Source of the DNA: Utricularia gibba | Lineage: Eukaryota > Streptophyta > Magnoliopsida > Lamiales > Lentibulariaceae | Direction: 5' to 3' | NCBI GenBank assembly: GCA_002189035.1 | Contig: CM007992.1 | Location: forward strand, 868,001-932,000 | DNA length: 64,000 nucleotides | Shown: positions 1 through 64,000 of the stretch, piece by piece | Position numbering within the stretch: position 1 is the first letter of the stretch | Layout of the letters: each line of letters starts with the position of its first letter | The notes under the pieces: model-generated | The model's input: the letters and a program-made list of their open reading frames with translations, nothing else | Databases searched by the model: none | Told to the model about the DNA's origin: nothing | Program-made: the position numbers and the translations under genes

Positions 1-304
1 CGAAACCCAATTCCGCACAAGCGAAACTTGAATCATTATCTAGAAACATTAAGACAACAAATGTTGGTGCACTTTTGACCTTGTTCGCAACGAAATCAAC
101 CGCAATTTCGAGTCTGGATACATCTTTCAGTCCACCGCTACCACGAGACGACGACGAAGTGAAGAGTTTGTGGTAAAGCTCCTTCAAAGTGGATGGAGCG
201 TTGGAGGATTGACCCGCGGCGGCACTCAGCACCGATGGATCGATCGACCGGCTGAAACACCAATTTCTCCCCCTTATCGGAAAAACCACCACTTTAGCTC
301 TCAT
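1..304 (-). CDS. Mit_KHE1-type (mitochondrial K+/H+ exchange-related) protein, N-terminal part, cut by window edge
   Basis: The minus frame opens with Met at 304 and reads MRAKVVVFPIRGRNWCFSRS, then a Ser/Ala-rich linker and a segment ending in VDFVANK. This opening matches what I remember of plant proteins with the mitochondrial K+-H+ exchange-related domain (Mit_KHE1), which are membrane proteins. The conserved opening block supports the start choice. Exon 1 probably ends at 80: the next bases (GTCAAAAG) could be a donor, and family members continue differently after VDFV.DK. The remaining 79 bases would then be intron, although the frame happens to stay open to the edge. The rest of the gene lies outside the window, so function cannot be tested here. 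It is divergent from the MSR gene, with 548 bp between start codons. Confidence 0.55.
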   Translation of the reverse strand, partial: MRAKVVVFPIRGRNWCFSRSIDPSVLSAAAGQSSNAPSTLKELYHKLFTSSSSRGSGGLKDVSRLEIAVDFVANKVKSAPTFVVLMFLDNDSSFACAELGF

Positions 305-852
305 CGGAGCAACACAAAATCAACGACGGAAATTTCCAGAAACCGCCCCAAAGGGTTTTTGGTGCCACAAGTGTCAAGCACCGACTGAGACCAAAGCCCA
401 GGGTTTAGTCGAAGCTAAAGTAATTTTATTATTTTTATCTGTAAAATAACTAAAAATAGCAGTAACAGCTACCAAATATCCTTTTTAAGGCTCGACGACA
501 AAAACGGAAAGGGAGCGATGCGATGACGACGGACGGCAATTTCAACTTGCCGATCAAGAAAAAGGTAATTCCGGCGCCGCCGTGTTTGAGCGGCATTCTG
601 ATTGCCCTAATTTCGCGGAGGTGGGGACGCGTGAGATTGCTGCTGTAAAATCTTCCCTTTCGGGTAGATTCTGCTGTAAATGGTAAACACGTAGCTACCG
701 GCATTAAGGACAAAAAGTGGCTCTTGTATTCACTGATCTGCGGTCGGAGATCTCTTTTAAAGTAGCCGAAGCGTAATTGTCGGCAGGATGGTGAAAGAGG
801 CATCTTATCAAGAGACACTGGCCACTTCTCCTTTCCCTCCTCTGAGGCAACA
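305..852. promoter_or_regulatory. Divergent spacer between the Mit_KHE1-type gene and MSR
   Basis: This 548-bp region separates two start codons that point away from each other, so it should hold both promoters and both 5' untranslated regions. Open frames in it, such as the minus frame 450-929, show no family resemblance and overlap the first MSR exon, so I left them out. No clear TATA box or named element stands out apart from short telo-box-like GGGTTT stretches near 353 and 400. Confidence 0.4.
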
Positions 853-2462
853 ATGGCTGCGGATCCGAGGCACTTCGTCGCCGGTGTACTCACCCTCACA
901 ATGTTCGTCATGCTCGGCGATATGGTCAAGCGCGACTACTACGATTCCGTCCATGTACGCATTTTCCTTCTTTTGTCAATCCTTCTTCAGGAAACCTTTT
1001 TCTGGATCTTGAGATTTAGATTTCTGCCGCGTATCGAGATTTCTGGTTGAAGTTTTCCTGTTTCCTTCGGAAGCCACATGTCAATAACTCGAATAAGGCT
1101 TCAGAGCGGGGTATTGAGAGAGTTACCGACGGGGCTGATCGGCTTTGGAAGGAGGATGGGCTGAGTTTGAAGCCCTGTTGGGAGAAGCCACTTGTCGGTG
1201 AGTAGCTCCTCCGCTTTAAGTTTTCATTTTCTCTCCTGCTGATCAGTTAAGTGGTGAATACTCTTTCAGGGGCTGAGGAATCCAAAGGATATGTTACCTT
1301 CTCTTTAACCAATGGCCCAGAATACCATGTTTCTCAGGTGTAGATCCGTGCCATTTTGGGATGTGTTGTGGCTTTTTCTGGGTTCCATAGCTCATCTGCT
1401 CTTGCTGCAGATTGCTGATGCAGTGGTGGTTGCACGATATCTACGAGCAAAACTCGTTATCCCTGATATTCGAGGGAGCAAACCTGGAGACAAGAGGTGA
1501 GCAAAGGATGAATATTGTTAGTTACTTTCAGGGCATGAGCTGATCAGACAAACTGGTGATGACTTTCAGGAATTTTGAAGAGGTCTATGACACTGAGTAC
1601 CTCATTGGAAGCTTGGGAGGGGTGGTTGAGGTGGTGAAGTCTCTTCCAGTTGAGGTATCCGCTCGTAATCTTGCAGTCTTGAAGGTCCCAAATCGGATCT
1701 CCGAGGATTACATAGCAGAAAACATTGAAACTTCCTTCAGATCAAAGGGAAACATAAGGCTGGTCACATATTTCCCATCTGTGAACATGAAAAGGAATGA
1801 AGGAACGAGCAATGCGGACTCCATTGCATGTTTAGGCATGTTTGGCACATTGGTTCTTCAACCACAAGTGCAACAAGTAGTTGACTCCATAATCGATCGC
1901 TTGAGATCCCTGAGCCAAAAGTCAGATGGGCGCTTTGTGGCTATTGATCTCAGGATCCACATGTTGGAGAAAAAGGGATGCCGCAGGGACGAATCTGGCT
2001 CCAAAACTTGTTATGATCCAAGAGAGATAGCCCAGTTTTTGAAGAAGTTTGGGTTTAATAAACACACAACACTGTATGTGACACAAACCAAGTGGGACAG
2101 CAGCCTCAATGCTCTCAAGGATGCTTTTCCCAACACTTACACCAAGGTCAGGATCCTCTCCTCCCCATTTCTGTTATATACTACTGAATGCAGCAAGATT
2201 GCAGGAATCTGTGTTACCCGAATCCAAGAAAGATGAGTTTCTCAGCTCGGAGATGGAGAAGGTGATCGACTTCTACGTTTGTTCGGAGAGTGATGTGTTT
2301 GTACCGGCCATATCAGGGCTGTTCTACGCCAATGTTGCTGGGAAGAGAATAGCCTCTGGGAAAACTCAGATACTGGTTCCCTCTGCTTCCTCAGATCCTC
2401 AGGAGTTCTTGTCACATTACGTTTCCAAGAAGAATCACTTGGCCTACTCTTGTTTTTGCTAA
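853..2462 (+). CDS. MSR: MANNAN SYNTHESIS-RELATED (MSR) protein, O-fucosyltransferase family
   Basis: Six exons: 853-954, 1098-1197, 1270-1337, 1411-1496, 1570-2146 and 2205-2462, giving 396 residues. All junctions are GT-AG and keep frame. The N-terminus (residues about 8-23) is one hydrophobic segment followed by a basic stretch, as in a type II Golgi protein. The lumenal part has the family blocks SQIADAVVVARYL and LVIPDIRGSKPGDKR near residue 90-120, GRFVAIDLR, SKTCYDPREIA, and the ending SKKNHLAYSCFC. Arabidopsis MSR1 and MSR2 (about 420 residues) support glucomannan synthesis and belong to the plant O-fucosyltransferase family; their exact reaction is not settled. This copy is slightly short in the stem region. 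I see no break. The identity rests on remembered family sequence and is strong along the whole length. Confidence 0.93.
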
Positions 2463-3760
2463 GCAACTGAACAGTTGATGCTGCTGCCTGTTGTGGCCTT
2501 CCCTTCTTACAAGCTTGGAAAACCTTCTTGAAATCATATCATGTTGTGCACAAAGAAGTTGTGACCTGTGTATGATGCGAATGAGAGGCGTGGTATCCAG
2601 GACAGCCGCTTTTCGAGCCTTAAAAACCAACAGATGTCGAACACGCTTTGAGAAGTGATTATCCAACCGTAATGGGGGACAAGTGACCTCTGTATCATCA
2701 GCTATTTTTCACTCTAAACAGGATTGCACTCATATTTCTTACTTAAGCTTCCCACCCCTCCTCCATTCCCAATTCTCAAGGCCACTTGGTGATTTGATGA
2801 TTCATATCCTGGGCCATTTCCTTTTGCTAGTAATATCAAATCGTTTTTTTATTAGAAGATTCTCATAATCTCTTAGGATGAGAGTCAACTTACCTGGATC
2901 AATTTGCCAAATGGCTGTCACATTTGTAATTCAAGGCTGCAATCAAGACATATTATGGCACTCATGTCAATTTTACAGCAAGTGGAAGCCCTTATGGCGA
3001 AGTAACAGTCTTCATTGTGACCAAAGAGAAACAGGATTTGAGTAAAAGAGAGGTATGATGAGAAAAAAAAATGTCACCTTTTCATAAAAAAGGTGTCATT
3101 TTTTCATAAAAATCTCCAGTACAAATAATCAAAAGAAAGGCTACAGTACCATAAACCACAAGTCATGAACTTAGTTCCATAAGCAAAATAATAGACACCA
3201 TGGGGGTAAAACAAAAAAAAAAAAAACGTGCAATCGTGAGATCACAACCTCCAACCCTAGAGTGATTCGCGGGAAGCCTTATTGGAAATCCCCAACGGAT
3301 CAGAGAAATCAGCGTCGATACGCTAGTCATCCACGGCGGTTGTCGCCGTTGCATGGTTGGCGTGGCACCGTCGATCAACAAGAGGCGCGCATCGAATCGC
3401 AGAGAAGAGGGTAGTGCAGAGTAGGGCTTTGGCGGAGAGAAAAATGAAACTCGCGCGGGTTCTTCTGCACCCTCTCGGGGCCATTCATAACGTCTGCTTT
3501 CCGTTGGTTTTTGAAATTTGAAACGGAAAAAATCCGTTAATCACATAATTAGTTATTTAATAATATAAATATTATTTACGATTTTTGAATAACGGAGAAT
3601 TTGGAGTTCAAATTTCAAAATTTAACGGTTTTGTAATTATTATTTAATATCTTTAGTAAAATACTTGGAAAGTAATTTCATATTTTTTTCATATCAAAAT
3701 AATTATAAATTTCAAATATTTAACATGATTGAATTAGGGTATTTTGCGCCAGTTTTGGAA
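2463..3760. other. Spacer between MSR and the FAM86-type gene
   Basis: About 1.3 kb. The first part (to about 2700) is probably the MSR 3' untranslated region. A short near-perfect hairpin lies at 3064-3103. From about 3230 to 3490 the base composition rises sharply in GC and carries CpG-rich sequence, which looks like a promoter or 5' leader for the downstream gene, or a remnant of another gene. The minus frame 3163-3381 has no recognisable similarity and I did not call it. From 3530 the sequence is A+T-rich up to the start codon. Confidence 0.35.
3064..3103. repeat. Short inverted repeat (hairpin) in an A+T-rich spacer
   Basis: The left arm contains ATGTCACCTTTT and the right arm AAAAGGTGTCAT, separated by a few bases and flanked by runs of A and T that extend the pairing. 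One mismatch breaks the stem. It could be a terminator-like structure or the relic of a small inverted-repeat element; nothing else identifies it. Confidence 0.4.
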
Positions 3761-5722
3761 ATGGAGGCTGAAGGACGTGAATTCAACACCTCTGTTCCGC
3801 CTTGTAGCTTTATGGTATTTGCATTTCTTGCAATGGAGCCACCGGAGGTTGCGATATCCTTCGCCAGGTTGTGTTTTGTGGCCTTTCCGGGATGTGGGTG
3901 TAAAAATTTTTATCTGATTTTTGGTGTTTATGTTTCAATTTTAGGGAGTTAGGAGGAGGTGCAATCACCCCTAGTGTCCAGGGTTGCATTTGGGATACCT
4001 GCGTTCGCGAAGCTGTGAGCTTTTAGTTTTGTTTTGTATTGAGCGTGTAAAAGGGTAAAATCCGGTTTTTTGCTGAAAGGGGACAAAATATGGACATCTT
4101 TTCTAGGTCTTGGAATGGCAAGGGGCTTACTTGAAGAGATTTCTCAAGAAACTGATTGCTGAAATTGAGTCGAGTGGTGGTGTTGTTTTGGATGAACTCT
4201 ACGAGCAGTATGCTTCTTGTATGACTGGTTCAAAGGCGAGACTGATGTCCTGATGTTGGTGCGTGTTTCAATGGCTTTTGTCTTTGATTGGTATTCATAA
4301 TTTATTGGTCCTCCGTCAGGATCCGGACGGTGCCAGCAATTGCTACGCACGAGTGTTGAAGAGATTATCATTTATCTTCCCAGGTAGAATAAACTTGTCG
4401 AGTTCTATTTCTTTCTGGATTTTTCTGCAGCCTGGAAACGTTTTGTTGGCTTGTTTGACAGAGTCTTCCGGAGATTCATCTAGTTGCAATCCCCCAAAGT
4501 TGGAGGTTCAACTTCGGTGCTCTGTGAACATGCTTGAAGGCAATACTGGGTGTTGTATGCTTCTCTTGTGTTTTTTTTACTCGCTATGTCTTTGCCAAAG
4601 AAATTGCAGCTTACTCATTCTGCATTGCGTGGTCATTGCAGTGAGCTTTTTGTAGTCTTTAGTTCTTTCCCCCCTTGCTTGCTAGTTATCTAGTTATTTT
4701 TTGTTATTGCCTAGGTGCTCAATTTGGCCGTCAAGCCTTTTCTTGTCAGAATTTATACTCTCTTACCCAGAGGTTTTTGCAAACAAACGTTGCATTGAGG
4801 TAATGCATGTCTTTTTTCATGATGGACATTGTTTTCTTTCTTCCAAGTATGAATTTATAAGCCAAAGCATCTTTAGATGAATGATGGATTTTCTTCTCAT
4901 TGTGTTGCTCATTGCAGCTGGGTTCTGGTGTTGGACTGGTTGGCATTTGTCTATCCTACGTGAAGGCTGCAAAAGTATTCGTTTTTCCATTGGATCAATT
5001 CTTGTTCTCTTTTTCAATTTGTTTTTGTTCATCGTCTCTTTTGGATTTGCCTGATCCAGGTGATTCTGAGCGATGGTGACCTGACTGCGTTAGCAAATAT
5101 GAAGGCTAACTTGGAATTGAACAACCTGAGCACTGGAGAGTTGGTATCTGATCTTCAGAACCAGGTTAGAGAACATGCGGTCTCTTTATAACGCTCTACA
5201 TTTCCTAGTCCAGTTAACAATCATATTTGTTGCAAAATCCTCCAAAACAGGTGCATTGTGTTCACCTGCCATGGGAATCTGCACGGGAGAACGATCTTCA
5301 TCTCTTTGCACCCGACATAATGTAAGCATTCTACTCATTCTTGACATCACAGCGAACACATGGTTGCACTCCAACTCTCTTGCAATGCATAGCGAATCAT
5401 ATCCTGCTTTACATCCTACAGTGTGGGAGCTGATATCATCTATGATCAGTCTTGTCTTCCGCATCTTGTTCGACTGCTGGCTGCAGTTGCCACTCGCATG
5501 CATTCGCCCTCCAAAGACAACCATGATCCAGCAGATGCCCCTGTGGTCTATGTTGCTGCTGTGATCCGTAGCATTGACACCTTCGAGTGTTTTCTCGGAC
5601 TCACCAAAAGGGCTAATCTTTCTGTCTCCGACATAACTGAAAGCATCAGCATCTCAAACTTTCTTCCTTACATGTCTTCTTATCAGCGTGCTAGTGTTCG
5701 GATGTTCAAGATTCATGCGTAG
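3761..5722 (+). CDS. FAM86/EEF2KMT-type protein-lysine methyltransferase
   Basis: Ten exons: 3761-3867, 3945-4014, 4107-4235, 4320-4383, 4462-4549, 4715-4799, 4918-4974, 5060-5164, 5251-5321 and 5422-5722, giving 358 residues. The N-terminal FAM86 region carries FLAMEPPEVAISFAR, then ESSGGVVLDELYEQYA and SVNMLEGNTG. The Rossmann methyltransferase part follows: CSIWPSSLFLSEFILS, the SAM-binding glycine motif LGSGVGLVG (residues about 182-190), VILSDGD, LPWES, and DIIVGADIIYD in place of the usual post-motif. Human FAM86A methylates elongation factor 2; plant members are presumed similar, which is inference. The start is Met at 3761, just before the conserved block; an in-frame Met at 3725 is possible. 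The third intron seems to begin with GC (4236), because every GT nearby lies behind a stop or breaks frame. It converges with MNS, with 219 bp between stops. Confidence 0.87.
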
Positions 5723-5941
5723 AATAAACATTCCTCTGTTCATTGTCTGGTTTGGATTGATTAAATGACAATTTTCATAAGTAGTCAAAATTCCCCTGTG
5801 AAGACAACGACACTCCTGTCCACTAGAGATTACAAATACCTTTCCCCCTGATCTTCCAATGGGAAATGTGATATAAAATGGAGCAGCATCCCAAGCTCCC
5901 GGGACTTCACTATGGTACACAGCCTGAGGTCTGCCAATTCC

Positions 5942-9986
<4,045 letters not shown>

Positions 9987-10880
9987 ACCGAAACCCAACA
10001 AGAAATCAGACCCAAATATCTACGGATCCCTGATCTTGAACGCAAAATTCAGAAATTCCTTGAGGAAGAGAATCATCAAGGCGTGTGTTCACAGGCACTG
10101 ATTATCAAGTAGAAGATTCAAAACTACCCAATTCTCTCGAGGTCAATGAGACAGGATTCGACGCCATTCTCCGGATTGCTTTCAACAACATACCAAAGCT
10201 TCCTTCAATTAAATACCAGTAATTATTTAAAAATACATAGTTACTTATTTTTATTTTTAATTTCCACATTTATAAAATTGATTAAATTAAATTAATTTCT
10301 TATTTTATATTTGATGAATATTAAATATTTTTACTTTAAAAAACGTGAGGATTTTATCGACATTCTTTCAAATTACAATAAGTATAAAGAATTTATTCTC
10401 AAATTTTATTTTTTAAATGTCTCAATTTACTTTTTTTTTTTACTTTTAAATTTACAAAATTATATATTTAACAATTTATGTTTACCCAAAAAAAACTTAA
10501 AATTTTAAAAGATTCTTAAAAAATTACAAAACTTCAATTTCTATGTTTCCAGAAATATCTTTTAAAGATTTGAGACAATAAACACCTAATAATTCATGTC
10601 AAATAATTTCTGCTTTACAAAAATATAAATATACAAATATTTATTATTTTTAAAATAATATATCTATATATATTATTTTATTAAAATCAAATAAATAACA
10701 TAAGCAATTAAAACACAGTTGCTGGTCCTGTGGTATTGGAAGAATGGGGAGTGAACGCTCTATGGTTTGAACTGTGAACTGTGAACTGTGAACTGTGAGG
10801 GCAAAGACTCACCTTGCCAATGGCTTATGTGATTCCAGAAAAGGAATCCGGTGAAGAACTTCAGGGAATTCTGGAAATCG
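9987..10880. other. Spacer: MNS promoter and OXA2 downstream flank
   Basis: About 900 bp. The first 200 bp should hold the MNS leader and promoter. From 10210 to 10720 the sequence is extremely A+T-rich with long runs of T and A and no supported gene. A 7-nt microsatellite lies at 10769-10796. Confidence 0.4.
10769..10796. repeat. Microsatellite, four copies of GAACTGT
   Basis: Four direct copies of the heptamer GAACTGT stand just beyond the OXA2 stop codon on its 3' side, probably inside or close to its 3' untranslated region. Confidence 0.85.
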
Positions 10881-13800
10881 CTAGATGTCTCTTCGGCTGC
10901 TGATCATCTCGCTGGCCAAGTCCTTCGGCTCCGACTCCAACTCCTCAAGATGTACACGGTACGCAGGATTGTAAGCTATGAGCATTTCCAGGTACTTTCG
11001 CGACTCCGATTTCCGGTTTGCGCTGAGCAGAGCACTGCATTGGCAGATTGGATGAAGCTATCAAACTGGATAAACAGATCCCATCACAATATCATAATTT
11101 GGTTGGACTGTTTAATGGTGGAGTTTTGATGAGTGTATTGCACAACCTGGTTAGGAAAGTGAAAGAGCTACCTTGCAAGAACTCGTATGCCGTCGTAGTA
11201 GTGCGCCTTGGACTTCGAATCCTTGGGTTCTTGTAGGTGAGCTATTCTTTCCAGATGCGCAATGCCCTCCGTCAGCTTACCCTGTAAGGATGGATGGTTA
11301 GTGGGTAAGAAACTGTGGGGGTGAGTTTGGAAAACTCAGTGCAGCACCTGCTTCACTTTAGTGATACCAGCCCACTGAGAAGAAAGGATTAGAAGATCCA
11401 ATTCTTCTCCTGCTGTTGGATATCCATTCTCAAGGAGCTGAAGGAAAAAGATTGAAAGCTTCATGAGTTGGGTGCATCTTAAATAGGATTAGGATACCGT
11501 GATCTTTGGATTCAGGCAAGTTATGGATTCATAATGCTTATGAAGTTTGAATAAAGAAGCATGGCGATAACATTCACAAAAAATGAGTATAATGTAGATG
11601 GCAGTTAGGGGGTTTAGTGGCAACTGCACCTTTGAAACAGCAGTTTCTAAGGATTCTAGTGCTTCAGTAAATTCTCCTTCCTGCAGCAGTGTCTGCCCCA
11701 TAAGAAGCAAAGCCCTTAGATTCACGGGATCCTTTTTAAGAGCAATCCTGCGTGTTTTAGTTTACAAAATAAGAAAACGGAGAGGGAGATATTAGAGTAT
11801 GATAACACATTGATAACTCACAACCTTAGCGTTTTTATTGCAACTTCCCGGTAGCCATCAGTTAACATTCTGACAGCCAACTGCAAAGAAAATTATGAGA
11901 TTATAAGGCAGTAAGACAGCTATGAAACAGCTGTATTTTTCAAGGCATTGAAAGAAGGATATCGAGCATAAACACATACTGAAGTCAATTCTACAGGTGA
12001 TAAACTCTGAGCAGAAACTTCCCCCTTCTTTGTTTGTATCAAAATGTCTCCAACTACTTTATTGCCTCTCTCTTCAGTGGATGGAATCAACACCGGTGGA
12101 GCATTTTCTCTAGGAAGTAGCCCCAATGACTCACGAATGTATGGATGATGCAGACATAATAGCTGTCAATGGAAGGGCGATTACAACAACAAAAAAAAAA
12201 AAATGGAACTCCAGAAGTGAACTGAAAAAATTGTATGCTAGAATATGACTGCAACCCCATATTCTATTACCCACAATCAGCCACATCATCTGCCTAGAGA
12301 CACGACAACAACCCCCTCACAGACTTTTGGGTACGTCGTAGTAATAAGACATCATCATAAAAACTTATGTTGTTAAAAAAATAAAAATAAGTTAAATTTT
12401 AATTGGCAATGTACGGCAGAGGAAAAAAAACATCATGCCAAATACCATGATATTTGTCTATGTGATACCTTGAAAAATTCGTAAGTACACTAAAGACTAT
12501 GAACAAGACCTAAAGAAGTGTCATCAACTAACCCCCAACATTCCAAATGGAAAATTGCTATTTCTCTTTCAATGAAGTTACCTAACGTCTTTGGATTCTC
12601 ATAAGAAGAAACTGACCTGTATCAGACTAAATGAGCTATTTGTAACCCAGTATACTAAGCTTCCCTGGAACATGTCAGAAAAAAGAAACAAAGTTGAGAA
12701 AATTTAAGAAGCTACACAACACGTCAAAGGATATTTCCAGACAAATATTATGGTCAGTGTATTCAATGGAATTGGAAGTGAAATCCAGAAACTAACACTA
12801 TACCTGGGGAACATTCAACCCAGCAATGAAAATAAGCAGCGTCAATGCTTGCAAATAAATAGAATACATCTACACAGATTTAACGGCAATATTATCAACA
12901 TTTATTATATGAAAAGAAATCACAAGTCCCGAACTTACCAGGCCACTGAAAGGGTGATGACGCAAGGAAAGAAATATTATAGATCTCAGAGCTCACCTTT
13001 GCTAAGGAACCTAAGGAACCCGGATAGTTTTGAATTGCAGATTGTTGAAGAGAAATCTGAATTTTACACCCATGAAGACATGAAAATAATTACCACAGGC
13101 AGGGGTAAGAATTCACCCAAAGCAATTTTCCATAGGACACGATAAAATATAAACTTATTCCACATGCCTTTACATTGACAAAATGCAGACCAGCAACACA
13201 CAACGGCAATATAGGCCCTAAAGCACCATGTGGATTGTCAGTCAAATTCACAAACCAAAGAACTCCACCCTGCAAAAAATATAAAGTGAGAATCACCTTC
13301 TATTGGCCAAATAAATACAATAAAAATACATGTCCGTCCAGCCATTTACCAATCCAGGTTTATTATTAGGATAAAGATTGCACTGATGGCCATAGTGAAC
13401 CGTGGCAGTTATCAGCATAAATTTTTTAATTCAAAGGTACAGAATACTTTACAACATTCTATTCAAAAAATGCTTAAGCAACTTACGCTATCAAAGCCAG
13501 GGTGGTTATCCAATGACATTCTCCGAACACTTACAAGACACAAGAAAAAACAAGGAGCCTGCAAATGAAACATGTTTATAAACTAAGATATCTTAAACAA
13601 GTCACGAGATTTTCTTGAGAAAATCACAAAAAAGAGTATGTATGAATCACTAAAACTCATCCAACAAAACTAAAAAAAGTAAAGAATCTAGATTCAAAAA
13701 AGGGCATTGACCTGGATAGCAAATGACGAGAAGAACCACAGCAATGATGGGCATCTGACATCCTTTTTTTCTTTCCAAAAAAGAGAAAGCTGATCTCTAA

Positions 13801-14818
13801 AGCTTCTTCCTGACAGAGGTGGTGGAAATGGTGGAGGTACTATTAGAGATACACCCAAAAGGAACCCGTGTTACAATCCAAGAAGCCACTTTGGTAACAA
13901 ATGAGCTGTGAAATCGAAAGAAAAAAAAAAGAATTCTTTTCATGCCATCAGAAGGTAACTGAGTACGAACTGTCTAAGAAACTACAAGCTATAGAGCAGT
14001 AATACTCACATTTCGAAAGCAGCTCAGCGATCCTCTTCAATTTTTTCAGTTGCAGAACAATTAAAGGAAATATTGCAAGTCTCATCATTATTGTTGATGA
14101 TGAAATAATTATCCACCTAAAGAGCATCACATCAGCTTCTAAAGAATGGACGGAGAGAATGATGAATATAAGTAAAGAGATCAACAAAATCTTATTGAAG
14201 TCTTTCCCTCGTCATACCCATTAAGATGTAATGCGAACTCTAAGGTTAGTACACTAAGATAGCAGGAATACTTGATCCCCAAATAGTTAAAGGTCTAGGA
14301 AAGCATGATAACATGAGGAGTTTGCATGAAGCAATCATCAATTGACAAAAATAACATTTCTTTAAGCATGAATTGACATGAGATAATGAGTATTCTCATC
14401 TCCTCGTTTACACTTCAACTGCAAAACTACGAAAAAAAAATCTTTTCTGTCCAAATAACATAGAATTGTGGAGGCGCGTAGATACGAGCATCCCTAAAGC
14501 ATCAATCTGCTCTGGTTTTGCTTACCATGGGAGTCCAGTGAGATCATGATAAGAGTCTAGCAGCGAGATGACAACTTTTATTGGAAGAAACGGATCATTT
14601 GACTCTGGAAGTGGCAGTTGAGAAGAGAATCTCCGGGGGCACGAAAACAAATATGGGCCTGATACATATAGTTGCGGAGGCAGCGACTGGTGATGAGCAG
14701 GCAACCTACTCAGAGAACAAGACGGCGGTGAAGAGTAACTGGAGACAGAAAGCAGCGACACCTGTCCCCGCGATCCACGGCCGCGGCGAACCGCCGCCGA
14801 TATCACACGCAACCTCAT
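10881..14818 (-). CDS. OXA2: OXA2-type mitochondrial membrane insertase with C-terminal TPR domain
   Basis: Fourteen exons (minus): 14526-14818, 14010-14116, 13712-13839, 13487-13558, 13168-13269, 12997-13056, 12804-12869, 12617-12664, 11980-12162, 11825-11880, 11630-11747, 11348-11437, 11172-11281 and 10881-11034, giving 528 residues. The N-terminus is rich in Arg and Ser without acidic residues, like a mitochondrial presequence. The YidC/Oxa1 domain (about residues 85-310) includes HDLTGLPWWIIISSSTIMMR, PPPLSGRSFRDQLSLF, VRRM.LDNHPGF and GSLVYWVTNSSFSLIQ. From residue 354 helical TPR units follow: LAVRMLTDGYREVAIKTLR, LLMGQTLLQEGEFTEALESL and GKLTEGIAHLERIAHL. Plant OXA2a/OXA2b have this layout and help insert Cox2 of complex IV. 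The start is the first Met after the bidirectional promoter. The donor of exon 5 appears to be GC (13167); a GT three codons earlier is the alternative. Confidence 0.9.
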
Positions 14819-15013
14819 TCTCCGCCGTCAACGCCGATGCAGAACCTCTCAAAGTAGTAAAAATTGTACTGGGCGTATTGGGCCTGGATTGAAGTCAGGC
14901 CCAATCAGGGAAAATGCCTTGTCCTTGTTTCCTCTCCTGGGTGATTCCTGCTTTTCAAACGCTAGTGGTTTTCTTGAAGTGACGAACAATAGACGGCCAC
15001 CCCCCCATCTTTC
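14819..15013. promoter_or_regulatory. Bidirectional promoter with inverted Site II elements
   Basis: Only 195 bp separate the OXA2 and split-barrel start codons. Inside is a perfect inverted repeat: ATTGGGCCTG (14877-14886), a 9-nt spacer, and CAGGCCCAAT (14896-14905). TGGGCC is the plant Site II element, bound by TCP factors and common in promoters of mitochondrial and growth genes. Its symmetry suits a promoter firing both ways. That it drives both genes is inference. Confidence 0.6.
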
Positions 15014-17456
15014 ATGGAATCTGTTTCAAATCATGCTCTGCAACTTCATTTTCAGAGGCTCCACAAGGATGCCTTTTGTATGCGCTTCTCTGATCGTGCT
15101 TCTTCACTGCCAATCTGTTTGAGCTTCGCAAAAGTGCCATCTTTCAGAAACGCCACACGGGTATCTGCGGTCGCGAAGAAGAAATCCCCAGAGGATGGAG
15201 CTGCGGAAGAGAAACCTGGAATCAGTGAAGACAATGGTGCGATGAGCCTATTTACCAAAGAATTTCAGTTACTGCCGCAGGTTAAAAACGCAAGATAGCA
15301 TTTTTGGCTAGTGGTTGCATTGTTCCGTACCCTTATTGAATGAGGGTTTTTTTTTTTTGAAAAGGGGGATTTTGATCCCGCCAACAGTCCTGAAGAGAAC
15401 AATGATACTACTACTTCTTCCGTTGCTGCCACCCTGGGAGGTGGAGCGCGGAGTGGGCTTTTTAGGACTCCTATTTCAGGAGGTGTACAAAGTGCGACCT
15501 CTGTTCATGGATTACCCAAACCAGCCTTAGCAGTCAGGAACTTAATGGAACAGGTGAATTTTTATGCATGAAAACAGTATGGTTTGTTGGCTGCTGGGGG
15601 CTAGAATTTCTGGTAGACCATCGTTCCTAACATTTTTTATGATTATCTTTGACACTGTGATGATGAAAGGCTAGGTATGCTCATCTTTGCACTGTGATGT
15701 CTCGAATGCACCATCGTCGAGAAGGCTATCCCTTTGGTTCCCTTGTAGATTTTGCACCAGATTATATGGGACGTAAGTGAATGAATCTCTCCATGTACCC
15801 GCCTTATTTTCTTTCTTTTAATATCTCAGTTCCTATGGGTCACCGACTCACCATACAGAAAAAAAATCGTTATTCTTGATCCTCACGTGTCTAGACACCT
15901 ACTTTTTAATGGAAATGGGAAGGTTGCACTCTTTATTGGGTTCATGGAGTAGTATCATCAATACCTTTTTGAATAGATGTTTCGTGTAATATGTTAATAG
16001 GGAAAGTTTACTTTTTAACTATCCCATGTTATGTATTTACGATGCATCTTGCATGCTTCCTAATGGATGATAAGTAGTCTCATCAATTTCTTTTGAAATA
16101 GTTGATGCCATCTTGTTTTATAAGCATCGATATTTACCTTTTTCAGACCCAATATTTTCATTTTCTCCGTTGGCTATACACACTAGAAACCTGTTGGCCG
16201 ATCCAAGATGCACATTGGTGGTGCAGGTTTGCTTTTTTTTTTTTCGGTTCTTTTCTCATTGTCATTACTGTTTATGGATTCTTAAGACCCGCGTATTAAT
16301 CAGATTCCTGGATGGAGTGGCTTGTCAAATGCTCGAGTTACAATATTTGGTGATGTGTATCCCCTTCCCGAAGAAGACCAGGTAGCGGCATTCTTAACTG
16401 ACTGTTTGTATTTCCATGTTGATCTCATATGCTGTATTTCCAAAAATTAATCTTTTAACTTGGAGCATGCGTATTTGAATGCTAGGAATGGGCTCATCAG
16501 CAATATATAGCAAAACACCATCAGGGTCCTTCTCAGCAATGGGGAAACTTTTACTACTTCAGAATGCAGAACATAAGGTATTCTTGCTTTCCCTTTGTTA
16601 AAGTAGAGGAGCAATAACCTGGACAGGCCTCATTTGGGTTTTAATTTTCATGATCATAATATCCAGTTCCATAAAAGAGAACATGCATCCTAAGCAGGAT
16701 CTAACTCCAGTAGCAATGAAAATAAAGTTGGGTGTTTGAACCTTTGTCTGTTTGGCTTTAAGTGTGTTCAGATTTTAGATTTTATTCATGCTTGTATATA
16801 GAAGTGTGCTCATATTGAAAACAAAGGCAAGGTATCCTTTTTAGAAAATATGGACAATCTGAATCTCTTCAAAACACTGCCTGGATGTGATTTAAGAAGC
16901 CATAATTTTTCCCTGTTGCATTGCAGCGACATATATTTCATTGGAGGCTTTGGAACCGTAGCTTGGGTCAATGTCAAGGAGTACGAAACCCTTCAGCCAG
17001 ACAAAATTGCTGTTGATAGTGTTGAAAATAACCTGAAGGTTTTTAATCCTTTCCACCTCCTCAACCTTCTGCTATCCTTCCATTAAATTTTTTTGGCATT
17101 CTAAATTCCCACTGTACACGTTGTAGGAGCTAAACCTGATATTTTCAAAGCCTCTCAAGGGTCTTCTATCCAAGGAAGTCGAGGTTGATGATGCTGCTAT
17201 AATATCAATAGATAGCCGGGGAGTTGATATTCGTGTCCGGCAAGGCGCACAGGTGTTCAAAACAATGGCTGCTTGTGCCTGCCTGAATAATACACTAATC
17301 TTAAACTGATACTTGTGTTTCCTTGTTTTGTTTTGTTAGTTCAACATTCAGAGAATCCCTTTTGAAGCTGGACAATGTGTTGAAACGCTGGAGGAGGCCA
17401 AGAAAGCACTCTGGAAGCTACTGGATAATGGTCGAGTTAGGAATTTGCATACCTGA
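15014..17456 (+). CDS. Chloroplast-type FMN-binding split-barrel (pyridoxamine 5'-phosphate oxidase-like) protein
   Basis: Nine exons: 15014-15280, 15365-15553, 15670-15772, 16147-16226, 16304-16381, 16486-16577, 16927-17038, 17127-17252 and 17340-17456, giving 387 residues. The first 60 residues are rich in Ser, Arg and Ala, consistent with a transit peptide. The split barrel starts near residue 145: RYAHLCTVMSRMHHRREGYP, FGSLVDFAPDYMGHPIFSFS, LAIHTRNLLADPRCTLVVQ and IPGWSGLSNARVTIFGDVY. A C-terminal DUF2470-like part holds VNVKEY and ISIDSRGVDIRV. It resembles the Arabidopsis proteins I remember as At1g51560 and At3g21140. Related plant and bacterial HugZ-type proteins bind or break heme, but no activity is shown here. 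It shares a promoter with OXA2. Confidence 0.87.
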
Positions 17457-18768
17457 AACACCAGCCATTCCCAGGTGAAAAAGAAGAAGAATAATAGAGA
17501 TGTAAATATACAGATTTTCCCTGTTAGCTAGTTATTTCCAGCTATGTTTTGAGTTGCTTTTGCGAAGGCAGGAGGATGCTAATTGCTATATGAGATGAGA
17601 ATTTGCACAATATGCATCCTTCTGAGTCAGTTCGTTACCTCTGCTTCAGCTTTCCCTTTTCTACGTGTATTTTTTAACTAAAAAACAGATTGGTGATCCA
17701 CCAAATGTTTCTAAATTTCTGTTTTTTTTTTTAAATAAAAAAAACATTTTTGAAGTGCTTTTCTAAAAACACATAGGTCGATTCACCGAAAGTTGTTTGC
17801 TTGTTTTGAGGGAGGCCATATAAAAGGACACTCGTGCTCAGTAGTCAATGAGCAAAACAACAAATAGGGCCACTTATCAAATCAAGAGCACTCTAAGGAT
17901 CCATGGTGGCTTTGTGTTAATCAAAAGTACGGTTTAGGTAGATTTATTCAAATGTCTGCACTCCACATAAACACAGATAGACCAAAGGAAAGCTGCATTG
18001 CGTTTGAGGAGCCTCCAGAGGATGAATCATCGGTGCACTTGAACAGAGCTGCGGGGATACAGATAGAATAAGATACTCCAAGGAGCAACTCAAAATAAAT
18101 TAATTGGTAAGTGGCAGAGCATGAGTAAATTATGCCTTAGGAGTACCAAATCACACAGTTGTATATCTCACTTGGCTCAATTTGATGAAAACTACAGTTC
18201 ATCACACACTAACAATAAACTTTGAACATAAGACATGATTTCATTGCCTCACAGATCAACATAACATTGGAAAGGAAAATGTGCCACAATTAAACACCAA
18301 CAAAGAACCACAGATCTCAACTCCATCCCATCAAAATACATGGCATCATTATTAAGCTGTAGTTAAAGAATGCTAGTAGCTAAGGAGCTGATTTGATTAG
18401 TGAATTTCAAGAAATCATTCCATAGCCAAGGGATAGTTGTCATAACAATAAGAAATACAACACAGCTCCATTTTACTACGGGCATATTGTGTCAAAATGT
18501 TTTCACCATTTTTGTGTTCTTGTATATGTTGCTAAGCGTGGCAATCTATATCAAAAGGAGGCTGAAGTGAATTATGCTGGCGACTAATGCCTATGAGGGA
18601 ATCACAGCAAAAAATCAAACAAGATCCCCTAGTTTTGATCCCTAGAAAAAAATGGATTCAATGAGAGTCGAGGGATGAATATAGAGAAACAAAAGAATAT
18701 GACAAATCAACAAAAATGCAACAAAACCCAATAAAAATAGACGAGATCTTGCAGATACCTTTGCAGAA
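17457..18768. other. Convergent spacer, split-barrel gene to ATP synthase subunit gene
   Basis: About 1.3 kb. It should hold the two 3' untranslated regions. The ATP synthase subunit may have a 3'-UTR intron ending near 18760. No frame in this stretch shows family resemblance, and no repeat stands out. Confidence 0.35.
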
Positions 18769-19035
18769 TCAATGACCACCACCGTGCTGTTGCTGATGCG
18801 CAAGATGCCGGCGCTCTTCAGGGAGGGCGACGAGATAAGATAACGCCATCCCACCAAAGCAGATGTGATAAAGAGGATCAGCGGAGCCGGTTTCAATGTA
18901 CTTCGCGTGGTAAGCATCAAGCCCACGCTTCCCAGCGTTCTTCAGGTAATTGATTGTGAACATAGGCTTCAAGTGCGCAGGCAAATCCCTAACCTTCAAC
19001 GCTCTTATCTCGTTGTAGAAGCCCCTCAGCGCCAT
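18769..19035 (-). CDS. Small plant mitochondrial ATP synthase subunit (ATP17/subunit f type)
   Basis: A single exon encodes 88 residues. It opens MALRGFYNEIRALKVRDLP, continues KPMFTINYLKNAGKRGLDAY and HAKYIETGSADPLYHICFGG, has one transmembrane stretch (ICFGGMALSYLVAL) and ends LPEERRHLAHQQQHGGGH. Length, single membrane span and the His-rich tail match the plant protein I know as a subunit f-like component (ATP17) of the inner-membrane F1Fo ATP synthase; some databases label it only by an uninformative name. The start sits at the first Met of the conserved block. Palindromic Site II elements lie about 95-110 bp upstream, typical for plant genes of the respiratory chain. It is divergent from the snoRNA pair. 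Confidence 0.82.
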   Translation of the reverse strand: MALRGFYNEIRALKVRDLPAHLKPMFTINYLKNAGKRGLDAYHAKYIETGSADPLYHICFGGMALSYLVALPEERRHLAHQQQHGGGH

Positions 19036-19112
19036 CTTCCTTCACCTTCCTCCGATTTCGACTTCCCAATTCCCCTTTTCTCGATTGGAAATCGGAACGT
19101 ATCTCCTCTATT

Positions 19113-19211
19113 TGGGCTCGCCGAAATAATGGGCCTGAGGCCCATATTCAACATGACTCCTATATATTTCGAAGACGCCCTAGTACCACCCCGTCATTGC
19201 TTAGAACCCTA
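19113..19211. promoter_or_regulatory. Site II palindrome and telo-box between the ATP synthase gene and the snoRNA genes
   Basis: The palindrome ATGGGCC-TGA-GGCCCAT lies at 19129-19145, another TGGGCT at 19113, and a telo-box AACCCTA at 19205-19211. Site II plus telo-box is the known promoter signature of many plant snoRNA and ribosomal protein genes, and Site II alone is frequent at respiratory genes. The block sits 94 bp upstream of the ATP synthase start and about 110 bp before the first snoRNA, so it could serve both. Confidence 0.6.
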
Positions 19212-19318
19212 GCCTCTGTTTTCAGTTCTCCCGCGGCCGCTGTCGTTAGTTTCGCAATCTTTCCGGCGACTACTTAGCTCTTTTTCGTCTGAATTGCCTT
19301 CGAAAAAGGTGTTGTAAC

Positions 19319-19395
19319 GAGGCAGATGATGCACTTCATGTAGTTGAATGCTCTGAGCATAGTGACGCTCATCTAATAGGAAGATCTGATGCTTC
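19319..19395 (+). ncRNA. Candidate C/D-box snoRNA (first of a pair)
   Basis: The 5' end GAGGCA can pair with the 3' end TGCTTC (six pairs, one G-U). Inside are a C-box-like ATGATGC (19326-19332, last base off consensus), D' box CTGA (19353-19356), a C'-like AGTGACG (from 19361) and D box CTGA (19386-19389). Length is 77 nt, normal for plant C/D snoRNAs. The guides beside D' and D would read AGCAUUCAACUA and AUCUUCCUAUUA in a target; I could not place either in rRNA from memory. The second, stronger snoRNA 71 nt downstream supports a polycistronic cluster, which is common in plants. The open frame over this stretch has no protein resemblance. Confidence 0.55.
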
Positions 19396-19466
19396 TTCTT
19401 CTCTCTTGTTCGAGAGCTTTCACCGATTCTGGTCTTAAAACTCCACACTCTCACAAAGGTAACTTG

Positions 19467-19556
19467 GGATTCCATGGATGATGAGAACATATGCCATTAT
19501 ACAGTTATCCCTGTCTGATTATCTGCGATGAGATGCTGATGGCTGACATGGAATCC
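19467..19556 (+). ncRNA. C/D-box snoRNA, predicted snR38-like guide for 25S rRNA
   Basis: A perfect 10-bp terminal stem is formed by GGATTCCATG (19467-19476) and CATGGAATCC (19547-19556). C box ATGATGA is at 19478-19484, D' box CTGA at 19515-19518, C'-like GCGATGA at 19525-19531 and D box CTGA at 19543-19546. Directly before D' is CAGTTATCCCTGT, complementary to ACAGGGATAACTG, a universally conserved segment of large-subunit rRNA near the peptidyl-transferase centre. The D+5 rule points to the middle G of GGG. By my count this equals E. coli G2446 and yeast G2815, the site known to be methylated with yeast snR38. The box geometry and stem are seen directly; the target assignment is inference from known rules. 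Confidence 0.85.
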
Positions 19557-19827
19557 TTGTTCCTATCCTTTCTGTTCGTCCTTCTCCCAGTTCTCCCAAT
19601 CTGATCATTCTTGGACTACGGACTTGTTCTTCGTAATTTATAATTAATATTAATTAAATCAGGTAAAATGTATTTAATAAATATAATATCTTAAAATATA
19701 TAAAATAAAATTAGTGTGATGAATAACAGAAATAATTATGTCATAGAAAACAAAAAAAATACTTTGGTTACTTGAAGTTTCTGAATTACTAATATAGCTG
19801 AAGTGACCTGTGTATACTTAGCACGTT

Positions 19828-19963
19828 ATTGTCCGTTTTGAGTACTTAATTTTCATTGTTTTATGTTTTTCCCACATATCGTCCGATTTTTCGGCATTGT
19901 CCGTTTTGAGTACTCAATTTTCATTGTTTTATGTTTTTCCCACATATCGTCCGACTTTTCGGC
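19828..19963. repeat. Tandem duplication, two copies of about 68 bp
   Basis: The block beginning ATTGTCCGTTTTGAGTACT occurs twice head to tail (19828-19895 and 19896-19963) with only a few differences (for example ATTTTTCGG against ACTTTTCGG). It adjoins the 5S-like segment and looks like part of the same LTR, since sequences of the type CAAAACGGACAAT are frequent in plant TRIM LTRs. Confidence 0.85.
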
Positions 19964-20060
19964 GGGTCACTCATTCTCACATTATCCAGAACAAGCATGC
20001 TCAACTCTGGAGTTCCTGTAAAGTATCTTCTAATGTGCTGAGTAAAAGGTCTCGTGCTAG
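19964..20060 (-). mobile_element. Cassandra-like TRIM LTR remnant carrying a 5S rRNA-derived segment
   Basis: On the minus strand the sequence aligns by eye to plant 5S rRNA: TACTCAGCACATTAG against TACCAGCACTAATG, GAACTCCAGAGTTGAGCATG against GAACTCCGCAGTTAAGCGTG, then CTTG, and GAATGAGTGACC against GGATGGGTGACC. The internal pol III control region is thus recognisable but mutated. Cassandra elements are non-autonomous miniature LTR retrotransposons whose LTRs contain 5S sequence. The flank to about 20190, with GATGTGGGATT, may also belong to the LTR. I see no second LTR or internal domain, so this is a solo or truncated LTR and not a working 5S gene. Confidence 0.65.
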
Positions 20061-20510
20061 ATTTACGTGATGTAACATCTTAATCCCATCATTTCCCTCG
20101 TCGATGATCGATGTGGGATTTGCGTAAGTCCCTTCTCCTCGACCTTTTCGCCGTGCGGATAGTCACATAACTATTGGTATAAATGGATATGATTGGATAG
20201 TTTATTTATTTCATATTTTTAAATAATTATGTAAGATGAATATCATGTAATTTTATAATTTAAATATTTTTATCATAAAAAATAATATATAATATATAAT
20301 TACATATTTTTAAATTATATTTTGAATATATTAATTTTTAAACTGAAATGTAATATAAATTGTGGATTAAAAAAAACCGGAAATAATTTATTGTGATTTT
20401 TTAAAATGTTAAAAAATTTGTAGAATAAAAGTATGTTGGCAATGGCGGATGGGTTACTGAAAGTGGTGTGTTCTTCCTCCTAATTCGTTTGACAACTTGG
20501 AGGAGGAACT
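20061..20510. other. Spacer upstream of DWF5
   Basis: The first 130 bp may be the rest of the LTR remnant. From 20200 to 20430 the sequence is strongly A+T-rich. The last 80 bp form the DWF5 leader. No other gene is supported. Confidence 0.35.
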
Positions 20511-23500
20511 ATGGGTTCAGATTCGAAAATGGTGCATTCACCGTTCGTCACGTTCGCCTCGATGCTGTCCCTTCTTTGTCTCTGCCCTCCGTTCGTTATT
20601 CTGCTGTAAGTTGTGGATTTTGTTGTTCCTAATGCAAGCTTACTCTGTTTCTCGCCCAAGTTTAGATTGCGCAATCCCCTCAGTGCATTAAACGAACCCT
20701 ATGCAGTTTTCTTAGAGTTGGGTTTCAGTGGGACAGATATATGTTGAGAAATGTAGAATAAATAGGCAAGAGATTCATTTTGTTTGTAAGCCGCAATCTA
20801 CGGCATTTGTTCAAGACAGTGGAAACGATACGAATTCGCATAGATTCTGCTCTTTGTGTGGAAGATTTCAATCCTCCTCGTACATGCTGTGAATAGAAAA
20901 GTTCAATCTTATGTTTTCAGATGGTACACAATGGTGCATGCTGATGGATCCGTGTCTCAGACGTGGTCATATCTAAGGGAGCATGGCCAGAATGGACTAA
21001 TTAACATCTGGCCACGGCCCACGGGAACTGCCCTGAAAATTATTGCCATTTATGCTGCATTTGAAGCTGCTCTGCAACTTTTGTTGCCGGGTAAAAGGGT
21101 TGAGGGGCCAATATCTCCTGCTGGAAATAGGCCTGTCTATAAGGTATTCCATCTGTGGTACTAATTTATGGGGGATTGATTCTTTGTTGCCTTGAAGGAG
21201 TTTGGGGTATCCAATTATCACTGCTTATACTTTATATTGAACCTTTTAATGGAAGGATAAATGATAATTGGTTCACTTTCCTTCAAATCTACGTACTGCA
21301 GGCCAACGGTGTTTTTGCTTATGCAGTAACAATGGTCACATACCTTAGCCTCTGGTGGTAAGATGTTTCTAGGAACAGGCATCGCGGAGACAAATTAGCT
21401 TATCATTATTTCTTTTTAAGACGTATAAGATTATCTGACTTTTGCTGTCTACTGACGATGTTGAGTTTTAAAAGTTGTTCAACAATTACTATTATCCATT
21501 CAAAAAATGTAGTTGATATGCGTAGCTCTAGTTTTTTGTCAGTAACTGTCACATTCTTTAGTAACATCTGTCTGGTGACAATGTGTGATTCTGGTTTACT
21601 CAGGTTTGGGATTTTCAACCCCAGTATCGTTTATGACCATCTTGGGGAGATATTCTCAGCTCTCATTTTTGGAAGCCTTATTTTTTGCATTTTCCTGCAC
21701 ATCAAGGTGGGATTTCAGGGAAAATGTTATGGTATACCTCAGTCTCTTTGTTGTTGATCTAAGTTGAAATGGCTCTTCATTTATTGTTTTCCCTGTTCAA
21801 GGGACATCTGGCACCATCATCATCTGACTCTGGGTCATCCGGAAATATTATCATTGACTTCTATTGGGTAAGAACAGCAATAGGACCTTCCCTTTGTTCT
21901 TTTTTACCAGTTATTAATTGTTTTACATTTTATGATATGTCTCATCAAATGGATTCTTTTTTAGCGTTCATGGATCGCTTAGCTGAAATTTGTGATGCAT
22001 GTCAAAGTGAGTCATTGATGACCATGGTTTTACAGGGGATGGAGTTGTATCCGCGTATTGGCAAGCACTTCGACATCAAAGTTTTCACTAACTGCAGGTT
22101 TGGCATGATGGCATGGGCTGTACTTGCTGTGACATACTGCATAAAACAGGTGCATTTAATTTAAGACTATGATACTAAGTGTATATTTTCTGTGGCCCGA
22201 TACTGACACTTTTCTTGTTTCATTTCAAACGAGTGCCTCTTCATTGTTCGTTGGTTGAGTTTTTACTTAATATTTCCTCCTAATTTTTCTTTTACTGCTA
22301 TTTTTATTATTTTCTGAACTAAGGTTTCAAAGTTCTTAGCAAGATGCTCTAAATGTTATGTTTGTGCAGTATGAAACATATGGTCATTTATCTGATTCGA
22401 TGCTGATAAACACCATATTAATGCTGGTGTATGTTACAAAATTTTTTTGGTGGGAAGCTGGATATTGGAATACAATGGATATTGCTCATGATCGAGGTGT
22501 CATTTCTGATTTGTTATTTACACCCTTTAAATGAGTTGTCAGATGGTATGTAATTGGGTACATTTTTGGATTTTTCAGCTGGCTTTTACATATGTTGGGG
22601 ATGTTTAGTTTGGGTCCCCTCTATTTATACATCTCCTGGAATGTACCTCGTTAATCACCCAGTGAATCTGGGATCTCAGGTACCTTGAAAGCTGCTTCGC
22701 TTATTAGCATATGTTGAAGCGATTGTTGCTTACTGCTTACGATCTTTTATGGCTTCACTCATGCAGCTTGCTCTGAGTATTCTCGCTGCTGGAATTCTGT
22801 GCATATACATAAACTATGACTGTGACAGGCAAAGACAAGAATTTCGCAGGACAAATGGAAAGTGCTTGGTTTGGGGAAAGGCTCCTTCAAAGGTAATAAA
22901 TAGTTTGGCCCTGAAAAACTGCCATGTTCAATGCCAGACTCATAGATGTCAGTCTGGAGGGTTCCCTAATTGTTAAAAAATTCATTCACTTCTTGAGACT
23001 TCTTTTATGTAGATCGTTGCATCGTACACAACCACCAGTGGTGAAACAAAAACCAGCCTTCTTCTTACATCTGGATGGTATGCGCATATTCTGCAAAAGT
23101 TGAATTCATGGAGCTGTGGTCTCTGCACTCTAAAATGGCCTGCTCATGGCTTTGTAGGTGGGGCTTAGCTCGTCACTTCCATTACGCACCCGAAATTCTT
23201 GGGGCCTTTTTCTGGACAGTGCCAGCACTATTCAACCATGTAAATTTTTCACAAGGAAGATCTTTTCTTTCCATGAAATCTCCTATCCCGGCTAATTTCA
23301 TGTTGCTCTGCTTGCAGGCTCTACCTTACTTTTACGTGGTGTTCCTCACCATACTCCTTTTTGACAGAGCAAAACGGGACGACGACCGGTGCAGATTGAA
23401 GTAACTGCAAACCATACCCATTGATATTGATCTACACTATTACTTCAGATCTTTTCTTGACACTAGTCCATGGCAGGTATGGCAAGTACTGGAAACTGTA

Positions 23501-23543
23501 TTGCGACAAGGTTCCTTCCCGGATCATCCCAGGAGTTTACTGA
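20511..23543 (+). CDS. DWF5: 7-dehydrocholesterol reductase (sterol delta-7 reductase)
   Basis: Thirteen exons: 20511-20605, 20921-21143, 21302-21357, 21604-21706, 21802-21867, 22036-22149, 22370-22496, 22579-22679, 22767-22892, 23013-23077, 23158-23239, 23318-23400 and 23477-23543, giving 435 residues (Arabidopsis DWF5 has 432). This polytopic ER protein reduces the delta-7 double bond late in sterol synthesis, feeding brassinosteroids. Family signatures include NIWPRPTG, LLLPGKRVEGPISPAGNRP, FFWWEAGYWNTMDIAHDRAG, INYDCDRQRQEFRRTNGK, the sterol reductase signature LLTSGWWGLARHFHY (about residues 354-368), DRAKRDDDRC and the ending SRIIPGVY. The start at 20511 is in frame with another Met at 20529; the upstream one matches the family length best. 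All introns are GT-AG. Confidence 0.96.
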
Positions 23544-24599
23544 GCCCTCATCCAGGTATTCATTCACTCAATGTGACTGTTCTGTAAGTCTTGATTCTGG
23601 GGCTCGTTCTTGTGGTTGTACTCTCCATTCCATTAGTGTGATTTCCAAAGCCCTGTGCCACCATTGCTTTACTGCAATGCACTCTGTTGTGTATCTGTGA
23701 AGAGCACAAAGCCACAACTCTTTATTCTGGAGTTACTCTGTTTGTATGCATATAAAGACAGTTTGAACTTTATTTCTAGACATCACAAACCAACATGTGC
23801 AGTATTTCTAGACATCACAATTCAGCATTTTTAGTTCGTAGAACTCACTCCACATGACACTTCCGACCATTGCAAATGTACATTTACCCGGTTTTTGGAG
23901 TAATCAGTCCAACTCATCTCGGGTTAATCCATTAAGTATAGCCTTGGGCACAAGTAGGAAATTGGTATAGAGTGAGTATGATTGACTCGTATTTGGAGTA
24001 TGAATCTTTGTTACATATTCTTTATGTTGTACGTGACACAAGTTATGATAAATATCGATTTGTGATACAAGTTATAAATATTGATTTAATATGTACACGA
24101 TGTTGGATGAGATTAACATTATTTAAGACATATGTGGTGCTATGTAAGTTGCAACATTATTTTTTTTCACAAGTTATAATATACATTCATTAGAATAAAA
24201 ATGATATTTTCATTTTGAATATTTAATTTGAATCAAATCGTAATATGAGTTGATTTTAAGTATCTAAATCGTTGACTTGTGACTCGACGAGTTATATTTT
24301 TTATTCTAACTCATCTAATTTGACTCATGATTCAACAAGTTCCAATTCTTGTCCAAGACTAATCAGTTATCCGAGTTAATCCGTATTCATACTCATTTGT
24401 AATCACTCAAGTTGAACCAAAGTGGAAAGAGAAAGGGGAGAGAGGGGAGCAGAAAATAGAGATGGGGGCAGGCCCATTTCGCTGGTCTATTTGTAATCTG
24501 GGCCGCGTGTTCGGCCTGCTGTCCGAAATAGCAGATGCTAGTTTCTCTTCCCCGCTCTCTTCTAACCTGTCACATGCTCTTGCATTTCTGTCCGTTGTG
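23544..24599. other. Spacer between DWF5 and GAUT3
   Basis: About 1 kb holding the DWF5 3' untranslated region and the GAUT3 promoter. A short direct repeat (TTTCTAGACATCACAA, near 23773 and 23805) is present. Site II-type GGCCCA and TGGGCC motifs lie near 24474-24500, in the probable GAUT3 leader. No gene is supported. Confidence 0.35.
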
Positions 24600-27500
24600 A
24601 TGGTGAATGACAGTTACTTGGATTTCTGGATCTCGGTATCTGTTGTCGTCATTGTAGTTATCCAGGTAATTTCTCTCTGCCTTTTTCGTTTCCTGATTTC
24701 GCTTCTGGGATTCGGGATTTCTGATCGGTTAAATCCTGCTTTTAGTTCATTTTGGAATAGGGAACCTTGATTTTTATGGCTTGTAATTAATATACTGAAG
24801 AAACTGGAGAAAATTTTTGTCTTCTCCATTTGGATTCGTTGCTATTCATCGGAACTATTAATTTTCTCGTCTTTTATTGGGTGGTTTTTCGTTTCTTAAG
24901 TTGATCGGATCAGTGACTTTTGACTGATTTGATGATATCAGGTGATGAGTTTAGTTTCATTAAGTTGGGTGGTTATTTGCATAGGACAGCTTATGCAGTA
25001 CCCAGGCTTTTTCTTCTATCAAGCTTGTTGTTTTGTTTTAGTTTAAACCGACCCGCGTTGCGTATTGATACAGGCATCGTATCATGTACATGTGAGCGCA
25101 GAGCAGCCGCTGGTATCTGAACTGTAAGTTTCACATGCCTAAAATCATTGGTGTTTCTAATCTGTAATTTCTTATGTGCATTTTGTTTTTCTTTTTCTGG
25201 CCTCCTTTCAGTCAAAGCCGGAATGCCCAGTGTAATGGCTGCCATCGCTTCTTTGAGCAATCGGTACTGTCATCTTTCATAGTCACAATTTCATGAACTG
25301 ATGTCTCTTGGTTGAAATACATTTGTTGCCATGACTCTCCTTTTCTTCCATGTATGTGAACTCTCTACACTATAAATATGAGAGTTTTTCCAACTTATCT
25401 TCCCTAATGTTAGTGTACTAGTGCAATGTTTCCTGCTTCCTCTAATTTATGAATGCTCTCAGGATAGGAGGAACATCAGTTCTGCTACCCATCCTGGCAA
25501 GGTAGTTGCTGGAATTTTTTTTTTTTTTTTTGAGTAATGTACTTCAGTGATTTAGAATGCACTTGTACCAATATGATGCAGGATATCGAAATAATGCTAA
25601 CATACACTGACCCTTCTGGAGATTTTCGAGTCAGAAGTATAAGATCAAAGGACCTATCTGCATCCTGGGTGTGGAGAAGTCCTGGTGATCATGACAATGA
25701 GCCGACAAGGAGTTCAATGGTCACTTATCAATGTCTTCCCATACGCCATGTGTTCTTAAATTCTGGTTTCCATTATTGAAATACTCTTTTGTACTACAGC
25801 TTCCAGATCAATTTACAAAGATTGCTGATGCCGGTGATGAAGATTTACTTGGTGATCATCAATTCAAAGGTGAAAGGGTGCCATCACAAGCATCTCAGTT
25901 GCATCCAATAAAAGCTAAGAGGCAGGTGAAGTAGCTAGTATGAATGCGAAGACAGCATATTTTTTGACAGTCATCGTAAACCCTCCACTTGCCTCAGATG
26001 TTACGGAGAGAAAGGAGGGAGAGACGGTCTGCAGATTTGATAAACCAGGGTAAAAGGTTAGACAATCAGGTGCAGGAGGCAGCCATTAAACGAGCTATGG
26101 AGCTGGACACGACTGTCGTTGGTAAATATAACATTTGGAGGAAAGAGTATGAAAATCCCAACTCAAATTCCAATGTTAAACTTATGCGAGATCAGATCAT
26201 AATGGCCAAGGCATATGCTATGATTGCCAAGGCTAAGAATGAGACTGCGCTTTATGATTCTTTGATGAAGCAATCCACAGAAAACCAACTTGCCATTGGA
26301 GAAGCAACTATGGATGCTGAACTTCATCCCAGGTATGCAGGCTATGATCATTTGTTTATGTTGGGCATTGATTTCAATCTGTTTAGTTCCTCTTCTTTTT
26401 GCATTAGTGTGTTTGAAACAGCAAAAAACATGGGCCGCATCCTTGCTGCAGCAAAAGACCGGATGTATGACTGTGTTTCAATAGCAAGAAAGTTGAGGGT
26501 CATGCTTCAATCTAGTGAAAATAATTTGAATGCACTGAAGTCAAGAAGCTCATTTTTGGTGCAACTGGCAGCAAAAACTATCCCCAGGCCGTTGCATTGT
26601 CTTCCTTTAGTTCTGACAGTGGACTTTCACCTGCGCAATCTTGGAAAAAGAGATGATCTTGACAGGAAGAAACTTGAGGATCCTTCTTTACATCATTATG
26701 CTATCTTCTCGGACAATATACTTGCTACATCTGTTGTTGTGAACTCCACAATTCAACATGCAAAGAATCCTGAAAGACACGTTTTCCACATAGTCACGGA
26801 TAAGCTGAATTTTGCTGCTATGAAAATGTGGTTTCTAGTCAATGCTCCAGCTGGTGCAACATTTGAAGTCCAGAAAGTTGAAGACTTCACTTGGCTCAAT
26901 TCTTCATATTGCCCTGTCCTGCGTCAACTGGAGTCTGCTCGGATGATAGAATACTATTTCAAGGCACACCAATCTTCTACAGTGAATCCTGTCTCTGATA
27001 ATCTGAAATACAGGAATCCTAAGTACTTGTCCATGCTCAATCACCTCAGATTCTACCTCCCGGAAGTGTTTCCCAAGTTGGATAAGATACTATTCTTGGA
27101 TGATGACATTGTTGTTCAGAAGGATCTAACACCCCTCTGGTCAATAAATCTGCATGGGATGGTAAATGGTGCTGTTCACACATGCAAGGAGAGCTTCCAC
27201 AGGCTTGACAAATATCTCAACTTCTCAAACCCAAAAATATCAGAGAACTTTGATCCAAATTCGTGCGGTTGGGCTTATGGGATGAATGTGTTCGATTTGA
27301 GAGAATGGAGGAAGCACAACATCACTGGAATCTATCATCATTGGCAAGAGATGGTATGAACTGAACCTGTCACCTTCCCCATTATTCACATTGTATCCTT
27401 ATTTCAATTCGATGCTTTGCTGCTGCAGAACGTGGACAGGACTCTTTGGAAGCTTGGGACTCTACCCCCGGGGCTAATAACCTTCTACAACCTTACTTAT

Positions 27501-27707
27501 CCTCTGGATCGAAGCTGGCATGTACTGGGACTAGGGTACGACCCTGCTCTCAACCAAACAGAAATAGAGAAAGCTGCTGTGGTGCACTATAATGGGAACT
27601 ATAAGCCATGGTTGGATCTTGCGCTTACAAAGTACAAATCATATTGGTCCAAGTACGTTCACTTTGATAATTTCTACATCAAACTCTGTGGATTCACTGA
27701 TTCATGA
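24600..27707 (+). CDS. GAUT3: Galacturonosyltransferase, GAUT3-like (GT8)
   Basis: Nine exons: 24600-24665, 25074-25123, 25212-25263, 25463-25501, 25582-25719, 25800-25925, 25998-26332, 26408-27353 and 27429-27707. From Met at 24600 this gives 676 residues (family about 680); an in-frame Met at 24462 would add 46. The N-terminus has one hydrophobic segment (about residues 10-25), so the protein is a type II Golgi enzyme. The middle has RRERRERRSADLINQG and LMRDQIIMAKAYAMIAKAK. The GT8 domain shows HYAIFSDNILATSVVVNST, HVFHIVTDKLNFAAM, the metal-binding ILFLDDDIVVQKDL (about residue 499), SFHRLDKYLNFSNP and VVHYNGNYKPW. GAUTs build homogalacturonan. Intron 26333-26407 is 75 nt, in frame and without a stop. 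Confidence 0.92.
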
Positions 27708-28487
27708 AGGTAGTTTGAGATCAATGCTGCTGTAACTACGGATTCCTCATTCTTCAATAGAGCTTCCTAGAAAACAGGAGAAGCAAGGGACTATGCAGTC
27801 CCTCCCCGTACACATGAATCTCACATTGTAAATGTATTGGTGTGGTCGAAGCCAGTTCTTGTTGCTTCTCTGGCGAGTGGGCTATCGGGACCTAAAATGA
27901 AGTTTTTGGGTTTTTACTCAAGCTTAAAAGGCCGATATGAATATGGACGCAGATGGGATATACACAAGTGCTACAGTAGTTCTTATTCTACAGAACCCAA
28001 TAGTTCTAAATTGGTTTGGGTCCAATTTTAGGTTTGGAAACTTGAATCACAACTTTTTATTGGACTTCAGTTTTTAAAATTTTGAAGGAAAACTGGATTT
28101 TGGGTCGTAGAAATCATCTTCAAGGTTTCACCTTTTGATTCCCGGGCGTGGCGATGTAGAAACGCAGGGGCTCGTCACGCTTTTCTCTCCTCTTCTGTGT
28201 TGCAGCTTTTGCCCCAAGTTCAGGTTCTTCGGCGCTCTTGCTTTTATGGGTTGGTGCCAAAACGCCAAATTTGGAGCCAGCGCAGAGGAATTGGGGCTGC
28301 TGTTTGTGATCCCCTCTCCTGGTTCCATGATACGAGTAAAGCAAGTAGAAGCAATGCTCTGGGCGCTGCCTGGGAGGTAGTTTTCTGTGTTTCCCTGGCT
28401 TTGATGGGACACTGCGAGCTCAGCAGATGAAAATCTCGCTTCCTTCTTCCACCACCATTCCATCGGTCCGTGGTGCTCTGTGTGAGA
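27708..28487. other. Spacer between GAUT3 and the PPR gene
   Basis: About 780 bp: probable GAUT3 3' untranslated region to about 27850, then the PPR promoter and leader. Overlapping open frames on both strands between 28120 and 28615 show no family resemblance; they reflect higher GC near the PPR start. Confidence 0.35.
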
Positions 28488-31211
28488 ATGGCTATGGCAG
28501 GAAGAGATTTGCTTGCCAAAACCATCCTAAAGAATGCCAACAATCCGCGGCTTGCGTGGCTCCTATTCAAGCGCACTTGCCTCGATATCAACGATGGTAA
28601 TCGTGATGCCGCCATTGCTGGAGCTCAAGGTTTTCCCTCCTTACACCGCTCGGTGCATCTCATCCTCCCTGTTCTTATTCGCGCTCGGATGTTCTCCGAG
28701 ATTGATCATCTCTGCAACCATCTCCTCCGTTTGCCCACACCCCCACATGGCCTCCTGTATTCTATAGCCACGAAATTATCTAGGGCAGGGCATATTGATA
28801 AAGCAGCTTCCCATTTTCAGCGCCTCCGAGCTACTACACAATTGCAGTGCATTCCACCGTCAAGCACCTTCTACAATCTGCTTATTGAAGCTTCTTTCAA
28901 GGTCAATCATCTGGATTTCGTGTATTGGCTCTTCAAAGACATGGTCTTTTCAGGGGTGAAAACTCAAACATACACACTAAACCTTCTGATGAGGGGTTTA
29001 TGTGAGTTGGGTCAGCTGGAGAAAGCCCGCCACCTGTTTGAAAGAATGACCAAAGAGGGCGTTGAGCCGAATGCATATACATTCGGAATCTTGGCGCATG
29101 GGTATTGTAGACATGGGCTTGTTTCTCAAGGTTTGGAGCTTCTGGAAGTTATGAAAAGAAGGGGTGTTGCAGCAAATGCAGTGGTTTACAACACATTCAT
29201 TGCCAGTTTTTGTAGGAATGGTAATGATGATGAGGCAGAAAAACTGGTGGAGAGGATGAGGGAGGATGGAATCTCTCCAAATGTTGTCACCTTCAATATC
29301 AGGATTTCATCTCTCTGCAGGGAGGGAGGATAGTGGAAGCTTCAAGCATCTTTAGGGACATGCAGGGAAGTGAGTTGGGGTTACCAAGTCCCAATCTACT
29401 GACTCATAACTTGATGTTGAGAGGTCTTTTCAGTGAAGGGATGCTGGAAGAGGCACAATCATTGGTGATGTCTATGAAAAGCAATGATGTTTTTTCAAGT
29501 GTCAAGACTCTGAATGTAATATTGTTGGGTCTGATTAGGAACTCAAAGCTCATAGAAGCTCAGGCAGCTCTAAAAGACATGGCAAATGATGGACTGGAGC
29601 CAAATATATATTCATACAACATTCTGATTGATGGTTTATGCAAACATGGGATGCTGATGGATGCAAGGCGCATTTTTTGTTTGATGATTTCTTCTGGCAT
29701 CTCACCTGACATAGTTACTTACAGCACATTACTGCAAGGTTATTGCAGGAGAGGAAGGGAAGGCGAGGCGAGTAATCTTCTGAATGAGATGATCGCTTCT
29801 GGATACAGCCCAAATGCTTATACTTGCAATATCCTGCTGAATAGCTTGTGGAGAGGTGGCAAAACTGATGATGCAGAGAGGCTGCTGCAGAGGATGAATA
29901 AAGCAAGTGAGGGGCTGGATGTTGTGAGCTGCAACATTGTGGTTAATGGCTTATGCAAAAATAAGAAGGTTGACAAGGCAGTTGAGATACTAAATGAAAT
30001 GTGGACTCATGGGAGTGCTAGTCTTGGTGATCTTGGAAATTCATACATAGGTTTAGTGGATGAGAATAGGAAAAGATGCATACCTGATCTGATTACTTAC
30101 TCAACAGTGATAAATGGACTGTGCAAGGATGGGCGGTTGGAGGAGGCTAAGCAGTTGTTCATTGAGATGTTGAAAAGAAACCTGCTTCCAGATTCGACCG
30201 TATACGATATTTTTCTCTATAACCTGTGTAAGAAGGGGAAGCTGTCATCTGCCTTCAAGGTTCTGCAAGACATGGAGAGAAAAGGTTGTAAGCGGACTCT
30301 ACAGACATACCATTGCTTGCTGTATGGTTTAGGCAGCAAAAATGAAACCTTTGAGATGTTTGGTTTGCTGGATGAGATGAAAGAAAGAGGGTTTCTCCCA
30401 ACGTTCATACCTACAACATTGTCCTGAGATTCCTTTGCGAGGGAGGAAGAAGTGAAGAAGCAACTCTTCTTTTTGACGAGATGCTCCAGAGAGGGATAAC
30501 ACCGAACGTAGACTCGTTCAAGCTTTTCATCAAAACCTTTTGTGAGGCCGGAGAGTTCCGTCCAGCACTCGATGCTTTCGGCTTAGCCATCGACACATGC
30601 GGTGACAAGATGATACTGTACAGCATCATGTTCAACGAACTACTTGCTGCAGGGGAGGTATCAGAAGCACAGAAGCTTCTTGAATCCGCAGTAGAGAGGT
30701 GCTTCGATCTCACAAGCTTCAACTGCAGACCTTTTATAGAGAAGATGTGCACTGATGAGAAATCAGAATACGCATACAACATTCTGAAAGAAATGTACCA
30801 TAGAGAGTGTAAGTTTGATCCTGCGCTGTTCATGCCTCTGATTGACTATTTCTCCAAGCAGGGGAGTAAGAGGCAGGCTAATGAACTGACGGAGATGATG
30901 CTGGCAATGGACAACCAAGATCATGTTAGAAACAAGATGATTCATGGCGTACGACGACGAAAGGATGGCTTCTCCGATTTTCCGGCAACATTTCATGGGT
31001 AAGTAGAATCCTTCCTTCATTGGCTAAACTAGTTCTTGATCGTTCTAGGTATCCATTTTGTTGCTGCGCATCACCATTTATCTTGCCGCTGTTACTCTGA
31101 GGTGTTGTCTTGACATTTTTTGTGTCATCCCATTTGCCTTGACTCTGCAGAGATAATGGAACCACGGTTGCCATCAAAACACTGAAGCGAGTGCAGAAAG
31201 GCTGGGGTTAG
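28488..31211 (+). CDS. PPR protein (At2g17140 type) with two 1-nt frameshifts
   Basis: A P-class pentatricopeptide repeat gene: one long exon 28488-30998 and a short last exon 31151-31211, equal to about 857 codons if two lost bases are allowed for. The start LLAKTILKNANNPRLAWLLF and repeats such as TYTLNLLMRGLCELGQLEKA and SYNILIDGLCKHGMLMDARR follow the Arabidopsis protein At2g17140 (874 residues) as I remember it, through to the last-exon block KRVQKGWG. PPR repeats bind organelle RNA; the target is unknown. Frame changes occur at 29325-29326 (after SLCREG) and 30398-30399 (RGFLPNVHTYNIV). At both, one more G or C in a homopolymer would restore continuity. Either the gene is decaying or the assembly lost bases. 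A TAG follows GWG, earlier than in the Arabidopsis protein. Confidence 0.8.
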
Positions 31212-31639
31212 GATCTCTGGGACAATGGTGCTGTCGTCTGAGTCGTATTGGGTTAATTCGAAGAGCTGCTTTTGCATTTCATGATGAAGGGTGTGTTTGC
31301 TCTCCTCCCTCCATCCATCAGTTGGTTCATCTTTTTCGGCTGGACAGCAGCACATTGCAGGCTACGTGGTGGCTGCTGCACAGCGAGTTGCCCTTCTTCT
31401 TCTTCCCCTGAAGCCATGGACAGTTTTCATGGTGAAAATCTCAGAAACCAGCAGTTGCCCTTTTCTGATGAATGCATCAGGGTCAAGAAGTTGGAGGAGG
31501 ATGTACTTGTCATGGACCGTTGATGTTGAATTTGCCGCAGCAGAAACGGCTCTCCCTCCCTGGATTAGAATGCAATCATCAAGTTCAGAATTCTGTCCAG
31601 AGAAGTGGGATGAAAGTGGTGATGCTTTTCAGATGGATG

Positions 31640-32270
31640 GATGCAGGTTTGGAGTCTTCGGAATTTGGCTGGCAACCGTATGTTGGTTACAGGAACATTC
31701 TTCCATTGCTAGTACATCATTACACGGAAGAAGAGAAGCCTCTGATCTACCAGTATCAACAGGAAATACATCCTCCTCCAATTCGGCAGCAAAGGAATAC
31801 TTGCGTACCTTGATCTCTCTTGTCAGGGGATCGTGGGAGCCGTTGCAGTGCACTGAAATGGCAAGTGAAAGGAAGATGATCCAAGGAACACGAAGAACTC
31901 GCAGTTCTGGATTTATTACCCCTCCATGGAAGCTTGAAATCTAGCAATATTCTGTTGTCTCCGGAGTATGAACCATTGCTCTCAGACGGTGGACTATCCA
32001 ACCCAGGCAGGGCACACAAATCCCCAGAGGCATTTCTGGTCGGGAATCATCGTTCTCGGCTGGAAATTTTCCATTACAACGCACAATCAAGGTGTAATCG
32101 GGAACAGATCTGATCCAGTCAGCGAGATCCGCCATCGCCGATGGAAGAGTCGCGAAGCTGCTTGATCCGGATGTCGTCAACACAAACACATCCGTCGACA
32201 AGACGGAGCAATTTCCACATATCGACGCTGCGTTGAAAGAAGTCAAGCGGCTAACCGACGGTGTCGGCGA
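31640..32270 (+). pseudogene. Decayed receptor-like kinase fragment (pollen receptor kinase type)
   Basis: Several pieces of an LRR receptor kinase domain appear in order but in different frames and between stops. Near 31680 YRNILPLLVHHYTEEEKP corresponds to the region after helix C; near 31909-31990 LPLHGSLKSSNILLSPEYEP with LLSDGGLSNP and AHKSPEAF corresponds to the HGNLKSSN catalytic-loop variant, the DFG-like region and the APE-like motif; near 32107-32160 SAIADGRVAKLLDPDV corresponds to the C-lobe. The G of NLKSSN loops and the spacing fit PRK-type kinases, many of which are catalytically weak. At least two frame changes and a TGA/TAG separate the pieces. The N-terminal LRR and membrane part are not recognisable upstream. 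Confidence 0.65.
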
Positions 32271-33499
32271 ACTTACCATTAGCCTCCGCCGGCGGCGTCG
32301 CAATCGCGGAGACACCGTATCCCCCAAACTATCACATTCCATTTCCCCGGGCCCTGCTTCGGCGGAGAGTTTCGCTTTCGAGATGGTCGTGGATGCGGTA
32401 GCCTCCATCCCGGGCCCCTGCATCGGCGACGTCTAGTAGCCATAGCCACCAGTTCCTTCGGAAGCAAACAAATCATCAACTCTCGGTAGTCGTATTCCTG
32501 CTCGTCCACACGAGAAGGAGAGCTGACAGCTGGAAAGGAGCCAAACGGTAGTTGATGATTTCATTCTAAAATTTAGTTTTAATTTTTTAAAAAACATTTT
32601 TAGGGCGTGCTGCTGCATTCTCGAATGTTCGGGGAAAAAATGTCGAGCTTCTATTTCTTCCTTTAAAGAAGATTCGAGAAAAGATCTTGAAGAAGCGAGC
32701 CCCTATCTGAGAAAGCCATTGCTATATACGAGTGTTATTCCGTGAACCTCTAAGAAATGCCCAAAAAGTGTTCTATTCGTAAATAAAAAACATAGATCTT
32801 TTCTTTCAATATCTGTCTTTCTCTTGTCTCTTATATTTTTCGAAAAAGAAATGTATTTAAAAAAATAAGAATTGATTTTAAATTTTAACGTGGTCCAGAA
32901 TTTTATATTGATTATGATTTAGATAGAATGAGAATTATATAGATATGTTTTCTTTAATTTTATATTAATCTTTTTCTTTTTTTGAAAAAGAAGAATGTAC
33001 AATTATGAAAATTCAGTATTCAGAATGAATAATATTATGTAAGGAGAGGTTATTTTGTTATATTTGATATCAAAATTAAACTCAAGCTTATAATTAGTGG
33101 TAGTACAAACTTCAATGATTACCTTGATTTTCTGAGAATGATGGAAGGATACGGCCCAACAAAGTGTCTAAGCAATATTTTTTTTTGTTAGAATAATGAT
33201 ATTTAAAATAAAAATACTATTTAAAAAAAGATAAATATGGTAAGAGGAGTGGAGATTTCTTCATTAACAACGTTGTGGTGATGTAATGACGGGGCATTTA
33301 ATAAAAAAAAAAGCACATAAAGACAGGGAAATTTAAAAATGAGATAGGCTCGGAAGCGGGGCCCACTACCTGTTGGACTTATCTGAGCCATCCGATCCAA
33401 TCCGATTTCCAATTGGTGTTTTTTTTTTTCCACACACTCTCTCTCTCCTCTCTCTAATCAAAGGGAACTGGGGAGGGAGATAGAACGAATTGTCCCTCG
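32271..33499. other. Spacer upstream of EXO70D
   Basis: A GC-rich tail of the kinase remnant runs to about 32440, followed by an A+T-rich stretch (32550-33340). A CT-rich microsatellite-like leader (33431-33456) precedes the EXO70 start, a common feature of plant 5' untranslated regions. No gene is supported. Confidence 0.35.
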
Positions 33500-35341
33500 A
33501 TGATGGGGACGCCGGCGCACGACTCCTCCGCCGCCGAGAAGCTGATTCTACGGTGGGATCCCAAAGCGGCTTCCGAGGAGGTCAGAGGGAAGATGATGCT
33601 ATTCAGCCTGGACCGAGAGGAAATCGACCGCTACCTAGACGCCGTCGACGAGTTGCAGAAATCCCTCCACTCCGCCGCCATCTCCTCCGACTCGCTTTCC
33701 ACCACGACGCTCCAGATCGCTATGGCTCGTCTCGAGGACGAGTTTCGTAGCATCCTCCTGTCCCATACTTCGTCTGTTCTCATCGAGGCCGACTCTTTTT
33801 CGGACTCCCTTCAGTCGGAGTTCGCGCCTCAGGACTTGGAATTGAAGGATGAGATCCCGGTGATCGACTTGGAGAAGCAATTTGATCATCAGGAAAGCAG
33901 CGTGAGTTCCTCCAGCAGTTACCGCCAGTCAACAAGCAGTATTCGCGAATTAGATCTTATCCCCAACGACGCCGTTTACGATCTCCGATGCATCGCCGAG
34001 CGGATGATTGCCGCTGGATACTCACGCGAGTGTATCCAAGTGTACGCTAGCGTCCGCAAACCTGCTGTGCAAGCCACCATGAAAGAGCTGGAGGTTGAGA
34101 AATTGAGTATTGGGGATATTCAAAGGATGGAGTGGAGAAACCTGGAGACCAAGATCCGGCGATGGATACGCGCAGCCAAGAACTGTATTCGAGTTCTCTT
34201 CGCCTCCGAACGGAGGCTCTGCGAGCACATTTTCGAAGGCCTGGGTTCCTCCACCGATGATGTTTGTTTCATGGAAACCATCAAGGGACCTGCCATGCAG
34301 TTATTCAACTTTGCTGAAGCCATCAGCATCAGCAAGAGATCGCCGGAGAAACTGTTCAAGATACTGGATTTGCACGATACCTTATCGGAGTTGATGCCAG
34401 ACATCCAAACTGTTTTTGATCTGAAATCCAGTGAATCCATCAGAGTGCAGGCAGCTGAGATATTGTCTCGGTTAGCAGAGGCTGCTAAAGGGATACTATC
34501 TGAATTTGAGAATGCTGTCCTTCATGAGCCTTCAAAAGTTCCGGTCCGAGGAGGAGCACTGCATCCATTGACCAGATATGTGATGAATTACATTGGTCTG
34601 ATCACAGAATATAAGCAGACTTTGGTAGAACAGATTTCATCCAGGCCATGGAACGAACCAAGGTACTCCGGAGGCGATACCGACGTGCCGGAAATGGACT
34701 TGTCGGAGTTCGAAGATGATGCTTCTTCAGTGTTGGCGCTTCACTTGATCTGGATCACTATGCTTCTGCGGTTTAATCTGGAGGAGAAGTCCCAGCATTA
34801 CAAGGATCCCTCTCTATCCCATCTATTCATGATGAACAATGTTCACTACATTGTTCAAAAGATTAAGGGGATGCCAGAGCTGAGAGAAATGATCGGAGAT
34901 GGTTACCTAAAGAAGCTCACAGGGAAATTCAGGCAATCTGCAACGAGTTACCAACGATCCACTTGGGTCCCTGTGTTGTCATGCTTGAGAGATGAAGGAC
35001 TCCATGTTAGTGGAAGCTTCTCTTCCGGGGTGTCGAAATCTGCGTTACGGGATCGATTCAAGAGCTTCAACGCCATGTTCGATGAGGTGCATAAAACTCA
35101 GGCAACATGGATCGTCCCTGATCTTCAGCTTCGTGAGGAGCTGAGGATTTCGATGTCTGAAAGGCTCATTCCAGCATACCGGTCATTCCTTGGAAGATTC
35201 AGAAGCCATATCGAGAGCGGGAGGCACCCAGAGAACTATATCAAGTATTCTGTGGAGGATCTTGAAGATGCACTCCTGGATTTCTTCGAGGGGAACTCAC
35301 TGTCTCAGCACACCAGAAGAAGATCAATGACCAGTTCTTGA
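33500..35341 (+). CDS. EXO70D: Exocyst subunit EXO70, D clade
   Basis: A single exon encodes 613 residues, as is usual for plant EXO70D and B genes. EXO70 binds membrane phosphoinositides and, with the exocyst, tethers secretory vesicles at the plasma membrane; plant paralogues also act in autophagy. The N-terminus (AEKLILRWDPKAASEEVRGK) and DREEIDRYLDAVDELQKSL form the coiled-coil part. A Ser-rich linker (about residues 140-155) leads to DLIPNDAVYDLRCIAERMIA and the C-terminal helical domain with DVCFMETIKGPAMQLFNFAE, HPLTRYVMNYIGLI, HLFMMNNVHYIVQKIKG, SGVSKSALRDRFKSFNAMF and HPENYIKYSVEDLEDALLDF. Two adjacent Met codons open the frame; either may be used. Clade D is my best reading from memory. 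Confidence 0.92.
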   Translation: MMGTPAHDSSAAEKLILRWDPKAASEEVRGKMMLFSLDREEIDRYLDAVDELQKSLHSAAISSDSLSTTTLQIAMARLEDEFRSILLSHTSSVLIEADSFSDSLQSEFAPQDLELKDEIPVIDLEKQFDHQESSVSSSSSYRQSTSSIRELDLIPNDAVYDLRCIAERMIAAGYSRECIQVYASVRKPAVQATMKELEVEKLSIGDIQRMEWRNLETKIRRWIRAAKNCIRVLFASERRLCEHIFEGLGSSTDDVCFMETIKGPAMQLFNFAEAISISKRSPEKLFKILDLHDTLSELMPDIQTVFDLKSSESIRVQAAEILSRLAEAAKGILSEFENAVLHEPSKVPVRGGALHPLTRYVMNYIGLITEYKQTLVEQISSRPWNEPRYSGGDTDVPEMDLSEFEDDASSVLALHLIWITMLLRFNLEEKSQHYKDPSLSHLFMMNNVHYIVQKIKGMPELREMIGDGYLKKLTGKFRQSATSYQRSTWVPVLSCLRDEGLHVSGSFSSGVSKSALRDRFKSFNAMFDEVHKTQATWIVPDLQLREELRISMSERLIPAYRSFLGRFRSHIESGRHPENYIKYSVEDLEDALLDFFEGNSLSQHTRRRSMTSS

Positions 35342-35940
35342 GTGTCCAGCTGCCCTCTTAGAAGTGTCCGACACTCCCCACTATTCTTTGGATTCTTTGC
35401 CATGCTTCAATCTTGGGGGATGATTCAGCTCAAGATCCCCGGTACTGGCCTCCTCCGCATTGTAAGCTGTTTTATCGCACTTTGCTCATATGGGACTAGC
35501 AGTATTTGATACCAAATCTCCTGTATACTGCATGAACCAACAAAACCTCAGCCATGGATCTGTTGGGGTTTCAGCAAATACAGACTCTAATCAGCAACCT
35601 TCGTCGATTTCGGAAACCGGGCAACCAAACATTGACTGTAACTTGCTAGAAATATTAACATATGATTGAATGTAGAGACACTAAATAAGCAGCTTTAATC
35701 CATCATCATGGACTAAACACAACCTTTCTTGACTGGAATACATGGAAATGAATAATACAAAACTAGCATGGCATGGCAGATCTGACCTAATCCTTCAAAC
35801 TTCTCATCTCCATGTGAAAATTTTGAAGAAGAAGAAGAAAGTGGAGCAAACAGACTGTGGATCCAACTTCCAGAATCTGCTCATGCTTCGCTTGTTTCGA
35901 CGTATGCAGAAAGAAGAGAAGGGCAACTAGATTTTCTGCA
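35342..35940. other. Convergent spacer EXO70D to LSM1
   Basis: About 600 bp between two stop codons, so it is probably both 3' untranslated regions. The small open frame at 35742-35930 has no family resemblance. Nothing else is seen. Confidence 0.35.
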
Positions 35941-37180
35941 TCAATCCATGTCAAGGAAGTCCATCCTCTTCTTCATTGTACCCTTGAGCTCCGAGGCTTC
36001 CCTATCAGCTTTCTGCGCCTGCTCCACGAAAGAGAAAAAGAAAACAGGGTCAGTAAGCCAACTGATTGGAGCCACTCTTAAAGATTACAACATCTCTCCT
36101 TCATAACAATGATACACCTAGAGTTCCAACTTTAAAAAAATTCATAATAAACCACTAAACAGTACGAAAAAGCGGATCGAATTCTAAGTTTACTTGACAC
36201 AAGTTTGCAAAAATTTAGTACAGAATAAGGCATTCGCTTGTGTTCGACATCTAAACAATAAGCATACAGAGAAACAAGAGTGAAATTTGCAGGATGTCAA
36301 CACAAGGAAGCAGATGCAGTACTAAAGCCTCCTCAATAGTGATGTATAGGATGCAAGATATCTGTCTTATAGAGGGAAGCTCACCCTTCTTATTTCAGCT
36401 TCAGAAACACGAGTCATATAAGGTGGTAGATCCTCCTTCTCTACGTCCTGAACAACATCAACAGAACCTTTGTAAGTTTAACAAGCTGTGTAAAAAAAAT
36501 GCTTCGGCTTTGCAAGGCAAGTTTGTCACTCACCAACTCCCCGATTAAGACAACATTTTCACCCCGGATTACATATAAACCCAATGGGATGTCACAATAA
36601 TGTTCTCCAACGATAATGCGCTCACACGAACCTTCTAGAACGGCATTGGCTACAATAGGACATCCATTCATCGTCATATTGCAGAAAGTAAGAAACAACG
36701 ACAATGAGAATGCATAGTACAATGCTAGAATTTTACCAAATTGATCAAAAGAACGAAGGATCCCAAGCAATTTTCGGCCATCACGTAGCAGTACAAGAAG
36801 TTTCTCTGCCAGAAAAAAGCACACATTTCCAACTTCAGAAACATTCCAAAACAGCATATGAGATTCATTAGCAAAAATGTCTCTTTTACATTCCCCAGAG
36901 CTTGTAAAAGCCCTCACACACGGCAACGAAACAACGAAGCAATCTTTCAACTACACTAGGGCCATAGTAATCTGATTTTGTTCAAAATATTACAACAAAA
37001 AAGGAAACAAATTGACCCACCAGTAGGCTATCATATTCACAGACCATCAAGTCCATATGCCTCGATCCGAAATACGAAAAATCCAGTGAAGAAAACATGG
37101 GAAGACAGGCAACACTTACTATCGAGATAACTGGCAAGAGATGTGGAGTGGTAAACATCTTCAGGACCCGCCCACGACAT
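35941..37180 (-). CDS. LSM1: Sm-like protein LSM1 (cytoplasmic mRNA decay)
   Basis: Five exons (minus): 37120-37180, 36737-36805, 36534-36649, 36385-36447 and 35941-36018, giving exactly 128 residues, the usual plant length. It reads [20 protein letters not shown], the Sm1 motif [20 protein letters not shown], the Sm2 motif [16 protein letters not shown], and ends [13 protein letters not shown]1 sets the identity of the cytoplasmic LSM1-7 ring, which binds oligoadenylated mRNA 3' ends and promotes decapping in P-bodies. All introns are GT-AG. The start is the conserved MSWAGPE. Confidence 0.96.
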
Positions 37181-37656
37181 TTGTTCTTCAAATTAGAACA
37201 AGAATTCAAACTTTCCTCCGGCGTTTCCCCCAAAACACCACTGAAAAAAAATCTCAACGGGAGCAAATCTCAATCGCCGGGGCAACCTTCCGGCGCAGAA
37301 TCCGTACGCTCTTCGAACAAATCAATTGTTGGTAGTCCGTTTTAATCCTCCGTTTTAAAGTCCATTTTATCCTTTTACCCTCGTATTAACGTCTATATGA
37401 ACCCGACCCGACATACCAGTCCGGGTCCCGATAAACCCGACCCGCTACCATTGGTTTGAGAACATTGACCCGGTATTCAATACAAACCGGCTGCCAGGCC
37501 AATGAGCAAGATGTGGGAATGCATAGAGAGAGCAAACTGCAACTGCATCGTCCAGGTTGAAAGGAAAACAAATCGAAGCTCAAGACTGAGGCATTTGCCT
37601 CCACAACAAACAACGCCAAAAACTCACTGAAAGGTTTCCAAAAAGACTACTGTTCA
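37181..37656. other. Spacer between LSM1 promoter and SurE 3' end
   Basis: About 480 bp. The LSM1 leader, rich in CpG, occupies the first part; the rest should be the LSM1 promoter and the SurE 3' untranslated region. No gene is supported. Confidence 0.35.
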
Positions 37657-39996
37657 TCACTGCTGTGGAGCCAAGAGAGCAGACGAAATCCAATCCAGGG
37701 CAGCAGTGTGGGACTCTGAATCTACATGCACCGATGGAAAGAGTGGACTCACCGAAACCTGTGTTGTGGGATGGTTCAGAGTTGAAATCAGCTGAATGAT
37801 GATATGCCATGAAAGAGTTAACATTTCTGGAGTTGTTCTGTAGAAACTTACAAAACCATTTTGAAGGGCGACGATATCCAGATGCTCGTCTGCTTCTTCG
37901 AGCTCCTTGTCGACCACCTGTGAGAATTTTCAGCATATTCATCAAGAAACTGAAGTCATCACTTGGTGGAAGAAGAAGAGCTTGGTTTTGTGTCAGAAGA
38001 ACCCGGCTGGCCAGCTTTTTTGGCGTGAATTCAATGATATAAGACTGATTCCCATCAAAAGTCATCCATGGAAATGTCATGAATGTTAAGATGATTACCT
38101 CTGCGCGATAATACTTGACTGTTCTTTTAAACTCTGACTTGCCTGCTGCACCAACTGACTCTACAACCTCGACATCTTGTTTTTGAGTAGTAAGGCGGCG
38201 TGCAGCACCCTGGATGAGGAGAAGAATTTGTCACAACAACAAACACGTTGAGTAAACTGCTTGCAAAACTACATTTGACTAGTGACGATGAATGCTAAAA
38301 GAATACTAACCGCAGCAGAGGCATCACGGCTGAGTTGGGCAAATTGCACCCCGATACCAGGCTGGCCAACTGCGAAACGTGAAGCAGCTTGTGTCCTTGC
38401 ACCTGAACTGGCTTGCCAGCATAGAGAGGGCCTCCATGAACTTCTCTTGGTGATTTTGATACCCTGAAAAAAATGCATTGTTCTTGATATGCACATACGT
38501 TCTCCATGCTGAAAAAGATTGAATAGTTGACCTCTTGCCTCCCCCAAATGCAAAGGATCTAAGAGGCATGTTAAGGTAATGAATACCTTGTTTGATAATG
38601 GTGCCCTTGGAACTTCAATATCCAGTAAAAAGCCTTTGGGAAAAATCCCCTTCTCTACGTCTCTGATGGTTGCAATTACTAAAGGGAGACACACCGTCAC
38701 AGCATCCTTGAAGTGACTTTCTACGCTCTCATCTTTCAGCCTAAGAATATCAGAAACAATGATACCACATGGCACTTCATAGATTATATTACTTCAGCAG
38801 CAAACTCACCAGTTTAGGGAAATGGACACAGACGGAATTCCATTAAACAGCGCTTCCCTTGCTCCAGCAACGCCACCTGAATAAAACCTGGATATGCAGA
38901 GAGTTATTCGAAGTGAATATAAACAAACCATTGTGCGTTCTGCTAGGTCTGCAGGACAGACCCTTGAGGTGAAATTCGTGTAACAAAAAATTGTGGGATA
39001 CAATTAGATAAAGATCAAAGATTTCCACCGTAGAAAAGCTCGGAACCACCCTGCAGAACAAGCATATAGTTTATAAACAAACAAGATCTCACATATGGTG
39101 TCCGCAGCTAGAGCCCCTGTTGACACCACTTATCACCTATAGCGCACCCATAGAACAAAGGGCATGATTACATCAACAGATAAATTTTTTTCTGATAAAG
39201 GATTCAAGGGGAATGTCGACTTACCAAGAGAGGTTTTGACCATGAAAAAAGCGCACCAGATAATGCCAGTGACACACAATCAGCTGGAGTCCCTGAAAGT
39301 TTACATATCCCACAGTAATGGCGCTTATTTTTCTTCTGAATCCTTGCTAAATAAATACACACATATTTTACATATTCAAAATGCATAGCATCAAGCAAAT
39401 TCAGCTAATCTCGTACCAGAGATTTCGAACGCAACTGCCCCATTGACCTCGACGGAGGCCACTTCAAGCGTGTCCTTCAGAGATAATGAATGGCCAGACA
39501 TCGTCTTGTCACTGCAAAAACACTCCAAGTCAAAGAACAAATAACAACAACAGTATGTGCTGAAACAGGAATTGGGTGAAAAACAGTATATAATCAATCA
39601 AGATAGAAAACAAAAAACGAAAACAAGTGATCTCCTGTCGAGGCCCACCAATTGCACACACACAATCATAGGAAACAGCGACGCATATCCTCAGACAAAT
39701 GCCTAAAAAAAACCCAAATAGATCAAACGAGAGAAAGATACTTACAACTGAGGGGCAACGACGAAGACACTGTAGGCACCATGGCCTACGAGAGCATCAA
39801 CCAGACAAGACAGTCCCGGAGACTGAACACCGTCACTGTTCGTCACCAAAATTACGGGTTTCGACAAATCGTCCTCCGAAGAAGAGGGCTTCGCCGAATC
39901 CTCTTCTTGGTCGCCGGAAATAGGTTTCCGGCTCAAAAGAACTTGCTGAAGATTCGAAACCAGCCCCGGAGGCAAAGAATTCTTAGAAGTCGCCAT
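37657..39996 (-). CDS. SurE-like phosphatase/nucleotidase (At1g72880 type)
   Basis: Ten exons (minus): 39746-39996, 39417-39511, 39225-39292, 39093-39136, 38810-38887, 38587-38740, 38311-38463, 38099-38209, 37852-37917 and 37657-37758, giving 373 residues. SurE enzymes are metal-dependent nucleotide phosphatases. Present here are LPPGLVSNLQQVLLSRKP, PVILVTNSDGVQSPGL, SGHSLSLKDT, SGTPADCVSLALSGALFSWS, the metal-site loop VISGVNRGSSCGHHMFYSGG and VAGAREALFNGIPSVSISLN. A plant-specific insert follows (SRDASAAGAARRLTTQKQD), and it ends DWISSALLAPQQ. The usual NDDG metal motif is NSDG; the same Ser occurs in the Arabidopsis protein I remember as At1g72880, so it is a clade trait. The short fourth exon (44 nt) was found by homology. 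Substrate unknown. Confidence 0.9.
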
Positions 39997-41563
39997 ATTG
40001 GAGGGAAAAAAAAAGTGGGAAGTGGGTATCCAAGAAAAAACGACTGTTGATCTATATATTCATGAATCTGAGGATTGGCGAATGGATGGGAGAGAAGACA
40101 CCAGCAGCAGGGAAGTTATATTAATGTTTTCTCACTGCAGAGAAAGTGGGGAGGAGCGATTCTGACGGTGCCGATCCATGAATGCTGAGGGGGCTGCTGC
40201 TCCTGCTTCTGCTACCGCTGCTGCCCCCACGGAACACATGGAGCCCCCATTGGCGCGTGGGAACCACCCCTGTGTCTGGGAGGTGGGGAATTCAATCAAA
40301 CATAACTTCTAATTTTAAAATTAAAAAAGACATCATTCCTAATCACAAATTATTTAAAAAATGTCAATTATTAATTAATTAAAAAATATGAATATAGAAT
40401 TGCATATCACCTGTCCCATTCATGGATTAAATTCCAACCATAAACTTTTTGTCACTTTATGACATTAATTGTAATTAATAAAGATGCCTCTAAATTTTAA
40501 AGTATCCATTTGATTAATATTAATATCAATAATAAGGAAAAAGTTTATGGTATATTTGAGACATATTTTATTTTTGAAAAAATATTTCCAGAATAATATT
40601 TTTAACATCAAACATAAAAAAAACAAAAATCTAGAATTATTTCAAGAAATGCTTTTTGAAAAACCATACTAAAATAGAACATTAATACAATGAAAATAAA
40701 AGAAGAATCTCCTGATTATGAATGAAAAAGAGGATGAATTTAAATACAATTAAAGTTATGTTCAAATAAATAATATTATATAATAAAATTGAAAATATTA
40801 TGCATCTTTGGACCTCTTTTGCATTAAAAACTTTCTAAATAGATTATTTTTAATTTTTAAAAATTCTATTATTTAATCGTTCTATAATAAAATTGAAATT
40901 TTAAATTATTTAATTAATTTGAGAAATTATTGAATTTCGTAAATCTATATTTTAGTGATTAAATAAGAAGTGAATTATAAAAAATTATGTTATTTACTTT
41001 CTATCTAATTTAAAAATATATTTATATTATAATATTAAATAATACAATAATTTAATACATTGAATTTTATAATATATATTTCATTTTATTATGTTATAAT
41101 ATAATTTTATAATATTTATAGTAATAGTTTTACAATATCAAAATTAATTCTGTTCACATTATTTTATATAATCTAAAATAAAAATTTAAATTAAGACAAA
41201 GAAATTGTGTGTCTACTTAACATCTAGATAAATTATAGTATACAAAAAATTTTAATGATGGACACAAAAAACATTGTATTTAATGATGAAATTACTAATA
41301 AAATTAAAAAGTATTAATATTTAGAATTTATGCAAAATCCTCAGGTGGCGCGTGCACGCGGGTGTGCCACGTCGGAGACAACATACGTGTGGGCCGCCTC
41401 GGTAGCATCAAATGGGCTGGGCTCTGATTCTCGAATGCTGGCCCATTAGGCATTAAGATTTCAGGGTTAAATAGAATATTCCCTCCGCCCCCCCGTAGGT
41501 TTCTTCCCTCGGTTTCGTTAGGTTTTTGGCCTCTCTCCTTGCTGCTTCGCAATTGCAAGCACC
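39997..41563. other. Divergent spacer SurE to NAP1, very A+T-rich
   Basis: About 1.57 kb. The first 250 bp are the SurE leader and promoter. From about 40290 to 41330 the sequence is extremely A+T-rich and holds no gene. From 41385 to 41450 there is a cluster of Site II-type motifs (GTGGGCC, ATGGGCTGGGCT, TGGCCCAT), which probably belong to the NAP1 promoter, fitting a growth-linked gene. Confidence 0.5.
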
Positions 41564-43717
41564 ATGAGCAATCCCAGCAACAACAATTTCGATATGTCGG
41601 AACTCGAGTCTTCTCTTCCCGCCGCCGCCGCAGGTTCTGTTTGTTTCTTCCTACACCGATTGGGTTCCAGATGATGTAGGTTTGTGGTTTTGTTGTATGC
41701 AGCTTTGAGTGCGGAAGAACGTGCTGGATTAGTTAATGCGCTCAAGGTTTTGTACTTTTTGGTTTCTTTTTTTACTTTTTGTGTGGTGTCTTACCGTGAG
41801 TTAAGTTTATTTCTGCCATTTGGCTTTCAGGATAAGTTGCAGAATTTTTCCGAGCAACATGTGGATATCTTGGAGACGCTATCGCCTAATGTTAGAAAAC
41901 GAGTCGAGGTCCTCAGGGAGATTCAGGTGCTAGGAGATTTTCATTCATGATGTGAAATATAGTTATGCTTATATTTTGCATGTGATTCGTTCATTGTATT
42001 TGGCCACTTATTTCTGGTTTGCATGCAATGTTATGAATTTTGCTACTTGCAGAGTCAACATGATGAGCTCGAGGCAAAGTTTCAAGAGGAGAAAGCCGTA
42101 CTTGAAGCTAAATACCAGAAACTCTATGAGCCCCTGTACACGAAAGTAAGATGGCTTTTTGTCTGCAACACAAACTTTATAAGCGGTGTTGAAACTCAGT
42201 TATTTTCTGTACTTTGTTTGGTTGACTGATATGATTCATGTCCAAACTCTTTTGTAGCGTTATGAAATTGTAAACGGTGTTGTGGAAGTGGTAGTGGCTG
42301 ATACATCAGGACAGGGGGATGCTAAATCTGATGAAGGTAAGTTGGATGGCTTCTCCTACGCTCTTTAGCTCGCTCAAGCGTAGCGTTTCGCTCTGTTACC
42401 GATCATTTAAGGTCCTCTAGCTTGGCTAATGTCTACGAAGCTTAATTTCAGCTAAAGGTGTCCCAGAATTTTGGCTGACCGCAATGAAGACTAATGAAGT
42501 GTTGGCCGAGGAGGTTTGCTGCCTTATAATACACTCTCTTCTGTTGCTTTGTATATCCAGTACGCTGATCATTCCTGATCATATCTTCAGATCACAGAAC
42601 GTGATGAAGAGGCTCTAAAGTATCTCAAGGATATTAAGTCTTCTCGGATAAACGAGCCCAAAGGCTTTAAGCTCGAGTTCTTTTTTGATTCAAACCCTTT
42701 CTTTAAGAACACTGTTCTTTCAAAAACATACCATATGATTGACGAAGACGAGCCAATTTTGGAGAAGGCAATTGGGTAATTGGTTCCTCTTTATCTTTTG
42801 CTCTAGCTCATTTCTTATCCCCTCTACATGAAAAATTAGTATATAATAATGTGTTGGTATTCTCAGCACAGAGATTGAGTGGAACCCAGGGAAATGCTTA
42901 ACTCAGAAGGTCATGAAGAAAAAGCCGAAAAAGGGCTCAAAGAATGCAAAGCCAATAATAAAGACTGAAAAGTGCGAAAGCTTTTTCAACTTTTTTAGCC
43001 CACCTGAGGTACCTGATGATGAGACTGACATTGATGAAGAGGAGGTAGTTGGTTCAGTCAATCGAATTAAAAAGAAAAAAGAAACTCAGTGTTCAGGATG
43101 ATTTTTGTTTACATGAGCTTGTTTTTATTAAACATGTGCAGGCTGAAGAGCTTCAAAATCTGATGGAACAAGATTATGATATTGGGTAAGTCTACTTTTC
43201 TTATCTACAGCCTGTTCCGTCTATTTTCATCCTCATCATCCCGTCAATGTAATCTTGCTTTGCAGCTCAACAATTCGAGATAAGATCATCCCTCATGCTG
43301 TTTCATGGTTCACCGGAGAAGCTGTTCAAGGAGATGATATTGACATGATAGATGATGATGGCAATGAGGATGACGATGATGAGGATGACGATGATGAAGA
43401 TGACGACGATGAAGATGAAGATGATGAAGAAGAGGTTGTCAAGAGTAAGAAGGTGAAAATGTTAACAAGCATGCTCGTTATATTTTCTTTTTTTTTTTTA
43501 ACATTACACGCTTACATGTGCGCTTGTCTCTTCACATGTCATGACTATCCCAGCCGGCCGCACCAAAGGTATGTTAACTACCTCAAATCCAACCTGAGAT
43601 GTCGATTCAATGATGCTCTATACACGCTAATTCCCATCGTGTGTACAGAGAAACATCACAGGACAAGCTCCAGAAGGCCAGCAAGGAGAGCGCCCTCCTG
43701 AGTGCAAGCAGCAGTAA
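41564..43717 (+). CDS. NAP1: Nucleosome assembly protein 1 (NAP1), histone chaperone
   Basis: Twelve exons: 41564-41633, 41703-41746, 41831-41926, 42053-42145, 42258-42336, 42452-42513, 42591-42775, 42867-43044, 43142-43185, 43266-43452, 43554-43568 and 43649-43717, giving 373 residues. NAP1 carries and deposits H2A-H2B. The dimerisation helix includes [20 protein letters not shown] and [20 protein letters not shown]; the core has [40 protein letters not shown] and ECFNFFSPP-like [13 protein letters not shown]. An Asp/Glu tail of over 25 residues follows [12 protein letters not shown], then a basic KSKK. Exon 11 is only 15 nt (PAAPK). The last residues are CKQQ, a CaaX prenylation box, typical for plant NAP1. 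I chose the 3' splice sites because they recover this box. Confidence 0.94.
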
Positions 43718-44634
43718 GCACTCATCCCTCCAGATCAACATGGCTAAACAACCTACTGGTTATTGTCTTCTCTTCTCGAATGTGCGTGTGGCGAAGCTTA
43801 TAGTTTCCATTAGTGGCTGCTCTTTTGTCTATGTTATAGCCTATTTGTTATGCATGACACATTGATGAACGGGCACTATGCTACAGTTTTTGTATCCTAT
43901 TCATGTCCTTTTCCCCCCTGGGTTCTCTGATCTGTGTTGTTGCCTACCTCCAAATTGCCATGGCGCATGAGAGGCTGTTTCGTGTCTAACAGGCTTTACG
44001 ATGTTTTTTTTTTTTCCACATATGAGATTTTGCTCAAGGGGGTAGCCATTTAATTTAGTATGAAGTTTAGTTTATTTGGGATGAATGTAAATTGGAGTAA
44101 TTTAAATATAAATGAAAGATTTGAAAAATCTTTAGTATGTTTTATAAAGAACGTTATGAAATAAAGATTTAATTATGTAGAAAACCTTGTAATTGCATGT
44201 TTAATTAAATACATTTTTAATGTGTATTTGTGTTATTTTAACATTTTCTTGTTTGTAAAATTGTTATTTTGTGTAATTTAATTTTAAAGTTGTTAAGCAT
44301 ATGAAAAAATATTGAAAATTAAAGATAAATAATCTATTTTTATTGATGAAAAAGGATAAATTTGATATTTGAAACAAAAAATTACAATGATATATTTGAA
44401 ATAAAAAATGTCTTAATAAATAATTTGTAATATTCAATATTAATTATCACTAAATTAAGAATTAATATAAAGTAAACCATGTTGACGCGTCGGCTAAGCA
44501 CTGCCTCTGCGACATTAAGAATGGACTGGCTGTCAGCGGAGGCCGCGCCGGAACGTTCTGGAAAATGGAACACATCCGTCAATTCTATCGGAGGATTACC
44601 ATGTCAGCAGAGCTCAAGGGCGGATTTGTTGGCT
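43718..44634. other. Convergent spacer NAP1 to CPN60
   Basis: About 920 bp. The NAP1 3' untranslated region probably ends near 44000. The interval 44030-44470 is A+T-rich and featureless. The last 150 bp, richer in GC, are the CPN60 3' untranslated region. Confidence 0.35.
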
Positions 44635-48053
<3,419 letters not shown>

Positions 48054-48407
48054 TGCAGGAAGCGATTCTCAGACTCACGGCAGCGACAACTGAATTCGAG
48101 CTCGAGAACCAGGAGGAGGATTTAGCAGAGCAGGAACAGGGTTTTGGGTTTTTAGAGGTTTCCCTAAAATAAAAATAATAAATAATAATAATATAATCAT
48201 CATCATCATCATAATTATAATAATAAATATTTTTATTACATGAAAACACCAAAACGAATATAATAATAAACATTTTTATTTGTTTTTATTATTTTTTATT
48301 ATATAAAAACACGAAGGCGAGTATTACGCCATTGTGTCGACAGACTTGGCAGGCTGTAGCTTGATTCTCTCAGGCGCCACCTTTCTCCCTTCGCTTCCTT
48401 CTCAAGA
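48054..48407. promoter_or_regulatory. Divergent promoter region CPN60 / ZIP
   Basis: A 354-bp spacer between opposed start codons, so both genes must start transcription here. A run of A/T with repeated ATA and ATC trinucleotides fills 48165-48305. CTCTCC-rich sequence precedes the ZIP exon. No named element is certain. Confidence 0.4.
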
Positions 48408-51042
48408 ATGTTGACATTTTTCTTCCACTCTCTCTCCCTTTCCTTGGCCTACATCCACTCATTGCAGCTTCGATTTCTTCTATATTCGCTTAAGACATTT
48501 GGCAAATCATGCGATTCCGATGCTTCCCTTCTTGTTCTGGATTCTGTTTCACCCTGGATGCTGTTGATCGGTGGGTTATGTGATTCGGATTTTGGGTTCG
48601 CAAAACTACCTGAATGAGCTTTCATCTGCTGCGGATGTCGCTATTAGAGGTAGGTTTATCTTCGACTTATCTGTTCTGGATCATATTTTGAGATGTGAGT
48701 TTAATTCCCAGGGTTTGCTGCCGATACTTTCACGGAACGCCACCATTCGGGGCTTTTCTGGTAAAGGACGATGAACTTTTGATTTTTTTTCTTTGTATTG
48801 GATGTATAGAGCTAGGAAACAGTGTAGAGTTTGGGTTTTGGGATTGCGTCTTCGCTGTTTTCAAGTCACATAGTAGAATTAATGTCTCTATTCATTCCAA
48901 ACTGCGAATTTTTTCAAGAAAAAACCTTTTTTGTCTGTGTAGTACTATGTTTTGTCCCAAGTGTCGAGTGGTAAATCTGCATTTGATTAGGCTAGCTTTC
49001 CTGGCTTTCTTTATAGTGTTTTTTCGGAGTTTTGTAAAAATATCAGTTGCTTCTGCTCATGCTCCAGTTTAGCATTTTATCATGAACATCTGCCAGAAAC
49101 TTCAGTTCTCTTGATGCTATTAACGCGTTTTTAATTCACCAAGTATCAGAAATTAAAGCTTTCGCAGGGTTTTATTAACGCTTTGTTAATAAATGTGCAT
49201 TGCTGCACTACCCTCATTCTCAAATACGGGTTTTTCCAAATTTCTTACTACTTAGGCTTGCAGATATATTTCACATTGTATTGTTTCCAATATTCATTTG
49301 CATTTTTAGTCTAGTAAAGCTACAAAGGTAGAATAACTAACCTTGCTGTGGTTTCCTTTTTGTGTGTGAAAGGTTCTGTTGTCAATCATGTTTTTGAATC
49401 AGTGCCAAATTCTCGTTGTCATCAACTTGATGATGAACTGGATGGATGCCGCAATGACTCGTATGCTCTCACCCTTAAGCTGATAGCTATTGCTTCAATA
49501 CTAGTAGCGGGAGTCTCTGGTGTGGCTACTCCACTGATCGGAAGAAAGCATCATTTGCTAAGAAATGAATCCAACATCTTTGTTGCAGCTAAAGCGTTTG
49601 CTGCTGGTGTCATTTTGGCCACTGGCTTTGTTCATATGCTCCCTGATGCTACCTCATCACTTACCAATGCATGCTTACCAGAATTTCCATGGGGAAAGTT
49701 TCCATTCTCGGGTTTCATTGCTATGATGGCTGCATTGGCCACTCTGCTGGCCGATTTAATAGGAACACAGTACTATGAGAGGAAACAGGAGAAACAAAGG
49801 CACCTGGTTTCTCATGTTTCCTCAGAGAGTAGCCATTCGAGAGCAGGAATGGTTCCAGAACAAATAAATCAATGTCATGGCAATATATGTTGTGAAGAGG
49901 AAGGAGCTGTAATTCCCTTACTTGGGACGTACACACATACAGCGCATCATAGGCATAACCATTCACAAGAACATGGTGCATATCAAACTCGTTTGCCAGA
50001 GACTTCCCACTATCACTCACACTCCCACGAGATTGACTTTGGTGATGAAGAATCTGTTGTCCGGCATGCCATTATATCACAGGTTGGCTTCACTTACATT
50101 TCAGTGCCTGCATTACCTTCTCTGGTTATTCTTTTTGTTCTTCCCATGTCTTCGCTCATGAAAATAACAGTCTTGGATAGCTTCCTTATCTGGTTGTCTG
50201 CATGTAATGGAACCATTTTGTCCAAGGGCATCTTTTAAAACATTTGAATAGAACTCCTGCAAATGAGTAATCCTGAGCATTCAACAATCTTCAAGCATTG
50301 GTGCCTGGAGATTGGGTCACTTCATCAAGATTCTTAATACTTCCAGTCATTTCATATCTATCAATTCCTTACCAGTCTATCAATTCCTTACCCTCATGAT
50401 TAAGGTGTTACTTACTGCTTGTGGATGTTCAATGGATTGTTTATCTTCAGCAGTGAAGTCTATAAACCTTAAAACAATATAGAGCAAGAAGGCTCTCATA
50501 ATCAGACACAGATGCAATGAGCTTGGTTTCTCTCTTCCCGGATACCACCACTGGATTGATATTTTATCCAACTCTTCTCTGCACAGGTACTGGAATTCGG
50601 GATAGTTTCACATTCCGTGATAATCGGATTGTCCCTCGGAGTTTCAAGGAGTCCATGCACAATCGGACCCTTGCTCGGAGCCTTGTCGTTCCATCAACTG
50701 TTTGAAGGTTTCGCTTTAGGCGGCTGCATCGCACAGGCAGAGTTTCAAACCCTTCAATCCACCATGATGGCCTGCTTCTTCGCCTTAACCACCCCGTTGG
50801 GGATCGCCGTCGGCATCGGAGTTTCCTCAGTGTACGATGGAAGCAGCCCGGCAGCCCTGATCGTGGAGGGGATACTGGACTCAGTTTCAGCAGGAATTCT
50901 GATTTATATGGCTCTGGTTGATCTCATTGCACCCACCTTCCTGAGCAGGAGAATGAGCAGCAACTTGAGGCTCACAGTTGCTTCTTGTCTGGCTCTCTTC
51001 TCCGGTGCTGTCTTGATGTCTTGTCTAGCTGCTTGGGCATAG
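48408..51042 (+). CDS. ZIP-family zinc/iron transporter (IRT3/ZIP4-like)
   Basis: The main exons are 49373-50082 and 50587-51042. A first exon is needed because no in-frame Met precedes the conserved part; 48408-48570 ends at a fair donor in the right phase (total 442 residues), but this choice is weak. ZIPs import divalent metals over membranes with eight helices. Visible: [20 protein letters not shown] with [46 protein letters not shown], a long His-rich cytosolic loop ([22 protein letters not shown]), then [18 protein letters not shown] (helix 4 metal site), [12 protein letters not shown] (helix 5), and [20 protein letters not shown]. The Cys-containing ectodomain DGCRND sits before helix 1, as in IRT3 and ZIP4. 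Confidence 0.82.
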
Positions 51043-53436
51043 GTTCAGGACAATTTCCTTCTTTCTTTTTTTTTTTTTTTTTTTTGGATTCATGTACCAA
51101 ACTTCAATTACACAATATTTTAAAAATCACAATTTAATCATTTTACATCTTAATAAAAATTATATTAAAATCAAGATAATTATAATTGAATTATTTTAGC
51201 TTATAAATTATTTGTAGGATTTTAAAACATTATAATTATATGATAACCATAAAGCCACGACAACACTCATCATTGTTATTATTTTTATTTTATTTTAATA
51301 ATATTATATTTAACTATGGGATCTGCGTTCCTATATTTAACTCTAAAAGTTTTATTTCATATATTAAGGTAAAAAATTAATATTTAAATAATAATTGTTA
51401 GTGTATTAAGGATATAATCTGTATGAATTATTTTATAATTACTAATTAATTCGTAAGTAGAATTTATTAGATAAGTATAATTAAAATAAGTAATTATGAT
51501 TTATATAATTTATTATTTATTCATGAAGAAACAAATCTGTTTAGATTTGGTTCAAATTTGGTGTAATCTAAATGAGGACATTTATTGAATAAGTTGATAA
51601 CTTGTTTTAATAAGTAGTACAAACATAATTTATAACATAAATTGAAAAAATAAAAATATAGATAAATTTAAAAATAATTAAAAATTAAATATAAATTTGA
51701 ATATAATTTATAAATAAAGTAAAAATCAGGTGGTCTATAATAAATAATTTTAACTTCTTCTTTAAATCATATATTAAAAAATAATTCGTGAAACTATACC
51801 CTAAACAGTAACATTGGCTTAACGTGCACCATATCACCAGACTTTGTGGCGATTTAAAAGACGTCATCATCAAGCGTAGGAAACAAAGAACAACATGTGT
51901 AGGTCCCGCAGAGATTCCCCACCAAGATTCCAGACTGCCTGCTTACCCTGCCACCTATTATTTCTCATTATTTAGAATTAGAAATTCCAACTACTTTTTC
52001 ATAAATTTTAAAATTATATTATAAAATTTAATAGACTAAATTATATATTATAAGTTTAGTAAATTAAATTATCATAGAATTTAATATTATAATGTAAATT
52101 TATTTTTAAAATATGTAAAAAGTAAATAATATAGTTTTTATAGTCAATCGGTTATTCAATAACTAAAATAGAAATTTAATAATTTCTAAAATTAATCTCA
52201 AAATTTGAATTTCTAATTTTTTTCATGGAATAAAATAATATTAGAGTCTATAAAGATTAAATAAAATAACTTCAAAATATTTGATTTACACGACACGCCA
52301 TTGTTCGATTGCTTGGAAATGAATTCCAGGCCGCCGGTACTTGGTTTTTTTCCAACGGCCTCAGTAATATTCAAACAAATTTCGGAAATTAACATCGGGG
52401 ATGGGGCCCACCACCTCATTTGTGGGCCCCTCATTAATTGCCTTGTCCCTTTGGCTTTACGTACCCGACAAAATGATACGTGTGCGCATGCATGACGTCA
52501 TCATCAAGTCTCTTACTAGTACGTTTTGGGACATAGTAGTAGTAAGAGAATTTTCCTCGAAAACTCCGCCACCATTAAGAATTTTTTTTTTTATTTGTTG
52601 CAATATTTTTTTCTTTTTTTTTTTCCAAAAAAAAAGCAACTATAAAAATTTATCCCATGCAATTATAGCGAAAGGAGGCGTATGCTTTGAGAATTGGGTG
52701 TATCCAATTACCTCCTCCACACACGCAACGTTTTCCTTTTTTAAATAAATCCTAAGTTAAATTCAATTTAAATTAACTTGATGATAACATACAGATCATG
52801 ACAAAGACGATATAAATATTGCAACATTATCAAATCATGATGATCTTTACTATCCATATTTCGAAGCTCATTTTAAACCAATCTTATGGAGTCATGAACA
52901 TCTAATTGTTCGATGAAACCTTGGTGCTCAGAAATAACTTTATATTATCATTGAGGAGCATCCTCAGTGGGGTGAGAAAAATTTAGATAAATATTTTATT
53001 TTTCGTAAGAACCCAATCCAATCTATTACAATCTGTTTAAAACACTACAACAATCATGAAATTGAAGGTAGTAATTATGTATTTTAATGAATATGACGTC
53101 ATAAATGATGGTATTTTGTTTACTAATGCTGTCCAGATTCATTACTGTGAGAGGGAGATTACGTCAGCAACTTGCGAAGACGCAAGGGGGCGATGATCGG
53201 TTGGACGTCCCGCTCACACGTCATAACACTTGCTACTCTTGGGACTTCATAAAGGCGGCATTCGTGGGACCCGCCTCCTTTTGCGTGTGATACCTTCCTC
53301 CGGCGGGGTGTTTTCGTCTTTTCACTTGATCTCCACACCACGTACGCACGCTCACTCGAAGCTTATAAACTGCGGCCACTTTAGCCTGGGACTTGAATCA
53401 AACACCTTCAACGCGCGACATTTTTTTCTCCTCCGG
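51043..53436. other. Long spacer upstream of VPE, with repeated TGACGTCA-type motifs
   Basis: About 2.4 kb without a supported gene. A 24-nt poly-T tract lies near 51064-51085, and most of the region is very A+T-rich. GACGTCATCATCAAG occurs twice (51860-51874 and 52495-52509), and the palindrome TGACGTCA occurs at 52494 and near 53094. These are C-box/as-1-like sites for bZIP factors and probably belong to the VPE promoter. The leader of VPE lies after about 53340. Confidence 0.5.
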
Positions 53437-56170
53437 ATGGCGATTCCGGTACGTTGCCTTACTTTCGCGCTCCTTTTTTCACTCTCTCTGGCAACGGTCG
53501 CCGCCGCCGGTAGGAATAACTTGATTAGGCTCGCGTCCGGGAGTGACGGCGAATCGGAGGAAGATTCCGTCGGAACGAGATGGGCGGTTCTCGTTGCAGG
53601 CTCCCGTGGCTACTGGAACTATCGACACCAGGTATGGAAAGGATGCCTTCGACGAAATTCGCTTTGATTCCTGGATTGTTTTTTGTGTAATTATTAAGAT
53701 TCCGATTCACCTCCCACGCCGTCGTCAGCGTCGTTTGTCGACTTCCTGATTTTGTTTCTTTTGGAATACTTTTGAAACAAAATAAGCATAAAAATAATTG
53801 GATTTATAGTATCTGTGTATAGTTAATTAAATTATGTTAATATCTTATGAAATAAGTTTATTTCATACCAAGCTTTGTTCTCATCATTCAATTATTCGTA
53901 TTTTTACAGTTAGTAATTACGGTTTATATTATATGTTTTAAATTTCGATTCCAACATCAAATCTAGATATTAATACCGATTAGTTTGATCGGTTAATATA
54001 TTTTTTTATTTTTTCATTAACTTTTATCTTGAATTAGAAAAATAGTGTGTTCTTCAGCCATCGAATCGATCTGATATCAAATATTGTCCGTTAATCAACG
54101 AATTTTAGGCTTAAGGAACTTATGCATTAAGTGCGTCAATGTGTGGATGTTAAAATTCTACTATTTTTCAGTTATCCAATTATCTGGATTTTGGGAAATA
54201 TAATAAATATGTTTTTTTTTCAGTTACAACATCTAGAAAAAGACATGAATCCTTTTTTTTTTTCTATGTTCTTTTGTTTGTTCTGTGTAACATACCAGAG
54301 ATCTGTCAGGCCAGAGAAACAAAGTTTGTGTGTTTTCTTTATTTGGAGTGAGTTAACTTGTGCCCTCTTGCAGGCAGATGTATGTCATGCGTACCAAATC
54401 CTGAAGAGGGGAGGCTTAAGGGATGAAAACATTGTTGTTTTCATGTATGATGATATTGCACACAACACGGAGAACCCGAGGCCTGGAGTTGTCATAAACA
54501 ATCCCCGGGGTGAGGATGTCTACAAGGGGGTTCCAAAGGTTGGTTCTGCTTCTGAGTACAGTGGCTTTGCTGAAAGTATTCCCATTGTTCTGAAGGCATG
54601 TTGTTTGATCAGGACTATGTTGGATCCCAAGTCACAGCCGAGAACTTGTACGCAGTGCTTCTTGGGAACAAAGCTGGGCTATCAGGGGGGAGTGGAAAAG
54701 TTATAGAAAGTGGCCCAAATGATCATATCTTCATTTACTATACAGATCATGGTGGCCCTGGAGTACTTGGTGAGTTACAGTTCTTTTAAATCGTATATGG
54801 AAATTGAAGTTATGTGAAAGAAGCCATGAACGTCAGCATCTGTGTTGTGCTTTCAGGGATGCCTTGGGGGTCATACATATATGCAGATGAACTCAATGGG
54901 GTGCTGCAAAAAATGCATGCTTCAGGATCATACAAGAGCTTGGTACATCCATCATCTGCACTTGCTTTCTGCTCAATTAGTTGGAATCTGAAGCGGAGTG
55001 CATATTTCAGGTGTTTTACCTCGAAGCGTGTGAATCCGGAAGCATATTCGAAGGTATTCTTCCTGAAAACGTCAATATCTATGCAACAACTGCCTCAAAT
55101 GCGGATGAGAGCAGCTGGGGAACCTACTGCCCTGGAGAGTATCCAAGTCCACCCCCTGAATACGACACCTGCTTGGGTGATCTATACAGTGTTGCTTGGA
55201 TGGAGGACAGGTACTAAAATCACAGCATTTTCCTTGATCACATGCAGTTTTCCACATACACTCTAACCTGGTTGCTGAAAACAGCGACATGCATAATCTC
55301 AGAACGGAAACACTGGGGCAGCAGTATCATGTTGTAAGGCTCTTGCTACCATCTTGAACCCCTGTTTTCTTGCTGCTATGCCGTGTGAGTGTCATTACAT
55401 TCCCTTGCAGGTGAAGAGAAGAACAGCGAATGAAGACTCCTACTACGGTTCCCATGTCATGGAATACGGTGATCGCAAACTGAACGTCGCGGATCTGTTC
55501 ATCTACATGGGGACTGATCCCAGAAATGATAACTACACTTTCGTGGACGACCCCTCCCTCACTTCTTCGAAGCCTGTTAACCAGCGTGATGCAGATCTCC
55601 TACATTTTTGGCACAAGGTATCCATCTGCATTTCTGATGGATACTGTTCGGTCATTGCATCAAGCTCTGTAACTAACATCAATGGATCCTGATCTTCTAC
55701 TTCCAGTTCCGTAACTCTCCCGATGGATCTACCAAGAAAGTGGAGGCGCAGAAGCAGCTAGCTGAAGCCATGAGCCACAGAGCACACGTTGACAGCAGCG
55801 TTCAGTTGATCGGGAACCTTCTTTTCGGGAACATCAACGGACCGGGTGTTCTGAAGTCCTCACGGCGCACCGGACAGCCCGTCGTCGACGACTGGGATTG
55901 TCTGAGGTCACTGGTAACGTATCCTCACCACACAGACCAGACCTCCGTGAATCCATCCATAACCTGCCTCTCCTGTGCCTACCACAGGTTCGAACATTTG
56001 AGACCCACTGTGGATCCCTTTCACAGTACGGGATGAAGCACATGCGCTCCTTTGCAAACATATGCAACGCGGGCGTGAAGCAGGAGAAGATGGCGGAGGC
56101 CACCAAACAGGCCTGCACCACCTTCCCCACAAACCCCTGGAGCTCAACAGAGAGTGGTTTCAGTGCGTGA
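53437..56170 (+). CDS. VPE: Vacuolar processing enzyme (legumain, asparaginyl endopeptidase, C13)
   Basis: Nine exons: 53437-53631, 54374-54538, 54613-54769, 54857-54942, 55011-55210, 55285-55333, 55411-55617, 55707-55913 and 55988-56170, giving 482 residues. VPE is made as a proenzyme and cleaves after Asn or Asp in the vacuole, maturing other proteins and promoting cell death. Residues 1-24 are a signal peptide. [20 protein letters not shown] opens the caspase-like domain; catalytic His166 lies in YYTDHGGPG and catalytic Cys208 in [28 protein letters not shown] and [17 protein letters not shown] follow. The C-terminal prodomain (about residues 350-482) ends in SSTESGFSA. All junctions are GT-AG. 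The upstream bZIP-type sites would fit stress induction, as inference. Confidence 0.95.
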
Positions 56171-57832
56171 TTCACAGCAGATCAGACCAACAACGCACAC
56201 CACGTATCAGTGGAAGCAACTATCCCTACATACGTACATACTACCAAAGGGGGCATCACATGCAGGCAGCCTAGAAGGTGCGTGTACATTACTCTGTATA
56301 TGATGAAATATCTTGCTCTTATGCACAGGGAGGGAGGGAGCAACTCTTGTTAAGTTGGGTAGTCAGATAGGTGGCTGCACCAGTTTCCAGGTTATTGAAA
56401 TTGATGTAAAAAGCATGTACTATGATATGTGTTAAACACATAGGAAAAATGGAAGTATATTTATTCCTCATCATCTTGCATTGCATCCATCTCATGCTTC
56501 TCTGTGCACAAAGCATTGGAATGGTAGAAGCTCTTCTTTCCTAGAAAATGGACTTCCACTGAAAGCTTATGAGTTCCATCCTGTCCAAGGGGCTCTGTGT
56601 GTCGTACGGAAACCGCCACAAACCCCCTTTCAGTGTACACTGCAGGATGGAGGAGGATTGGCCGCCAACCTTAAAAAATATAAGATTCAGGTCCAATATG
56701 AATCTTTTTCTTTTTTACTACAATTTTGATAAGAAATTAAAAAAAATCTGAAAATTTTCCTAATATTTTATGATAAATATAATTAAAAAATATTGGAGAT
56801 AATAAAGAAACAAAAAAATGACATTTTCCCTTTTTTTAATACATGAAAATACATTTATGACTTTCAAACAAGCCATGCAAAATTGTGAATTCTAAGCTTG
56901 GTAGAATAATTTAATTAAAATTTAAAATATTTTTTATATATAAACTTTATAAATATATATTCAAGATGATATTATATTTTATAAATGTATTTATAATAAA
57001 TATAAAAAATAATTATGTGATTTTTGAGAGAATATGAATTGATACACGTGTGTGATTGAAAACGTAAACAACCTCCCGATAAAAAAAAATTAATTGTGAA
57101 TTAATTGAGTAAGTGGTTATGGTCCAAATATGACGCCACTGGAGAGATGACTTAGAAATTTAAACATTTTATTCTTTTGCTGAAGTGTGTGAAAAAAACG
57201 TGATTGTATCCAATTTTCTAAATGAACCGCTACCACATACACCAATCACAAGCAACCGGCTTCCACTCATGGGCTCCTTCCCTTCCCCCAGGGAAGCCAT
57301 GTGTCCACTCACGTCACCGGAGCTCCTGTCTGGTTCCTTCTCAACAACGAATTCTTTAGCCCTGCTGCTTCTTCTTCACGGCAACAGGGTTAGTTATCAG
57401 TGGAATATGATAGCAGAGTTCTGTGCTGTGAAGAAGCTTATTTTGGGAATGAAAACCAGAGGTTATACTAAGGAGGAAGAACAGATCAGGTGTGTTGATG
57501 AGAAGTGAGTTAGTTCATTGAAAAATGTAGCAAAATGTGAAGTGAGATCTCCCTCAGTAACATGCTACAGAGCAACAGTCATCAGATCAGATACAGTGGG
57601 AGGAGCTAAACCCCATCACAGGAATCATCAGATGTACAACAGAGATTCAAAATCTACTCTTGTTTATTTGCTAGCCTTACCCTGGATGCAACACCCTCCT
57701 TTCTTACAACTTTGTGCTAAACTCAAAAGCAGCAGCAGATATATCCAGAATTCTGCAACTCTTCTTCTTACAACTTTGGTCTAAACTCAAAAGCAGCAGA
57801 TATGTGAGTGAAGATTGCTACTACTACTACTA
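56171..57832. other. Convergent spacer VPE to PUB8
   Basis: About 1.66 kb. The VPE 3' untranslated region probably reaches about 56480. The interval 56680-57170 is A+T-rich. The open frame 57185-57508 has no recognisable similarity and I left it out. Two imperfect copies of about 40 bp (57701-57741 and 57765-57799, sharing ACTCAAAAGCAGCAG) lie just before the PUB8 stop, followed by a CTA trinucleotide run. Confidence 0.4.
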
Positions 57833-58993
57833 CTACCTTTGGTTCTCTTGCAGCACCTGAATCAGGGAACTTGCATTTCTTCTAACCTTGTCGATCTCAG
57901 AGTCTAACAAACCAACGCAGATATCAGGGACGCCTGAGCTTAAAGATTTAGAGCATATCTTTTGGCTATGGGTGCACAGAGAGTTCAGTGTTGAGAGAGC
58001 ATGTTGAACAGCTCTGGAGCTTCCATTCCTCAGAGTGGCGATCAAGACATCAACAATGGCACTCGACCTAGCCATTTCATCCCTCCCATGTTTGCATTTC
58101 GCCAACAGATTCAGAACTTCTATGGCCCTTTCAGATCCTGAATTAGCGTTCTCGATGAGGATTGGGACGGATTTGCACTGAATTGCACGAATCCGGTTGT
58201 CGGGGAAAGTGGAGAGCATGAAGAGGGCGGTGGTCGCTTCTTTTCTTTCCCTGGAGTTTCCTACTCGGAGGAGGTTAACCAGGGCTGGGATTGCGTCTGG
58301 GTAAGACCCAACCACAACTTTGTTGACCTCAACCACTACGAGGCTTGTGACAACCGTCGCCGCTACCGCCCGAGAGTCACCAATACCGCGGCGGAGAGCG
58401 TATACCACTTTCTCAACAATCCCCTCTGCCACAAGACCCACTTTGCTGTCATCATCCAGACTGAGGTTGAGAAGAAAATGAAGGGCTTTTTCTTGAAGCC
58501 CGGGTTCATCCGAGTCCATACATTTCACAACCACGGACACCGCGCCCGACTCCACCAGAATCCGGCGCAACCCATCATCCGTTTTGGAGACGCGTGTTAG
58601 CTGGTCAAGCAACGCGGCTCTCTCCCGCGACTTCAAGGACTGGGAGAGGAGGAGTTGAATTACCCCTTGCGGGTCGACCGAATAAGGCTGTGGCGGCGCC
58701 GGAGAAACTTGGGTGCAATTGGAAATGAGGCTGCGGAGGGCGAAGTTGGGTATCAAGGATGGGTGCTCCGGTAAGGGCTGTTTCGAAATAGGGCAAGTCC
58801 GATTGCCGGCGTCCAGCCACCGTTGTATAGAAACGCGATCGAAGGTATGCCCAGACGGGAGAATCACAGGGTCCTTCATAATCTCAAGCGAAATCGGGCA
58901 TCGGAAATCCTCCGGCGGCGGCGCCGCGGCCATGGTTTCTTGTTCTTGGTCTTCAGCGTCGGTGTTGCTACTTCCCGTGGAAAAAACTCGCAT
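57833..58993 (-). CDS. PUB8: U-box E3 ubiquitin ligase, PUB8 type
   Basis: A single exon encodes 386 residues from the first Met; a second Met at 58933 (MAAAPPPEDF) gives 366 and matches the family start better. The U-box (about residues 28-100) reads DFRCPISLEIMKDPVILPSG, TFDRVSIQRWLD and CPISKQPL, the fold that recruits E2 enzymes. Armadillo-type helices follow (QEKALHFLLNLSLDDDSK, IPALVNLLRVGN, KEATTALFMLS), which would bind the substrate. It resembles Arabidopsis PUB8 by remembered sequence; the substrate is unknown. Codon GC is much higher at its 5' end than in the surrounding spacer. Confidence 0.9.
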   Translation of the reverse strand: MRVFSTGSSNTDAEDQEQETMAAAPPPEDFRCPISLEIMKDPVILPSGHTFDRVSIQRWLDAGNRTCPISKQPLPEHPSLIPNFALRSLISNCTQVSPAPPQPYSVDPQGVIQLLLSQSLKSRERAALLDQLTRVSKTDDGLRRILVESGAVSVVVKCMDSDEPGLQEKALHFLLNLSLDDDSKVGLVAEGIVEKVVYALRRGIGDSRAVAATVVTSLVVVEVNKVVVGSYPDAIPALVNLLRVGNSRERKEATTALFMLSTFPDNRIRAIQCKSVPILIENANSGSERAIEVLNLLAKCKHGRDEMARSSAIVDVLIATLRNGSSRAVQHALSTLNSLCTHSQKICSKSLSSGVPDICVGLLDSEIDKVRRNASSLIQVLQENQR

Positions 58994-60843
58994 TGTTATG
59001 TACCATGTACTAATAAAACTGGGCTGTGGCAGCTACTTCACAAGCTATGGCTCCGCCCCCGGGTGTGAAATGACCATCCTACCCTACATTTATAGCCTTT
59101 TGTCAATTTGAATTCAAGGGCCCGTTCTCATTTGTGGCTTACTGCGAGGCGCGTGTTCCCACATGAAATTCCCTCAATAGCCTTGTACTTATTACGTTGA
59201 ACTTGTATTTTAAATGCCCTCGTGACGTCATTAATATTACAAAAAATCCATTTTGCAGTAAAAATAAAATATAACTTTATTTTATAAATAATATTTATAT
59301 TTAAATATATCTGATTTTCAAATCTAACTGTTAAATCAATTAAAGATTAAAATAAATATTAAAATCATTTACATAATAATTCGTATGAAAATCTTAAAGA
59401 CAAAGCTTAAAGAATTTCAAACAAAGTATTTATTTATTCATTAAATTAAATTTAAATCATTTTAAAGTAGAAAGAATCATGATACTCTAATAATTTAATT
59501 ATGATTCAATAATGCTTTAATATTTTCAAAGAAAAAAACTAACAATTCATTCATTTTTTGAATTACGATGAAAATGTAAGATTAGAGATCTATGACGACA
59601 TATTACATTGGTTATAGATGGGAAAAATGGTATACTTAAATAGATAAAAAATTTGAAAGTTTGTATGAAACATTTTCTCTAAAGGTAAAAAACGTAAAAT
59701 TATGAAGATTGAGTATTTTAAATGAACAATATCGTATAAAGTAATGATAGTTTATGACATTTGATATCGCTCTCATATTTTTTTGATGATTTAAAATAGG
59801 GATATGGACTACTTGTTTGACTTGATGAATTTCATTTTCCATCCGAAAATGTGTCGTGGTCGGTGGGAGATGGAAGGCAACTTGGTCGGTGGGAGAGATG
59901 GAAATAGAAATGGAAATGGAAATGGAAATGTGTGTCCATTGGAAAGCATGGGGTTAGATGGTGTCTTGGCAAATCCCTCCAAATAGACCGCTTAATCCTG
60001 CATTAATTACACCCCTTAAAAAGGGAAATAAATGGACCTCCACTGGACGGTTGCAACAACCTCCCATTTCTAAAAATGTCACACGCTCCCCTGCACTAAC
60101 CTCCACCCAAATAACCTACGCCTTCACAAGACACGCACTTGGAGTTGTACTCACCTCCATCATAATTGTACCCCAAGTGGTAATGTGTGGGTGTTCAAAA
60201 CATCGTGCTGTGTTTTTAGTGTTGAGAATGTTCCATCGTTGAGAATAAGATAAAATAAATAATTTAATTTATTTGGATTTAATTAAATGTGATGCATATG
60301 AATTAGTTTTTTAAATAATATTTAGTTAATAGGATTAAAACCGAAATTAAGTGGTATTACTTAAGGTATGAAAGTGATGTAATTTTAAATAAATTTATGT
60401 ATATGAGATAATGCAAAACCTATTTTGATTAGAAATCAAACCAATATGAAATCTGTGTTGATCATTGAAATATAAGGTAAATGTTTTGATATAATATTGA
60501 AATTAAAAATTCGATGAGTTTAGTTAATATATATGGATTTCAAATTCCAAAAAAATATAAATTATATTAAAAAATTTAAATTCAATTGATTATTAATAAT
60601 TCATAATTTTTTATAAATATATATGAAATGATTAAAAAGTCATGTAACAACTAACAAAGTAGCTTCCAAATACCACACTTCCAGCCTGCTGGGAAAAACG
60701 CAAGCTTTTTCCATCTTCAGTCACGCGTTCAAGGTACAAGTGGGATTATAAGTAGCATATCAACACAAGTGTAGATTCCTTGATCAGCTTCAGATGCCTC
60801 GAGGAAGCTAGACCCTTGGTCATCATCTGCCTTCTCATTCAAG
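58994..60843. other. Spacer between PUB8 and the minisatellite
   Basis: About 1.85 kb, A+T-rich, with the PUB8 promoter at its left end. A GGAAAT-type microsatellite lies at 59899-59930. No frame shows family resemblance. From 60660 the base composition changes toward the GC-rich repeat array. Confidence 0.35.
59899..59930. repeat. Microsatellite of the hexamer GGAAAT
   Basis: About five copies of TGGAAA/GGAAAT in a row, the first with an A for G change. Confidence 0.85.
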
Positions 60844-61712
60844 AGTCGGGCTGGGCTGCCACGAGGATCCGGGCTGGGCTATCATGACGAGTCGGGTTAG
60901 GCTGCCATGAGGATCCGGGTTGGGCTGTATGAGGATTCGGGCTGGGCTGTCATGAGGATCCGGTCTGGGCTTTCATGAGGAGTCGGGCTGGGCTGTATGG
61001 GGATCCGAGCCGGGCTGGGCTGCCACGAGGAGATGGGCTGGGCTTCCATGAGGAGCCGGGATGCGCTGCCACGAGAAGCCGGGCTGGGTGGCATTAGCAG
61101 CCGGGTTGGGCGTCATGAGGATCCGGGCTGAGCTTCCATGAATATCTGGGCTGGGCTGCCATGAAGAGCCAGGATGGGCTGCACGAGGAGATGGGATGGG
61201 CTTCCATGAGGAGTCGGGCTGGGCTGCACGAGAAGCTCGACTGGGCTGCCATGAGGAGCCGTGCTGAGCTGTCACGTGGGGCCGGAAGGGTGGCATGATG
61301 AGCCGGGTTGCGCTGCATGAGGATCCGGTCTGGGCTGCCATTAGGAGCCGGGCTGGGCTGTCACGAGGACCCGGGCTGGGTTGGCACGAAGAGCTGAGCT
61401 GGGCTGCCATGTGAAGCCGAGCTGGGCTGTCACGAGTACCGGGCTGGGTTGGCACGAGGAGCCGAGTTGGGCTTCCACGAGGAGCCGGGCTGGGCTGCAC
61501 ATGAAGCCGGGCTGGGCTGTCACGAGTATCTGAGCTGGTCTGACATGAGGAGTCGGGCTGGGCTGCCCACGCAAATCCGGGCTGAGCTGCTACGAGGAGC
61601 CGGGCTGAGCTGCCACGAGGAGTCGGGCTGGGCTGCCACGAGGAGCCGAGCGGGGCTGCGATGAGGAGCCGGGCTGGGCTGCATGACGATGCGGGCTGGG
61701 CAGCCATGAAGG
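60844..61712. repeat. GC-rich minisatellite with a 24-bp unit, about 35 copies
   Basis: The unit CCGGGCTGGGCTGCCATGAG plus GATC or GAGC repeats across about 870 bp, with point variants and a few units shortened to 21-23 bp. The unit length is divisible by three, so both strands stay open over long stretches; on the minus strand the peptide reads like SSWQPSPA and ARLLMAAQP. This periodic frame is a by-product of the unit and shows no start context or codon constraint that would make a gene likely. The array is an isolated GC island in strongly A+T-rich surroundings. Confidence 0.9.
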
Positions 61713-62265
61713 CGGTTGATCGGCAGAGGGTGTTGCTCCAGGCTTCAGCATCTAATAATTTTTTTTATTTAATATTATCTATCCAACATATTTATAATAG
61801 ATATGTTTTTATGGTGTCTTTGATAGATTGAATTAACAGTTTCAATTTTGGTATGATAATAATGTATGTTTGGTAGACTAGTTTAACTATATATGAGTAT
61901 TTTACAAAACTAATGTAAAATATTCCAAACTCGATAGTTAAAAACTTACTTTTGAGGTGGTTTTTGCTAAGCAATTCAATTTATAATGTATTTCTTTTAA
62001 ATAAATCTATCAAATATAATAGTATTTTAAACATTCATATTCAAAATTTATGTTCCAAACAATTTTAATTTTAAATACATTATATTTTTTTTATCTAAAT
62101 ATAAATAATTTAAATACATTATTAATTATAATATATTATAGAATACATCCTAAAATATTTAAATTGTTAATAATAAAAATGTAGAAAGCGAAAATATGAG
62201 AATGAATTAGATATATATTAATAATTTTTTTAATTCATTATTTAATGTTGCAGGCACTAGATTTT
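61713..62265. other. Spacer between minisatellite and GulLO 3' end
   Basis: About 550 bp, A+T-rich throughout after 61750, including the 3' untranslated region of the oxidase gene. No feature is seen. Confidence 0.35.
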
Positions 62266-64000
62266 TCAAGCCGCAGGTGAATATTTGCAGACACGGGCAT
62301 CTTCATAGATCAACCCTCGCCGGCAAAAGTATCCCTTCTCCGGCATGCAGTGGCGGTCCTCCGAGCAAATACATAGTCCTTCAAGTGCACACCCGTCTTC
62401 CTTCGCTTCCTCAATGTTTCCGGCAGCCACTTCGCCGCCCCATCCTCCGGAAAATACTTCCGCCGGATCAATTTCCTTTTTCGCCGCCACAAACCTCCCG
62501 AAATTCTCGTACTTGTTCTGCACTCCGAAAAACGCCACCCGTCGGTTTTTCGCCCAGTGCGGCTTCGCTGAGTATTTGAAAAACGCCATTTGCTCCACTT
62601 CTTCCCACACATCTTCATTCAACCGCGGCGTCTTCCCGTCGTCAGCGCGGTAGTAATTGAAGTCGACGACGACGGAGTCCTCCGGGTGACCCAGGTACGC
62701 GTCTGATTTTCCGATGAATCGGATGAGGAAGCCGTTATAGATATCGATGCCGCAGAAATTTTGTGGGTTCATGTCCCTCAATTTCTTCACGTCGCGAATG
62801 AAGTCGCCGATTACGTTAGCTGGAAAAATCGCTGTCGATTCGTAGAAGAAAAGCCCTTTGAATCTGGGATCCCAAGCGCAGGCTGTTGATTTTGAATTTT
62901 CCGACGAGTAGAGACAAGAACCAGAGGTTTGCATTTTCCCCTGTTTCCCAATTACAGGGTACCCTGTGAATCCCAAAAAGTTGTTCTTCAGTCCGTTTCC
63001 GATCAGCTTCTTATACGCGACGAACGCTTTAGAAAGAAGACATTTTTCTGCGGCTCTTCCGGCTGCCTCCGCCACCCTTTCTGTGAAAACATCAAACACT
63101 GGATTGAGTGAAACTTGGAACCAATGAACCGAAAGAGAGGTAGATACCTGAAGCTCGGATTCCTTCCGGAATCTCCATTAAATTCGATTGAAAACCCACA
63201 AAATCGTTCTCCCCGTTCCCCGGCGTTTCCATTGGAACTCGCTGATCGTATCTGTAAACCGCCGTCTTCTCCGATGGGTACCACTGAATGTCTCCGAACT
63301 CATACTTCTTCCCGTGTTCTACTATTTTGTTCTCCATTCCCTCGTCGCTTGTAAAATTGAAAGACACGCTCCGTTTGAATGCCTTCTCCAATCCAAGCGT
63401 CACCTGAAAAAACCGCTTCTCCGATACTCGTGCGTGATTCGTAAAAAAGGAAGAGATATCGCTGTATTTTGAAAACCAGACCTTAGAGATGACTCCAAGA
63501 ACTCCGATTGAAACCTTGGCTGCATTGAAAAGACTATCATTTCCATTCAGATCGATAATCCTCGCGAACCCATCTGATTCCATGCCAGGAACAATCAATC
63601 GGATTCCCAGAACGTGATCATGTAGGGCGCCGCCTTTCCCCCACCACGAGCTGCCGTGGGCTCCGGTGCTGATCGCCCCGCGACGCTGACACCTTCCCAG
63701 TACGGTGCCGCCACGAGGCTCAACCCCCTTTCCTCCACTCTGTCAATCAAATCGCGAATTCCGACCCCGGCATCCGCCGTGACTCTAAGGTTCCCCACGT
63801 CGACGTCGATCCCAGAGTTGTATTTCGTCGTACTTATCAAGATCGCTCCTCTTCCATCGCCGGGATTAGAAGTCGGGCACGCGAGTTTGGGAATCGTATG
63901 GGAGAATCCGGAAACAACTTTCACTTTCAGTTTATTTCTCACTGCAGCCGCGACGGCAGACCGAAGCTCCCCCTCCGTCGTGGGGTAGAAGACGGCGGAG
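62266..64000 (-). CDS. GULLO: L-gulonolactone oxidase-like FAD enzyme, cut by window edge, one 1-nt frameshift
   Basis: Two exons are visible (minus): 63148 to beyond 64000, and 62266-63080. The FAD-binding (PCMH) domain begins off-window and continues with VFYPTTEGELRSAV, KVKVVSGFSHTIPKLACP, VTADAGVGIRDLIDRVEERG and LSLVAAPYWEGVSVAG. The expected GLISTGAHGSSWWGKG then appears in the next frame: one base is missing at 63674/63675. Downstream the frame is open through the ALO domain (FGDIQWYPSEKTAVYRYDQR, GIDIYNGFLIRFIGKSDAYL, KPHWAKNRRVAFFGVQNKY) to the Cys-rich end CICSEDRHCMPEKGYFCRRG and CKYSPAA. Plant GulLOs oxidise aldonolactones and may serve ascorbate synthesis. Given the otherwise intact frame, an assembly error or a very young pseudogene are both possible. 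Confidence 0.82.

Follow-up and report, generated by a model that had tools for sequence, protein, structure and literature searches.

In Arabidopsis, RiboMeth-seq revealed methylation of 25S rRNA at G2816, with SnoR38Y as the guide, and U2884 is listed with SnoR64 in the same work (PMC8053127). The large-subunit target of Arabidopsis SNOR38Y is common to human SNORD1 (G4362) and to the cryptophyte nucleomorph RNA GtNM-R10 (PMC6461891). As to gene organization, site II motifs and telo-boxes are associated in plant ribosomal-protein genes and non-intronic snoRNA genes, and the precursors are capped and polyadenylated (PMC3022908). The window analysed here, i.e. the whole stretch of DNA to which all coordinates refer unless another contig is named, comprises 64,000 nt of Utricularia gibba (GCA_002189035.1, CM007992.1, 868,001-932,000, forward strand). 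The snoR38 site equals G2815 of yeast 25S rRNA, where snR38 is the guide.

On the plus strand of this window, a box C/D snoRNA with a full terminal stem spans positions 19467-19556 and is assigned to snoR38 by cmscan (RF00213). The 5' strand of the stem, GGATTCCATG (19467-19476), is the perfect reverse complement of its 3' strand, CATGGAATCC (19547-19556); by direct reading and script, the stem amounts to ten perfect pairs, or 11 when one G-U is counted. Box C (ATGATGA, 19478-19484) was read directly. The guide CAGTTATCCCTGT (19502-19514), complementary to the 25S segment ACAGGGATAACTG and also contained in the Rfam snoR38 consensus, is immediately followed by box D' (CTGA, 19515-19518). Box C' (GCGATGA, 19525-19531) carries one mismatch to RUGAUGA, and box D (CTGA, 19543-19546) was located by script. 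All four boxes and the stem are in register, and the original prediction of four boxes, a perfect 10-bp stem and a 13-nt guide next to D' held at every position. A descriptor consisting of box C, a box D 45-110 nt downstream and a terminal stem matched once in the 64-kb window, and Markov-simulated windows yielded 0.13 matches for stems of 6 upwards and 0.007 for stems of 9 upwards. Besides, the 90-nt RNA folds more stably than its shuffled versions (z -3.6). The element is not a chance product.

The proposed check against Rfam models likewise bore out the assignment to an snR38-type C/D snoRNA: in a cmscan of the window with all Rfam families, snoR38 was the sole match above threshold (64.2 bits vs a gathering cut-off of 45, E 1.2e-8), and the model was matched over its full length (1-91) at 19470-19553 (+), inside the full stem span. 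The further claim that annotation would miss this RNA holds for protein-based annotation, but not in general, since routine scanning with Rfam/Infernal detects it. The D/D'+5 rule places the methylated ribose opposite the fifth guide nucleotide, which for CAGTTATCCCTGT is the second G of ACAGGGATAACTG. The target had been predicted at the snR38 site, in agreement with the D'+5 nucleotide corresponding to Arabidopsis 25S G2816, which RiboMeth-seq assigns to SnoR38Y (PMC8053127). Judged from its sequence, 19467-19556 is thus almost certainly a snoR38 that would guide modification of the 25S nucleotide equal to Arabidopsis G2816.

A genome search with the 13-mer target turned up nothing but a truncated 25S-like fragment, located on contig C2; it reads GTTACCACAGGGATAACTGGCTTGTG and retains all 13 target nucleotides, so this genome carries the complete target within rDNA-like DNA. 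We identified the fragment as 25S by eye, and Rfam reported nothing for it at the gathering threshold. An intact 25S copy was not found in the genome, where the exact pattern GGGATAACTGGCTTGTGGC is absent, and the plant-type 25S string is absent from the viral contigs too. As no full 25S was retrieved from the genome, the snoR38-25S pairing is predicted from the fragment and from the conserved 25S sequence. Of note, the fragment (L008, about 1497-1595; G000:C2 near 245377) lies in non-rDNA surroundings, and the stretch directly adjoining it has about 20 dispersed genomic relatives at 73-91% identity. Perhaps a mobile element sits here beside an inserted piece of rDNA.

About 70 nt upstream of snoR38 and in tandem with it, at 19319-19395 (+), lies a probable second C/D RNA, snoR64-like, which was overlooked in the original prediction. 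It was recognized by its boxes, stem and guide blocks together with a sub-threshold cmscan match to RF01163 (snoR64a; 28.3 bits, under the gathering cut-off of 45; E 0.034 in 1.2 kb). Its terminal stem consists of six pairs (GAGGCA/TGCTTC), and script measurement on the plus strand placed box C (ATGATGC) at 19326-19332, box D' (CTGA) at 19353-19356, the D guide AATAGGAAGAT at 19375-19385 and box D (CTGA) at 19386-19389. Both conserved snoR64 guide blocks, GUUGAAUGCUC and AUAGGAAGAUCUGAUGC, occur exactly and in the right order, and nine bases of the D guide can pair with TCTTCCTAT in 25S rRNA. Applied to a plant-type 25S stretch, the D+5 rule predicts as target a U located exactly 68 nt 3' from the position guided by snoR38. 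The same spacing separates U2884 from G2816 in Arabidopsis (PMC8053127). The fold of this RNA was no more stable than that of its shuffles. On the strength of its guides, boxes and stem, we consider 19319-19395 very probably a divergent snoR64, a designation that makes no claim of Rfam membership. Matches of snoR26, Z101, SNORD83 and other families at the places of both RNAs were weaker and all below threshold, and they were dismissed. A further snoR64-like place (L014), the sole other candidate of similar standing, was rejected on account of its altered D guide and box D.

Upstream of the first snoRNA, as far as position 19035, where a minus-strand ORF starts, the plus strand contains several promoter motifs. 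A motif scan identified three site II motifs within 19113-19144 (TGGGCT at 19113, TGGGCC at 19130 and, inverted, GGCCCA at 19139) and a telo-box core, AACCCTA, at 19205-19211, which matches seven of the eight nucleotides of AAACCCTA; a TATA-like run, TATATATTT, was read directly at 19161-19169. Nowhere else in the window, on either strand, does a telo core have at least two site II motifs within 150 nt upstream. The ORF itself (88 aa, 18769-19035) is divergent from the snoRNA pair and has no Pfam match; it resembles a small mitochondrial protein of plants. Acting as a two-way promoter, the site II region with its inverted motif pair may serve this gene too. Just 3' of the snoRNA pair, a tandem duplication occupies 19828-19963 (68-bp unit, 2.0 copies, 97% matches). 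Further downstream, plus-strand exons at about 20856-22534 encode a member of the ERG4/ERG24 sterol reductase family that resembles plant 7-dehydrocholesterol reductase.

Given the layout of site II, TATA-like and telo motifs and the arrangement of the neighbours, the snoR64-like RNA and snoR38 most likely form a small, independent Pol II dicistronic gene. Alternatively, both RNAs might be released from a longer host transcript, protein-coding or lncRNA, in which they would lie within an intron or UTR; intronic snoRNA clusters are frequent in rice, though exceptional in Arabidopsis (PMC3022908). However, the gene-like ORF to the left runs on the minus strand, the plus-strand ERG4_ERG24 exons start more than 1 kb downstream, beyond AT-rich DNA and the tandem repeat, and the promoter motifs stand immediately upstream of the pair, all of which makes such a host transcript very unlikely. 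If 19319-19395 were no snoRNA, snoR38 would be a single-RNA gene, and the low RF01163 score, weak fold and imperfect box C do point in this direction. Yet two separate snoR64 guide blocks in the right order come together with a six-pair terminal stem, the D guide leads, at the correct distance, to the site established for SnoR64, and the searched genome holds no other snoR64 above the cut-off, so that we regard this alternative as unlikely.

A further alternative is that the snoR38 of this locus is silent or decaying and that a working copy resides elsewhere in the genome. Several copies are indeed common in plant snoRNA families (PMC5122169), and the next-best snoR38 place, G000:C413:1386110-1386178 on the minus strand (L003 1501-1569), retains an exact 18-nt block, ACAGTTATCCCTGTCTGA, plus a C'-like stretch. 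It scores 29.7 bits, below the cut-off, and was rejected as a second snoR38 for want of a good box C or box D; it could be a snoR38 relic. By contrast, the copy at 19467-19556 is intact, with a promoter of the snoRNA type in front of it, and it is the one place over the cut-off in the genome (E 4.6e-9; 100 Mb, 516 contigs). A silent window copy thus seems extremely improbable, even if further snoR38 copies may exist, as the assembly may be incomplete.

From the sequence anatomy, the snoR38 family membership, the guide complementarity and the promoter motifs present at the locus, we infer how transcription, processing and methylation would proceed in Utricularia gibba. The Pol II gene would give rise to a single precursor carrying the snoR64-like RNA (19319-19395) and snoR38 (19467-19556), from which each snoRNA would be excised; trimming would stop at its terminal stem, and the C/D proteins would bind it. 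The D' guide of snoR38 would then pair with ACAGGGATAACTG in the peptidyl-transferase centre of 25S rRNA, where fibrillarin would methylate the ribose that we equate with Arabidopsis G2816, yeast G2815 and human 28S G4362. One might go further and see in the snoR64-snoR38 pair an uncatalogued dicistron, whose single transcript co-delivers guides to two domain V sites of 25S rRNA, 68 nt apart, to the peptidyl-transferase region; we put this forward tentatively, and it is rather doubtful. The conserved clusters discussed in PMC5122169 do not include this pair, neither RNA being named in the main text of that paper, and the main texts of PMC8351944 and PMC7464842 do not mention snoR38 or snoR64.

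In summary, the present snoR38 is an ordinary, conserved housekeeping snoRNA gene of a well-known kind, and what is new here is probably the upstream snoR64-like partner together with the promoter. The plant genome thereby gains a snoR38 gene with good support and, probably, a snoR64 gene as well, which is useful for full annotation and leaves our knowledge of rRNA methylation unchanged. With snoR38/SnoR38Y (RF00213; compare yeast snR38 and human SNORD1), the RNA described here shares the guide, the D' position, the box layout and the predicted 25S target nucleotide, whereas its terminal stem is longer than in the Rfam model (10 bp, perfect, vs 7) and its D'-C' spacer falls 7 nt below the consensus length. 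The upstream RNA has both guide blocks in common with Rfam snoR64a (RF01163), the guide for Arabidopsis 25S U2884, but differs in its shorter spacers and sub-gathering score and would be a divergent member at best. As in the non-intronic polycistronic snoRNA genes of plants, the tandem C/D RNAs at this locus are preceded by site II motifs, a TATA-like run and a telo motif.
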